From the NCBI GenBank assembly GCA_902798835.1, contig CADBYN010000002.1:1-50651 (forward strand): a DNA stretch of 50,651 nt, written 5' to 3'. This document shows, piece after piece, positions 1 through 50,651 of this stretch. A model generated the notes under the pieces. It saw only the letters and a program-made list of their open reading frames with translations. It ran no database searches and had not been told where the DNA came from. The DNA is from Candidatus Avelusimicrobium bubulum (GTDB taxonomy: Bacteria > Elusimicrobiota > Elusimicrobia > Elusimicrobiales > Elusimicrobiaceae). Positions within the stretch are counted from its first letter, which is position 1. Each line of letters starts with the position of its first letter. A program made the position numbers and the translations under genes.

Positions 1-519
1 AGAATAAAGTGACCAAGCTGCCGCCGAACGCACTAAAAGATCTACTGACGGGCGGTTTTTAGTGCGGGCAATCACTTGCACAAACTTAGGATCACCCGTA
101 CTACTAAAAGCACCCCACAAAAAATCCAAGGCAGCCGCATCCGAAGCAACGGCATCCTTACTGGAAAGTATATGCTGCAACATTGTTATACGTTCAGGCA
201 TTGTTTTCATAATGGGAACCATGTTCTTTTCCCACACAACCTCTTGTGCAACAATTTTCCATTCAGGAGCGTTATTTACCGCTAATCCGGCAAGAAACCC
301 CTCTAAAGGGACAGCGGTCGTTTTATTTTTTTTCAAAAAATCAGTATCGTCAAAATAAGCCAACATACGCACAAACTTATTGATATCCGGTTGTTTGTAG
401 TAGCTGCTCATTACTTGGTCTACTTCCTGCTCTGACAAGGGCTCTATATGTTCTCTTTTGAAAGAACAAGCCGATAGTCCCAACAATACGGCAATTACAC
501 CTGTAATGATTTTTTTCAT
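1..519 (-). CDS. Putative lipoprotein, 3' end cut by window edge
   Basis: An ATG at 519 opens a reading frame that stays open for 173 codons to the window edge. It starts MKKIITGVIAVLLGLSACSF, a type II signal peptide with lipobox LSAC, so the product is probably lipidated at Cys18 and anchored in a membrane. The rest is soluble and helical-looking, with no domain I recognise. The start lies 11 bases beyond the stop of the acyl-CoA dehydrogenase fusion gene, so it is probably the last visible member of that minus-strand cluster. The C-terminus lies outside the window. Function unknown. Confidence 0.7.
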   Translation of the reverse strand, partial: MKKIITGVIAVLLGLSACSFKREHIEPLSEQEVDQVMSSYYKQPDINKFVRMLAYFDDTDFLKKNKTTAVPLEGFLAGLAVNNAPEWKIVAQEVVWEKNMVPIMKTMPERITMLQHILSSKDAVASDAAALDFLWGAFSSTGDPKFVQVIARTKNRPSVDLLVRSAAAWSLYS

Positions 520-530
520 GTTGCTATCTT

Positions 531-2219
531 CTAATGCAATGCTTCAAGAATCGTGGGGATGACTTCGTGCAAGTCCCCCTCCACCGCATATGTTGCATTT
601 TTCATGATAGGTGCATTGGGATCTTTGTTGATAGCTACTACAACTGCGTTAGAGCTGATACTAGCCGTATGATGCGTATGGCCCGAAATGCCACACGCGA
701 TATAAAGTTTAGGTTTAACAGTTTTGCCCGTCACTCCGATTTGATGTTCGACGCCAATCCATCCGTTATTCACCGCCGGTTGAGTTGCTCCCACCACCCC
801 GCCTAACTTATCGGCTAATTTTTGAAGAAGTAAAAATCCTTCCTTACTGCCTACACCTCGGCCACCGGCCACGACAACTTCAGCTTGCGAAATATCTTTT
901 TCTTTGGGCTGGGCAGATGACGCATGTTTTTCATAATAGGAACGTAACAAGTCCTCGAGTGTGCCCATTTTTTGAGTAGCAAAATTACCCGTCGGAGCAG
1001 CGGCGGCATATTCTTTGACAAGTGCATTTAAAATTTCATTCTTTTGGATGTGCACGGTACCTTCGTAAATTTGGGTAACTTTCGCGTCGCGCATGTATTT
1101 TTCAAGCGGAAAATCACGCATATAAGCAATCCCGCCGCATAGCGTCACACACTCATCCGCCACTTCCATCGCCACGTTGGAGCAGAATAGTTTTGCTTCG
1201 GCACTGTATTTCGTCCAGCGCTGGCCTTTTAATTTTTTGAGTTCGTCGTGCACGGTACTAGCATTTGCAAGTGCATTTTTGACTGCCGGTAAAAATTCCT
1301 CATCCATGCGATGCGTTAAATTATACACAAGTGCGCGGCCGGCTTCGGTTTTGGCCGCCAGTTCAGCTACCTTATGGCCCAGCGCTTGGAACGTGATAAG
1401 CGGCTGCCCAAATTGCTGGCGAGTTTTCAAATAAGGAATCGTAACATCTAACGCGCCTTGTGCAATCCCTACCGCTTGCGCGGCCACACCCGGGCGGGAG
1501 TAATCTAGTGTCTCTTGCAAATACAAAAGGCCGCGACCTTCACTGCCTAATAAATTCTCTTGGGGTACGCGCACATTTTCAAAAATGAGTTCATACGTCG
1601 GGTTGGAGCGAATACCCATCTTTTTTTCTTTCTTGCCAAATGTAAATCCCGGCGTTCCTTTTTCAATTACCAAAAGCGAGATTCCGCGGGGTCCGCGTGA
1701 CGGATTAGTGTTAACAGCCACCGTGTAAAAATCGGCCTCTTTGCCGGTAGAGATGAAATGTTTGGCGCCATTGACTACGTAAAAATCGCCGTCTTTGATA
1801 GCGGTTGTTTTAAGGGAGGTAGCATCCGAACCGGCCTCCGCTTCGGTGAGTGCAAATGCCCAAAGTTTTTTACCGCTGGCCAAATCCGGGCACCACTTTT
1901 CGCGCTGCTCCCTTGTAGCGGCCAAAAACATAGGGATAGCCCCCAAGGCAGATGTCCCCGGTGTAAGCGCTAATCCCGCACACGCCCGGGAGAGTTCCTC
2001 AAATGCCATCGCCAAGCAGGTAATTCCTCCCCCCAAACCACCGTACTCTTCGGGCAGCCACAAGCCAAACATCCCCGCCTTGCAGTACTCCGCATACATT
2101 TCCTTGGAGAATTCTTCCTTTTCATCCATTTCGGCACGCAAAGGTTTAAGTTTTTTTTGAGCCAACTCCCGCGTGGCGTTTAAAACTTTCTCTTCCATTT
2201 CATTGATAGCGTAGTCCAT
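531..2219 (-). CDS. Acyl-CoA dehydrogenase fused to EtfA C-terminal (FAD) domain
   Basis: This is a 562-residue two-part flavoprotein. Residues 1-400 are a complete acyl-CoA dehydrogenase: the signature AFALTEAEAGSD lies near 121-132 and the catalytic-base motif IYEGT places Glu at about 386, as in short-chain and butyryl-CoA enzymes. Residues 444-560 match the FAD domain of electron-transfer flavoprotein alpha, with AGGRGVGSKEGF, TGKTVKPKLYIACGISG and VAINKDPNAPI. The Arg that normally stacks on the flavin in EtfA (GATRPAV type) is Gln here (GATQPAVNNGW). By family knowledge it should oxidise or reduce acyl-CoA and pass electrons through the attached flavin; direction and substrate are not deducible. 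The ATG overlaps the stop of the upstream glycosyltransferase (TAATG), implying translational coupling. No separate etfB is visible. Confidence 0.9.
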   Translation of the reverse strand: MDYAINEMEEKVLNATRELAQKKLKPLRAEMDEKEEFSKEMYAEYCKAGMFGLWLPEEYGGLGGGITCLAMAFEELSRACAGLALTPGTSALGAIPMFLAATREQREKWCPDLASGKKLWAFALTEAEAGSDATSLKTTAIKDGDFYVVNGAKHFISTGKEADFYTVAVNTNPSRGPRGISLLVIEKGTPGFTFGKKEKKMGIRSNPTYELIFENVRVPQENLLGSEGRGLLYLQETLDYSRPGVAAQAVGIAQGALDVTIPYLKTRQQFGQPLITFQALGHKVAELAAKTEAGRALVYNLTHRMDEEFLPAVKNALANASTVHDELKKLKGQRWTKYSAEAKLFCSNVAMEVADECVTLCGGIAYMRDFPLEKYMRDAKVTQIYEGTVHIQKNEILNALVKEYAAAAPTGNFATQKMGTLEDLLRSYYEKHASSAQPKEKDISQAEVVVAGGRGVGSKEGFLLLQKLADKLGGVVGATQPAVNNGWIGVEHQIGVTGKTVKPKLYIACGISGHTHHTASISSNAVVVAINKDPNAPIMKNATYAVEGDLHEVIPTILEALH

Positions 2220-3457
2220 TAGTGGGCCCCCTGTGTGGTGTTGGGTTTATGAAATCGTTTTTTACGACGGAAAAAGCGGTGTTTCCCGCCATTTTTCTTA
2301 GTAGGCGGCACCAAACTGCGGTACAATCTTTCTTGTTTTTTGACCATCACTTCGCAGGTAAATTCCGCAAAATCACGCCGGTCAATATTAGCTTCAAAGC
2401 GCTCGCGCAAAGGTGCATGGCGCAAGAGCACTTTTAATTTATCCGCAAAGGTATTGATATCACTAGGTGCTACTAAAAAACCTGTTTTGTTATTGGTAAT
2501 TACTTCGCTAATACCGTCGACATCGTAGCATACAGCGGGCACCCGCATGGCCATAGCCTCCAGCAAAGATACGGGAAGCCCTTCACGCAGCGAAACGCTG
2601 GCATACACATCACTGATCGCCAATAATTCCAGGGCATCGTTACGCCACCCGGGAAACAATACTTGTTTTTCAATATTTAAATTTTTAACTAGCGTATTGA
2701 CTTGGGCACGCAAGGGGCCATCTCCGGTAAAAATGAAATATACATTTTTCATTTGTTGAAGCACCTTATAGGCCGCAAACACAAAGTGAAGTGGATTTTT
2801 AAGCGGTTTACAATTGGCAAGTGCTAACACTACTTTTGCGTTGGCCGGGATATGCAGAGAAGCTTTCTTGGCAACCGGGTCGAACTTAAGGGGTAAAATC
2901 GGGTGGAAATTCACCCCGGCGCGAATCAGTTCCATGCGGGTGGATTTTCCAATTCCCAACTCTTTAGCTTCCATTTCATTTTTACGTGAAACAAATACTA
3001 ACACATCGGTAAATTTGGCGCAGGTTTTTTCTACCCATACAAAGAATTTAAAATGTTTTTCCCCCTGCTCTTTGGCAAATCCCAGCCCGTGGAACGTATG
3101 CACCACTTTCGCTTTACGCCAAAAAATACGGGCAGCGATACGTCCTAAAATTCCTGCCTTGGGGGCATTGGTATGCACGATATCCGGGCGTACCTTTCGC
3201 AACACTATTCCCATTTGAAACAAGGCCACCAAATCGTGAAAGATATATTTAAACTTAACGTCGTGCTTCAAAGCACGGATAAAATACACATGAGAAGGAT
3301 CGCCCTTTACTTTTCCATCCAAACGCCCCCCGGGGCCCGTAGCTAAATAGGTATCAAATTGTTGCTTATTGATGGTTTTCATGGTGGAAAGCACACTCAT
3401 CTGCGCCCCGCCTTGATCCAACCGTGTAATAAAATACAAAATTTTCGTCTTTTCCAT
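2219..3457 (-). CDS. Glycosyltransferase, GT4 family (group 1)
   Basis: This 412-residue GT-B type glycosyltransferase has an N-terminal acceptor half (KILYFITRLDQGGAQMSVL, then DIVHTNAPKAGILGRIAAR). The C-terminal half carries the donor-site signature, with FTGDGPLR, VLFPGWRND and SLREGLPVSLLEAMAMRVPAV, where the Glu and Gly of EGLPVSLLEA bind the nucleotide sugar. The C-terminal tail is very basic (GGKHRFFRRKKRFHK), suggesting membrane or anionic-polymer contact. It is probably a cytoplasmic or peripheral enzyme of surface-glycan synthesis; donor and acceptor cannot be read from sequence. It follows the TPR/SpoIID-like gene with a one-base overlap and is coupled to the dehydrogenase fusion downstream. 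Confidence 0.88.
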   Translation of the reverse strand: MEKTKILYFITRLDQGGAQMSVLSTMKTINKQQFDTYLATGPGGRLDGKVKGDPSHVYFIRALKHDVKFKYIFHDLVALFQMGIVLRKVRPDIVHTNAPKAGILGRIAARIFWRKAKVVHTFHGLGFAKEQGEKHFKFFVWVEKTCAKFTDVLVFVSRKNEMEAKELGIGKSTRMELIRAGVNFHPILPLKFDPVAKKASLHIPANAKVVLALANCKPLKNPLHFVFAAYKVLQQMKNVYFIFTGDGPLRAQVNTLVKNLNIEKQVLFPGWRNDALELLAISDVYASVSLREGLPVSLLEAMAMRVPAVCYDVDGISEVITNNKTGFLVAPSDINTFADKLKVLLRHAPLRERFEANIDRRDFAEFTCEVMVKKQERLYRSLVPPTKKNGGKHRFFRRKKRFHKPNTTQGAH

Positions 3458-4446
3458 TAATTAATCATCCCCGTCGAGGTATTTAAGATACGAGCCTCGG
3501 GGAAATAATACTTAATAATTCCCTGATAGTCCGTTCCTTGTTTGGCCAATCCTTCCGCACCGCGCAAACAAAGTCCTTCGCCTAGTCCCGTATCATAACC
3601 GCGTACCAAAACGTCGTGAATATCTTTTCCTTTGTACAAAGGAACAACGTCAAAGAAGTTAGAACGCATCGTTCCGGCACTTAAAATAAAAGAAATTTCT
3701 TGCGGCGTAGTCGCTTCATAGCTATCTTTGCTTCCTTCAAAACGCATCGCCAAAATACGTCCATTAGGCGATAAGCGCGTGGGTGTAATAGCACGCAACT
3801 TGCCAATATCCGCCACATACCCGATGCGGTCTTCTATATCGGCGGCTTCATACAAATAGATCCATTTGATGGCGGCCCACTGGGTAGGATCCTGCGGGCG
3901 GGCAAACAAATCTGTCGGCGGATTGGAAAGTAGATATTTGCTTACGTTGGCCGGCGAGAAAACATAAGCGGGTTTTTGGGCGGTATTGGCCACCGTGTTG
4001 GCGGTTACCACCCCGCAGCTATTGTACGCCCCTGCCTGGGCTTGCGTGAGGCGGATTTCGCCCGATATTTTGGATGCATCTAACAATTTTTTGAAAAGCA
4101 AATTAATCCCCTTAAATTGGAAATGCACATCGTTATCGGTAATATGATACGGTTGGTCTTTACGTTCTTTGACAACTTGCAACAAGGCCGAGCGCAACAC
4201 TACCGCCAACGATTTTAAAGCAGCTTCCTGGGTAATATCTTGCACCTGGGCGGCCAACAAAGCCGGGATTAAATCTTCCGCAGGCCGCAAAAATATTTTC
4301 GGTTTGCGCGTTGCGCACCAGCAAGGTCTTGTTGGGGTTTTCGAGCATAATTTTGAAAGGACGCACGGCAGAAAATTCCACCTGACCCTTAGAATTTTTG
4401 AAATCGACCCCTTTAGTTTGCTCATTAAACTCAATCGTTTTTTCAA
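3457..4446 (-). CDS. SpoIID/LytB-like domain, C-terminal half of a frameshifted gene
   Basis: From about residue 50 this frame reads as a SpoIID/LytB-type domain. LIPALLAAQVQDITQEAALK and SLAVVLRSALL correspond to the family's start (EDYV..VV..EMP..W..EALKAQAVAARTY). VLVRGYDTGLGEGLCLRGAE followed by GLAKQGTDYQGIIKYYFPEA corresponds to its end (GxGHGVGMSQ.GA...A..G..Y..IL..YYPG). The first 50 residues look like out-of-frame translation, because the upstream TPR frame still encodes sensible protein until about position 4300. The two halves therefore belong together. SpoIID proteins act on peptidoglycan glycan strands outside the cytoplasm, which fits the signal peptide on the other half. The boundary codon 4446 is not a believable start. 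Confidence 0.72.
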   Translation of the reverse strand: MKKRLSLMSKLKGSISKILRVRWNFLPCVLSKLCSKTPTRPCWCATRKPKIFLRPAEDLIPALLAAQVQDITQEAALKSLAVVLRSALLQVVKERKDQPYHITDNDVHFQFKGINLLFKKLLDASKISGEIRLTQAQAGAYNSCGVVTANTVANTAQKPAYVFSPANVSKYLLSNPPTDLFARPQDPTQWAAIKWIYLYEAADIEDRIGYVADIGKLRAITPTRLSPNGRILAMRFEGSKDSYEATTPQEISFILSAGTMRSNFFDVVPLYKGKDIHDVLVRGYDTGLGEGLCLRGAEGLAKQGTDYQGIIKYYFPEARILNTSTGMIN

Positions 4447-5551
4447 TGTAAGAAGGAGCTTTTAGAATTTCGCCCCGTTTTTCATCGGTAATACGCAGCG
4501 TACCGGACGCCATCAAAGAAACAGATTGTAGTTCTTGCGGCACTTGTTCGCGGTTAGCGTAGAGTGCCATTTTGACCACTTCGGACGGGGTGGATGTCAT
4601 CTCGTGCACGATAGGTTGTTCCAGGCGTAAATAGAACAGATAATCAATGCGTTTATTGCCCATATCTTGTGCATATTTTTCAATTTTGTCGGCTAATTTT
4701 TTATTTTGGGGATCCAAGCTATAAAGCGTGGCATAATACTGCCAAGCGCGTAGTTTATCTTTATCTTTTTCGCTAAGTTGGGCAAAGAGTTTAGCAGCTG
4801 CATAATTTTTTTCGTCGTGGGAAAGGGATTGTTGTAAAAACACGGGGGCCATTTTCTTGGCAGCTTTCATTTCCGAGGCGATCCGCCCCAACATATAGGA
4901 TACAAACGAAATAGCGTAGGGATTAGACACATACAAATATTCAAACTGTTCGGCTGCTTTTTCTTTATTCCCGCCAAAATACCAAGCCAACGCCGCGCCC
5001 AATTTAGCCGAGGAAACATACTCAAAATCGGCCGACAAATAGAGCAAATGGTCAAACATTTCGCGTGCTTTTTTGTATTTTCCGGCGGACAAAAGGATCC
5101 ATCCGTGCGTCAATTCGATAAAGGGATCATCCGGATTTAGTTCGCTGGCACGGGCAATATGCTCAAGCGCTTGTTTAACAAGTCCGCGCTGCAAAGAAAG
5201 TACCGCCAGTTCCAAGTTGGCGGCAGCAGCCACTTTCACATCGTTCGAGTTTTCAAATGTTTTAAAGGCAAAGTAACAATCTTCTTCCCCCCGCGCACAT
5301 GTAGCGGCCGTGGAGGCAATTTCGGGCGGGAGCGAATAATCGAGTACGGTTTTATGCAAGGTTACTTCGTTAAGTTTACTGTCGACACGTTTGGCAGCAA
5401 TAGAAGACTTGGAAACAGTTTGGACAGGCGCTTCTTCCTGCGTGGAGGGTTCTTCCGCCAAGTTGTCTGCTGCGCTGGCCACACCGCTAAGCGGTTGTGC
5501 CACCAAAGGCAACGCAATCAAAAAAGCAATTAAAATGGTAAATTTCCTCAT
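4160..5551 (-). CDS. Exported TPR protein, N-terminal half of a frameshifted TPR-SpoIID gene
   Basis: It begins with a cleavable signal peptide (MRKFTILIAFLIALPLVAQP, then SGVASA-AD). From about residue 85 to 330 it is helical with TPR-like units, for example LNPDDPFIELTHGWILLSAG and KAREMFDHLLYLS. A short beta-rich part up to about residue 415 resembles the N-terminal region of SpoIID-like proteins. The last roughly 45 residues, after LLVRNAQTENIF, are low-quality and out of frame with the SpoIID-like continuation. It is probably a periplasmic cell-wall factor joined to the domain encoded by the next frame. A -10 box (TATAAT, 5558-5563) lies 6 nt before the ATG, with no Shine-Dalgarno sequence. 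Confidence 0.72.
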   Translation of the reverse strand: MRKFTILIAFLIALPLVAQPLSGVASAADNLAEEPSTQEEAPVQTVSKSSIAAKRVDSKLNEVTLHKTVLDYSLPPEIASTAATCARGEEDCYFAFKTFENSNDVKVAAAANLELAVLSLQRGLVKQALEHIARASELNPDDPFIELTHGWILLSAGKYKKAREMFDHLLYLSADFEYVSSAKLGAALAWYFGGNKEKAAEQFEYLYVSNPYAISFVSYMLGRIASEMKAAKKMAPVFLQQSLSHDEKNYAAAKLFAQLSEKDKDKLRAWQYYATLYSLDPQNKKLADKIEKYAQDMGNKRIDYLFYLRLEQPIVHEMTSTPSEVVKMALYANREQVPQELQSVSLMASGTLRITDEKRGEILKAPSYIEKTIEFNEQTKGVDFKNSKGQVEFSAVRPFKIMLENPNKTLLVRNAQTENIFAACGRFNPGFVGRPGARYYPGSCFKIVGGSVALGLVASCQRT

Positions 5552-5557
5552 ATACTA

Positions 5558-5563
5558 ATTATA
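5558..5563 (-). promoter_or_regulatory. -10 box of a probable leaderless transcript
   Basis: On the minus strand TATAAT is followed by six bases (TAGTAT) and then ATGAGG. Transcription would begin at or beside the A of the ATG. No Shine-Dalgarno sequence is present. Confidence 0.45.
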
Positions 5564-5596
5564 CTAAATCTGGCGTGAAGAGGGCGCCCTATACAT

Positions 5597-5628
5597 GCAA
5601 AACGCCGGACGAAAAAGCGTCCGGCGTT
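5597..5628 (-). terminator. Intrinsic terminator
   Basis: An 11-bp perfect stem (AACGCCGGACG with CGTCCGGCGTT, loop of six) is followed on the minus strand by TTTT. It ends the transcript of the pilin remnant and the coiled-coil gene. Confidence 0.7.
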
Positions 5629-5648
5629 ACTGTCATATTGTGCGGAAA

Positions 5649-5984
5649 TTAATTCAATTTGTAGTAATTCCCCCCACCGCTTGTATTAAATCCTTCCAAC
5701 AACACTCCTCCCAATCTCTGACAAAACTCATTGCCTGATGGATTCGGGCCATACGCATTCGTAGCGTGGCAAATACGCCATCCCTCATGGGCAGCTTCGT
5801 CCCATCTATTAATATTACTAGCAGAATGTGGCAAAGGAACGGTATAGGCCACGCGGCCATCCCCATGCTTACCAAATACATAGACTGATGAAATATACGG
5901 ACCCGTATATTTATTTTTACAAGATGCTTCCTTGCCTTGTTGACACTCTTCAACATGCTTAACGGTTAAATAGCGTTGTATAGT
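5649..5984 (-). pseudogene. Pilin C-terminal remnant without a start
   Basis: One frame stays open for 111 codons from just after a stop at 5985-5987, but it has no ATG; the first usable start is GTG at 5852, giving 67 residues. The whole stretch reads like the globular part of a type IV pilin: TVKHVEECQQGKEASCKN, TGPYISSVYVFGKHGDG, then an end CQRLGG...GGNYYKLN with paired cysteines. The hydrophobic N-terminal helix that defines pilins is missing; the 3' end of the neighbouring coiled-coil gene occupies that place and overlaps this frame by about 19 bases. I read it as a 5'-truncated pilin gene. Alternatives are a 67-residue GTG-started peptide or a silent pilin cassette. Confidence 0.55.
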
Positions 5985-7558
5985 TTACGCAGCTGAGCAA
6001 TTTCTTCCTGCTTTTGCTCGTCGGGGATGGCCATGTCTTGTATTTTTTGGATAAAGAAATCGGCGCGTTGGCGATTTAACTCGTCCGTCGCTTTTTGTTT
6101 TAATTCTGCCCGCTCTAAAGGAGATAATTTTTGATTGTCAATTTGATGAAGTTTCTGCTCATAGCTATCCCACAGGGCTTTTGCCTCGGCTTTGGCTTGT
6201 TCGCCAAAAGTTTCCGCTATCCCGGCCAAATCTTCCCCCCGTTGTGTGTCAATGCCCGCCTGGGTATTCTTTTTGTCATCGGCCGAAGCCACAGTCGCCA
6301 CGCTTTGAATTTCTCCTTTTTCTTCTAAGGCGGCTAATGTTTTAAGATATTCTTTGTCTTTGGCCTGCTCCCATTGATGCAACTCTTGAACCGATTTTCC
6401 GCCCTGCACCACGATTTGCTGGATACCGTTACGTCGTTTTTGTTCATTTTGGGCAAGTTGGTTAAAATATTCTTCCCGGGGTAAATTTTGCGTAGCCAGG
6501 GCCAAGTCTTTTTCGCGCATTTGGTCAATCAGTTGGCCGATTTGCTCTCTTTGTTCGGGATAGATATTGCCCAATTCTTCTTTTTGTTTATTGTCTTGCT
6601 CTATGCGGTCCGCCACAAATTTATCGTATTGATTTTTCTCAGCCAATTTATCCATTTTGTCTTGGTATTTTTGGGTAAGTTTTTGGATTTGTTGTTCTTT
6701 TTGCTCGGCCGTGGTGTTGGGAGAATTCAAAACGGCGGCCACTTCCCCGGCAAACGAGTCCATAATCCCCCCCGCTTGTTGCGCGGCCGCTTCGCCAAAA
6801 GCGCGCCCCATCTCTTGCACCATAAATTGCTTTTGCGTGGCAAGCTGCTGCCCCACCGCAGCAAACGGCCCCGCAAAGCCGGATGCCTCTAAGGCTTTTG
6901 TTTCTTCCGACTTAACAGCGTACTTTTCAATCATTTCTTCTCTTTTGCTTTTGGGCGTTAACGCCTTGGCTACGGCACGTTGCAAGGCAGCATACAATTT
7001 ACTCCATCGCTCGTTCATGCGCGCCTTGTCTTGTTGATTAGGGCGCAAATACGGGGCTAACGCCCGGGTGCGTTCCTCTTGTACACGCTGCGCGGAGGAG
7101 GTATTAAAATTTACTTGCGGGCTTGCATGCCCCCGCGTTTGATAGGAAGTTGTCTGCGGTTGCTGCGTAGGCGTTTTGGTGTCTTTATCATAAAAATTGA
7201 CGTCTACATAACGGCCGTCGCTAGATGGATTCCCCACATAAACTTTTTTGGGCGTAGCACGATTTTGAGGATAGGGAACAACGGGCGAGGGTGTCGTTGC
7301 ATACGCAGGTAATGCGCGCGGCTCCTGCACATCTGCCTGTGACGGCACAAAAGCGGATTCTTCTAACAATTCAGTCATATTTTCTTGCGGCGTAAAAGCC
7401 TGCGCGGAATGAGAGACAGACTGCGTTGTGCTATGAGGAACACTTGTCTGGCCGGCCGTGCCCGACTGATAGGAAAGCACGCGCCAACAAGCGCCTATAA
7501 CGGCCAGCACCGCTAAAATTCCCAATAATATATATAATGAGCGTCTTTCTTCGTCCAT
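5966..7558 (-). CDS. Membrane-anchored Gln/Glu-rich coiled-coil protein, unknown
   Basis: Starting at MDEERRSLYILLGILAVLAV it has 530 residues: a short cytoplasmic end, one transmembrane helix (about 8-27), a low-complexity Ser/Thr/Pro/Gln linker to about 190, then long charged coiled coil rich in Gln, Glu and Lys to the end. No catalytic motif is visible. The topology suggests a periplasmic coiled coil hanging from the inner membrane, perhaps an envelope or pilus-assembly scaffold, but that is inference. I prefer 7558 over an upstream in-frame start at 7600 because a TATACT -10 box lies six bases before this ATG. It is bounded upstream by the aspS terminator. Confidence 0.75.
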   Translation of the reverse strand: MDEERRSLYILLGILAVLAVIGACWRVLSYQSGTAGQTSVPHSTTQSVSHSAQAFTPQENMTELLEESAFVPSQADVQEPRALPAYATTPSPVVPYPQNRATPKKVYVGNPSSDGRYVDVNFYDKDTKTPTQQPQTTSYQTRGHASPQVNFNTSSAQRVQEERTRALAPYLRPNQQDKARMNERWSKLYAALQRAVAKALTPKSKREEMIEKYAVKSEETKALEASGFAGPFAAVGQQLATQKQFMVQEMGRAFGEAAAQQAGGIMDSFAGEVAAVLNSPNTTAEQKEQQIQKLTQKYQDKMDKLAEKNQYDKFVADRIEQDNKQKEELGNIYPEQREQIGQLIDQMREKDLALATQNLPREEYFNQLAQNEQKRRNGIQQIVVQGGKSVQELHQWEQAKDKEYLKTLAALEEKGEIQSVATVASADDKKNTQAGIDTQRGEDLAGIAETFGEQAKAEAKALWDSYEQKLHQIDNQKLSPLERAELKQKATDELNRQRADFFIQKIQDMAIPDEQKQEEIAQLRKLYNAI

Positions 7559-7564
7559 ACTATT

Positions 7565-7570
7565 AGTATA
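7565..7570 (-). promoter_or_regulatory. -10 box six bases before the coiled-coil gene ATG
   Basis: TATACT on the minus strand is followed by AATAGT and ATGGAC. The spacing and the absence of a ribosome-binding site match a leaderless start. Confidence 0.4.
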
Positions 7571-7598
7571 GTGTAACAAACTAAATTTTACCAGAGTC

Positions 7599-7626
7599 AA
7601 AAGACCTAGACGTATCTAGGTCTTTT
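7599..7626. terminator. Bidirectional intrinsic terminator after aspS
   Basis: A perfect 12-bp stem (AAAAGACCTAGA with TCTAGGTCTTTT, loop CGTA) carries T tracts on both strands. It lies 26 bases after the aspS stop. Confidence 0.75.
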
Positions 7627-7651
7627 AACACATAGTTTTTAGAAAGAACTT

Positions 7652-9403
7652 TTATTTCTCTTCCGCAAGTTCAATCCCTAAATCCACCAGCTGCTGCTCA
7701 TCAACTACGTTTGGCGAATCTGTTAACGGGCAAACAGCTTGTGCCGTTTTGGGGAAAGCAATCACTTCGCGGATGGACTCTTCCCCGGCCAGTAGCGCGG
7801 TAATGCGGTCCAACCCCAAGCCAATTCCCCCGTGCGGAGGCGCGCCTGCTTCGAGCGCGTTTAAAAGCATCCCAAACCGACGAGCGGATTCTTCTTTGGA
7901 GTGTTTCATCAGCGCCAAAATGCGTTCCTGTACATCCCGGCGGCAGTTACGCACGGAACCGGAAGCTAACTCGTTGCCATTGAGCACTAAGTCGAACTGG
8001 TACGAGCGTACCGAGCCCGGATCCTTTTCCAAATTCGGCAAATCTTCTTCCACCGGAGCCGTGAACGGATTGTGCGCAGCATCCCAGCGGTCTTCTTCGG
8101 GGATATATTCCAACAACGGGAAATTGGTAATCCACGCAAAGGCCCAATCACATTGTTTGGGAAGCTCTTTGACTAACTCTTTGCGAAGCGCGCCCATAAA
8201 GGTTTGCGCGGTACGTTTGCTCGCGTCACTGCCGATGAAAATGGCATCGCCTTCTTGGGCGGCTACCAATTCTTTAACGGCATTTAATTCCTCGGGCGTG
8301 AAAAACTTGGCAGACGGGCCTTCTACCTTCCCATCTTTTACTTTGAGCCACACAAGGCCTTTGGCGCCGTTTTTCTTAGCTAGCTCCGTCAGTTTGTCCA
8401 TTTGACCGCGCGAATAGGCTGCGCCTTTTTCTCCACGCAAGGCATAAATAGCACCTTTGTTGGCAAGCACATCGGCAAATACTTTAAAGCCTGTCTTGGC
8501 AAATATTTCTTGCGCATTTTTGAGTTCTAGCGTGTAGCGCAAATCGGGCTTATCAGAGCCGAAACGCTCCATGGCCTCATCAAACGGTAATTTGATGAAC
8601 GGCGTTTTAAGCTCTTTGCCCGCCGTTTTAAAGATTTCCGTCATCAAACCTTCCACTACACTATGGATATCATCGATTGTTACAAATGACATTTCCATAT
8701 CAATTTGTGTGTGTTCCGGTTGGCGGTCGGCACGTAAGTCTTCATCTCTAAAACAACGCGCCAGTTGAAAATAACGGTCAATTCCGCTGGCCATCAACGT
8801 CTGTTTGAACATTTGCGGGCTTTGCGGCAACGCGTAAAATTCGCCATGATGCACACGCGAAGGCACCAAATAGTCGCGCGCACCTTCGGGGGTGGAGCGG
8901 GTTAAAACCGGGGTTTCCACCTCAATAAAACCATTCGCATCTAAATAGCGTCTTGCTGCTTGCGCAATACGGTGACGCAAATACAAGTTGGCAAACATCT
9001 TGGGGTTGCGCAAATCTATATAGCGGTACTTTAAGCGGATTTCCTCGCTTGCACCGCGCGATTTATCCACATCAAACGGAAGGGCAATGGAGGTATTTAA
9101 AATTTTAAATTCTTCGGCTACGACTTCAATTTCGCCGGTTTTCATATTTTTGTTGACGGCCCCTTCAATGCGGCGTTGTACGGTTCCGGTTACTTCTATC
9201 ACATATTCGTTGCGCACCGTAGCCGCTTCTTTGAAAAAAGGACGGGTGGGTTCCACAACAACTTGGCACTCTCCCGCGCGGTCACGCAAATTAATAAACA
9301 ATACCCCCCCGTGATTCCGGTAAGAATTCACCCATCCGCACAAGGTTTGTTTTGTTCCTAAAAATTCGGCGGTAATATCCCCGCAATAGTTGGTCCGTTT
9401 CAT
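7652..9403 (-). CDS. aspS: Aspartate--tRNA ligase
   Basis: A full-length bacterial AspRS (583 residues) that charges tRNA-Asp in the cytoplasm. Order of parts: an N-terminal OB-fold anticodon-binding domain (about 1-105); class II motif 1 near 150-170; the flipping-loop region TRSTPEGARDYLVPSR; motif 2 with FRDED at 218-222 and the following R.PEHTQ; the bacterial GAD insertion domain (about 290-400); motif 3 GGIGLGLDRITALLAG around 525-540. It is encoded directly after hisS with a 4-bp ATGA overlap, so the two synthetases form one operon. The sequence does not show whether it discriminates against tRNA-Asn; no gatCAB is in view. Confidence 0.97.
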   Translation of the reverse strand: MKRTNYCGDITAEFLGTKQTLCGWVNSYRNHGGVLFINLRDRAGECQVVVEPTRPFFKEAATVRNEYVIEVTGTVQRRIEGAVNKNMKTGEIEVVAEEFKILNTSIALPFDVDKSRGASEEIRLKYRYIDLRNPKMFANLYLRHRIAQAARRYLDANGFIEVETPVLTRSTPEGARDYLVPSRVHHGEFYALPQSPQMFKQTLMASGIDRYFQLARCFRDEDLRADRQPEHTQIDMEMSFVTIDDIHSVVEGLMTEIFKTAGKELKTPFIKLPFDEAMERFGSDKPDLRYTLELKNAQEIFAKTGFKVFADVLANKGAIYALRGEKGAAYSRGQMDKLTELAKKNGAKGLVWLKVKDGKVEGPSAKFFTPEELNAVKELVAAQEGDAIFIGSDASKRTAQTFMGALRKELVKELPKQCDWAFAWITNFPLLEYIPEEDRWDAAHNPFTAPVEEDLPNLEKDPGSVRSYQFDLVLNGNELASGSVRNCRRDVQERILALMKHSKEESARRFGMLLNALEAGAPPHGGIGLGLDRITALLAGEESIREVIAFPKTAQAVCPLTDSPNVVDEQQLVDLGIELAEEK

Positions 9404-10629
9404 ACTAATTTCTTTACCTCACTTACGACATCGGCAAACGGGACTTGTTTCTGTTCACCGGTGGTTAAATCTTTTAGCGTAATTACTTGTTTGGCTAGTT
9501 CATCCCCGCCTAAAATGAGTGCATACGCTGCCCCACACCGATCGGCCTGTTTCATCTGCCCTTTGATATTTTTATCAAAGAGTCCTCCTTCAGTGCGAAT
9601 ACCGGCCGTGCGCAACCCTTGCATGATGTTAAAGGCCGTCTGGTTACACGGTTTTTCTAAGGATACCACACATACACTTTTGCTTTTAGGGATTGGCTGT
9701 TCACCGCGGGCCAAAATCACACGTTCAGCCCCCATGGCCCATCCGATAGCAGGCGTGGCCGGGCCACCCATATTCTTGATTAAGCTATCATAGCGTCCGC
9801 CGGCAGCGATGGCATTTTGCGACACATCCCCCGCTTGGAATTCAAATACTGTACGCGAATAATAATCCAACCCGCGCACTAACATTGGGTCCACTACAAA
9901 ATCAATTTTCCCTTTGAGCAGCGCTTGCACGGTGTCAAAATGCTCTTGACACTCCGGACATAATTTCATCGTCGGAACACGGCCTGCAAAGCGCGAACCG
10001 TCAATTTTGCAATCCAATACGCGCAAGGGGTTTTTCTCCAACCGCGTTTGACAGTTTTCACACAACGTATCTTTTTCCTTAGACAAAAAATCAATCAAAG
10101 CTTGGCGATATAAAGGGCGGCACTTGTCGCAACCCAAACTGTTGATTTTAACCACATAGTTTTTAGCACCAAACTTGGCCACAATGTCCTTGAGCATTAA
10201 AATTACTTCGGCGTCAGCCGACGGCGCGGAATTGCCAATATACTCAGCCCCGATTTGTTCAAATTCACGGTAGCGGCCTGCTTGCGGACGCTCCGCGCGG
10301 AACATATTACCAATGTAATATAATTTCTGCACAGGTGCGTTTTGCACAAAATTATTCTCTAAATAAGCACGCACCACACCAGGGGTACCTTCCGGGCGGA
10401 TAGCCAACTGACGATGCCCGGCGTCTTCAAAGGCATACATTTCTTTTTGGACAATGTCCGTCGTCTCCCCAGTAGACTTAACAAAAAGTTCTTTAAGTTC
10501 CACGGTAGGCAAACGAAGTTCGCCAAACCCGTAGGTAGAAAATACACCCCGAGCACAAGCTTCCAACTGCGTAAAAGCATTTGCCTGAGGTTCAAAAATA
10601 TCACGAAATCCACGTACTAACTTTGCCAT
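9400..10629 (-). CDS. hisS: Histidine--tRNA ligase
   Basis: Class II HisRS of 409 residues starting MAKLVRGFRDI; a further upstream in-frame ATG at 10647 would add only LQYGY. Motif 2 is seen in MFRAERPQAGRYREFEQIGA, the histidine-binding motifs in LVRGLDYYSRTVFEF and AAGGRYDSLI, and motif 3 in PAIGWAMGAERVILA. A Rossmann-like anticodon-binding domain forms the last 90 residues. Two Cys pairs (CDKCRPLY and CENCQTRLEKNPLRVLDCK) sit in the insertion domain, as in many bacterial HisRS. It charges tRNA-His. A TACAAT -10 box lies eight bases before the ATG and no ribosome-binding site is seen. Confidence 0.96.
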   Translation of the reverse strand: MAKLVRGFRDIFEPQANAFTQLEACARGVFSTYGFGELRLPTVELKELFVKSTGETTDIVQKEMYAFEDAGHRQLAIRPEGTPGVVRAYLENNFVQNAPVQKLYYIGNMFRAERPQAGRYREFEQIGAEYIGNSAPSADAEVILMLKDIVAKFGAKNYVVKINSLGCDKCRPLYRQALIDFLSKEKDTLCENCQTRLEKNPLRVLDCKIDGSRFAGRVPTMKLCPECQEHFDTVQALLKGKIDFVVDPMLVRGLDYYSRTVFEFQAGDVSQNAIAAGGRYDSLIKNMGGPATPAIGWAMGAERVILARGEQPIPKSKSVCVVSLEKPCNQTAFNIMQGLRTAGIRTEGGLFDKNIKGQMKQADRCGAAYALILGGDELAKQVITLKDLTTGEQKQVPFADVVSEVKKLV

Positions 10630-10637
10630 ATACCCAT

Positions 10638-10643
10638 ATTGTA
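10638..10643 (-). promoter_or_regulatory. -10 box close to the hisS start
   Basis: TACAAT on the minus strand lies eight bases before the chosen hisS ATG. The predicted start of transcription is within about two bases of the ATG. Confidence 0.35.
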
Positions 10644-10660
10644 GCATTTATTGGACAACA

Positions 10661-10685
10661 AAATCCCCCCGCTTAGAACGGAGGG
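10661..10685 (-). terminator. Intrinsic terminator of the pilin gene
   Basis: On the minus strand CCCTCCG pairs with CGGGGGG (one mismatch, seven-base loop) and is followed by ATTTTGTTG. It separates the pilin from hisS. Confidence 0.6.
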
Positions 10686-10721
10686 AATAATGTATCAAAA
10701 GGCAGTTTATGTTGCTCTCTA

Positions 10722-11171
10722 CTAATCTGCTGGAGCATCACAACCGGTTTCATCGGTCACACTATATGCACTACATAATGGGTAATTTCTGATCAACTCG
10801 CCACAATATCCGGTTCCTGCCCCGTCTTGTGCCTGGCAGCAAATTCCTCCGTGTTGGTAGGACTTCATCACCAACGTATAGTCTTGTGTCAAACTGGCCG
10901 CCACAACCCCCGTTGTAGTCAATCTATAGGCAAAATTACTACTATCATGAGCAGGCATGGATACCAGTTTACCTGCTTGTTTTGTGTAGTCTTTATCTAA
11001 CGTACACCGAACTGTTTGTTCATTACGTACCGCCGTCATAACATGTTCCGCTTCCAGGGCTCTGTAAGTGTCTACTACTTTGTGAAATCTGGGTTGCACC
11101 ACAGCCGCTAACAGCCCAATGATCATTACTACAACTAATAATTCCGTCAGCGTAAATCCTTTGCGCCTCAT
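10722..11171 (-). CDS. Type IV pilin / pseudopilin
   Basis: This 149-residue prepilin has the short basic leader MRRKG, cleavage before Phe, and the hydrophobic helix FTLTELLVVVMIIGLLAAVV with Glu at mature position 5, the hallmarks of prepilin peptidase substrates. The C-terminal globular part has six cysteines, including the vicinal pair in GGICCQAQDG. It is a solitary gene with its own TTGACA-17-TACACT promoter upstream and an intrinsic terminator downstream. It probably forms a (minor) subunit of a type IV pilus or secretion pseudopilus; the assembly machinery is not in the window. The leader differs from the other two pilins here (VVQPRFHKV in place of IALPQYQKA), so it may be a minor pilin. 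Confidence 0.88.
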   Translation of the reverse strand: MRRKGFTLTELLVVVMIIGLLAAVVQPRFHKVVDTYRALEAEHVMTAVRNEQTVRCTLDKDYTKQAGKLVSMPAHDSSNFAYRLTTTGVVAASLTQDYTLVMKSYQHGGICCQAQDGAGTGYCGELIRNYPLCSAYSVTDETGCDAPAD

Positions 11172-11200
11172 ACTTACTCCTTTATAAACGCTCTATTGAT

Positions 11201-11229
11201 AGTGTAAAATAAATCGCTCTTATTGTCAA
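11201..11229 (-). promoter_or_regulatory. Sigma70-type promoter of the pilin gene
   Basis: On the minus strand, -35 TTGACA (11224-11229), a 17-bp spacer and -10 TACACT (11201-11206) lie about 30 bases before the ATG. An AAAGGAGTAAGT ribosome-binding site follows. Confidence 0.6.
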
Positions 11230-11255
11230 TAAACCTGTTCAAAAAATACACTTTT

Positions 11256-11264
11256 TGCTATACT
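11256..11264 (+). promoter_or_regulatory. Extended -10 promoter before the Cys-rich secreted protein
   Basis: TTGCTATACT contains an extended -10 (TGCTATACT). The ATG follows after seven bases without a ribosome-binding site. Confidence 0.45.
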
Positions 11265-11271
11265 CTTTTAT

Positions 11272-11847
11272 ATGAAATATATTTCACTATCCCTTTGTTT
11301 TCTTGCCGCACTAAACACGTTTGGGGCTGATAAAAAGCCCTATAGACCTTTTACGCAACGCGCGCAAGCACAATACTTAACAACGGATGCTCTTAAGGTA
11401 ACAGACACATGCCCCGGGGCTGATATCATTAACCCTTTTACCTGCACCAAAGAGCAGGCCCCCGGGTTTACCTGCTTTGATGTATATCGCGTCGAAGGCG
11501 ACCCCATAGATAAAGACCGCTACACTTTATTGGATCAAACTGTTACTACGGAAGATACCACGGCAGAGCCTAAGTGCAATTTTACCGGAGAATTAACGTG
11601 TGACGCTTTTCTACAAGCGCTCAAATTTAATTTGGATTTTTCTTGGTTTATTACCAATTTCCCTTCTTCCTCATTTCCCGAATGTGGGAAAACATACACA
11701 TGCACACGCATTGCCTGTTGGCAAACTTTACAAGACACGTCGTACGGAGAGCCGCAAGCCAAAAAGCTGGCGTGCGTATTTAAGAAAAATCAAATTTATT
11801 TCTTAGGCTCGCAAATTACCTGCCAAGATAAAAATGCCAAGAAGTAA
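11272..11847 (+). CDS. Secreted Cys-rich protein, unknown
   Basis: 191 residues with a signal peptide (MKYISLSLCFLAALNTFGA). The mature part has ten cysteines (47, 58, 68, 102, 110, 138, 144, 149, 168, 184), an even number that suggests disulfide bonding in the periplasm or outside the cell. No family is recognised; there are no repeats and no catalytic motif. It starts just after an extended -10 element, apparently leaderless. The next gene begins 26 bases after its stop in the same direction, so co-transcription with the membrane protein and the queuosine/folate genes is possible. Confidence 0.7.
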   Translation: MKYISLSLCFLAALNTFGADKKPYRPFTQRAQAQYLTTDALKVTDTCPGADIINPFTCTKEQAPGFTCFDVYRVEGDPIDKDRYTLLDQTVTTEDTTAEPKCNFTGELTCDAFLQALKFNLDFSWFITNFPSSSFPECGKTYTCTRIACWQTLQDTSYGEPQAKKLACVFKKNQIYFLGSQITCQDKNAKK

Positions 11848-11873
11848 TTTTAAGGAACGCTTTTATATAGACT

Positions 11874-12614
11874 ATGTTATTTATTCATTTCAAAACCCTA
11901 TTTTCATTTCGCTTTTATCATCGCTTAGCGCAGCTTAAAATTCCATACGTGGTTGGATTTGCGACGTACTTGTTTCTTTTAAATATGCTTGTGTTATTCT
12001 TTTTCACGGGGTCTGTTCTTAAAACCAATTTGCCCGTATTCCTAAAAAATTTTCCGCAAATTACATTTGAAAACGGCGTGCTTACCCAACCTCAGCAAGC
12101 AGTATCGGCCCCCATTCCCAATACAGACTTCAAAATTGTTTTTGACGCGGCTGCCGACAAAGCCCCTTCCGCCGAAGAACTAATACAGAATAACACGTTG
12201 GCTTGGGTACATAAAAATCAACTTTACGTGCCCTCTTCTACCGGCTTACAAATTCAAGAGCTACCAAACACGTTGAATTTCACCTCCGATCCGCAAACTA
12301 TTGAAAAATATCAAAAATCACTGCTTGTGTCGCTACGCATAGCAGCATTTTTGGTTTCTCTGTTTTTCCTGGCCTTATTTCTATTGTTTGATTACGCTTT
12401 AGCATTAGGCGTATTATTCTTTTTCAACGTGTGGAAAGGGTTCCCCCTGGCCAACCCCATACTATTTAAATTGGGCGTTTTTTTACTGGGGCCCTTGAGC
12501 GTATTGTTTTTCGTCCATTTATGGGTTACCGTCCCCCTTTTTAGCGTAGCTCAAATTATTTTAATGATTATTTACGTTCAACAAATTTTTAATACAATCC
12601 CGGAGAGAGCATGA
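11874..12614 (+). CDS. DUF1189-like integral membrane protein
   Basis: 246 residues. An N-terminal amphipathic start (MLFIHFKTLFSFRFYHRL) leads into transmembrane segment 1 (about 25-45). A soluble region of about 110 residues follows, then three to four hydrophobic segments between about 145 and 240. This layout and the N-terminus resemble DUF1189 membrane proteins, whose biochemical role I do not know; the match is by pattern only. The stop overlaps the queD start by four bases (ATGA), so it is translationally coupled to the pterin operon. Confidence 0.6.
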   Translation: MLFIHFKTLFSFRFYHRLAQLKIPYVVGFATYLFLLNMLVLFFFTGSVLKTNLPVFLKNFPQITFENGVLTQPQQAVSAPIPNTDFKIVFDAAADKAPSAEELIQNNTLAWVHKNQLYVPSSTGLQIQELPNTLNFTSDPQTIEKYQKSLLVSLRIAAFLVSLFFLALFLLFDYALALGVLFFFNVWKGFPLANPILFKLGVFLLGPLSVLFFVHLWVTVPLFSVAQIILMIIYVQQIFNTIPERA

Positions 12615-12955
12615 AAATAAAATTAATCCGTTCTTTTAGCGCTGCCCATAAATTGCCGCATTACGACGGTCCCTGCCATGATTTGCACGGCCACACCTGG
12701 AAAACTGTTTTTGTAATTGAAGGGCCCGTACAAAAAGACGGCATGGTGTGTGATTTTAAGGTAATCAAAAAACTCTTAGACGAAAATTTGCCGGATCATC
12801 AGTTTTTAAATGATTTAGTGGATAACCCCACCGCCGAAAATTTAGCGCAATACTTATTTGATAAAATCAGCGCACGACTAGCTGCAAAAAATTTAACTTT
12901 ATGTTCATTAGAGGTATGGGAAAGTGACAACGCCGCCGCTATCGTGGAACGTTAA
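12611..12955 (+). CDS. queD: 6-carboxy-tetrahydropterin synthase (QueD)
   Basis: 114 residues, the usual length for QueD. The zinc ligands His13, His26 and His28 (SFSAAHKLP, LHGHTW), the catalytic Cys22 (PCHDLHGH), the acid/His pair in LPDHQFLND and the substrate-binding Glu in LEVWES are all present. By family knowledge it converts 7,8-dihydroneopterin triphosphate to 6-carboxy-tetrahydropterin, the second step toward preQ0 and queuosine. The next gene, queE, overlaps it and catalyses the following step. Presence of the classic Cys distinguishes it from the second PTPS-fold protein at 14.9 kb. Confidence 0.92.
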   Translation: MKIKLIRSFSAAHKLPHYDGPCHDLHGHTWKTVFVIEGPVQKDGMVCDFKVIKKLLDENLPDHQFLNDLVDNPTAENLAQYLFDKISARLAAKNLTLCSLEVWESDNAAAIVER

Positions 12956-13523
12956 CGAAATTTTTTACTCTATCCAAGGCGAAGGCCGCCACGCCGGGAT
13001 GCCGGCCGTGTTTTTGCGTCTGGCGGGGTGCACGATGGGCTGCGATTTTTGTGACACCAAGTATGCCTTTGCGCCCGGGCAGCAAATGAACAGTTTGCAA
13101 ATTTTAGTGGAACTGGCTAAGTATCCGTGCAAAACCGTAGTTATAACGGGTGGAGAGCCCACCGAGCAGGATCTGCCCGCTTTAATTAACATATTGAAAT
13201 CAGCCGGACATATCGTTCACATTGAGACCAACGGCGCGCACGATTGCGACGTATCCAAAGCCGATTTCGTCTGTGTGTCACCCAAAAAAACCGTAGCCAA
13301 AGAAATGCTACCAAAAGCCGACGTGATTAAACTGGTTATTGGCCCAAAAACCGATTTGAAAGACGTAGAAAAGTATTACATTTACGAGAACGAAAAAACA
13401 ACGCTTTATTTCCAACCGTTGGACAACAAAGAGGAGAACATAGCCCTATGCGTAAAACTAGCCAAAAATCATCCGTCCGCACGTCTAAGCGTGCAACTGC
13501 ACAAACTCATCCACGTAAAATAA
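12924..13523 (+). CDS. queE: 7-carboxy-7-deazaguanine synthase (QueE)
   Basis: A 199-residue radical SAM protein. The 4Fe-4S motif CxxxCxxC is at Cys36, 40 and 43 (GCTMGCDFCDTKYAF), preceded by the QueE hallmark NEIFYSIQGEG and followed by VITGGEPTEQ. It rearranges 6-carboxy-tetrahydropterin to 7-carboxy-7-deazaguanine using SAM. The start is GTG at 12924, inside queD (32-bp overlap); no ATG precedes the conserved NEIFYSIQ segment. The C-terminus ARLSVQLHKLIHVK is the normal QueE end, so its long overlap with folE is real. queC is not in the window. Confidence 0.93.
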   Translation: MTTPPLSWNVNEIFYSIQGEGRHAGMPAVFLRLAGCTMGCDFCDTKYAFAPGQQMNSLQILVELAKYPCKTVVITGGEPTEQDLPALINILKSAGHIVHIETNGAHDCDVSKADFVCVSPKKTVAKEMLPKADVIKLVIGPKTDLKDVEKYYIYENEKTTLYFQPLDNKEENIALCVKLAKNHPSARLSVQLHKLIHVK

Positions 13524-14068
13524 CACAAGAACAAGCGTTGGAAAATGTCCGCCAGCTACTGGCTTACATTGGCGATGACCCCGCACGCGAAGGGTTGCTA
13601 GAGACCCCCAAACGCATTGTAAAAAGCTGGGACAAGCTCTTCGGTGGCTACAAGCAAAAACCGCAAGACGTACTAAAAACTTTTGTAGAGGGCTCGTGCG
13701 AAGAAATGGTGGTACTCAAAGATATTGAATTTTACTCCACGTGCGAGCACCACTTACAACCTTTCTTTGGCACCATTAGCATTGGGTATCTACCCAACGG
13801 GCGCGTGCTGGGCATTTCCAAATTGGCGCGCTTGGTGGAAGTGTTTGCGCGCCGTCTGCAAATCCAAGAAAAACTAGTCGCGCAAATTGCCGATAGTTTG
13901 ATGGAGACGCTCCATCCGCACGGGGTGATGGTAGTCTGCAAAGCCAAACACATGTGCATTAGTTCGCGCGGCATTGAAAAGCATAACGCCGTAATGGTGA
14001 CGAGCGCGATTCGCGGCGCGTTTAAGAAGTTAGAAGTGCGCAGCGAATTTTTAGAAATGATTAAATAG
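13448..14068 (+). CDS. folE: GTP cyclohydrolase I (FolE)
   Basis: 206 residues. The zinc ligands Cys99, His102 (STCEHHLQPFFG) and Cys170 (HMCISSRG) are present, as is the substrate motif VLGISKLARLVEVFARR. It converts GTP to 7,8-dihydroneopterin triphosphate, the shared first product for folate and queuosine, which explains its place between queE and folP. The only believable start is ATG 13448, giving a 76-bp overlap with queE. The extra N-terminal residues (MRKTSQKSSVRTSKRATAQT) are Lys/Arg/Ser/Thr rich and probably disordered. Seven bases separate it from folP. Confidence 0.95.
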   Translation: MRKTSQKSSVRTSKRATAQTHPRKITQEQALENVRQLLAYIGDDPAREGLLETPKRIVKSWDKLFGGYKQKPQDVLKTFVEGSCEEMVVLKDIEFYSTCEHHLQPFFGTISIGYLPNGRVLGISKLARLVEVFARRLQIQEKLVAQIADSLMETLHPHGVMVVCKAKHMCISSRGIEKHNAVMVTSAIRGAFKKLEVRSEFLEMIK

Positions 14069-14075
14069 GTATGTT

Positions 14076-14867
14076 ATGACACAACTTATGGGCATTGTAA
14101 ATGCCACGCCGGATTCGTTTTACGACGGCAACCCGCAAAATAATTTACCCGCGCTTCTCAAAAAGTGCGCGGACTATTTAGCCGACGGGGCCGACATTTT
14201 AGATATCGGCGGGGAGTCCACCCGCCCCGGTGCTACCCCCGTATCCGCCGAGGAAGAACTCGCCCGCGTGTTGCCGCTTATTAAGGCCGCACACGAAAAA
14301 TGGCCCAAAGTTTCCCTCTCGTTAGATACGGTTAAAATTCCCGTTGCGGCAGAGGGTTTAAAAAATGGCGTTACCATCATTAACGACGTAAGCGGCACGC
14401 CGAACCCGGAAATGTTTAACCTCGTCAAAAAACACAACGCACAAATTGTTATCATGCACAGCCGCGGCACGCCGCAAACCATGCAAGCACTAACCGATTA
14501 CAAAGATTTAATGGGAGAAATAAAAGATTTTCTCGCGCAAAAAATCGCGCAAGCGCAAGCGTGCGGGCTAACCAAAGAGCAACTGATTATCGACGTAGGA
14601 TTTGGCTTTGCCAAAACGCGCGAGCAAAATTATCAACTCCTAAAGCATCTAGCCGATTTTAAAGATTTAGGCGTGCGGATGCTCGTCGGTCTCTCGCGCA
14701 AAACGTTTTTGGCGCAAAAGCGCGAGCTCCCCCCCAAACGCAAAGCACAAACGCTTGCGGCGCACCTTGTCGCACTTCAAAATGGCGCTGATATCTTGCG
14801 CGTACACGACGTGCGCGACACCCGCAAAATTATGGATTTTTACGCCGAGCTGGAGGCCGCCAAATGA
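14076..14867 (+). CDS. folP: Dihydropteroate synthase (FolP)
   Basis: 263 residues, a TIM barrel of the DHPS family. The N-terminal pterin-site motif MGIVNATPDSFYDG, DILDIGGESTRPGA, IINDVSG and the C-terminal VLRVHDVRDTRKIMD are all seen. It condenses 6-hydroxymethyl-7,8-dihydropterin diphosphate with p-aminobenzoate, giving dihydropteroate. Its stop overlaps the next gene by four bases. In this operon the upstream (folE) and side (folK) reactions are encoded, while the dihydroneopterin aldolase step has no classical gene. Confidence 0.95.
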   Translation: MTQLMGIVNATPDSFYDGNPQNNLPALLKKCADYLADGADILDIGGESTRPGATPVSAEEELARVLPLIKAAHEKWPKVSLSLDTVKIPVAAEGLKNGVTIINDVSGTPNPEMFNLVKKHNAQIVIMHSRGTPQTMQALTDYKDLMGEIKDFLAQKIAQAQACGLTKEQLIIDVGFGFAKTREQNYQLLKHLADFKDLGVRMLVGLSRKTFLAQKRELPPKRKAQTLAAHLVALQNGADILRVHDVRDTRKIMDFYAELEAAK

Positions 14868-15214
14868 CCCAAGTTTATTTAACTCAATGCGGCAGTTTCA
14901 CGGCTGCACACGGACATGGCGGCACGCTGGCCGAGGGATCTCACACACATACGTTTTCGTATGAAGTCACGTTTCACGGTCCACTAAATACTGAAGGCTA
15001 TTTAATTGATTTCCGAAAACTACAAGATTTTTTTGCGCGCGAAATTAACGCCCATCTGGAAGGAGCCGATTTAAACAAACTTTTTGAAAATCCAACGACC
15101 GAAACATTGGCCGTATGGATTTTTGACACTATTAAAAAACAATTCCCGCAGTTATCCAGCGTCAAGGTGGCCGAAGCACCCGACCGTTGGATTACTTACA
15201 CAGGAGAAAACTAA
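14864..15214 (+). CDS. PTPS-III-like protein, probable FolB substitute
   Basis: A 116-residue second member of the 6-pyruvoyltetrahydropterin synthase fold. The zinc histidines are kept (AAHGH, HTHTF: His16, 27, 29), but the catalytic Cys of QueD is absent. Instead Glu24 lies three residues before the HxH pair (AEGSHTHTF), the pattern known for PTPS-III proteins that cleave dihydroneopterin to 6-hydroxymethyl-dihydropterin and replace FolB. The His of the LDHxxLN element is also missing (EGADLNKL). Its position between folP and folK, overlapping both neighbours, supports the folate role. The assignment is inference from residues and context. Confidence 0.8.
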   Translation: MTQVYLTQCGSFTAAHGHGGTLAEGSHTHTFSYEVTFHGPLNTEGYLIDFRKLQDFFAREINAHLEGADLNKLFENPTTETLAVWIFDTIKKQFPQLSSVKVAEAPDRWITYTGEN

Positions 15215-15711
15215 TGGCACAAGTAATTTTAGCCGTCGGCAGCAATATGGGAAATCCCAAAGAAAATTTAGATCGTGCCATCAAGGCGCTATCTGCCGTG
15301 GGCACGGTTGGCGAAGTGGCCCCGTACATTGTTTCTAAGCCGGAGGGATATTCCCAACAAGCCGATTTTGTAAATACCGTTCTTATCTTGCAAACTCAAG
15401 AATCCCCAATGGAACTGCTCAAAAAGCTAAAAGCACTTGAAAAAGAACTGGGCCGCACCCCCACCTTCCCTAATGGGCCGCGCGTGATTGACCTGGATAT
15501 TTTATTCTATGATGACAAGGTTATTTTTGAAGATACGCCCGAATATACCTTGTTTATCCCCCATCCGCGTATCCCCGAGCGGGAATTTGTATTAAAACCC
15601 CTTTCCTATATTCTGCCGGAGTTTATTCATCCGCAATTGCGTGAGCCTATCTACATGCTTTACCGCAAACTAATGAAAAAAAAGGGAGCACCAACTTGCC
15701 AGATATTGTAG
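15214..15711 (+). CDS. folK: 6-hydroxymethyl-dihydropterin pyrophosphokinase (FolK)
   Basis: 165 residues from an ATG overlapping the previous stop (CTAATGG), with AGGAGA a few bases before. Family features: N-terminal ILAVGSNMGNPKENLDRAI, the pterin-binding centre, and the Mg/ATP motif NGPRVIDLDILFYDD with its two Asp residues, then the C-terminal PHPRIPEREFVLKPL. It transfers pyrophosphate from ATP to 6-hydroxymethyl-dihydropterin, feeding FolP. It is the last gene of the operon; the OmpA lipoprotein follows with its own ribosome-binding site. Confidence 0.95.
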   Translation: MAQVILAVGSNMGNPKENLDRAIKALSAVGTVGEVAPYIVSKPEGYSQQADFVNTVLILQTQESPMELLKKLKALEKELGRTPTFPNGPRVIDLDILFYDDKVIFEDTPEYTLFIPHPRIPEREFVLKPLSYILPEFIHPQLREPIYMLYRKLMKKKGAPTCQIL

Positions 15712-15752
15712 AATATAGGAAAGATGTATATTTTAATAAGGAGATAAGAAGC

Positions 15753-16373
15753 ATGAAGAAAGTACTCACTGTTTTGGCCGCCGCCTTGTTTTTAGGCGCC
15801 TGCCACTGTGCTAAATGCACAACCGACACCGCATGCAAATATAGCAAAAATTATGCATGCCGCTGCTACAAGCAACACAAAGCAGGCTGCAAATGCCCCA
15901 AATGCCACAAACCGGCTCCGGCTCCGGCCCCGGTAGTGGCCGCTAAACCGGCTCCGGCCCCGGCCCCGAAAGTGGCAGATGATGCCGCTATCGCTACCGT
16001 TGCCAACGTCAAACAAAACAACGCCGGTGCCACCGTTCTTTCTTTCAAAGAACCGATCAACTTCAAATACAACAGCGATGCCTTGGATGCCAAATCCACC
16101 GCTACTGTAGACCAAGTTGCTGCGGCTTTGAAAAAATATCCCAACGCCAAAGTGCGTGTAGCCGGTTATACCGATTCCTTGGGTAACCCTGCCTACAACA
16201 TGGATCTGTCTGAACGCCGCGCTCACTCCGTAGCCGAACGCTTGGTACAAGACGGCATCCCGGCTGCTAACGTGTCCTACATCGGTTATGGTGAAGCCAA
16301 TCCTATTGCCACCAACAAAACCGCCGAAGGCCGCTATCAAAACCGCCGTGTAGAACTCGAAATCAACAACTAA
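15753..16373 (+). CDS. OmpA-family peptidoglycan-binding lipoprotein with Cys-rich neck
   Basis: From ATG 15753 (AAGGAGATAAG just upstream) it has 206 residues. A lipoprotein signal ends LFLGAC, lipidating Cys17. Eight more cysteines follow within 35 residues (19, 22, 28, 36, 38, 46, 48, 51) in a Lys-rich stretch, then a Pro-Ala linker. The last 105 residues are an OmpA C-terminal domain with INFKYNSDALD and GYTDSLGNPAYNMDLSERRA, carrying the Asp and Arg that hold diaminopimelate. It is Pal-like: outer-membrane anchored and bound to peptidoglycan. The Cys-rich neck is not usual for Pal and could bind metal or form disulfides. Confidence 0.9.
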   Translation: MKKVLTVLAAALFLGACHCAKCTTDTACKYSKNYACRCYKQHKAGCKCPKCHKPAPAPAPVVAAKPAPAPAPKVADDAAIATVANVKQNNAGATVLSFKEPINFKYNSDALDAKSTATVDQVAAALKKYPNAKVRVAGYTDSLGNPAYNMDLSERRAHSVAERLVQDGIPAANVSYIGYGEANPIATNKTAEGRYQNRRVELEINN

Positions 16374-16390
16374 GAGTTTTCACACTTACA

Positions 16391-16419
16391 AAAACCCCGC
16401 TCATTGAGCGGGGTTTTTT
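16391..16419 (+). terminator. Intrinsic terminator after the OmpA lipoprotein
   Basis: CCCCGCTCA pairs with TGAGCGGGG and is followed by six T. The same stem core is reused after the pilin at 17.15 kb. Confidence 0.85.
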
Positions 16420-16493
16420 ATGTTCTACGACGTTAAAAAGCGCGTTTGGCGACAATAGTTAACGAAAACCTGTTTGCAAAACAAGAGAACGCC

Positions 16494-16521
16494 TTGAAAT
16501 TTCTACAGAAAGTTGTATACT
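16494..16521 (+). promoter_or_regulatory. Promoter of the pilin gene
   Basis: -35 TTGAAA (16494-16499), a 16-bp spacer and -10 TATACT (16516-16521). A second possible -10 (TATAAT) lies just downstream. Confidence 0.5.
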
Positions 16522-16569
16522 TATAATGAAGGTGTATGGCCTTCTAATTTGTAGTTAAGGGAAAAACTT

Positions 16570-17118
16570 ATGAAAACAGGTTTTACGTTAATTGAGCTAC
16601 TGGTTGTAGTACTCATTATTGGTATTTTGGCGGCTATTGCGCTGCCGCAATATCAAAAAGCAGTAGAACGCTCGCGCATAGCTGAGGCTGTACAGCATTT
16701 AGGAGACTGGGCTACGGCACAAAGCATTTATTATATGCAACATAATACATTTGCCGAGGACTTGGATGAACTCAATGAGGGAGATATAGTCGTTCCGGAA
16801 ATACCATCCGATTCTGCTTTCTTTGTTTCGTATCGGGGAGTCGACGTCATATCTGGCAGATCCGCGTCCATGGGTCTTCAACGCCGTGGAGGTAAGTATG
16901 CCAATGGTGCACTAAACATCCAAGTAAATGCCGATGGCTCTATAGAAAAGTTCTGTTCTGAAAAGAAAGATGCCCCCGGTTTTTGTACTATAGCCGAAAC
17001 AATGGGATATCCTCTCTTTAAATCTTCTCAAGAAGAAAGCGGCAGCGGTAGCGGAAGTAGTAGCGGAACAGGCTCTGGCACGGGTGGGTGTAGCGGAAAC
17101 AAGTGTAGATCCAACTAA
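16570..17118 (+). CDS. Type IV pilin with Gly/Ser-rich tail
   Basis: A 182-residue prepilin. Leader MKTG, then [20 protein letters not shown] with Glu5 and [12 protein letters not shown], a canonical prepilin N-terminus. The globular part has a Cys pair ([13 protein letters not shown]). It ends in an unusual low-complexity Ser/Gly/Thr tail of about 25 residues with two further cysteines ([11 protein letters not shown]). As a solitary gene with a promoter and a strong terminator it is probably expressed alone. It is likely a pilus subunit; the flexible tail could be surface-exposed. Confidence 0.9.
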
Positions 17119-17149
17119 AGGAAGAGAAGAACACACTCTCAAAACTTAA

Positions 17150-17176
17150 CCCCCGCTCATTGAGCGGGGGTTTTTA
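17150..17176. terminator. Intrinsic terminator after the pilin
   Basis: CCCCCGCTCA pairs with TGAGCGGGGG and is followed by TTTTT on the plus strand. It probably also serves the convergent minus-strand gene ending at 17194. Confidence 0.85.
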
Positions 17177-17193
17177 TTAAATCAATCGGCCCA

Positions 17194-18519
17194 TTAATGT
17201 TGCCAACCGTATTTTTCCTTCAACAAGAAATAATTATGCAAACTATACCAAATTTTACTGGCCCAATCATTTGTCCAACTAAGCGCAATCATTCCGTCTA
17301 TCCCATCCTCAAAGAAAGCCTGCCCTCCATGCCGGGAAACCTCAAACCCGGAAAGTGCCAAAATAATTCCTTCATATTTTCGGTTTCTAAGTTGTCTAGT
17401 TAAAAAGCGCCCGCCGCCATTTTTCATAAGGATATCAGTCAACACCATATCGTATTCGCCATAGGATCCTCTGTTTAAAAAAGCCTCCGGGTCGTCGTAA
17501 AAATCAAATGTCCACTCTCTCAATCTCGCCCGCTTTTTCATGTCTTTTACAGCGAAAATGATGTCTTTGTCATCTTGTAAAACTGCCACGCGCATCTGGT
17601 TGGGTAATGCCCCGCGGACATTTTGGAACCACGTTGTATAATCTTTCAAATTGACTTGCGGAATAGGCTGTTCAGGCTGTCCTGATTTAAGTCCAAATTC
17701 GCTTGCCTCGTACAGGTGCCCGTCTTTACGCTTTACAGGCTTTGCTGCTTCTTTTCCTATGGCTTCGTACATTCCCGTGCTAAGCATTGTATAGAACTTC
17801 TTAACATAGTGCAAATAACTAGACATATTTATTAACTGACGCTCATCCCCCCAAGTGACCCGTGCTTGGGCAACCGCACTTTGCGCCTCTGCTATATCCG
17901 TAAATATTTGACGCATGTGCTCCGGCAGCATTGCTTCTGCTTCTGCAGTTCCCAAATAATAAATATTTGCATTCAAGGTCTTTGATAACTCCCGCACGGT
18001 TTGTGCGGCATGTTGGTAGGCTTTCTTGGCCACGCTGACTTGTTCCCCACTCATTTCCGTCAAGTTTCCTCGTGTCAATATACCGGAATAAATATCCCCA
18101 TAGAAAGGCGGATCTTGAGGGAGTATCTCGCGCTCAAAGCTCTGCAAAAATGGACGCATATCCAAAGCCGCCTGCCGCCGCATTCTACGAGAAAGAGAGA
18201 GGGACACATCGCTTGTCTGATTCAAAAACTCCCTCGGCTGCTGCAAATGCCCCGTTGTGCCGAGCAAGTTAGTCGTGGCGTGCCTTGAGCCCCCACGCGA
18301 ATCGCCCATTTGTTCTCTATGTCCTCTTGCCATTTGTCGTTGGGCATAAGACATTGTTTTCTTTAATTTGGACGTCACCCGTGTGAGCTTGCCACCCGCG
18401 CGGCTCTTAGACAATTTCCCGCCGTACGCGCTGGAAAAACACGCCGCAAGCAACAAAAATAAAATTGAGCTACTGATTACGTTTCGTCGGTTTAACATAT
18501 TCTTCGTTTTCCCGCACAT
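17194..18519 (-). CDS. Exported or anchored protein with C-terminal CheY-like receiver (paralogue A)
   Basis: About 441 residues. The ATG at 18519 overlaps the upstream stop (TGATG); a later ATG at 18498 aligns better with paralogue B. The N-terminus is basic then hydrophobic (VISSSILFLLLAACFSSAYG), a signal peptide or anchor with a lipobox-like LAAC. A Lys/Arg-rich stretch and a helical middle follow. The last roughly 135 residues read as a receiver fold: RVAVLQDD (acidic pocket), YDMVLTDIL (phospho-acceptor Asp), ILALSG (the Ser/Thr position), and FFEDGIDGMIALSW where the invariant Lys should be but is not. No kinase or output domain is attached. Whether the receiver is outside or inside the membrane is unclear. 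Function unknown. Confidence 0.75.
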   Translation of the reverse strand: MCGKTKNMLNRRNVISSSILFLLLAACFSSAYGGKLSKSRAGGKLTRVTSKLKKTMSYAQRQMARGHREQMGDSRGGSRHATTNLLGTTGHLQQPREFLNQTSDVSLSLSRRMRRQAALDMRPFLQSFEREILPQDPPFYGDIYSGILTRGNLTEMSGEQVSVAKKAYQHAAQTVRELSKTLNANIYYLGTAEAEAMLPEHMRQIFTDIAEAQSAVAQARVTWGDERQLINMSSYLHYVKKFYTMLSTGMYEAIGKEAAKPVKRKDGHLYEASEFGLKSGQPEQPIPQVNLKDYTTWFQNVRGALPNQMRVAVLQDDKDIIFAVKDMKKRARLREWTFDFYDDPEAFLNRGSYGEYDMVLTDILMKNGGGRFLTRQLRNRKYEGIILALSGFEVSRHGGQAFFEDGIDGMIALSWTNDWASKIWYSLHNYFLLKEKYGWQH

Positions 18520-19892
18520 CAATGTTTCCAACCATATTTTTCTTTAAGGAGGAAATAACTATTCAGCCGCCGCCAAATCAAATCTGATAAATCGGACGTC
18601 CAACCTATGCTAATCATTGCGTCTATGCCATCGTTAAAAAATTCTTCTCCGCCATGCGTTACTTCAAAGCCGGACAACGTCAAAATACTTCCTTCATATC
18701 CTCTGTTTCGCAGTTGACGCGCCAAATAACGGCCGCCCCCATTTCTAATCAATACATCGGTCAAAATCATATCATATTTTTCGTAAGAAACTTGATTTAA
18801 AAAAGCTTCCGGGTCATCATAAAAATCTAACGTCCAACCTTTTAATCCCGCTCTTTTACGCATCATTTTTAGACCGTTAATCACCTTAGGATCATCTTGT
18901 AAGATAGCCACCCGTAGATGAGTGGGAATCGTTCCCGATATATTCAATCCCAACCAAGCGGAGGGATCCCGCCAATCTGGCTCAGGAAGTGGCACGTCTG
19001 TTATAGTAGATAATAGTCCAAACTCTTCGGCGATGTATGCATGTCCGTCTGATCGTTTGACAGTTTTTAATTTCTCCTTTCCTGCAGGAAGGATCCCCGT
19101 ACCTAGCGCATTATAAACTTCTTGCATGCGTTCCCAGTAAATTGCTATCCGCACCAAAGTGTAATTATCGCCCCAAATTGCACGAGCATCTTTCACCAAA
19201 CTTTGTCCTTTAGAAATTTCACTAAGCCGCTGACGTATTTGCTCGGGTAGGAACGCTTCCCCTTCGGAAGTACCCAAATAATAAATCTCCGCGTTAATAG
19301 ATTTAGAAACTTCTTGCATATACGTTACAGCTTGCTCAAATGCTTTCTTGCCCGCTGCATATTGTTCCTCGCTCATTCTTGTCAAATTTCCCAAGGTGTC
19401 CACCCCTCGCTGCACAACAGAGTAAGAAGCGGGTTGCTGCGGCATTCTGACCCAATCCAATTCATCCAAATAGGCCCGCGCTTCCAAGGCCATCTTTCGT
19501 TGCATAGTGCGAGATAATGTATTTCTTGTTAAAAATGAATAATCCACCACTTGTGGCTTTTCGGATACCAAAAGTCTCCTTTCCATAGCAAGGGATAATT
19601 GCTGATCCCTAAGATTTTTAGTGGCTTTGACGGAGATACTCCGTGCCTTCCGTTTTTTTGAAAAAGGGATCCGCTCCTTAGAAGAAACCGTTGAAGACAA
19701 CTCGGATGTTGCGCGAAGTGCATCCAATTTATCATTTCTAGATCTCCGGCGTAAAATTCGTTTCACACTTTGGTTTATTGTCGTAAATATTTTCCCCCTA
19801 CGACGCAGCTTTGGAGATCCCCCCCCATACACGGTAGAGAAACATAATAAACCCAACAAAGAAATTTCAGCTATTTTCTTTATATTTTTCAT
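18519..19892 (-). CDS. Exported or anchored protein with C-terminal CheY-like receiver (paralogue B)
   Basis: 457 residues, clearly homologous to its downstream neighbour along the full length. The N-terminus MKNIKKIAEISLLGLLCFST is a signal peptide or anchor ending VYGGG, followed by very basic segments (KLRRRGK, RRRSR). The helical middle contains ISKGQSLVKDARAIWGDNYT and the shared motif NAEIYYLGTSEGEAFLPEQI. The C-terminal receiver has LRVAILQDD, YDMILTDVL, LTLSG and DGIDAMISIGW, again lacking the conserved Lys. Both copies end in YFLLKEKYGW-H. It is first in a two-gene operon. No relative of known function comes to mind. Confidence 0.75.
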   Translation of the reverse strand: MKNIKKIAEISLLGLLCFSTVYGGGSPKLRRRGKIFTTINQSVKRILRRRSRNDKLDALRATSELSSTVSSKERIPFSKKRKARSISVKATKNLRDQQLSLAMERRLLVSEKPQVVDYSFLTRNTLSRTMQRKMALEARAYLDELDWVRMPQQPASYSVVQRGVDTLGNLTRMSEEQYAAGKKAFEQAVTYMQEVSKSINAEIYYLGTSEGEAFLPEQIRQRLSEISKGQSLVKDARAIWGDNYTLVRIAIYWERMQEVYNALGTGILPAGKEKLKTVKRSDGHAYIAEEFGLLSTITDVPLPEPDWRDPSAWLGLNISGTIPTHLRVAILQDDPKVINGLKMMRKRAGLKGWTLDFYDDPEAFLNQVSYEKYDMILTDVLIRNGGGRYLARQLRNRGYEGSILTLSGFEVTHGGEEFFNDGIDAMISIGWTSDLSDLIWRRLNSYFLLKEKYGWKH

Positions 19893-20023
19893 CTAATTTA
19901 CTTCCACATACCTATAGAGTAGCACGATACGTGCGTTACAAGCAAGGGCCCTTGGTCCCATTTTGATCTAGGTCTATTTACCTGGGCCTATCGAGAAAAA
20001 TCGATTTATTAGCTATATTAAAA

Positions 20024-20032
20024 TGCTATAAT
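20024..20032 (+). promoter_or_regulatory. Extended -10 promoter of frr
   Basis: TGCTATAAT is an extended -10 about 33 bases before the frr ATG; GGGAGAA serves as ribosome-binding site. The 19893-20020 stretch before it holds palindromic AAGGGCCCTT (19945-19954) and nothing else recognised. Confidence 0.55.
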
Positions 20033-20065
20033 GAAGAAAATCTTATTGCTCATGGGAGAACCATT

Positions 20066-20629
20066 ATGGAAGGAATTGCCGCCTTACTAACTAACACTAA
20101 AACCGAAATGTCCGAACATGTTGCCCGCTTGGAACGTGATTTGGCTACTATTCGCACGGGCCGTGCCAGTGCCGGACTATTAGAGAATGTACGTGTAGAT
20201 TATTACGGAACGCCTACCCCCATTAAACAAATGGCTGTAATCAACGTATTGGATGCCAAAACGTTAGAAATTCAACCGTGGGATATTTCTTCTCTCAATG
20301 ATATTGATAAAGCCTTGCAAAAAGCTGATTTGGGCGCCAGCCCGGTAAACAATGGCAAAGTAATCCGCATTACACTGCCCTCTATGACCGAGGAACGTCG
20401 CAAGCAACTTGCCAAAAGTATCTCTAAAATGAGCGAAGATTTCAAAGTAGCCGTGCGCAATGCCCGACGTGATGTAATGGATAAACTGAAAAAAGCACAG
20501 AAAGCTTCTGAAATTACCGAAGACGACCTTAAACGCTATGAAAGCGATGTGCAAAAAACCACCGACGGTTTCATTGCACAGATCGATCAGGTTATCAAGA
20601 AAAAAGAAAATGAGATTATGACCATTTAG
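20066..20629 (+). CDS. frr: Ribosome recycling factor
   Basis: 187 residues, the typical length of RRF. Family features: an N-terminal helix with RTGRASAGLLENVRVDYYGT, PIKQMAVINV, IRITLPSMTEERRKQLAK and the C-terminal helix VRNARRDVMDKLKK. With EF-G it splits post-termination ribosomes in the cytoplasm. It is a single-gene transcript between an extended -10 promoter and an intrinsic terminator. The usual tsf/pyrH neighbours are absent here. Confidence 0.97.
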   Translation: MEGIAALLTNTKTEMSEHVARLERDLATIRTGRASAGLLENVRVDYYGTPTPIKQMAVINVLDAKTLEIQPWDISSLNDIDKALQKADLGASPVNNGKVIRITLPSMTEERRKQLAKSISKMSEDFKVAVRNARRDVMDKLKKAQKASEITEDDLKRYESDVQKTTDGFIAQIDQVIKKKENEIMTI

Positions 20630-20649
20630 TCCATTGCCTGCTTGCATTA

Positions 20650-20674
20650 CCCCGCCTTTATGGGCGGGGTTTTT
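20650..20674 (+). terminator. Intrinsic terminator of frr
   Basis: CCCCGCC pairs with GGCGGGG and is followed by TTTTT. Confidence 0.85.
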
Positions 20675-20752
20675 ATTTTGTGTGGCAAATTTTCAATGCA
20701 AAGAACTTTATTTTTTAGTAGAATATACGTATCTAAGAATTACCGAAGATAT

Positions 20753-20825
20753 GCCAAGATAGCTCAGCTGGTAGAGCAGCCGCTTCGTAAGCGGCAGGTC
20801 CGGGGTTCGATCCCCCGTCTTGGCT
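20753..20825 (+). tRNA. tRNA-Thr (anticodon CGU)
   Basis: A complete cloverleaf: acceptor GCCAAGA with TCTTGGC, D arm GCTC...GAGC, anticodon stem GCCGC/GCGGC with loop TTCGTAA (CGU, reads ACG), T arm CGGGG-TTCGATC-CCCCG. The discriminator base is T and CCA is not encoded. It lies at the left flank of the pilin/phage region, which makes it a natural suspect for an integration site, but I found no second copy of its 3' end. Confidence 0.97.
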
Positions 20826-20870
20826 CTTTTTGTTGCCTATTTTTCCCCGGTTCGTCGTCATTGTTTACAT

Positions 20871-20900
20871 TAAAAGCCCCCGCTTAAACGGGGGCTTTTA
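20871..20900. terminator. Bidirectional intrinsic terminator
   Basis: A perfect 12-bp stem (TAAAAGCCCCCG with CGGGGGCTTTTA) lies between the tRNA and the convergent secreted-protein gene. Confidence 0.8.
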
Positions 20901-20917
20901 TGCAGCAAAAGCATTTA

Positions 20918-21595
20918 CTATTTCCACCTAATACCCCAATGTTTAGACCACAATTCCGCCTCTAACAACGTTTGTTCGATAACCTCTTGTTCGTATAGCG
21001 GAAGGCCTAATTCTTTATTCTTTTCATTCAACCTTTTATAGAAGTTGGTAATTATTCCCCATACGCCCTTTTGGTGATATGTTTCGAGCAATGCGGCATG
21101 ATCGTGGAATAAATCGCTATACATAACATTTCCATGTAAAGCACTATACACCGCGGGAGCATTTGCTTTCATCTCCTTGGTATCTTTAATGTCCATCTCT
21201 TTGGCAATCTCATCGATTACGGTCTGCGTGACGATATGATGCACCCCGTTATAAAGACCGCTGTCTGTTACCCCTCTCCATTGAGGCGTAGAATCCCTAA
21301 ATTTTTTATTTACAGTTCGCAGATAATTATATCCGCCCGTTAATTTTGTAGGATGCACAATCGGTTGTTTGATTTCGGCCGTTATAATGACTCGGGTAAC
21401 ATTTGTATTTATCTTGGGTTGGCGGAACAAAGTTCGCTTGGAAAGCATCCGTTCTGCCACGCGCACATGTACCGGATGCACCGTAATAGTTCTTTGCACG
21501 CGCACACCTTTCCGGTTCGTTTTTACAATCTGATAGAGACTTTGTGAATAAGAGGTTACAGGCAGGAGTAGACACAGTATCGCCACTATGCGCAT
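20918..21595 (-). CDS. Secreted protein of unknown function, His-rich core
   Basis: 225 residues with a signal peptide (MRIVAILCLLLPVTSYSQSL). A basic region follows, then a His-containing core: GLYNGVHHIVTQTVIDEI, YSALHGNVMYSDLFHDHAAL and WGIITNFYKRLNEK. The spacing of HH, HG and HDH hints at a metal-dependent nuclease or toxin-like domain, but I cannot place it in a family and would not name it. The start has AAGGAGAG just upstream, inside the end of a possible 46-codon ORF. It stands alone on the minus strand between the tRNA and a divergent pilin. Confidence 0.6.
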   Translation of the reverse strand: MRIVAILCLLLPVTSYSQSLYQIVKTNRKGVRVQRTITVHPVHVRVAERMLSKRTLFRQPKINTNVTRVIITAEIKQPIVHPTKLTGGYNYLRTVNKKFRDSTPQWRGVTDSGLYNGVHHIVTQTVIDEIAKEMDIKDTKEMKANAPAVYSALHGNVMYSDLFHDHAALLETYHQKGVWGIITNFYKRLNEKNKELGLPLYEQEVIEQTLLEAELWSKHWGIRWK

Positions 21596-21726
21596 TGTCC
21601 CTCTCCTTCACACAACCAAGTAAAAGTTAGCGGAAAATATGGAAATTGGAACTTTAAGAGGGCACAAAGGGGACGTATGAGCATTAAGCTGATGAAAATC
21701 ATCCATGCTATACTGGACTTACGCAT
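21586..21726 (-). CDS. Possible 46-residue hydrophobic peptide
   Basis: A short ORF with GGAGG three bases before the ATG starts MRKSSIAWMIFISLMLIRPL. Its stop overlaps the start of the secreted protein, as in translational coupling. It could be a small membrane peptide, a leader, or chance. The ribosome-binding site spacing is tight. Confidence 0.3.
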   Translation of the reverse strand: MRKSSIAWMIFISLMLIRPLCALLKFQFPYFPLTFTWLCEGEGQCA

Positions 21727-21951
21727 ACTCCTCCAATTTCATCCCCATGGCAGCTTTTGAAAATTCAAAAGCCGATAATTGCGTTTTAATTATGATACAT
21801 TTTTTTTAGAACTTTGTCACATTTTTTTTACTACCGTCGACAAAATAACATTATTTCACACGCGCAAAAGAACTAGATTCTCTTTTCCTGTAGTATTTAC
21901 TTGTTGCCTTTACCTTCCTGTAAAAATTTTACTGGATTTTTTCATTTTTTT

Positions 21952-21960
21952 TGCTATACT
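21952..21960 (+). promoter_or_regulatory. Extended -10 promoter of the third pilin
   Basis: TGCTATACT, preceded by a T-rich tract, mirrors the element before the 11.3 kb gene. AAGGAG precedes the ATG. Upstream (21727-21950) I see only AT-rich DNA and a short hairpin GCTTTTGAA-AA-TTCAAAAGC. Confidence 0.5.
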
Positions 21961-21996
21961 TATAGTAACGCAACTTGCGTCTTATAAGGAGAATAT

Positions 21997-22476
21997 ATGA
22001 CCCGAGGTTTTACATTAATCGAATTATTAGTAGTAGTACTCGTGATCGGCATTTTATCTGCCGTGGCTTTGCCGCAGTATCAAACGGCAGTAGAACGTTC
22101 ACGCGCGACGGAGGCACTAACCCAAATGAGTGCCATAAGAGATGCTATGGAGAGGTACCATGCCCAGCATGAAGCTTGGCCAACCAAATTTACACAATTG
22201 GATGTAGATATTCCGGACATAACCGCTAATCTTACTGACGCTCAGAAGGCGCTTTGTACTGCCATGAGTAACAAATATTACGGCGGTAAGAATTTCTGTG
22301 TACGCTTTACCAACGGAGGGGTAATCACAGCTGTGCGTCTTAGAAATAATGACAGCTACACGCTGACCACTACCATCACGGCAAATAGCAACGGTACCTA
22401 TACCGCTACGCGCTCCTGCAGCGGAGATACGGCCTACTGTAATGCAATTTCAGGTGGACACAACAGCGATTTTTAA
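21997..22476 (+). CDS. Type IV pilin
   Basis: A 159-residue prepilin with leader MTRG and [20 protein letters not shown] with Glu5, then LPQYQTAVERSR. The globular domain has four cysteines in two likely pairs (ALC...NFC and SCSGDTAYC) and a Thr/Asn-rich beta region. It is a solitary gene with its own extended -10 promoter and a terminator. Together with the other two intact pilins and the remnant, it shows dispersed pilin genes in this genome. Likely a pilus subunit. Confidence 0.9.
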   Translation: MTRGFTLIELLVVVLVIGILSAVALPQYQTAVERSRATEALTQMSAIRDAMERYHAQHEAWPTKFTQLDVDIPDITANLTDAQKALCTAMSNKYYGGKNFCVRFTNGGVITAVRLRNNDSYTLTTTITANSNGTYTATRSCSGDTAYCNAISGGHNSDF

Positions 22477-22496
22477 TCGTGTATAGCTACTATTTT

Positions 22497-22523
22497 CCCC
22501 GGCTTAAAGCCGGGGATTTTTTT
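22497..22523 (+). terminator. Intrinsic terminator of the pilin
   Basis: CCCCGGC pairs with GCCGGGG, followed by ATTTTTTT. It also abuts the end of the phage lysis cassette on the other strand. Confidence 0.8.
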
Positions 22524-22716
22524 CGCATATTTTACTGTCTACACACAAGCAGTAAAACTTTAACATCTCTTTTACATTATGATCGTTAAGGTGATCATTG
22601 TAATCAAAACGGATCTGATTACATACCGTTGTATTGCTTGTTTGCCACGTCGTGCAGCCGGCGCCTAGCATCATCAGTAGTAAGATGGCAGACAGCATCT
22701 GTAATTTTTTTCGCAT
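22504..22716 (-). CDS. Rz1-like outer-membrane spanin lipoprotein
   Basis: 70 residues. It starts MRKKLQMLSAILLLMMLGAG with lipobox LGAGC, so it should be lipidated at Cys21. AAGGAGC lies before the ATG. It overlaps the preceding membrane protein gene by 98 bases in a different frame and sits right after holin-like and endolysin genes, the arrangement of phage Rz/Rz1 pairs. It lacks the Pro-rich stretch of lambda Rz1, so the call rests on position, overlap and lipobox. The role would be outer-membrane disruption at lysis. Confidence 0.6.
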   Translation of the reverse strand: MRKKLQMLSAILLLMMLGAGCTTWQTSNTTVCNQIRFDYNDHLNDHNVKEMLKFYCLCVDSKICEKNPRL

Positions 22717-22858
22717 GTGCTTGCTCCTTTGCTTGCCTCTTAAGTTCTTCTTTTAGAGCTCTTAATTGTGCGGCTTTACTGCCATTTTTGCGGGCCAAGC
22801 ACAATGCCACCCCCAAAATAATTCCACCCCCTAGAAGTAAAACCACGTACAATTCCAT
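22619..22858 (-). CDS. Rz-like inner-membrane spanin
   Basis: 79 residues with an N-terminal transmembrane helix (MELYVVLLLGGGIILGVALC) and a charged coiled coil (ALKEELKRQAKEQAHAKKIT). The ORF of the lipoprotein starts inside it. That N-in, helix-out structure is what i-spanins look like. The start overlaps the stop of the holin-like gene (TAATGG). Confidence 0.6.
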   Translation of the reverse strand: MELYVVLLLGGGIILGVALCLARKNGSKAAQLRALKEELKRQAKEQAHAKKITDAVCHLTTDDARRRLHDVANKQYNGM

Positions 22859-23055
22859 TATTTCTCCCCTCTTTTTCCGATAACAGACCCATCCGGATTA
22901 ACGAGCGACAACGCAGCGAATACATGAAGCACTTTGGCCCATACTGTATCATCTTTATCTGTACTGGTTAATTTAGTGATGAGTGTAATCAACGCTACTA
23001 CCATCCCAAAGATTTCCAGCATTTCATCATAATGTTCCGTTATAAACTTAATCAT
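22858..23055 (-). CDS. Holin-like small membrane protein
   Basis: 65 residues with one clear transmembrane segment (IFGMVVALITLITKL) after a short acidic N-terminus, then a second weaker hydrophobic stretch (VLHVFAALSLVN). It lies between endolysin and spanin genes with overlaps on both sides, which is why I call it a holin candidate; sequence alone would not prove it. Confidence 0.5.
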   Translation of the reverse strand: MIKFITEHYDEMLEIFGMVVALITLITKLTSTDKDDTVWAKVLHVFAALSLVNPDGSVIGKRGEK

Positions 23056-23465
23056 AAATACGCTCCTGTTTCCATCATTTCGGCTAGTTCTCTAGCACGT
23101 CGGCCGACCTGTCCGGCCCACCGACTATTTAACATTTCATTAGCAGCACCGGAAAAATCGCTACGCCGCAAGGCTGTCAAAAATTTTTTAAACGTGCATA
23201 GCGTTGCAATTCCCATATTAAAACACATATCCACCAGAACAAATTGGCGTACTGCATCTAGTTTCTTAAACCACTCGAATCGTCGAGAAACAGCTTGCCG
23301 TGCGGCTTGTAGATCTTGCCGTAAAATAAACTCAGCTGCTTCCTTACTAATCCCGTTTTCCAAATTGTGACCATAACCAATAGTCATGTGCCCTGTTGGG
23401 CATTGATACGGAAATACATTTAATCCTTCGTATCGACGTGTGTAAGTCAGCCATTTCTCATCCAT
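23052..23465 (-). CDS. Phage endolysin, GH24 lysozyme family
   Basis: From ATG 23465 (GGAGGGG upstream) it has 137 residues starting MDEKWLTYTRRYEGL. The T4-lysozyme-type catalytic core is YEGLNVFPYQCPTGHMTIGY followed by GHNLENG: the general-acid Glu is present, the Asp20 equivalent is Cys (as in several GH24 phage endolysins), and Thr26 is kept. NMGIATLCTFKKFLTAL and NSRWAGQVGRRAREL continue the family pattern. No signal peptide is seen, so export would depend on the holin. It cleaves peptidoglycan at lysis. Confidence 0.88.
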   Translation of the reverse strand: MDEKWLTYTRRYEGLNVFPYQCPTGHMTIGYGHNLENGISKEAAEFILRQDLQAARQAVSRRFEWFKKLDAVRQFVLVDMCFNMGIATLCTFKKFLTALRRSDFSGAANEMLNSRWAGQVGRRARELAEMMETGAYL

Positions 23466-23643
23466 GTTTCCCCTCCATTTTGGCCTCCAACCGGGCCACG
23501 CGGATTTGCAAGTTATTGTATTTGTCTTGCTTTTCTTCAAGACGTGCGATGTCCTTGCGGATCGCTCTTAATTCTTGCCAAAATGCACCGGCGGCAAAGA
23601 CAATCCCTAATACCTTCCAAATTGTTTCTGTGTCAATCGGCAT
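23458..23643 (-). CDS. XhlA/holin-like membrane and coiled-coil phage protein
   Basis: 61 residues: a short hydrophobic segment (IWKVLGIVFAAGAFW) followed by heptad-rich coiled coil (IRKDIARLEEKQDKYNNLQI). The layout resembles small phage lysis accessory proteins such as XhlA, but with the membrane part first. It overlaps the endolysin start by eight bases and so belongs to the lysis cassette. Confidence 0.5.
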   Translation of the reverse strand: MPIDTETIWKVLGIVFAAGAFWQELRAIRKDIARLEEKQDKYNNLQIRVARLEAKMEGKHG

Positions 23644-23893
23644 TTATTTCCCCCTGTTCCGCTGGATCATACGTCAGCCCATACGCATTTGCAGCTTGCT
23701 CCAAACTTTCAAACTCATCCCAGCCCTTATTGATTACTACACGTTTGGCAATAATGGAATTGCCTTCTTCATCCACTTCGCCTGTATCGTACCACTCCAT
23801 ACTCTCCGTACGCTCGCAGGAAAGAATATCCCAGCGTACGTTCTGAACGTCTTTATAATCGCCTTCTTCGTTTAGTTGTTTTCTAAATACCAT
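23633..23893 (-). CDS. Small phage protein, unknown
   Basis: 86 residues, acidic and soluble, with ENINAD-like polar ends and Trp-containing core (RWDILSC, GWDEFESLEQAANAYGLTYD). No family recognised. It sits between the tail fibre and the lysis genes, a place where tail-fibre accessory proteins often occur; that is context only. Confidence 0.5.
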   Translation of the reverse strand: MVFRKQLNEEGDYKDVQNVRWDILSCERTESMEWYDTGEVDEEGNSIIAKRVVINKGWDEFESLEQAANAYGLTYDPAEQGEINAD

Positions 23894-23902
23894 AAATCCC
23901 CC

Positions 23903-26455
23903 CTATGCTACCGTAAGTTCCCAGCCCTTACCAGTTGCGATGGCTTTGTCATCAGCCGTAAGGTCTGCCGTACCAGTACAACCTACGATAGTGCAGTTCT
24001 TTGTCATAGCGGCAGTTCCTCTAAACCACGGCACGCCGTTGACCTTTATGTAGGTGTTGTTGAGGTCAATAGAGCCAGACCAAGCATTATATGCACTTGT
24101 ACCACGACCCAAATATATACTACCGCCGAATGTGGCAGATATATCTACATCTGTTAAGTCAAAGGTGCTGTCCTCATATCCTTGTCGGGACAATATACAC
24201 GAAATTGAATTTTCGCTTATATACTGTATTTTAAAGATGTTTACGATACCAGGTGTACACGGTACATATCTATTACCTGCTGTATTATCGGTTTTTGTAT
24301 AAAAATACTGACCTTGAGTATCACTTACTTGTTGAAAAGCACCTCTATAATCGTTTATCCCAGTTTTGAACAGTACATTCCTACCAGAGGAGTAAGTGTC
24401 TGGAATAAAAGACAATACTATCTCATCAAAAGAAGTTAGTGTGGAAGATAAGTTTACATAATCACTTACGCTAAACCCACTAGCTACTCCGTTGGTAATC
24501 GTAGGACTACCTACTACGGTGTACCCTACGTTATAGGGCATACTCTTAAATAGGTTGACTAGGGCAGCACGGGAGAGCCCCGTATAAGAAACTTTGATTT
24601 GCGGCGCGGTTGCATAATCAAAAGGAGCCGAGCTGGATACATAGAGGCCTTTTAATCCGTCTTGCCGTTTGGAAGACGTGCCAAAAACCTCAATTTGTTT
24701 CAAATTCGTCGCAGCAGAAACATCTAATATCATATCTTCTAAATTTGTATTTTCAGTTAAAAATATGGCAAGACGTTGGCTTGCGGAGAAATCAAACGCA
24801 GGAAGTTTTTTTATGTTTGATACTCTAAACAAAGAGGAATTTGAAGCCGTCCAACTATCCATAATGATAGGTTTATTCACTTCAATTTCTTCTATATTCC
24901 CGCTTGCAAAAGAAGTGCTTAATCCATACTGGTCTCTACTATAGGCAGTAATACTATTATTAACGATGAGCTTTGCTCTTTTTAATGGCCCGGCGTGATT
25001 AAACGCGCCACCAATAGCCGTTACCGTATCTACTTCTATGACGGGGAGTTTGGCAAGATATTGGCTACGTTGTTGGTATTTGTCTTGCGTATTGCCGACT
25101 AATCGCTCTATCGATGTGCCTGTAATATGCAAATTATCGCCTAGCGCAGTAAGAGCTACTAAATCTTGGTTTACTACTTGCGGACTATATTGTGCAAAAG
25201 CCACGTTCCCTATAGAGTTTACTGCAAAATGCGCCCATAATACGCCTTGATATTCTGCTGTAGTTCCGCTTGCATATCTAACCGACTTATATTCTGCAAT
25301 AGTATCGGCAGAATTTTCAGGCGTAATTCTAATAACGTGCGTTTTTAATTCTTCGGGGAAAGTGGTTTGGCTACCTGTAGAAAGGTTGAGCGTTTGCCAG
25401 GATAACTTTACATCCGTTCCGCTTGCGTAAGTACCTTGCAAATTATAGTCAATGTAGAGCTTGAAGTTATGCGTTGTATCGCTCAAAACTACGTTACAAC
25501 CAAAGTACGGAAATTTAGAATAATCGGCGGAATGACCTATTAATAGATAAATACTATTATTAAGAGCACCCGAAGTAATATCAATCCAATCCTCTGGCTT
25601 TTGCCATTCTCTGTTTTCATCCAGTTCTGCATCCAATGAGGCAATATCTTCCTTATTAGTTTGCACTTGTACTACCGTGGCATTAGTAACCCCGCTATTT
25701 ACGGCGGCTTGTTGGGTGGTAGTAAGCGTATCCTGCTTGGCATCTAATGCACTTTGCACCGCCGTAGAAATGGGTTTACTTAAATCGCTTGTGTTATCTA
25801 CGTTCCCTAGACCCACTTGAGATTTCGTTACACTATGCGGATTAGATGTGTTGGAGCTATGTGAAACGAGTGAACCATATATGTCATCTATACGTGTCTG
25901 CAGCGTACTGTCAGCCAGTTGCCGAGCTGTCGCCTCGTCGGAAACTGTTTGTTCCAAACTTGTTTTTGTAGCCGCAACTTCCGTCAAGGCACTACTCAAT
26001 GCCGCCGCCTGTGTATTTTGCAGATCGGTCAAAAAAGTTTGGGCATCCCCATCCGTTTGATTCGAGGATACCGGATATTTAATACTGCGCTGAACTCGTT
26101 CGGCCAGTTCTTGTACTTGGAACGTAAGTTTATCAAATCCTTGCTCGAGCGACGTGGCATCTAACGTTCCTTGTTGTGTTAGATGAAGTGTTTGCGTCGG
26201 CGTAGTAGCACGCACAATAGTAACTTTATAACCGGCAGCCAAAGGCTCCTGTTCGCTGGCTACCGTAGGATAAATAATTTCATGTTCAATTTCATCCAAT
26301 ACACACTGCGCACTTACATCTGTTTCGTTACCGGAAGCATCTGTACAATAAACTTTAATTTCCGAAGCAGACAAATAGGGAAAATCTAGCGCCCAACGAC
26401 GGTTTTCTCCATCCGCTTGATAAATTCGTTTACAAATTTGTGAAGATATCGTCAT
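23903..26455 (-). CDS. Tail fibre protein (T7 gp17-like N-terminus)
   Basis: 850 residues. The first 150 resemble the T7-type fibre attachment domain (RRWALDFPYLSASEIKVYCT, IVRATTPTQTLHLTQQGTLD, then FDKLTFQVQELAERVQRSI). Next comes a coiled-coil shaft with phage-fibre repeats (ALSSALTEVAATKTSLEQT, VGLGNVDNTSDLSKPIS). The middle resembles BspA-type leucine-rich surface repeats (LEDMILDVSAATNLKQIEVF). The end is beta-rich, concanavalin-like (FGGSIYLGRGTSAYNAWSG), finishing ATGKGWELTVA. The distal half should be the host-binding part. TAGGAGAAAAGC precedes the ATG. Confidence 0.85.
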   Translation of the reverse strand: MTISSQICKRIYQADGENRRWALDFPYLSASEIKVYCTDASGNETDVSAQCVLDEIEHEIIYPTVASEQEPLAAGYKVTIVRATTPTQTLHLTQQGTLDATSLEQGFDKLTFQVQELAERVQRSIKYPVSSNQTDGDAQTFLTDLQNTQAAALSSALTEVAATKTSLEQTVSDEATARQLADSTLQTRIDDIYGSLVSHSSNTSNPHSVTKSQVGLGNVDNTSDLSKPISTAVQSALDAKQDTLTTTQQAAVNSGVTNATVVQVQTNKEDIASLDAELDENREWQKPEDWIDITSGALNNSIYLLIGHSADYSKFPYFGCNVVLSDTTHNFKLYIDYNLQGTYASGTDVKLSWQTLNLSTGSQTTFPEELKTHVIRITPENSADTIAEYKSVRYASGTTAEYQGVLWAHFAVNSIGNVAFAQYSPQVVNQDLVALTALGDNLHITGTSIERLVGNTQDKYQQRSQYLAKLPVIEVDTVTAIGGAFNHAGPLKRAKLIVNNSITAYSRDQYGLSTSFASGNIEEIEVNKPIIMDSWTASNSSLFRVSNIKKLPAFDFSASQRLAIFLTENTNLEDMILDVSAATNLKQIEVFGTSSKRQDGLKGLYVSSSAPFDYATAPQIKVSYTGLSRAALVNLFKSMPYNVGYTVVGSPTITNGVASGFSVSDYVNLSSTLTSFDEIVLSFIPDTYSSGRNVLFKTGINDYRGAFQQVSDTQGQYFYTKTDNTAGNRYVPCTPGIVNIFKIQYISENSISCILSRQGYEDSTFDLTDVDISATFGGSIYLGRGTSAYNAWSGSIDLNNTYIKVNGVPWFRGTAAMTKNCTIVGCTGTADLTADDKAIATGKGWELTVA

Positions 26456-26464
26456 GCTTTTCTC

Positions 26465-26941
26465 CTAGTTAAATAAAGATAAAATGGCTCGTCCCAAACT
26501 ACCCAAACGATGTTTTTTCTTCGCAGCTTTATTATATTGGGATATTGCCTCGCGCAATGCATTCCACTTGCGTTCAAAAATACCAGTCTGCTGCGAAGCA
26601 GTTTGTTGCAAATCTGTCTGTACTTTTTGCTGCTGTTGCGCCTGTTGTAAGGCGTTGTTCTGTTTTTCATCGACGGCTGAGGCCGATTGCTCACTCATCC
26701 CGTTGGCAGCACGTTTAGCTTGCAACGCCGCTAATTGTTTGCGGGCATTTTCATAAGCCAACTGTGTTTTTTCAGCAGAAGAACGAAACAGATAATTCAT
26801 TTTTTCTTCGTACGCTTGCTGCAAAGCATCTGCCTGTTGCCCCGCTTGCAATGCACTCTGTTTATTTCTTTCTTTTTCTTGCCGGGCTGCTTGCTTAGCA
26901 TTGGCCAATCCCCACAAGAAATTTTTTCCTATTTCAATCAT
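26465..26941 (-). CDS. Ala/Gln-rich coiled-coil phage structural protein
   Basis: 158 residues, almost all coiled coil (EKTQLAYENARKQLAALQAK, QQQQKVQTDLQQTASQQTG), with a GGGAGGAG ribosome-binding site. In podoviruses this slot after the tail tubular genes holds internal virion (ejection) proteins. This one has the Ala/Gln-rich helical look of a small ejection protein such as T7 gp14, but no specific motif confirms it. The large ejection proteins normally next to it are missing. Confidence 0.55.
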   Translation of the reverse strand: MIEIGKNFLWGLANAKQAARQEKERNKQSALQAGQQADALQQAYEEKMNYLFRSSAEKTQLAYENARKQLAALQAKRAANGMSEQSASAVDEKQNNALQQAQQQQKVQTDLQQTASQQTGIFERKWNALREAISQYNKAAKKKHRLGSLGRAILSLFN

Positions 26942-27021
26942 AAACTCCTCCCAAGATATAAGAATACAATCTAATTAAAGGGAAAGACGGGCTTTCGGGC
27001 AATCATCCAAAAGCCCGCCGC

Positions 27022-29616
27022 TTATACCACTTTTACCAGCACCCCTAATATCGTCAGCGGTAGGGGGTCTTTTTGCACAATACATACACTGGGCTCTTGC
27101 GTATGCCGCGTAGGTAGCAACACCGTGTATGAACCTGTTTGTAAAGAAATCGGAGCATTATAAGACTCATTTGTGCGTTGTACTAACTCCGTTTCCCCAT
27201 TTCTTTCAATCCCCACAAAACCTCCGCGGCTATCCAACACCTCTACCCGCGCGGATACATAACGTTGTTTGCGTTCCAAAGCCGTGGCATTGGCAACCGG
27301 TAACGTCTCTAAAAACGATTCGTAAGGTAACCCCACGTGTACCAAGCTTGCCGCGTGTGGCAGCGTGATACTTCCTAAGCACACCGTCAAATTCTCCACT
27401 ACATTTCCATCAGCCAAGGCACACACTGTCTTACCTTCCAAGTGAGACAAACCGCTTACTTGCGCAGATGCGGTAAAATTGCGCACAGAAATACTGCTAT
27501 CTAAAAACACACTACCGGGGGCGGATTTTTCCGTTAAACGTTTCGTTAAACGCTCAATAAAAACTCTTTCTCCGCGCACGACAGCCAACCACAATTCATC
27601 TTGTCCTTGATTAGCCAGCGTACATATACTCACAAAAGAGCCTTCTGTTTGATGATGCGTCCACGCATATATACCTTGTTCCGGTACGTAGGTAAGGGAT
27701 AATAATTTCCCTTCTGCCGTCGTACACCAAAGCAATGTATCCGGTTCCTGGGCATAGGCAAGTTGCGTAATCGTTTGATTGAAAAATAAGTGTTTGGCCC
27801 GCAATGTTAGGTCATCCCCCGTATAAGAAGAAGTAGCATAATCATAAACCAAATCACGCAGTACCCCTCCGCGCGCTTGTACAAATACAGCTCGGTTCCC
27901 TACTAAAACAGGCGCCGTAACATACGACCCACGCTCACTTTGTTGCGTTAGTTCGATGGTGTCTAGCGACAAAGCCCCATTACAGGAAAGTGCCCACTCA
28001 CTTCCGACGGTAAAAATAAGTAATTTATTCAGTACCGCTACCGCTGTAATGGCATTTAATTTTGTACTGGCCAAGCGAATAGAAAGCGAATCGGTACTTA
28101 GCAACGTATCACGCGCTCGACCGAAGTCCATGAAATTACCCGTCTTAGAAAACCATAAAGTTTGTGCTTCGGCTTGTGTTGCGGCAAGCCCGAGGCGATC
28201 TTGGTAAAAAAACACACAAGCAGGATATCCCGCTGACGGGCTGAAAGACCCCTCCGCCCACACATAAGTCCACGTTCCGCTGCCACACGGACGTTCTTGT
28301 TCGACAACAACCTGCGTGGCGGAAATATAACTTATTACGTTGACTATCCCACGTTGAATAAATGACTGCGCGCTAAGCTCATAACCGGCCTCGCCGGAAT
28401 TTTGCCCGGAACGCACACGAATTTGTATTAAATTTTCCGCATCATTTAAATTGCCAACGAGATAAAAATTATCTTCCCCGCTAGCACGGGATAAAACTTT
28501 GTGCGTTTGCCAAGTCGTGCCGGCATCATATGAAATCTCAATAGTCAACGTACCGGTCCAATTTCCACTGGTACGCAAGGCCCAATCACTTCCCGATAAA
28601 ATCACACTCGAAACAGCTTCATAGCCTAACGTTCCGCTTTGATAGTTTGCATCTACCGTGTGTACCAAGCAAAACTTTCCCCCCACATGCTCCGGAGTGA
28701 AAACAGCCGAATTACTTTCCAAAATATACCGTCCTGACTCTGCTACTATTTGCGTGCCGGCGTTTTCTCCGCCGGATAAAGTTTGTGTAACGGTATGTTC
28801 AGCATTTCCGGTAAAAGAACGGCGATACTCCAGCACAAGCGTTTTACCGTTCCAATTTCCCCCGTTACTGGCAGCGGAACTAATACGCAAAATATTTCCT
28901 TGGGCAGTGGCGCTAAGTCCTTGCGAGCCATAAGCCGCGTTAAAATTATCCGCTATATCCGCTACGTGAAGGCCATAGTTTTCTCCCACATAAAAACAGT
29001 TCCCGTTGAAATATGCCCACACCATTAAATTGGGATAATTAACAGGAGCAAATGCCAATGTAGCAGCAACCCCTTGGCTAGTCACCGTTGTGGTCTGCGG
29101 ATAAATACGCATTTTTTTACTTTCGTCCGTGTTGGCCGGCATAAAAGGTCCATACCGAAGGGGCGCTTGGGCTAGGGTAAACCGCCCCAAAGACGTGCGC
29201 GTAAGCATCATGAGCGGATATTGTTTATGTGCTAAATAAAGTACATTATTATATTGAGCAACACGAATTTGAGAAAGTGCTTCTTGTGCATACGGCGTGA
29301 CTAACTCCAACGGTTCTTCGTTGTTATCCAATACGGGGCCATCCGCCGTAAAAAAACGCATATAATTGGCCCCTAATTCAAGTACATATCCTTCCTCAGC
29401 GCTAATGGGAAATGAGATCAACTGACAGGGATTTGTCTGTTTAGCCGTTCCCACATACCGTGTTCCTGCCCGATTGGAAATTCCCCCCTGTGGGTGCACA
29501 AACATATTTTGCGCACTTTTCAACCAGGTATTATAGCTAGATGCATCCACCCGTGTTTGCAGGGACGGGCTGATTTCTCCCCCTGTAAAAGAAGGTTGTA
29601 GATGATGTAGTACCAT
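27022..29616 (-). CDS. Tail tubular protein B-like (podovirus tail nozzle)
   Basis: 864 residues from ATG 29616, chosen because GAGGTG lies eight bases before it and an upstream ATG at 29640 adds only MHLVRCVD. The N-terminus LQPSFTGGEISPSLQTRVD, NMFVHPQGGISNRAGTRYVG and ISFPISAEEGYVLELGANYM is the widespread podovirus tail protein pattern (GGE.SP.L..R.D; RPG). The rest is beta-rich, with AGYPACVFFYQDRLGLAATQ and LWFSKTGNFMDFG, typical of the same family. It would form the tail tube end below the adaptor. It follows the gp11-like gene with one base between stop and start. Confidence 0.82.
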   Translation of the reverse strand: MVLHHLQPSFTGGEISPSLQTRVDASSYNTWLKSAQNMFVHPQGGISNRAGTRYVGTAKQTNPCQLISFPISAEEGYVLELGANYMRFFTADGPVLDNNEEPLELVTPYAQEALSQIRVAQYNNVLYLAHKQYPLMMLTRTSLGRFTLAQAPLRYGPFMPANTDESKKMRIYPQTTTVTSQGVAATLAFAPVNYPNLMVWAYFNGNCFYVGENYGLHVADIADNFNAAYGSQGLSATAQGNILRISSAASNGGNWNGKTLVLEYRRSFTGNAEHTVTQTLSGGENAGTQIVAESGRYILESNSAVFTPEHVGGKFCLVHTVDANYQSGTLGYEAVSSVILSGSDWALRTSGNWTGTLTIEISYDAGTTWQTHKVLSRASGEDNFYLVGNLNDAENLIQIRVRSGQNSGEAGYELSAQSFIQRGIVNVISYISATQVVVEQERPCGSGTWTYVWAEGSFSPSAGYPACVFFYQDRLGLAATQAEAQTLWFSKTGNFMDFGRARDTLLSTDSLSIRLASTKLNAITAVAVLNKLLIFTVGSEWALSCNGALSLDTIELTQQSERGSYVTAPVLVGNRAVFVQARGGVLRDLVYDYATSSYTGDDLTLRAKHLFFNQTITQLAYAQEPDTLLWCTTAEGKLLSLTYVPEQGIYAWTHHQTEGSFVSICTLANQGQDELWLAVVRGERVFIERLTKRLTEKSAPGSVFLDSSISVRNFTASAQVSGLSHLEGKTVCALADGNVVENLTVCLGSITLPHAASLVHVGLPYESFLETLPVANATALERKQRYVSARVEVLDSRGGFVGIERNGETELVQRTNESYNAPISLQTGSYTVLLPTRHTQEPSVCIVQKDPLPLTILGVLVKVV

Positions 29617-29617
29617 A

Positions 29618-30202
29618 TCAACGCACCTCACTAAATGCATCAGCCTGAGGAACGGTAAAAAGTCCTTCGGACATGTTACTTCGGCGTGCCTCTTCTAGAT
29701 ACAGGGTATATTTTTGCTGTAGACGGGCTGATAAATTCACATCTCCCGTCAAGGCCAAGGCAGCGTCGCAAGCTAACGCTAAAGCGAAACATTTCACAAA
29801 AGCCGGGTCATATTGGGTTTCATCAGTCTGTTTGCGTGTGTAACGTACATAAGCTTGCGGAACAGAAGTAACTAACACCCGAATATGGGACTGCGTATCA
29901 AATCGTTCCTCAAAGGGGATAGCCTGTTGCGGATCTTGAGGACTGTATACGCGCCTAATAAATAGCGCATCCGTTGGGTAGGCATAGATGAATTTTCCTT
30001 CACTTGTACTACCGGATACCTGTACCAACGGTTTTTCAACGGTTGCAAAGGCCCAATCATGGGTACGCAAAACTTCATCACGTACAGGCTCATAAAATAG
30101 CGAAAGCCAGCGAGCTTGTTCATTATTTTGTTGTAATGAGGTAATAGGAGCTTGTCCTAAATAAGCCAATGCTAAGTTTGCAATGCTAGTTTGTGAGTAC
30201 AT
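29618..30202 (-). CDS. Tail tubular protein A-like (head-tail adaptor)
   Basis: 194 residues. Features of the T7 gp11-type adaptor: an N-terminal SIANLALAYLGQAPITSLQ, EQARWLSLFYEPVRDEVLRT followed by HDWAFA, then YAYPTDALFIRRVY and a C-terminal helix LQQKYTLYLEEARRSN. It joins portal to tail tube. AAAGGAGAATAT precedes the ATG. Upstream lies an unusual AT-rich gap separating it from the capsid genes. Confidence 0.85.
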   Translation of the reverse strand: MYSQTSIANLALAYLGQAPITSLQQNNEQARWLSLFYEPVRDEVLRTHDWAFATVEKPLVQVSGSTSEGKFIYAYPTDALFIRRVYSPQDPQQAIPFEERFDTQSHIRVLVTSVPQAYVRYTRKQTDETQYDPAFVKCFALALACDAALALTGDVNLSARLQQKYTLYLEEARRSNMSEGLFTVPQADAFSEVR

Positions 30203-30651
30203 ATATTCTCCTTTAATTTTAAATATATTTATTTTTTAATTATTTTTTATTTAAATATCATTTTTGATTATAAAATAAAATGCAAATTAACATATAATTT
30301 TGCTATTTTATAATAAATATTTTTAATATCATTTTTAAAAATACTTATATTTTAAGTATTTTTATTTTTAATAATATTTTTTAATACAATAAATTTTAAT
30401 TTTTTAACAAATGAAACAGTCAATAAATATTTTGGTGCATATAGGCTGATTTTGCATTTTTTTACGTCGATATGCCGACGATAAAAATTAATTTTGATGC
30501 TTAAATCCTCTTTTGGGAAGGCATTTTATCGCTCAAAAACCCTTCTTTCGCTCAAAATCCCCCCTAATTAAGGCTTTTTCTTGTCTTCTATAGTCATTTA
30601 CTCTCACAAATGCTTAGAACTTACCCAAAATATCGAAAACGCGCGCTCCTT
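30203..30651. other. Extremely AT-rich non-coding stretch inside the phage element
   Basis: About 450 bases without a credible gene. Positions 30210-30420 are nearly pure A/T, with runs of TTTTTAATATTTT type; 30440-30600 is mixed, with two TTTTCGCTCAAAA-like short repeats (CGCTCAAAAACCC, CGCTCAAAATCCC near 30530-30565). The composition is unlike everything else in the window. It could be a promoter or upstream element for the tail operon, a deletion scar or a replication or recombination site; nothing decides between these. Confidence 0.5.
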
Positions 30652-30685
30652 GGGGGCCGCACATAAGTTTTTATGCGCGGCCCCC
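30652..30685 (-). terminator. Strong hairpin after the cement-protein gene
   Basis: GGGGGCCGC pairs with GCGGCCCCC, a one-base mismatch follows, then CATAA pairs with TTATG around a GTTT loop. There is no T tract on either strand, so it may be a processing or stabilising hairpin at the end of the capsid transcript rather than a terminator. Confidence 0.5.
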
Positions 30686-30694
30686 TGCGGAATT

Positions 30695-31084
30695 TTATTT
30701 GCTTTCAGCTATATCCACCAAACAGCACGAAATCGCTCCCGCGGTAATCGTACCCGTTACGGTGTAATACATGCGTAAGTAGCGTTTCATCCCAGCCGCA
30801 ACCCCTAACGCAAACAGATTTTTCTGGGTATCTGCCAGTTGCGTTGCGTTGACAGTGGCACTAATCAACGTGACCACACCGGAAGAAAAATCTGATTTAT
30901 CAGACGTTTGCAGCGCACAGACGATTTGGGTGGCTCCCGCAAATGCCGTATCGGCATGGGCAAGTACTACTAAACGTCCTAAGGCTGCATCTCCGGCGGC
31001 AGTCAAATCCACGGTATTAGTACTAGCTCCCGTGGCGCGCAAAGCCTGCGCATCGGAAAACATCACATTTTTATCAAGTAACAT
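30695..31084 (-). CDS. Capsid cement protein, Bbp16-like
   Basis: 129 residues, beginning MLLDKNVMFSDAQALRATGA with STNTVDL after it, the pattern of the Bordetella phage BPP-1 cement protein Bbp16. GLVVLAH-like strands and AAGMKRYLRMYYTVTGT complete the resemblance. It would decorate and stabilise the head. It lies directly downstream of the major capsid gene, as in BPP-1-like phages. CAGGAGAAAC precedes the ATG. Recognition is by remembered pattern. Confidence 0.8.
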   Translation of the reverse strand: MLLDKNVMFSDAQALRATGASTNTVDLTAAGDAALGRLVVLAHADTAFAGATQIVCALQTSDKSDFSSGVVTLISATVNATQLADTQKNLFALGVAAGMKRYLRMYYTVTGTITAGAISCCLVDIAESK

Positions 31085-31144
31085 AGTTTCTCCTGATTAA
31101 GAATTAAATTCCAGGGCGGGTAATATGCCCCGCCCCGGCGGGTG

Positions 31145-32122
31145 TTAGGCTACCACGTTTTCGTCGTCACGGATAGCATCACAGATATGCACAGGGATCT
31201 CATTAAACGTCATCAAAGGTCTGGACGTAATTTGATCCGGTGTATACTGGATATTCGTGCGGTTGGTAGTCAGTTTACGAAGCGCCGCTTTGACGGTACG
31301 ATTCATGTACCAAACGGGCTTACCCATGGACAGACTTTGGATTTTTTCTTCCAAGTCACACATCTTGTCAATGAGGGTGGACGGAACATTGGTTACATCA
31401 ATGTTACAAATGCGTCCGGCATAACGCCAATCCTGTACGGCAAGGCCCAACTTCCACTCAAAATATTCTTTGTAGGCAGGATATTCGTTACCGCTGGCAT
31501 CCACGTGATTGACTAATCCATAGTCTACACGTTGAATACCGGCTTTAGAGCCTTTAGGAAAAAAGGTAAATACCTTATCGCTGTCCCATACGACCAAGTA
31601 GATGGACGAGTTTTGCCCGTTGGTAGTACCGCCGGCATCGATGACATTTCGGCTGGATTCTGCCCCGGAAAGTGCGCTATAACGTGCCGCCAAACCGGTA
31701 AAGCGCTCCGGCGTAGCACCGGAATTTCCATAGATTAAATTGCTCGCCATAGAGGAAGACATCCCCGCGATAATCGCACGGGATTGCCCGGTGCGAACAG
31801 CATCCACATGTCCTCCTTTTTCGGCGACTAATTTATCTACTACCGAGTAAGCCGACAAAGTTCCATAGCTTTCTACTACTACTTTGGTGGTGGCTTTGGC
31901 TGGCTCAATCCCTTGGTAAGCACGACGCCAAGTCCCTTCGGGAATTCCGGTACGCACAGCATATTCATGCCCGGAATCAAGGGAACTTTCCGCCACAACC
32001 GCAACACCGATAATATCGTTAGATTGGCTTAATACCTCGGCAATGGCTAACTCTTGACCCGACGGGTCAAACTGTTTGGCATAGTCCACTAAGTTATAAT
32101 GTTTATCTGCAATAATTGCCAT
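31145..32122 (-). CDS. Major capsid protein, BPP-1 (Bbp17)-like
   Basis: 325 residues. Pattern of the BPP-1-type capsid: DYAKQFDPSGQELAIAEVLS, SGHEYAVRTGIPEGTWRRAY, IYGNSGATPERFTGLAARYS and DRT-type C-terminal strands. It has the HK97-like length and composition, without an N-terminal delta domain; the scaffold is a separate gene upstream. It forms the icosahedral head shell. AAGGAGAAATT precedes the ATG. Confidence 0.88.
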   Translation of the reverse strand: MAIIADKHYNLVDYAKQFDPSGQELAIAEVLSQSNDIIGVAVVAESSLDSGHEYAVRTGIPEGTWRRAYQGIEPAKATTKVVVESYGTLSAYSVVDKLVAEKGGHVDAVRTGQSRAIIAGMSSSMASNLIYGNSGATPERFTGLAARYSALSGAESSRNVIDAGGTTNGQNSSIYLVVWDSDKVFTFFPKGSKAGIQRVDYGLVNHVDASGNEYPAYKEYFEWKLGLAVQDWRYAGRICNIDVTNVPSTLIDKMCDLEEKIQSLSMGKPVWYMNRTVKAALRKLTTNRTNIQYTPDQITSRPLMTFNEIPVHICDAIRDDENVVA

Positions 32123-32131
32123 AATTTCTCC

Positions 32132-32647
32132 TTATTGTTTTCCGTACAACGCTTGGGTGAAAGTTTTGTCCGCGCAGGCACCAGGTGCTCCCGCAGCTGA
32201 AATATCTTCTCTAATCCGCTTCCCCACCTGTGCAAACGTACGGACAATTGCCGGGTGATTACCAAGCCCCGTTTCTTCTAATAATTGGCGCAACTCCGGG
32301 CCGCCAAATATATCGGCGGCACGTACCGCACGGGAAACTTCCTCTTGCCATTTGTCCCCCAATAAATCTTGCGTTTGTTGTATCCAAGCATCACATTGCT
32401 CTTTTTGAACCCGAGCTTGATGTTCAACTTCTTGTTGCAAACGAATTTCTTCTTGCTCCACCCACTTTTGTAACATCTGCAAAGGTAGATTTATTTCTGC
32501 TGCACTTTGTTTGAATGTTTTTAATGCAGCGGGACTGATTAAGGAATTTCCCGGCAACGTCAAAGCTGCATACGGGTCCTGATTTTGCGGCGTCTGCTCC
32601 ATAATTTCCGGTGCAGACGAAGCGTTCAAATCTGTTGGTTCATTCAT
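32132..32647 (-). CDS. Probable capsid scaffold protein
   Basis: 171 residues, acidic, Gln/Glu-rich and helical (LPLQMLQKWVEQEEIRLQQE, VEHQARVQKEQCDAWIQQ). It lies immediately upstream of the major capsid gene, where podoviruses encode their assembly scaffold. The start overlaps the Bbp19-like gene by eight bases. The role is inferred from place and composition. Confidence 0.65.
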   Translation of the reverse strand: MNEPTDLNASSAPEIMEQTPQNQDPYAALTLPGNSLISPAALKTFKQSAAEINLPLQMLQKWVEQEEIRLQQEVEHQARVQKEQCDAWIQQTQDLLGDKWQEEVSRAVRAADIFGGPELRQLLEETGLGNHPAIVRTFAQVGKRIREDISAAGAPGACADKTFTQALYGKQ

Positions 32648-32939
32648 GGTCTGTCTCCTGTTGTATTTGGTGTTGTAGTGCGGTCACTTCCGCCTGATAC
32701 TCACTACGCATTTGTTGATAGGCAGTGGCATTTGCTTGTTCAATTTCTTCCAGCAAAAATAATCCTATACTACGTTGTCCGCAATGAAATACGGTAGCCA
32801 ATTCATCGCCGGGCACAAAGCCATGTTGGCGCACTTGGGCGGCCTGTAAAATCCTCCATAATACTCTTCGGCCAGCAGCGGTTTTAAGCACCTGTTGCAA
32901 ATCACTCACAACTCGTTTTTGTAACTTAGTGGAATTCAT
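32640..32939 (-). CDS. Bbp19-like phage protein
   Basis: 99 residues. The core GRRVLWRILQAAQVRQHGFV, then ATVFHCGQRSIGLFLLEEIE, matches the small Bbp19-type domain found between portal and scaffold genes of BPP-1-like phages; its function is not known to me. It overlaps both neighbours (14 bases with portal, eight with scaffold). Confidence 0.75.
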   Translation of the reverse strand: MNSTKLQKRVVSDLQQVLKTAAGRRVLWRILQAAQVRQHGFVPGDELATVFHCGQRSIGLFLLEEIEQANATAYQQMRSEYQAEVTALQHQIQQETDHE

Positions 32940-34431
32940 AGGTTTCCTCCAGATCTAACACAGAACGCAGTCCTAAACTTTCGAACCCTTCCACTAACAT
33001 ACGCGAATAATTTACTTGTGCAGCTACCGACGGATCCGCTTGAGCAATTTGGGCAGCTAATTGCAATCCTTGAGCAAGTGGTTCCAGCATGCCGGCACGT
33101 TGCGCTTGTGCAATGGTGGAAATATATTCCACATGCATTTCAAGACCGTTGAGATAATCCGGAGCCGGCGGAATTTCTCCTTGTCGAAGTAAAATATAAT
33201 ACGTACGCTCAATCAAAGGATCCAATAGTTCTGTTTTAAGCCGCTGCAACACAGGTCCCAATAAGAGCATCTTTTCTTGCCGCCGCTCGGCTACTTCCGC
33301 TGCCGTCATATTCGGAGTATCCTGAACAGAAAGCATCACAAACACATCTGCAAAGAAATGAGATCGAATGGTTTGGCGTACACTTTCCATCGCATGATCT
33401 AACGCAGACAAATCAGTCTGCACCTGATAGGCTGGTTTAATAGCCGCATCGGTTAAACTGTTGCACCGCGTAATGCCACCCGGCAGCAAATTCACTTCTC
33501 CTTGCACGCTGGCTGATACCATCACGGGCGGATTCGTATTTTTATCAAGGGCAACTAATTTTGCTTTCTGCATTTTTTGCAACATCTTTACATCACCCAA
33601 ACATTTCCATCCCGGACCGCGACCGTAACTTTCCGATGAATTTTTTGTTTCCCACCGCGCACAAATGACCGGAAATTCGTAATATCCTCCTTCACGCAAG
33701 AGTGTGCCATCTTCCATAAAATAAATTGACGAAAACGCAAAGTGGGCATTCTCTGCATGAGCAGAATGATACTGTGGATTGGGAAAGATCAGATGAATTA
33801 CTTTGTGCCAAGTCGGGTTGCGGTCGTCTTTAATTTCTTGCAAAATATTGGGAGGTAAAACAGGCATCCCGAACGCAGCAACAAGTTGCTGCGGTGTCAT
33901 AAAGCACTCACGTCCGAATGTGTTTACACACCCCTTCTCATCCACATCCAACACATATTCTCCGGCGGTAAACGGTCGGCAACAAATGCCTCCTTGTCGA
34001 TCTTCTTCCACTAAAAATGCTGCCGTTCCGAATACGGCCAACTCCTCGTACATGCTTTGTAGCACACAATAAAGATTACTTTTGGCAAGCGCACTTTCTA
34101 TTGCCTTTTGCACGTTACTCAGCCACGTACTGGCTCCAGGCAGCTGCGTAAGTGCCGACGGACGAAGCGTAAGATCAAACCAACGCCTGGCCGGGCTGGT
34201 CAAGCCGCTCATCATACCGGCCCCCAACACTCCTACCGCTAGTGAAGCAGAGCTATCTAGTAGCGTTTTGTGATCAATCGCACGGCCGGAATTAGGGACA
34301 TCCCCTTCAAAAAAACCGCGCGTAGGAGATAGATACGTAGAAAGTTGTTTCCACGTGTGAACCCACGGAGCGCGGGCTTGTTTAAGTGCACTATAACGCG
34401 CACAATATTTTTGTATTTGTTGTTTAGTCAT
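32926..34431 (-). CDS. Portal (head-tail connector) protein
   Basis: 501 residues from MTKQQIQKYCARYSALKQAR, with AAGG about nine bases before. The alternative upstream start at 34539 adds 36 residues that look unlike a portal. Podovirus connector pattern: WKQLSTYLSPTRGFFEGD, LLDSSASLAVGVLGAGMMSG then LTSPARRWF, YEELAVFGTAAFLVEED, and the C-terminal NMTAAEVAERRQEKMLLLGP. It forms the dodecameric gate for DNA packaging. A good promoter lies about 360 bases upstream, leaving a long leader that runs antisense to a small membrane-protein gene. Confidence 0.9.
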   Translation of the reverse strand: MTKQQIQKYCARYSALKQARAPWVHTWKQLSTYLSPTRGFFEGDVPNSGRAIDHKTLLDSSASLAVGVLGAGMMSGLTSPARRWFDLTLRPSALTQLPGASTWLSNVQKAIESALAKSNLYCVLQSMYEELAVFGTAAFLVEEDRQGGICCRPFTAGEYVLDVDEKGCVNTFGRECFMTPQQLVAAFGMPVLPPNILQEIKDDRNPTWHKVIHLIFPNPQYHSAHAENAHFAFSSIYFMEDGTLLREGGYYEFPVICARWETKNSSESYGRGPGWKCLGDVKMLQKMQKAKLVALDKNTNPPVMVSASVQGEVNLLPGGITRCNSLTDAAIKPAYQVQTDLSALDHAMESVRQTIRSHFFADVFVMLSVQDTPNMTAAEVAERRQEKMLLLGPVLQRLKTELLDPLIERTYYILLRQGEIPPAPDYLNGLEMHVEYISTIAQAQRAGMLEPLAQGLQLAAQIAQADPSVAAQVNYSRMLVEGFESLGLRSVLDLEETYEFH

Positions 34432-34492
34432 AAATAACCTTCTATGCACAAAGGTGCAAAATTTACTATCATATCTGCCAAAGGAGGCAAAC

Positions 34493-34669
34493 ATGACCGG
34501 ATTATTCCTAATTTTTTTATTTGTAATTTTACTAGCCATACCGGGGTTCTATGTGATTACGCGGGCAATATTCCCCAAACACAGCAAACGCTCTGCACGG
34601 ATAGTGTCTTATATATTGACAGGTTTGTTAGTAGCTATTTTGGCTGCTATTATGTTTTCAAATCTGTAA
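34493..34669 (+). CDS. Small membrane protein, unknown, opposite strand
   Basis: 58 residues from ATG 34493 with a good ribosome-binding site (AAAGGAGGCAAAC). Two transmembrane segments (MTGLFLIFLFVILLAIPGFY and IVSYILTGLLVAILAAIMF) flank a basic loop (KHSKRSAR). An intrinsic terminator follows. It is the only plus-strand gene inside the phage structural block, so it may be a lysogen-expressed cargo gene such as a superinfection or membrane-modifying factor. That is inference from orientation. Confidence 0.65.
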   Translation: MTGLFLIFLFVILLAIPGFYVITRAIFPKHSKRSARIVSYILTGLLVAILAAIMFSNL

Positions 34670-34692
34670 ACCTACAAGTTTATTTCGTTATT

Positions 34693-34717
34693 CCCGTCAA
34701 TTATAGACGGGATTTTT
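34693..34717 (+). terminator. Intrinsic terminator of the small membrane protein
   Basis: CCCGTC pairs with GACGGG, followed by ATTTTTT. Confidence 0.75.
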
Positions 34718-34789
34718 TGTTGTGTAATAACAAACGCCTATAGTGCTTTTGAAGGTGGGTGACGTTATAGATTGGGTTATTACACTTAT

Positions 34790-34818
34790 ATATTAGCAAG
34801 TTTTGCAAGCAAAGTCAA
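34790..34818 (-). promoter_or_regulatory. Strong promoter reading into the portal/capsid operon
   Basis: Minus strand: -35 TTGACT (34813-34818), a 17-bp spacer, -10 TAATAT (34790-34795). The shared box AAAATAGGTCTTTTTT (34823-34838) ends four bases upstream of the -35. Confidence 0.65.
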
Positions 34819-34849
34819 GCATAAAAAAGACCTATTTTGGACCCAGATT

Positions 34850-36178
34850 TCAAACCACATCATACTCGCTCCGGGCAAATTCAACAACATGACTATTGTG
34901 GGTTTTCGCTTGCACCGCAGCCGCAAAAGTAAGTGCCAACGCATCTGCTAAGTCCGGGCTTTTGCCGGTACGTTCCTTCAATTTTTCTTTGCCTTCCAAA
35001 CGAAGACGGCCCAAGGCATCATAATCATAACGCACCTGACACAAATCCGCTTTTAAATCAGGCAAGTCCGGCAAAACCCCCTGCGTTTTAATCCAATATG
35101 CCAAATCATGCCACATCTCTGCGCGCTTGTTAACATACTGTTCCGGACGTGATGCGCTAGCTCCAAACGGAACTTCGATGATATTGCGGTATCCCAGTTG
35201 CCTAAGGCGATCAATCACTCCCCCGCCGCAACCTGCGTCGACAAATACTGCGTCCGGGTGAAATCGTTCTATTTCGCTCGCAACACGTGCAGCGAGTGTC
35301 ATATTGTCCAGTTTTGTAAAAACAAGCGGCGCGAAAGCCCGACATCCTTGGCGACAAAAAATAACACTACGGTCCGCCCCGAATCGCGCCGGATCCACCC
35401 CCATCACTTTGGGAGCATAACGCAACTGATCAGTTGAGATTTCTCTTTGACAAGCCTGCAAGACACAATCAATGGGGATCAAAATATCTTCCGCACTAGC
35501 CGCAAAATCGCACAAGTATTCTTGTCGAAAAATCAGCTCGGGCGTATCTGCCCGCAGACGTTCTAATTCCTCCGGAGAAATTACTCCCGATTCATCGGCT
35601 CTAAAGACCCCTACCCACCACACGGAAGGTTCCGCAAGGGCCTTTTTTTGTGCCTGATTAAATAGTTCAAAAAATGCATTTTGTCCTTTAGGAGTTCCCA
35701 TAAATACCGCCCAACCTTTACGCGAAAGAAGCATCGGCCGAATAATCTGCGTAAATACATCCGGTTTAATTTGGGCGTATTCATCCAACACAACGCCATC
35801 GGCATATGTACCGCGCAAGGCGTCGGGGTTATCTGCTCCGCATACCCAAATACGTGCTCCATTGGGAAATTGCACACATAATTCCGTTTCTAACACTTTT
35901 ACTTGCGGGATGCTACGCGTGTAACGTTTAAGATAATCCCACGCAATTAATTTGGCCTGTTTTAAAAAGGGTGCCACATAAAAATAACGCGGATATTGAC
36001 GGAAATTACGATTGGCCATTTTAATTAAATGATTCACTGCACATACAGTTTTTCCCAATTGACGATGCGTAACCAGTACACAAAACCGATGTGTTTGCAA
36101 GGCAGCATGAATTATTTTTTGCACAGGACGCGGCGTATATGGGATAAGAACTACCTGCTTACTCTTTTTCATCCTCAT
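34850..36178 (-). CDS. Phage terminase large subunit
   Basis: About 442 residues. ATPase: a Walker A-like VTHRQLGKTVCAVNHL and Walker B GVVLDEYAQ, with the motif III-like MGTPKG. RuvC-like nuclease: VMGVDPARFGADRSV, AVFVDAGCGGGVIDRL and GKSPDLADALALTF supply the acidic metal ligands. It cuts and pumps DNA into the head. The start is within the end of the small subunit; ATG 36178 (preceded by a G-rich site) or 36172 are both possible. All catalytic residues look intact. Confidence 0.93.
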   Translation of the reverse strand: MRMKKSKQVVLIPYTPRPVQKIIHAALQTHRFCVLVTHRQLGKTVCAVNHLIKMANRNFRQYPRYFYVAPFLKQAKLIAWDYLKRYTRSIPQVKVLETELCVQFPNGARIWVCGADNPDALRGTYADGVVLDEYAQIKPDVFTQIIRPMLLSRKGWAVFMGTPKGQNAFFELFNQAQKKALAEPSVWWVGVFRADESGVISPEELERLRADTPELIFRQEYLCDFAASAEDILIPIDCVLQACQREISTDQLRYAPKVMGVDPARFGADRSVIFCRQGCRAFAPLVFTKLDNMTLAARVASEIERFHPDAVFVDAGCGGGVIDRLRQLGYRNIIEVPFGASASRPEQYVNKRAEMWHDLAYWIKTQGVLPDLPDLKADLCQVRYDYDALGRLRLEGKEKLKERTGKSPDLADALALTFAAAVQAKTHNSHVVEFARSEYDVV

Positions 36179-36566
36179 CCCCCCACTCAATCGTCACAGG
36201 CCCCATGGGTTCGGCTTCCTCTTTTCCATCTTTCCATCCCAATAAATTTTTGGCGGTAAACACAGCAAATGAAGAAGCATAATTCCCGCGCAAACTATTT
36301 TGAATGAGAATATTTTTTTGACGATCCCGCGCTTGCTCGCAAGCATACTTGAAGGCAGGATATTTCTCCTCCCATTCCCGCAACTGCGCACACGTTACGT
36401 TAATTTTTTTAGCAAACGCCGCAAATGTAGGCAACTCACTGGCAGTTTCTAACAAACTAATACTTCCATCCCGTTTCTGCACTTCCGTAACGGTAAAAGA
36501 AAAAACAAAAAAAAAAGCAAGAAGTTCATCACAATAATCCTGTTGATATTTTGTTTTATTACGCAT
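36159..36566 (-). CDS. Phage terminase small subunit
   Basis: 135 residues. A helix-turn-helix-like DNA-binding part (TFAAFAKKINVTCAQLREWE) precedes an oligomerisation helix, and FAVFTAKNLLGWKD is typical of gp3-like terminase small subunits. It is followed by a highly acidic C-terminus (EWGDEDEKE). Translation is coupled to the large subunit. The N-terminal FFFVFSF stretch is oddly aromatic. Confidence 0.85.
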   Translation of the reverse strand: MRNKTKYQQDYCDELLAFFFVFSFTVTEVQKRDGSISLLETASELPTFAAFAKKINVTCAQLREWEEKYPAFKYACEQARDRQKNILIQNSLRGNYASSFAVFTAKNLLGWKDGKEEAEPMGPVTIEWGDEDEKE

Positions 36567-36855
36567 TTTTTCCTCCTACTATGAGTTCAAATTTATAATC
36601 CTTTGTTGAAAATAGAGGCGTGCGAACCGACTGCCTATTAACATGATGTAAACCCTCCAAATATTCTTCCTCTACGCAAAAGTTGTTCCTATTTTCTTTA
36701 TAGAAAAATGCATTGTACACATCTAATAAAGCTTGCAAATACCTATCCTTTGAAGAGGAAAAAAATCTTCCTCCCCGAGCATGTTCCTGCGCATGTAATT
36801 TTGCCGCTTGTGCAAAAATGTTATTTTCCAGCTCAATTTTCCGTGAAAAATTCAT
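36559..36855 (-). CDS. Phage protein of unknown function
   Basis: 98 residues, basic at the N-terminus, with helices (NIFAQAAKLHAQEHARGG, DRYLQALLDVYNAFFYK). It overlaps the terminase small subunit start by eight bases and is the first gene of that operon. No family recognised. Confidence 0.55.
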   Translation of the reverse strand: MNFSRKIELENNIFAQAAKLHAQEHARGGRFFSSSKDRYLQALLDVYNAFFYKENRNNFCVEEEYLEGLHHVNRQSVRTPLFSTKDYKFELIVGGKNA

Positions 36856-36973
36856 TTTCTCCTCTTAAAAAAGATAAAAACATACCGCATATAGTTTTAA
36901 TATATGCAAAAACACAACGTCTAGAAAATCCTAAAATGAATGAAAATTCTAACGAAGATATATAAAACTTGCC

Positions 36974-37001
36974 GGTTTTCCGGGGGCGCCCCCGGAAAAC
37001 C
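36974..37001. repeat. Perfect 28-bp palindrome
   Basis: GGTTTTCCGGGGGC is followed directly by its exact reverse complement. It lies in the leader of the terminase operon. As RNA it would form a very strong hairpin; as DNA it could be a protein site or cruciform. Confidence 0.8.
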
Positions 37002-37106
37002 ACATACACATTCAGGATTGTTTAGTTTTAGTACGCCGGAGCCCTTTTAATATGCGGGACGGAACGTTACTTTTTCAAACTTTACTAACCCTTTTTATGT
37101 TTTTTA

Positions 37107-37115
37107 TGCTATAAT
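37107..37115 (+). promoter_or_regulatory. Extended -10 promoter toward the repressor
   Basis: TGCTATAAT with no clear -35. A transcript from about 37122 would have a 240-base leader before the repressor ATG at 37364. Confidence 0.45.
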
Positions 37116-37117
37116 AT

Positions 37118-37208
37118 TGTTGTGGCAAGCCTGGCAGCTTACCCAACACGCAAAACAGGGCACTATGCAGTTTAGCAACTGCTACGTCTAGCGGTTAAAC
37201 GACCTGTT
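37118..37208. ncRNA. Structured leader or small RNA in the phage control region
   Basis: Three helices are visible. TGTTGTGGCAAGC (37118-37130) pairs with GCTTACCCAACA after a six-base loop (two mismatches). AACAGG (37154-37159) pairs with CCTGTT (37203-37208). Inside that is the perfect hairpin GCAGTT-TAGC-AACTGC (37167-37182). It lies between divergent promoters, so either strand could be the functional one. No class recognised. Confidence 0.4.
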
Positions 37209-37285
37209 CTGCAGGTAGTACTACAATGTAAATACGTACGAATTACAAAGGCGTAAGATGGGGGATCCGCCCTTCTTACATAGTA

Positions 37286-37315
37286 AGTATAGCAAGTATT
37301 AGTAGTGTTTGTCAA
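37286..37315 (-). promoter_or_regulatory. Promoter of the terminase operon
   Basis: Minus strand: -35 TTGACA (37310-37315), an 18-bp spacer, -10 TATACT (37286-37291). The box AAAATAGGTCCTTTTT (37331-37346) lies 15 bases upstream of the -35, next to the repressor ATG. Confidence 0.65.
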
Positions 37316-37363
37316 GCAGTTTAAGGGCCCAAAAAGGACCTATTTTCACTAACGAGGTGTGTT

Positions 37364-38047
37364 ATGAATAAATTTGAAAAAGCGCTGGCAGCCTGGAATG
37401 ATGGATCGTTAAGAGGAGCGCAAGCGAAGTTAGCTAGAGAATTGCGTGTCTCCACCGCTACCGTAGCCCTTTGGGCAACCGGCAAACGCAACCCCTCCAA
37501 GGGATACGTAGCCCTGATGGCCAAACTATTTAACATGAGCGAAGACAAAGTATTACGATTGTTTATGCCAGCCTCTTATCCCGAAAGCACACCTCGTTCT
37601 TCCGCTTTTTATGAGCCCACTGATGTAATTTACAACGCTGACAGAGAGACAGAAATGCTTAAACCTCAAAGCAACAGTGTGTCTCTGCCCTATTTAGCCA
37701 ACATCCCTGCGGGATACCCGGAATTTAATGAATCCGACATTATTGAATGGTGGACACTCCCTCGCCGATATGCAAAAGGAGCCAAATATTTAGTACGTTG
37801 TTGCGGAGACAGCATGCAAGGCAGCGTAGAATATGACGATTTGTGTTTGATCAAACCGGAACATGAATTTTTAGACGGCAAGGTAATGCTGGTAAAAGTT
37901 CAAGACGGCTATTTAATTAAGCGTATCCGCAAAGAAAATAGCAAAATTGTGCTTTATTCCGATAATGAAAAAAAGTACAAAGCATTTGCCCCCCAAATGG
38001 TGCAACCGATAGGGCTGGTAGTACGTAAAATTACGGACGTACAGTAG
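37364..38047 (+). CDS. Phage repressor, HTH plus S24 LexA/CI-type autoprotease
   Basis: 227 residues. A helix-turn-helix at about 18-60 (LARELRVSTATVALWATGKR) recognises DNA. The S24 domain has a self-cleavage site Ala116-Gly117 (LANIPAGYPEF) and the catalytic dyad Ser150 (CCGDSMQGSV) and Lys186 (DGYLIKRI), so RecA-stimulated cleavage after DNA damage is expected. It is divergent from the terminase operon. Near-palindromic GGGCCC elements (37324-37330, 38052-38066) flank it and could be operators. It should hold the phage genes silent. Confidence 0.9.
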   Translation: MNKFEKALAAWNDGSLRGAQAKLARELRVSTATVALWATGKRNPSKGYVALMAKLFNMSEDKVLRLFMPASYPESTPRSSAFYEPTDVIYNADRETEMLKPQSNSVSLPYLANIPAGYPEFNESDIIEWWTLPRRYAKGAKYLVRCCGDSMQGSVEYDDLCLIKPEHEFLDGKVMLVKVQDGYLIKRIRKENSKIVLYSDNEKKYKAFAPQMVQPIGLVVRKITDVQ

Positions 38048-38051
38048 AAAA

Positions 38052-38066
38052 AAGGCCCAGGGCCTT
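38052..38066. promoter_or_regulatory. Palindrome overlapping the ncRNA promoter -35
   Basis: AAGGCCC-A-GGGCCTT ends within the TTGACA of the following promoter. It is a possible operator for the adjacent repressor. Confidence 0.35.
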
Positions 38067-38092
38067 GACAAATTGTAGTTTTCGCTTATACT
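38065..38092 (+). promoter_or_regulatory. Sigma70-type promoter of the structured RNA
   Basis: -35 TTGACA (38065-38070), a 16-bp spacer, -10 TATACT (38087-38092). The predicted start is 38098-38100. Confidence 0.7.
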
Positions 38093-38098
38093 TAAGGT

Positions 38099-38413
38099 AC
38101 GCTTGGATGGATCTAATGTCTTTTGGCCGCAAGGTGACAAAAGAACTGCCCGTTGTGTTGGTTTGTGCTTTGAAGATGGGTGCAGCCAGGGCGGCGGACG
38201 GGCGTGTGACGTAGGGAGTTTGGGCGTAGTGTGCAGTTGAAGTACCGTTCCACGAGCCCGGAGCCCAGCACTTGTGGGTGCGGGGAGTCCCCCGAGAGAT
38301 GGAAAAGGCAATTGCCGCTAATACTAAACAGCTGCTACGTTCACCATCAAGGCGTTAGCTTATGGAAAAAGAGAAATAACATCCCTGTGTTGAAAAAACA
38401 CAGGGACTTTTTT
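38099..38413 (+). ncRNA. Unassigned structured RNA with own promoter and terminator
   Basis: There is no believable ORF. The 5' end (38099-38110) pairs with 38344-38355 (CGCTTGGATGG with CCATCAAGGCG, one mismatch). ACGTAG (38209-38214) pairs with CTACGT (38335-38340), extended by GTG/CAC. GCCCGT (38148-38153) pairs with ACGGGC (38198-38203), and CTTTTG (38120-38125) with CAAAAG (38138-38143). Local hairpins GGGGAGTCCCC and GGCAATTGCC are also present. So a closed, multi-branched RNA of about 257 nt is likely, followed by a terminator. I see no RNase P core, no tmRNA T-arm or tag frame, no SRP motif and no 6S-like rod. Confidence 0.6.
38382..38413 (+). terminator. Intrinsic terminator of the structured RNA
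   Basis: TCCCTGTGTT pairs with AACACAGGGA (five-base loop), followed by CTTTTTT. The T tract is on the plus strand only. Confidence 0.85.
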
Positions 38414-38447
38414 GGTAAATTCTAGCCATACGCCGCCGATAGAGAAC

Positions 38448-39623
38448 TTAAATTCCCTTCTTTCGGAAAATTTCCGTGACGCGCTCAAAGATACCATTAC
38501 ACCATGCAATGGCTAAACCATAATTGGTCACAGGAACTTTGGCATCTTGTAAGATTTCCAAACGCCGCAAGATTTGCGTACGGGTAGCCATACAGCCGCC
38601 GCATTGAATTGCCAACTTATAACTGGCCAGATCTTCCGGCAGAGGGTCTAAATTGCTAATTGTGGTAAAAATCAATTTCTTGTGTGTAAATTCCTGCAAC
38701 CACTTAGGAATTTTGACACGCCCGATATCATCACATTTGTTAACCGTGTGGGAACAAGATTCCAATACCAAAATCTTATCCCCCTCTTTTAATTTATTGA
38801 TGACCGGGGTTCCTTTCAAAAATGCAGAAAAATCCCCTTTTAAACGCGAAAAAAGAATACTAAAACTGGTAAGCGGAATATTCCGAGGAACGATCGAACT
38901 AACATACCCAAATGCTTGAGAATCTGTCACTACTAATTTAGGCGTATGTTTTTCCAAACAAGCACGCAACTCTGTATCTTTTACACAAATAGCAGTAGCT
39001 CCAATATCCAACAAATTTCGGATCGTCTGCACCTGCGGCAAAATGAGGCGCCCTTGAGGAGCGGACCCATCAATGGGCATAACCAGTACGACCTCGTCTC
39101 CGGAAAAAATATAATCGTCTAAAATTACATCCGGCGCATAGGAACTTTTGGGAAGATGGTCCCCGATCGCTTTTAGCAGCAGAGGGACATTGGGCGTTTT
39201 ACATGAGAAAGGAACAACATCCACCCCTTTGATTTCTACATTAGTCGTGGCTAAATCTGTTTTGTTTTGCACAATAAAAAACGGCACCTTACGCACCACA
39301 CATGTTTCCATAAGGGTTTGGTCATACTGATCAAATTCTCCCTCAAACACCAAGACGGCCAGATCCGCTTGATCTAACGCTTCATTTGTACGGCTTACGC
39401 GTTTAGAACCCAATTCACTTTTATCATCCACGCCGGCCGTATCAATAAGTTCTACCGGGCCCACCCCTACCAGTTCAATTATTTTTCTAACGGGATCTGT
39501 AGTCGTTCCCGGAGTTTGAGCCACCACAGAAACTTGCTGGCCCGTTAAAGCATTAACAATAGAGCTTTTCCCTACGTTCATTTTACCGAAAAATCCAATA
39601 CGAGGTCTGTTTAGTTGTACCAT
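38448..39623 (-). CDS. hydF: [FeFe]-hydrogenase maturation GTPase HydF
   Basis: 391 residues from ATG 39623. GTPase domain: G1 GKMNVGKSSI, G3 DTAG and G4 NKTD. The dimerisation domain follows, then the cluster-binding domain with CSHTVNKCDD (CxH) and QCGGCMATR (CxxC), the residues that bind the 4Fe-4S and the 2Fe precursor. HydF is the scaffold that delivers the 2Fe subcluster to [FeFe]-hydrogenase. hydE, hydG and the hydrogenase are not here. Its presence implies hydrogen metabolism in an anaerobe. A TATAAT box lies exactly six bases before the ATG and there is no ribosome-binding site. Confidence 0.93.
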   Translation of the reverse strand: MVQLNRPRIGFFGKMNVGKSSIVNALTGQQVSVVAQTPGTTTDPVRKIIELVGVGPVELIDTAGVDDKSELGSKRVSRTNEALDQADLAVLVFEGEFDQYDQTLMETCVVRKVPFFIVQNKTDLATTNVEIKGVDVVPFSCKTPNVPLLLKAIGDHLPKSSYAPDVILDDYIFSGDEVVLVMPIDGSAPQGRLILPQVQTIRNLLDIGATAICVKDTELRACLEKHTPKLVVTDSQAFGYVSSIVPRNIPLTSFSILFSRLKGDFSAFLKGTPVINKLKEGDKILVLESCSHTVNKCDDIGRVKIPKWLQEFTHKKLIFTTISNLDPLPEDLASYKLAIQCGGCMATRTQILRRLEILQDAKVPVTNYGLAIAWCNGIFERVTEIFRKKGI

Positions 39624-39629
39624 ATCCAG

Positions 39630-39635
39630 ATTATA
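39630..39635 (-). promoter_or_regulatory. -10 box of the hydF leaderless start
   Basis: TATAAT on the minus strand is followed by CTGGAT and ATGGTA, the same six-base spacing as at 5.55 and 7.56 kb. Confidence 0.5.
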
Positions 39636-39701
39636 CAAAATACACGGTTTATACGGCGCAGAATTAGGTATAATACAAGTATATACCGAAAGAGGATATT
39701 T

Positions 39702-40712
39702 ATGACCCCATTTGAAACTTATCAAAAAGAACGCGCTAAACTCGTGGAAAAAAGTTTAGCCAAATATATTACCAAAATCAAAAACTCACCCAAGATTTTA
39801 ACCGATTCCATGAATTACTCGTTACAAGCAGGCGGTAAACGGGTGCGTCCCATCTTATTAATGGCTACGGCCGAGGCCTTTGGCAAAAAAGCAACGGATG
39901 TGTTACCCGCCGCATGTGCCGTAGAAATGCTACACACTTACTCCTTGATCCATGATGATTTACCTTGTATGGACAATGATGACTTACGCCGCGGAAAACC
40001 CACCAATCATAAAGTATTCGGCGAAGATTTAGCCCTATTAGCTGGGGACGCGCTGCTTACATACGTTTTTGAAGTGTTTGCCCAAAATGGGAACGTAAAA
40101 GCGATTGGAGCGGAAAATACGCTCAAAGCCCTGCAAAATTTTGCCAACTGCGCCGGTGCGTCCGGTATGGTAGGCGGGCAAACTGCCGATGTATATGCCG
40201 AAGGCATGGGCGCTAGTGATGCCAAGAGTTTGCGCGCGGAAAAACTAAAAAAATCTTCCAAAGCACTAGCCGATAAATCCTTGCGTTATTTTATGCTTCC
40301 TTCCACCACCGCCGAAACAACCCCCGAAACTATCTTACGCTATATCCACGCCAATAAAACAGGCGCGCTCATTCGTGGCAGCGTGGAAACGGGTGCTATC
40401 TTAGCCGGCGCCAAAGGAGCCGATTTAAAACACATTAAAACGTATGCTAATTGTATTGGGCTTGTGTTTCAGATTGTCGATGACATCTTGGACGTTACCG
40501 CATCTGCCAAACAATTAGGAAAGTCGAACAGCGACAAAGAAAACGGCAAGTTAACCTTTGTCAGTTTATTTGGGTTAGAGGGCAGCCGCAAACATGCCCA
40601 ACTGCTCATTGCCAACGCTCAGAAAGCATTAGGCAAACTCAAAAATGTTAAACAAAAACAACTTTGGCCGCTGTATGAAATGGCCGAGTTTTTTAAGACC
40701 CGCACTTATTAA
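39702..40712 (+). CDS. Polyprenyl (farnesyl/geranylgeranyl) diphosphate synthase
   Basis: 336 residues from ATG 39702 with AGAGGATA upstream. The first Asp-rich motif is LIHDDLPCMDNDDLRRGKPT (bacterial DDxxxxD type), the second is VFQIVDDILDVT; KRVRP and Gln in GGQTADVY bind substrate. It condenses isopentenyl diphosphate with allylic diphosphates, probably to farnesyl or geranylgeranyl diphosphate (IspA-like). Nine bases separate it from dxs, giving an isoprenoid operon. A divergent promoter region is shared with hydF. Confidence 0.92.
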   Translation: MTPFETYQKERAKLVEKSLAKYITKIKNSPKILTDSMNYSLQAGGKRVRPILLMATAEAFGKKATDVLPAACAVEMLHTYSLIHDDLPCMDNDDLRRGKPTNHKVFGEDLALLAGDALLTYVFEVFAQNGNVKAIGAENTLKALQNFANCAGASGMVGGQTADVYAEGMGASDAKSLRAEKLKKSSKALADKSLRYFMLPSTTAETTPETILRYIHANKTGALIRGSVETGAILAGAKGADLKHIKTYANCIGLVFQIVDDILDVTASAKQLGKSNSDKENGKLTFVSLFGLEGSRKHAQLLIANAQKALGKLKNVKQKQLWPLYEMAEFFKTRTY

Positions 40713-40721
40713 GGAGTCTGC

Positions 40722-42578
40722 ATGAAAGTACTTCCCAGCGTCAAAAATCCCCAAGATTTACGCTTAATTAAAAAAGAATTACTCCCCACTTTGTGCGAGG
40801 AATTGCGCCATGTCATTATTGAAACGGCCAGCAAAAATGGCGGGCATCTGGGATCCAGTTTAGGGGCCGTGGAGATTATTACCGCCCTACATTATGTTTA
40901 CAACACGCCCGAAGATAAAATTGTATTTGATACTGGCCATCAAGCCTACGCGCACAAACTATTAACCGGACGTCAGAAAGAATTTCATACCATCCGCACC
41001 AAAGGGGGCTTAAGCGGTTTTCCTAAACGCAGTGAAAGCGAATACGACGCTTTCGGGGCAGGTCACGCATCTACGGCGGTATCGGCCGCGCTGGGCCTGG
41101 CTATTGCGCGCGATCAACAACACCAAAATCACCGCGTCATTGCCGTGGTAGGCGATGGTTGCTTAACGGGCGGCATGGCCTATGAGGCTATGCAAAACGC
41201 CGGTCTTTTGCGCACGGATATGTTGGTCATTTTAAATGACAACCAAATGTTTATTTCCCAGCGCGTGGGCGCGTTAGGAACGGCGCTTACTAAATTGCTT
41301 ACTACAAAATATGTACAACTGGCCGAAGAAAAGGCCACTAACTTTTTAAAACGTTTTGACGAACTGGGCAATAACGCCGCCAAGCTAGCTAAGCGTGCAC
41401 GCTCTATTTTATTCCCGGGAACTTTGTTTGAAGAAATGGGATTTCGCTACTTTGGCCCCGTCGATGGCAACGATATTAATGCATTACTAGAAGTATTGGA
41501 AACGCTTAAAAGCGTCAAAGGGCCGGTCATGCTGCACGTAGTCACTAAAAAAGGAAAAGGCTACGAACCCGCCGAGAAAAACCCTACCAAATTTCACGGA
41601 GTTGGTATTTTTGACGTGGACACCGGGGATTCTTTGGGCAAGTCCGGCGCGGTAACGTTTACAAAAGCGTTCTCGCAAGCGTTGGTGAAATTGGCCGAAG
41701 AAGACGAAAAAATTTGCGCCATTACAGCCGCCATGCCCGAAGGAACTGGCCTGGATGCGTTTCGCGATAAATTCCCGGCGCGCTATTTTGATGTAGGCAT
41801 TGCCGAGGAACACGCTGCCACCTTTGCGGCCGGTTTGGCGGCAGGCGGACAAAAACCGCTTGTGGCACTTTATTCCACGTTTGCGCAACGCTGCTATGAT
41901 CAAATTTTACACGATATTTGCTTGCAGAAACTGCCGGTCGTTTTTGCGTTGGATCGCGCTGGACTTGTCGGCGAGGACGGCCCCACGCATCACGGTGTAT
42001 TTGATATTAGTTTCTTACGCAGCATTCCCAATTTAACATTAGCGGCTCCGGCCGATGAAAACGAATTACAACACATGCTCAAAACTGCCTTTGCGGCAAA
42101 CGCTCCGTTTGTGCTGCGTTATCCGCGCGGGGCCGGCTTTGGTGTACCGTTAGACAAAGAACTAAAACCGTTAGATATCGGCAAAGGTGTATGGCTTACA
42201 AAAGGCAAAGACGTTACCATTCTAGCCATCGGTAACCGCGTCCACCCGGCGTTAAAAGCGGCCGAAATGCTGCGCGATAAAGGCGTAGATGCCGGAGTTA
42301 TCAATATGCGTTTTATCAAACCGCTAGATACCAAAATGATTGATGAAGCCCTAAAACGCACCCCCAAGTTGGTAACCGTAGAAGACAATATGCTGGCCGG
42401 CGGTTTTGGATCGGCCGTGGCAGAGTATTTGACTGATCACAACAAGGAAGCATACTTGCTGCGCCTGGGCATTGGGGATGAATTTACCCCCCACGCTAAA
42501 TCGTCTATTCTCTATGATCAAGTAGGTATCAGCGAAAGCGCTATCGTTAAACACATTTTACAATGGAAAATTAAGTGA
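40722..42578 (+). CDS. dxs: 1-deoxy-D-xylulose-5-phosphate synthase
   Basis: 618 residues, the normal Dxs length. The TPP-binding motif is VIAVVGDGCLTGGMAYEAMQ with N at ILNDNQM; ETASKNGGHLGSSLGAVEI and FDTGHQAYAHKLLTGR are typical. The second half has DVGIAEEHAATFAAGLA with the catalytic Glu, and DRAGLVGEDGPTHHG. It makes DXP from pyruvate and glyceraldehyde 3-phosphate, the first step of the MEP isoprenoid pathway, feeding the synthase encoded upstream. AAGGAGTCTGC precedes the ATG. Confidence 0.96.
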   Translation: MKVLPSVKNPQDLRLIKKELLPTLCEELRHVIIETASKNGGHLGSSLGAVEIITALHYVYNTPEDKIVFDTGHQAYAHKLLTGRQKEFHTIRTKGGLSGFPKRSESEYDAFGAGHASTAVSAALGLAIARDQQHQNHRVIAVVGDGCLTGGMAYEAMQNAGLLRTDMLVILNDNQMFISQRVGALGTALTKLLTTKYVQLAEEKATNFLKRFDELGNNAAKLAKRARSILFPGTLFEEMGFRYFGPVDGNDINALLEVLETLKSVKGPVMLHVVTKKGKGYEPAEKNPTKFHGVGIFDVDTGDSLGKSGAVTFTKAFSQALVKLAEEDEKICAITAAMPEGTGLDAFRDKFPARYFDVGIAEEHAATFAAGLAAGGQKPLVALYSTFAQRCYDQILHDICLQKLPVVFALDRAGLVGEDGPTHHGVFDISFLRSIPNLTLAAPADENELQHMLKTAFAANAPFVLRYPRGAGFGVPLDKELKPLDIGKGVWLTKGKDVTILAIGNRVHPALKAAEMLRDKGVDAGVINMRFIKPLDTKMIDEALKRTPKLVTVEDNMLAGGFGSAVAEYLTDHNKEAYLLRLGIGDEFTPHAKSSILYDQVGISESAIVKHILQWKIK

Positions 42579-42585
42579 GGCAATT

Positions 42586-43404
42586 ATGAATGAAACTATG
42601 AAAAAAGCAAAAATTCCGTTTAATTCTTATACGAAGGCATATGAGGATCTTCAATTATTAAAACATCCAGACATGCGCCCTGTTCGCATGGAATTAGAAA
42701 CATTAAAGCCGGAAATTTATTTACGCAAATTAGACGTAAATGAAACCATTGTTTGCTTCGGAAGCGCCCGTATTAAACCGGCTAAAGAAGCGCAAAAAGC
42801 CATCAAATTACTTCAAGCCGAAGTCAAAAAACACCCCACTAACAAACAACTTAAAAACAAGTTATTAGAAGCCAAAAATGTGGCCAAACTGAGCAAATAT
42901 TATGATATTGCCCGTGAATTCGGTAGAATTGTGGCCAAGAAAGCGGGCAAACGTTTCGCCATTGTGACCGGTGGCGGGCCCGGCATGATGGAAGCGGCTA
43001 ACCGCGGCGCTTATGAAGCAGGCGGACGCAGCATTGGTATGAACATTACCTTGCCACACGAGCAAGAGCCCAATCCGTATATCACAAAGAATTTGTCTTT
43101 CTTGTTTCACTACTTTGCCATCCGCAAATTACACCTCGTAATGCGCTCCAAAGCGTGTGTGGTGTTCCCCGGTGGGTTTGGTACGTTTGATGAGCTCTTT
43201 GAGTTTTTGACCTTGGTAAAAACGGGCAAAAAAGAAGACGTGCCTGTCATCTTGGTAGGCAAAAAATTCTGGAATGACGTGATGAATTTGCAGGCGCTAG
43301 CGGACTATGGTGTCATTTCCCCCGACGAAGATACCACGATTCGCGTAGATACCGCGCAAGAAGCGTGGAACGCCATTGCGAAGTTCTACAAGCTAAAAAA
43401 ATAA
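42586..43404 (+). CDS. LOG-family (TIGR00730-like) nucleotide-processing protein
   Basis: 272 residues. A Rossmann-like core with TGGGPGMMEAANRGAYEAGG and the LOG hallmark FPGGFGTFDELFEFLTLVKT. Family members hydrolyse nucleotide monophosphates to base plus ribose 5-phosphate; names such as lysine decarboxylase are historical errors. The extra N-terminal 90 residues are helical and Lys-rich. It begins seven bases after dxs, so is part of that operon, with no obvious metabolic link. Confidence 0.85.
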   Translation: MNETMKKAKIPFNSYTKAYEDLQLLKHPDMRPVRMELETLKPEIYLRKLDVNETIVCFGSARIKPAKEAQKAIKLLQAEVKKHPTNKQLKNKLLEAKNVAKLSKYYDIAREFGRIVAKKAGKRFAIVTGGGPGMMEAANRGAYEAGGRSIGMNITLPHEQEPNPYITKNLSFLFHYFAIRKLHLVMRSKACVVFPGGFGTFDELFEFLTLVKTGKKEDVPVILVGKKFWNDVMNLQALADYGVISPDEDTTIRVDTAQEAWNAIAKFYKLKK

Positions 43405-43421
43405 AGCATTAAGTTTAACAT

Positions 43422-43450
43422 AAAACCCCCGGCTTAACACCGGGGGTTTT
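43422..43450. terminator. Bidirectional intrinsic terminator
   Basis: AAAACCCCCGG pairs with CCGGGGGTTTT between convergent operons. Confidence 0.85.
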
Positions 43451-43468
43451 GTTTGGAGTAAATCTTAT

Positions 43469-44524
43469 TTACGTATAACTTTCTAAATACGTATGTAACT
43501 TTTCGGCCTTGGCCTGCTTTACGCCCAGTTCGTAAAGCTCCTCGGCCTCGTCCGTGCGGCCCAGCGCATACAACACTTGAGCCAAGGAAAGTTTAGTCAA
43601 AATTTGCCCGCGTTTTTCGTCTGAATTATCAAACAATACGCGCGCTTCTTGCAAATCTTTAAGTGCCAAGTCTAATTTATTTTTGCGCTTAAGCACGTCG
43701 GCGCGGCCCCATTTCACAAACCCGAGGTCCACCTTGTCACCGATTTGAGTGTAGAGTTTATCGGCAGTATTGTAGCGGCGTAGTGCCTCGTCATAGTTAC
43801 CTTGCTGCCGCAACCCGTTAGCCATGCCGCAATTTGTATATGCTTTGCCAAATACATCTTCGCTCTTCTTAAAAATTTGATCCGCCAGCTTGTAATTTTT
43901 CACGCACTCATCGATTTTTCCGCAAATGCGGCTAATGCCGGCCAGTCCGCAATAGCCATACGCTTCGTTAATTTTATCGCCGATTTTTTTAGCCAGTGCA
44001 ATTGATTTTTTAAACTGGGCAATGCCTTCCTCGAATTGGCCTTGCAGGCGGAAAATTCCCCCCTTGGCCCAATGAATAAAACTTTGCCCGGCGTAATCTT
44101 TAAGCTGCACATAAGCGGCCAAGACAGCATCTAAAAGTTCCAAAGCCTCGTCCAATTTTCCCCATGCGCGCAAGGACATTCCCATTTCCTGCATAGCGCG
44201 GATTTCGTAATCGTCAAATTCTAACTCTTTGGCCATTTCGAGGGTTTCAAGCGCCAATTCATACGCCAATGCCGCATGCCCAAGCGTGCGGTAACACGCC
44301 GACATCGCGAGCAAAATATCCATACGTTCTTCGACCACATCGGCAATACGCAAACCTTTGGCATACGTTTTTAGAGCAGTTTCAAACGCCCCCAATTGGC
44401 GGTGGGCTTCCCCTTCCAAAAACAGATCTTGCGCCGCTTTCTTGCGCACCGTTTTGAGCAGTGCTAACGCGCGGGTAGGTTCGTTCATTTCCAGCAAATC
44501 ATAAATCTCTTGTACTCTGACCAT
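43469..44524 (-). CDS. TPR protein
   Basis: 351 residues made of about eight tetratricopeptide repeats of 38-40 residues (for example GKLDEALELLDAVLAAYVQL, GKIDECVKNYKLADQIFKKS, GNYDEALRRYNTADKLYTQI). There is no signal peptide, so it is probably cytoplasmic and a protein-protein scaffold. It starts eight bases after the stand-alone receiver gene, so the two may work together in a signalling pathway. Partner unknown. Confidence 0.82.
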   Translation of the reverse strand: MVRVQEIYDLLEMNEPTRALALLKTVRKKAAQDLFLEGEAHRQLGAFETALKTYAKGLRIADVVEERMDILLAMSACYRTLGHAALAYELALETLEMAKELEFDDYEIRAMQEMGMSLRAWGKLDEALELLDAVLAAYVQLKDYAGQSFIHWAKGGIFRLQGQFEEGIAQFKKSIALAKKIGDKINEAYGYCGLAGISRICGKIDECVKNYKLADQIFKKSEDVFGKAYTNCGMANGLRQQGNYDEALRRYNTADKLYTQIGDKVDLGFVKWGRADVLKRKNKLDLALKDLQEARVLFDNSDEKRGQILTKLSLAQVLYALGRTDEAEELYELGVKQAKAEKLHTYLESYT

Positions 44525-44532
44525 ATGCCCTC

Positions 44533-44898
44533 CTAGATTTTTAAAATTTTCTTAATTTCCGCCAACGTGGACGGCAAATCATACGGTTTGGGAATAAAAT
44601 AATCCGCCCCTGCCTCCGTGGCTCGCTCGCGCGACTCGGGATCGGTAAGAGTGGACATAATCACTATCGGAATACGCCACGTGGCGTTATCCGTCTTTAA
44701 CAGTTTGCACACATCAAAGCCGCTTATTTTAGGAAGCATCAAATCCAGCAAAATAAGGTCCGGCTTTTGTTGTTTGGCAAGGGATACCCCCAGGGCTCCG
44801 TTTATCGCCCAATGTGCTTCGATTCCTTCCACTTTAAGCGCCCCTACTAAAGCTGTGCCTAATACCTTTGAATCTTCAATCAGAACAATCTTTTTCAT
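44533..44898 (-). CDS. Stand-alone CheY-like response regulator receiver
   Basis: 121 residues, a single receiver domain with all key residues: Glu8-Asp9 acidic pocket (VLIEDS), phospho-acceptor Asp52 (LILLDLMLPKISG), the Ser/Thr switch (IVIMSTL) and Lys in YFIPKPYDLP. No output domain. It is phosphorylated by an unseen histidine kinase. It overlaps the gamma-carbonic-anhydrase-like gene by four bases and is followed by the TPR gene. It is a useful standard against which the two Lys-less receivers at 17-20 kb stand out. Confidence 0.93.
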   Translation of the reverse strand: MKKIVLIEDSKVLGTALVGALKVEGIEAHWAINGALGVSLAKQQKPDLILLDLMLPKISGFDVCKLLKTDNATWRIPIVIMSTLTDPESRERATEAGADYFIPKPYDLPSTLAEIKKILKI

Positions 44899-45410
44899 AA
44901 TTCCTGCGTTTTAGTTTTATAAATTGAAATAGCCTGGGCATAGTCGCGCGCGTTTTGCAAAATGCCGTTTACTTCCTCTTCTTCAAGCTGTCGCACTACT
45001 TTGCCAGGCACACCCATCACCAAGGACCCTGCCGGGATGCTTTTTCCCGCCGGAATTACTGTTCCCGCCCCAATAATGCAATTCGGACCTACTTCCGTTT
45101 CCATGATTACCGCGTTCATGCCGACAATGACATTATCGCCGATTTTGCTGCCGTGTATCACGGCACCATGACCGACACTAACACCTGCCCCAATATGACA
45201 CGGCGCGTTGTAATTAACATGTACACAGGCATTGTCTTGAATATTGGAGTCTTCCCCCACTGTAATGGAGGCTATATCCCCTCGTAACACAGCTCCAGGG
45301 AAAACGGATACATTTTCACCTAGCGTTACTTGGCCGATGATTGTGGCATTTTTATGCACAAAACAGCTAGAAGCTACCGTGGGAATAAGCGTATCTAATT
45401 TTTCAATCAT
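44895..45410 (-). CDS. Gamma-carbonic-anhydrase-like hexapeptide-repeat protein
   Basis: 171 residues from ATG 45410 (MIEKLDTLIPTVASSC); an upstream start at 45554 lies inside the preceding gene. A left-handed beta helix of hexapeptide repeats (VTLGENVSVFPGAVLRGDIA, NIQDNACVHV) carries the metal histidines (HVNYNAPCHIGAGVSVGHGA, VIHGSKIGD). It belongs to the YrdA/PaaY/CaiE branch; some members are carbonic anhydrases, others thioesterase-like. Function here is not certain. The start overlaps the preceding stop (ATGA). Confidence 0.88.
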   Translation of the reverse strand: MIEKLDTLIPTVASSCFVHKNATIIGQVTLGENVSVFPGAVLRGDIASITVGEDSNIQDNACVHVNYNAPCHIGAGVSVGHGAVIHGSKIGDNVIVGMNAVIMETEVGPNCIIGAGTVIPAGKSIPAGSLVMGVPGKVVRQLEEEEVNGILQNARDYAQAISIYKTKTQEL

Positions 45411-46462
45411 GCACGCACTCCTTTGCGCCGACGTTTGGTTTCGTTTTCGGGCGTAGATAACTGAAGCCCCCAATAAATAAAAATACTGACAATGCCGGGG
45501 ATCACATAGTATACAACGCGGTAAATCAATGTTGCCATCAAAGCTGCATCCCAATCGATGCCCATTTGACTAAACACCGCTGTCATCGCTAGTTCCATAG
45601 CGCCCAAACCACTGGGCAAAATAGGAATAAGTGTAGTTACCATCCCCACCGCAAATCCTGCCACAAGTACACCTGGGGAAAGAAATACCCCTACGGCACG
45701 AAAAGCGAAATAGAGCACCATAATCGTAAAAAACCAATCCGCACACACGTATACAATTGCGCTAGTGAGTTTACGTTTTTTCTTATGTATTAAATCGATC
45801 CCTTCATCTAATTGAGCGGCAAAATCACTATAACGGTCTTTGGGAATTAACGCACGAAATACGTGAAAGAGAATTTTATTTAAAAGTCGAAAAGCCTTTC
45901 GCAGCCACCGAGAGCGCAACTCGTCATTAAATAAAAACGCCGTAATAAGCACACAAACGATACACATCCCCGCAATCAAACCGAAATTCTCGGCCAGCTG
46001 CCACTTGGTCGCTGAGGAATTAAATAGCATCAAAATAGACCCTTGCAAAATGATAATTGCCAACACAAAATACAACAAGACAGTAATTACAATGCTGGCC
46101 GTTACACACATTCCAAACGGAATACGCCGACGGTTGAGCAAATGCGCCCGCAAGGCAAACCCGCTGGCCCCCAAAGAGGAAATTAAATAATTTACCGTCG
46201 TAGACACAAGGGCAATACCGATAGCCGCGCTTTTGCTAATACGCCGCCCCATAATGCGCAGCATTTCGTACAAACTCATCCCCATCGCAATATAAATAAG
46301 TACGGAAGATAATAAAGATAAAAAGAGATATTTGGTACGCACACCCTGCCAAATTTTGACAAAACTATCCTTGGCGTGATAAATCATCACGGCTAAAATG
46401 CCTAAAGATAGCAGCATACCGACGGCGTAGAGCAGATATTTAAGCGGTTTTTTCACACGCAA
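45407..46462 (-). CDS. Flippase-like / LPG synthase TM-region family membrane protein
   Basis: 351 residues with about eight transmembrane helices. Family pattern (UPF0104, lysylphosphatidylglycerol synthase membrane region): WQGVRTKYLFLSLLSSVLIY, a central TTVNYLISSLGASGFALRA and the C-terminal PILPSGLGAMELAMTAVFSQ, then LIYRVVYYVIPGIVSIFIYW. No catalytic aminoacyl-transferase domain is attached, so it is probably a lipid transporter or flippase. It is first gene of the four-gene minus operon. Confidence 0.83.
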   Translation of the reverse strand: MRVKKPLKYLLYAVGMLLSLGILAVMIYHAKDSFVKIWQGVRTKYLFLSLLSSVLIYIAMGMSLYEMLRIMGRRISKSAAIGIALVSTTVNYLISSLGASGFALRAHLLNRRRIPFGMCVTASIVITVLLYFVLAIIILQGSILMLFNSSATKWQLAENFGLIAGMCIVCVLITAFLFNDELRSRWLRKAFRLLNKILFHVFRALIPKDRYSDFAAQLDEGIDLIHKKKRKLTSAIVYVCADWFFTIMVLYFAFRAVGVFLSPGVLVAGFAVGMVTTLIPILPSGLGAMELAMTAVFSQMGIDWDAALMATLIYRVVYYVIPGIVSIFIYWGLQLSTPENETKRRRKGVRA

Positions 46463-46536
46463 GCTCCCAGAGGTTACTTTATATAAAAATTATATAATAT
46501 ATTTGCAGTAATGGAACATCTCCACAGAGGTTATAC

Positions 46537-49452
46537 ATGAAGTCCATTAAAGTAATTGGTGCCAAAGGCCACAACCTAAAAAATATTTCCGTTGAAATCC
46601 CCAAAGGAAAGATGGTGGTAGTGACGGGGCTTTCCGGCTCCGGCAAAAGTTCGCTTGCGTTTGATACGATTTACGCCGAAGGCCAACGCCGCTATGTGGA
46701 AAGCATGTCTGCCTATGCACGCCAATTTTTGGAACTGATGGAAAAGCCCGATGTAGAACATATTGAAGGGCTTTCCCCCGCCATTTCTATTGAGCAGCGC
46801 AATCCTTCTAAAAATCCACGCTCAACGGTAGCTACCGTTACAGAAATTTATGATTATCTGCGCTTATTGTTTGCCCGTGTGGGGCAGCGTTATTGCCCAC
46901 AATGCGGACGTAAAGTAGAATCGTGGAGCGTGCAAGGCATTGCACAAGATATTTTAAGCAAATTCAATGAAAAAACAGTTTATGTTTTAGCTCCTGTTAT
47001 CCGTGGTCGACAAGGCACCTACGAAGAACTATTTAAAAAATTTAAAAAAGAAGGATATGTCAAAGCCCGCGTGAACGGCGTGCTTATTACATTAGAAAAT
47101 ATTCCCATATTGGACCGTTACAAAAAGCATACCATCGAACTGGTTACCGATGAAATTTTCGTGGAAGAGTTTGACCGCGAACGCCTGGTGGAAAGTTTGG
47201 AGAATGCCCTGCGTTATGCTAAGGGGCTTGTGCATATTTTGGAAACAGCGGGTAAAGATCCGCAAGAATTTACCTATAGCGAATCAAACGCCTGCGCGCA
47301 TTGCGGCATCGGCTTTAGCGAGTTGGAACCACGCTTGTTCTCGTTTAATTCTCCCTACGGTGCTTGCCCAGAGTGCAACGGTTTAGGTGTTAAAATCGAA
47401 GTAGATGAGGCGCTGGTAGTTCCTAACCCGACACTCGCCATTAACGAAGGCGCCATTGAAGCGTGGGAAAATCCGGTTACCACCCGTACCCACCGCTGGA
47501 AAAATTCCTGGAGCGGATATTACTACGATATTTTAAAACAAGTTTGCCGCCAAAATCATATTAGCATGACTACACCGTGGAATAAGTTGCCTAAAGCTCA
47601 ACGGGATCTCTTGCTCTACGGCACAGGCGGCGCGACCTACACTTCTATTATTTCCGGCGGAGAACAAGATTTTGAGGGTGTAATTACCAACCTCAAGCGC
47701 CGCGTGGCCGAAAGTGAAAGTGATTTTGTAAAAGAAGAAGTTACCCAGCGTTTCATGCGCGAAATCGAATGCCCAGTCTGCCAAGGAAAGCGCCTAAAAC
47801 CCGAGGCATTATCCGTTAAAGTAGGAAATAAAAACATCTACGAGATTTGCTCTATGCAAGTATCCGCCGCTAAAGATTTCTTCGCAAATTTACAACTGGG
47901 TGCCAAAGAAAAAATCATCGCCAAGGATGTACTCAAGGAAATTAATGCTCGGTTGAACTTTCTCAATAGCGTAGGCTTGTCTTATCTAACCCTTAACCGG
48001 AAAAGCCAAACGTTATCCGGCGGCGAAGCGCAGCGTATCCACCTGGCAACGCAAATTGGCTCCGGTCTTACAGGTGTGTTATATGTGCTTGATGAACCCA
48101 CTATCGGCCTTCACTCGCGCGACAACGACCGCCTAATTGACACTCTAAAAAATCTGCGCGACTTGGATAACACGCTCATCATCGTAGAGCACGACAAAGA
48201 TACCATTTTGGCTTCCGACTACGTGATAGAATTAGGCCCTGCCGCCGGCGAAAACGGTGGCGAAATTGTAGCCAGCGAACCCACCAAAAGTTTTTTGAAA
48301 GACAAAAAATCGCTCACGTCCTCGTATCTAAACGGACGCAATATGATTTTACCGCGCGCTCAACTTCGCAAGGGAAATGGAAAATTCTTAACCATCAAGG
48401 GCGCACGGCAGTTTAACCTTAAAAACATTGATGTAAAAATTCCACTCGGCAAATTTGTGTGTGTAACGGGTGTTTCCGGCTCGGGCAAGAGCACGCTTAT
48501 TCATAACATCTTATATAAGGCCCTGGCACGCAAGTTTTATGGAGCCAAAGATGTACCCGGCGAACACGAAATTATTAAAGGGCTCGATAATATTGACAAA
48601 GTCATTATCGTCGACCAGAGCCCCATCGGTAAAACACCACGCAGCAACCCGGCTACTTATACGGGCGTTTTCTCGCACATCCGCGATTTATTTGCCCAAA
48701 TGCCCGAGGCTAAGCGCCGCGGCTACAAACCGGGTCGTTTTTCGTTCAACGTCAAGGGTGGGCGGTGCGAAAAATGTCAGGGCGACGGAATTTTGAAAAT
48801 TCAAATGCAATTTTTGCCCGACATTTATGTCAAATGCGAGGAGTGCAATGGACACCGTTTTAATCAAGATACCTTAGAAGTAAAATTCAAAGGAAAAAAC
48901 ATTGCCGAAGTATTGGATTTAAGCGTATCGCAAGCGCTGGATTTCTTTAGTGCGATCCCTAAAATTAAACGTTATTTACAAACCTTAAATGACGTCGGCC
49001 TGGGATACATCAAGTTGGGCCAAGCTGCCACCACTTTATCCGGCGGTGAAGCTCAACGCGTTAAACTGGCCGATGAACTTTCCCGCAAAGGTACCGGTAA
49101 CACACTCTATATTTTAGATGAGCCCACTACCGGCTTGCACTTTGCCGACATTGATAAATTGTTGCATGTTCTGCACGGCTTGGCTGACCGCGGAAACACC
49201 GTGCTTATTATTGAACACAATTTAGACGTTATTAAAACGGCCGATTGGCTCATTGACCTGGGCCCGGAAGGCGGCGACAAAGGCGGACAAATTGTGTGCG
49301 AAGGCACTCCGCGCGACGTAGCTGCTTGTAAAAAATCATACACAGGCAAATACTTAAAGCCGGAATTGGATGCAGTAGATGCTTACGTTAAAAAACATCC
49401 GGGCGAGTTACACACTCCGGCGCAGAAATCCCCTTCAAAAAAGAAAAAATAA
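46537..49452 (+). CDS. uvrA: Excinuclease ABC subunit A
   Basis: 971 residues. Two ABC ATPase modules: Walker [15 protein letters not shown] near the N-terminus and [14 protein letters not shown] in the second half; signatures [17 protein letters not shown] and [16 protein letters not shown]; Walker [11 protein letters not shown] and [10 protein letters not shown]. Zinc modules: [16 protein letters not shown]...CPECNG, and CEKCQGDG...CEECNGHRF. It recognises DNA damage and loads UvrB in nucleotide excision repair. The last 35 residues are a Lys-rich tail (QKSPSKKKK), longer than usual. A -10-like TATAAT (about 46494) and an AGAGGTT site precede it. Confidence 0.97.
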
Positions 49453-49453
49453 T

Positions 49454-50611
49454 ATGAGCGTTACGAATTTAATTTTTTCCGACCTTGAACTGCCCACTTC
49501 CTCTTTTTCCTGCGGACCGGGGCAAGGGTTGCCGTCTGTGCGCAAAGCACTTTTGCACGAAACATTTTTTGAGCGCAGCCACCGCGCAGCCGATATTACG
49601 TACGACGGGTTTTACAAACAATGTACCGAAAACTTACGCACGCTTTTGCACATCCCGGCAGATTACACCATTTTCTTTTTCCCAGGCGGCGCTACTGCTG
49701 CCATGGATGCGGTGGTATGGAGTTTAGCCCGAAATAGTATTTCCGGCGTAGATATTGGCGCGTTTAGCCATTTGTTATGTGAAGCAATATCAGGCCGCTT
49801 GGATAATGTTTCCAGACACTTTGTTACCGCAGATAAAAACTTTTTGCCGCAAGGCTTGCCCGATACTTGCGCCAGTTTGGTATTACTTACGCCCAATGAA
49901 ACATCCACCGGCGTGCAACTGCCCGATGATTATTTGTTACACGTTTGGAACAACCGGGGAACAGATACATTAGTCGCCTGGGACACCACCTCTTGCGCGG
50001 GTGGGCGCCAACTACCGCCAGCCGCGTACGACATCCAAATTTTTGGTCTGCAAAAATGCTTGGGGGCCGGCGGCGGAACGTGCGCAATCGTACTTAGTCC
50101 GCGCGCTGTACAGCGTGCCCAACAACAAACGCGCAATATTCCGTTTTTCCTTGACCTGCGCAACGCGCTGCACTTTACGGACAAATACCAAACGCTTAAT
50201 ACCCCCTCCACCATTAATATTTGGATGGCTAACGAAGGGGCTAAATGGATGCTAGCGCATGGCGGTATAGAGGCCATGGAAAATTTATGTAAAGAGCACG
50301 CCAATCACCTGGTAAGCTGGGCACAGAATTCCCCGTATTTTAAACCGTTAATTTCAGACGAAAAATACCGCTCTTTCACCACCCTCACGCTGGCTATTAC
50401 ACACCCCAAAATTACCGGGGAAAAAATTGCCGAAATCTTACGCAATACCGGTAAACAAAACCTCATGGACGGGCTCAAAAAATACCGCACCGTGGCGCAA
50501 GAGAGTTTACGTATTGGGTGTTTCCCGTTTGTGGATACAGACGGTGTAAAGCAGTATAAAAAATTAACCGCTGTGCTGGATAAAATCGCACAGCGGCTAG
50601 TAGAAAAATAA
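49454..50611 (+). CDS. Phosphoserine aminotransferase-like class V aminotransferase
   Basis: 385 residues from ATG 49454, one base after the uvrA stop. It starts NLIFSDLELPTSSFSCGPGQ with the SerC-like GPG and SHR elements (FERSHRAADITYDGFY), FFFPGGATAAMDAVVW, and the PLP-binding Lys201 in QIFGLQKCLGAGGG. It probably makes 3-phosphoserine from 3-phosphohydroxypyruvate and glutamate. The usual SerC Arg/His phosphate-site residues are not all obvious, so another class V role is possible. The last 40 bases of the window hold only a seven-codon stub. Confidence 0.82.
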   Translation: MSVTNLIFSDLELPTSSFSCGPGQGLPSVRKALLHETFFERSHRAADITYDGFYKQCTENLRTLLHIPADYTIFFFPGGATAAMDAVVWSLARNSISGVDIGAFSHLLCEAISGRLDNVSRHFVTADKNFLPQGLPDTCASLVLLTPNETSTGVQLPDDYLLHVWNNRGTDTLVAWDTTSCAGGRQLPPAAYDIQIFGLQKCLGAGGGTCAIVLSPRAVQRAQQQTRNIPFFLDLRNALHFTDKYQTLNTPSTINIWMANEGAKWMLAHGGIEAMENLCKEHANHLVSWAQNSPYFKPLISDEKYRSFTTLTLAITHPKITGEKIAEILRNTGKQNLMDGLKKYRTVAQESLRIGCFPFVDTDGVKQYKKLTAVLDKIAQRLVEK

Positions 50612-50651
50612 ATGTATAAAGAATTCGTGGGGAAATAAGCAACCCAATAAT

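What the first reader, a model, noticed from the sequence alone, without database searches (positions are those of the whole stretch)
17194..19892. Tandem exported or anchored proteins with a Lys-less CheY-like receiver at the C-terminus
Two paralogues share a signal peptide/anchor, a basic segment, a helical domain with NAEIYYLGTSEGEAFLPEQI (copy B) and a C-terminal receiver with the DD pocket, phospho-acceptor Asp and Ser/Thr but no conserved Lys. Receivers are normally cytoplasmic and need the Lys for switching. Either these are extracytoplasmic pseudo-receivers, or the positive-inside rule (heavy Lys/Arg after the hydrophobic segment) keeps the C-terminus inside with the helix as anchor. 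I know of no described family with this layout.
Basis: partly seen in the sequence, partly recalled or inferred. Interest (0 to 1): 0.72.

Follow-up and report, generated by a model that had tools for sequence, protein, structure and literature searches.

The report
Exported, Lys-less receiver-domain protein family
Two neighbouring genes of a gut Elusimicrobiales bacterium encode proteins that carry an export signal and end in a domain folded like the receivers of bacterial signalling proteins; they belong to a family of at least 94 such proteins, although receivers normally work only inside the cell and this one has lost residues needed for its usual phosphate switch.

Summary
Window 17194-19892(-) holds two tandem paralogues (A 457 aa, B 434-441 aa). 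Each has a signal peptide, a basic disordered linker, a helical domain and a C-terminal domain that matches Pfam Response_reg and folds as a five-strand receiver (Foldseek TM about 0.8 to PhoP, RstA and others). One correction: there is no canonical DD pair. The first acidic position is Gln here (Asn in 81/94 relatives). The second acidic residue (93/94), the phospho-acceptor Asp (94/94) and Ser/Thr (88/94) are kept; the switch Lys survives in 1/94. All seven ordinary receivers of the same genome keep the full set. This is therefore a pseudo-receiver by the published definition.

Export rather than an inside-facing anchor is supported by conserved signal-peptidase sites (AxA|Q), a short hydrophobic core, no later membrane segment in A or B, and sevenfold Cys depletion. 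The full module was found only in one genus; a divergent version occurs in a sister genus. It stands alone in arrays of up to five genes, or as the removable C-terminus of giant proteins with caspase-like domains (HtrA-like in the sister genus).

Best reading: an extracytoplasmic, phosphorylation-independent binding module. The ligand is unknown. No described family matched in the literature searched.

The parts
18519..19892 (-). Gene A: 457-aa exported helical + pseudo-receiver protein
   Evidence: ORF; Response_reg 328-427 E 3e-7; AlphaFold2 model
19821..19892 (-). A residues 1-24: signal peptide MKNIKKIAEISLLGLLCFSTVYGG, cleavage predicted near VYG|GG
   Evidence: heuristic scan; orthologues show AYA|G or AYG|G at the same place
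19518..19820 (-). A residues 25-125: basic, mostly low-confidence linker, the fastest-changing part
   Evidence: pLDDT below 50 at 23-34, 62-89, 114-122; 29% identity to the orthologue against 73% in the receiver
19008..19517 (-). A residues 126-295: helical domain (helices 175-206, 216-240, 244-265) with the YYLG motif; part of the conserved module
18522..18923 (-). A residues 324-457: pseudo-receiver; DD1=Gln332, DD2=Asp333, D=Asp379, T=Ser407, K position=Ile429
18522..18533 (-). A C-terminal GWKH, an instance of the conserved W-x-[R/H/Y]-COOH end
   Evidence: 74 of 94 members end in W-x-[RHY]
17194..18519 (-). Gene B: second copy; ATG at 18519 overlaps A's stop (TGATG), alternative ATG at 18498
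   Evidence: 49% identical to A
18421..18498 (-). B signal peptide (MLNRRNVISSSILFLLLAACFSSAYG), with an embedded lipobox-like LAAC
   Evidence: sequence. Type I or II cleavage not decided
17197..17598 (-). B pseudo-receiver: DD1=Gln, DD2=Asp, D=Asp, T=Ser, K position=Leu; ends GWQH
   Evidence: E 8e-6, 26.4 bits, cut-off 30.2

Best explanation
A and B are two members of a lineage-specific family of exported proteins. A Sec-type signal peptide takes them across the inner membrane and is cleaved, leaving a flexible basic linker, a helical domain and a C-terminal pseudo-receiver outside the cytoplasm. The receiver no longer works as a phosphorylation switch, because the switch Lys and DD1 are gone and the compartment has no known ATP-dependent histidine kinase activity. 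The fold and the Asp pair DD2/D, which in ordinary receivers hold a divalent cation, are retained. I infer that the helical domain and pseudo-receiver form one binding module that docks onto a partner in the periplasm or on the cell surface, with a metal ion stabilising the pocket. Gene duplication then varied its specificity, and fusion placed it at the C-terminus of giant proteins with signal peptides and peptidase-like domains. Shown (computationally): the fold, pocket residues, family, arrays and fusions. Strongly supported: export. Inferred: loss of phosphorylation, metal binding, and the docking role.
For: Fold: Pfam, AlphaFold2, Foldseek to RstA, BfmR, ArlR and PhoP with TMt about 0.75-0.82, and a profile search of PDB sequences matching many receivers. 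Pocket over 94 members: D 94/94, DD2 93/94, DD1 Asn 81 and Gln 6 with none acidic, Ser/Thr 88/94, Lys 1/94. All seven ordinary receivers in the same genome keep DD or ED, D, S/T and K. Export: a signal plus small-x-small|Q site by one regular expression in 63 of 85 small members against 15 of 210 other ORFs; mature Cys 0.24% against 1.66%; no membrane segment after the signal in A or B. Module: helical domain and receiver are matched together in genus g1. It forms the C-terminus of g1 giants whose relatives in G001, G034, G023 and G025 end just before it. Purifying selection on the receiver. Conserved C-terminal W-x-[R/H/Y] in 74/94.
Against: No biochemical data. The invariant phospho-acceptor Asp together with Ser/Thr could mean that some phospho-chemistry remains. 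One member keeps an SKP at the Lys position (L036). The basic residues just after the signal are unfavourable for Sec export and stronger in A and B than the family mean of +2.6. The signal prediction is a heuristic, not SignalP. The Cys control ORFs include some spurious frames. No partner gene is shared by all arrays.
Confidence: 0.62

Rival explanations
1. Membrane-anchored cytoplasmic pseudo-receiver: the N-terminal helix stays as an anchor and the strongly basic stretch after it keeps the C-terminus inside, where the pseudo-receiver competes with or scaffolds ordinary two-component proteins.
For: A and B have +5 and +7 net charge in the 20 residues after the signal. Studied receivers are cytoplasmic (established knowledge). 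Seven ordinary receivers exist in the genome, so there is a two-component network to join.
Against: The n-region is also basic; the hydrophobic core is signal-length; cleavage sites are conserved through a divergent family; Cys is depleted; a nearby protein with a signal-like N-terminus (window 20918-21595) has the same basic start.
Confidence: 0.12
2. Exported protein whose pocket still does phospho-chemistry outside the cytoplasm, or is phosphorylated before export and acts as a stored state.
For: Phospho-acceptor Asp 94/94, DD2 93/94, S/T 88/94. The Pro at D+4 and Gly at D+8 of ordinary receivers are also kept in many members.
Against: Lys lost in 93/94 and DD1 never acidic; Sec substrates are exported unfolded and no extracytoplasmic phosphodonor for receivers is known (established knowledge).
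Confidence: 0.06
3. The Asp residues are kept only to stabilise the fold; the module is a spacer or sorting tag, with the conserved W-x-[R/H] end as the functional signal for secretion or surface attachment.
For: 74/94 members, g1 giants included, end in W-x-[R/H/Y]-COOH. The module is a clean C-terminal add-on in giants. Stand-alone copies have no recognised catalytic domain.
Against: Stand-alone copies have little else to sort; a whole two-domain module is conserved and the receiver is under purifying selection; 20 members, among them the g12 giants, lack the W-x-[R/H/Y] end.
Confidence: 0.15

Closest known systems
Response_reg receiver domain (PF00072; CheY, PhoP, RstA)
   Same: Five-strand receiver fold, phospho-acceptor Asp, second acidic residue and Ser/Thr in place
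   Different: Exported, at the C-terminus behind a helical domain, DD1 Gln/Asn, no Lys
Bacterial pseudo-receivers (Bourret et al. 2025, PMC12632262)
   Same: Lacks two of the five defining residues (DD1 and K)
   Different: In that survey about 80% of DD2 and only about 20% of DD1 residues are non-acidic; this family shows the opposite pattern and keeps the Asp in all members. The words periplasm, signal peptide and extracellular do not occur in the main text of that paper
Aspartate-less receivers (ALR; PMC4395418)
   Same: Non-canonical receivers
   Different: ALRs lack the phospho-acceptor Asp; here it is invariant. Signal peptide, periplasm and secreted do not occur in that paper's main text
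Clan CD caspase-like peptidases (NCBIfam NF047832; legumain/MALT1 fold)
   Same: Domains of this type precede the same module in giant relatives with signal peptides
   Different: The window proteins themselves have no such domain

Membership tests
Response_reg (PF00072) fold family | Curated Pfam score | tested here: met
   A 31 bits against 30.2; B 26.4, below the cut-off on its own
Response_reg (PF00072) fold family | (beta-alpha)5 receiver fold | tested here: met
Functional phosphorylatable receiver | Two acidic residues DD1 and DD2 | tested here: not met
   DD1 Gln in A and B, never acidic in 94 members
Functional phosphorylatable receiver | Phospho-acceptor Asp and Ser/Thr | tested here: met
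   D 94/94, S/T 88/94
Functional phosphorylatable receiver | Conserved Lys at the end of beta 5 | tested here: not met
   1/94; all seven ordinary receivers of the genome keep it
Functional phosphorylatable receiver | Cytoplasmic, phosphorylated by a histidine kinase | not testable with these tools
   sequence argues for export; no biochemistry
Pseudo-receiver (PMC12632262 definition) | Identified as a receiver but lacks any of the five residues | tested here: met
Aspartate-less receiver (ALR) | No phospho-acceptor Asp | tested here: not met
   Asp379, 94/94
Sec-exported, signal-peptidase-cleaved protein | n/h/c-region signal with a small-x-small site | tested here: met
   heuristic and family conservation; no dedicated predictor available
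Lipoprotein | Lipobox Cys | tested here: inconclusive
   B has LAAC; A and the orthologues do not show a clear lipobox

The most novel reading that the evidence does not exclude
The first receiver-domain family that works outside the cytoplasm: the phosphorylation pocket has been converted into a divalent-metal (perhaps calcium) site in an exported adaptor module, which is deployed as duplicated stand-alone copies and as the C-terminal targeting or regulatory unit of giant exported proteins with peptidase-like domains, with the W-x-[R/H]-COOH end as the recognised tip.
Probability: 0.22. Interest if true: 0.8.

Novelty: new variant of a known kind. Interest (0 to 1): 0.6.

Why it matters
Receiver domains are among the most abundant bacterial domains and are described as cytoplasmic phospho-switches. 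A family of at least 94 members with export signals, an invariant phospho-acceptor Asp but almost no switch Lys, and a pocket pattern opposite to surveyed pseudo-receivers, offers a natural case for asking what the receiver fold does without phosphorylation. How bacterial pseudo-receivers are activated is called a mystery in a 2025 article (PMC12632262). In this genome 3 of the 10 receiver-like domains found are of the exported kind.

Tried and rejected
Conserved partner gene: none is shared across arrays; recurring neighbours (an integral-membrane protein family, [FeFe]-hydrogenase-like subunits, pilins) fit local synteny (the hydrogenase and membrane-protein names are from my reading of the sequences). 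A partnership of small proteins with giants was considered and set aside, because in the genomes sampled the giant is mostly the only match. PDB sequence search for the giant's peptidase region: no hit, although its model resembles legumain/MALT1 weakly. Literature searches for exported, periplasmic or secreted receivers: 0 papers for the exact phrases, nothing relevant for the others. One regular expression for AxA|Q sites was too strict and was replaced. G209:C1:1-10 (L105) was a mistyped region of no use.

Full report
What is there. Two minus-strand genes lie head to tail at 19892-18519 (A) and 18519/18498-17194 (B). B's upstream ATG overlaps A's stop (TGATG), which suggests translational coupling. 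Both encode a signal peptide, a basic linker, a helical domain and a C-terminal receiver-like domain. A scores above Pfam's cut-off for Response_reg, B just below. No Pfam or NCBIfam model covers the remainder.

Structure. AlphaFold2 with a 48-row family alignment gave mean pLDDT 78. The receiver (326-453) and the main helical part (175-265) are mostly above 90, and the region after the signal (about 20-125) is largely low. The strand order is that of a receiver. Of the 50 Foldseek rows shown, 49 are receiver or response-regulator structures (TMt up to 0.82); the other is a high-rmsd match to a membrane receptor.

Pocket. Across 94 relatives the phospho-acceptor Asp is invariant, the second acidic residue is kept in 93, and Ser/Thr in 88. 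The first acidic position is Asn (81) or Gln (6) and never acidic. Lys is kept once. A PF00072 search of the same genome finds ten receiver-like domains: seven with strong scores and the three exported ones. All seven strong ones carry DD or ED, Asp, Ser/Thr and Lys. By the published definition the exported ones are pseudo-receivers (PMC12632262), but with a pattern opposite to that survey, where DD2 is usually the lost one.

Side of the membrane. By one regular expression, 63 of 85 small members show a signal with a small-x-small|Q site, against 15 of 210 other ORFs from the same stretches. A, B and their orthologues have AYA/AYG/VYG|G instead. Mature parts contain 0.24% Cys against 1.66% in other ORFs of at least 300 aa; A has none after its signal. 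A and B have no later membrane-like segment. The basic residues after the signal are the main counter-argument; a neighbouring gene with a signal-like N-terminus, window 20918-21595, shows the same (+5). For the giants, weak hydrophobic stretches around residues 290-570 leave the side of the C-terminus less certain (and sequence).

Family and context. The full module was found in genus g1 only: 39 genomes of that genus had matches (one of them weak) in a phylum-wide sample of 295, with arrays of up to five genes. A divergent, partial match occurs in 2.35-kaa proteins of a sister genus (g12) in the same family. Most remaining listed hits in the phylum cover the receiver only. A genome-contig scan named the close relatives as uncultured Elusimicrobiales or unnamed bacteria. 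Phyla outside Elusimicrobiota were covered only by that pattern-based scan, so absence there is not proven. The window pair groups with pairs from G009 and G261 (support 1.0). The receiver evolves slowly (73% identity to the orthologue) and the linker fast (29%).

Giants. In several g1 genomes the module ends a protein of about 1.8-2.2 kaa with a signal peptide and one or two caspase-like domains (HG ... NGCFSG or NACFSG). This rests on an NCBIfam match (E 8e-7 and 2e-7, below cut-off) and a modest Foldseek resemblance to legumain and MALT1 (best E 1.4e-3, probability up to 0.99, low TM). Catalytic residues are not intact in all copies. Homologous giants in G001, G034, G023 and G025 stop just before the module. 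The g12 giants instead match HtrA/MarP-type protease models, below cut-off. The module is thus a separable C-terminal unit.

C-terminus. 74 of 94 members end in W-x-[R/H/Y]-COOH, g1 giants included. This fixed end is unexplained; it may cap the last helix or be a recognition tip.

How it probably works. Export places the domain where no histidine kinase or acetyl phosphate is known to act, and the loss of Lys and DD1 agrees with an abandoned switch. What selection keeps, the fold, DD2 and D, is what binds a divalent cation in ordinary receivers. I therefore favour a metal-stabilised extracytoplasmic docking module. Its ligand is unknown and the metal is inferred.

Known or new. I found no description of exported receivers in the library searched, which covers open-licence papers only. 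I rate it a new variant of the pseudo-receiver kind.

Noticed in passing
L046:7832-14338(-), L047:3554-10045(+), L048:1755-7358(+), L098:4193-9652(+): Giant proteins with signal peptides and caspase-like (clan CD) domains ahead of the same module; versions without the module in L149, L150, L152 and (partial) L151.
   Followed up: partly
L094:9110-16165(-), L095:2005-9078(+): 2.35-kaa proteins of a sister genus; L094 matches HtrA/MarP-type serine protease models (below cut-off), and both carry a divergent pseudo-receiver near the C-terminus.
   Followed up: partly
L036:9281-10444(-): The only one of 94 members with Lys (SKP) at the canonical position; a natural control for testing residual phospho-chemistry.
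   Followed up: no
C-terminus of 74/94 family members: Strictly placed W-x-[R/H/Y]-COOH ending, function unknown.
   Followed up: partly
window 20918-21595(-): Small protein with a signal-like N-terminus and a very basic start, and an HHIVTQ motif that recalls HNH-type nucleases from memory; no significant Pfam match.
   Followed up: no
window 44533-44898(-): 121-aa single-domain canonical receiver (ED, D, S/T, K kept); useful cytoplasmic control.
   Followed up: partly
L036:8085-11763, L037:7811-11478, L040:7951-13561: In one clade the arrays sit between an integral-membrane protein gene and a cluster that looks like [FeFe]-hydrogenase subunits; read as synteny.
   Followed up: no
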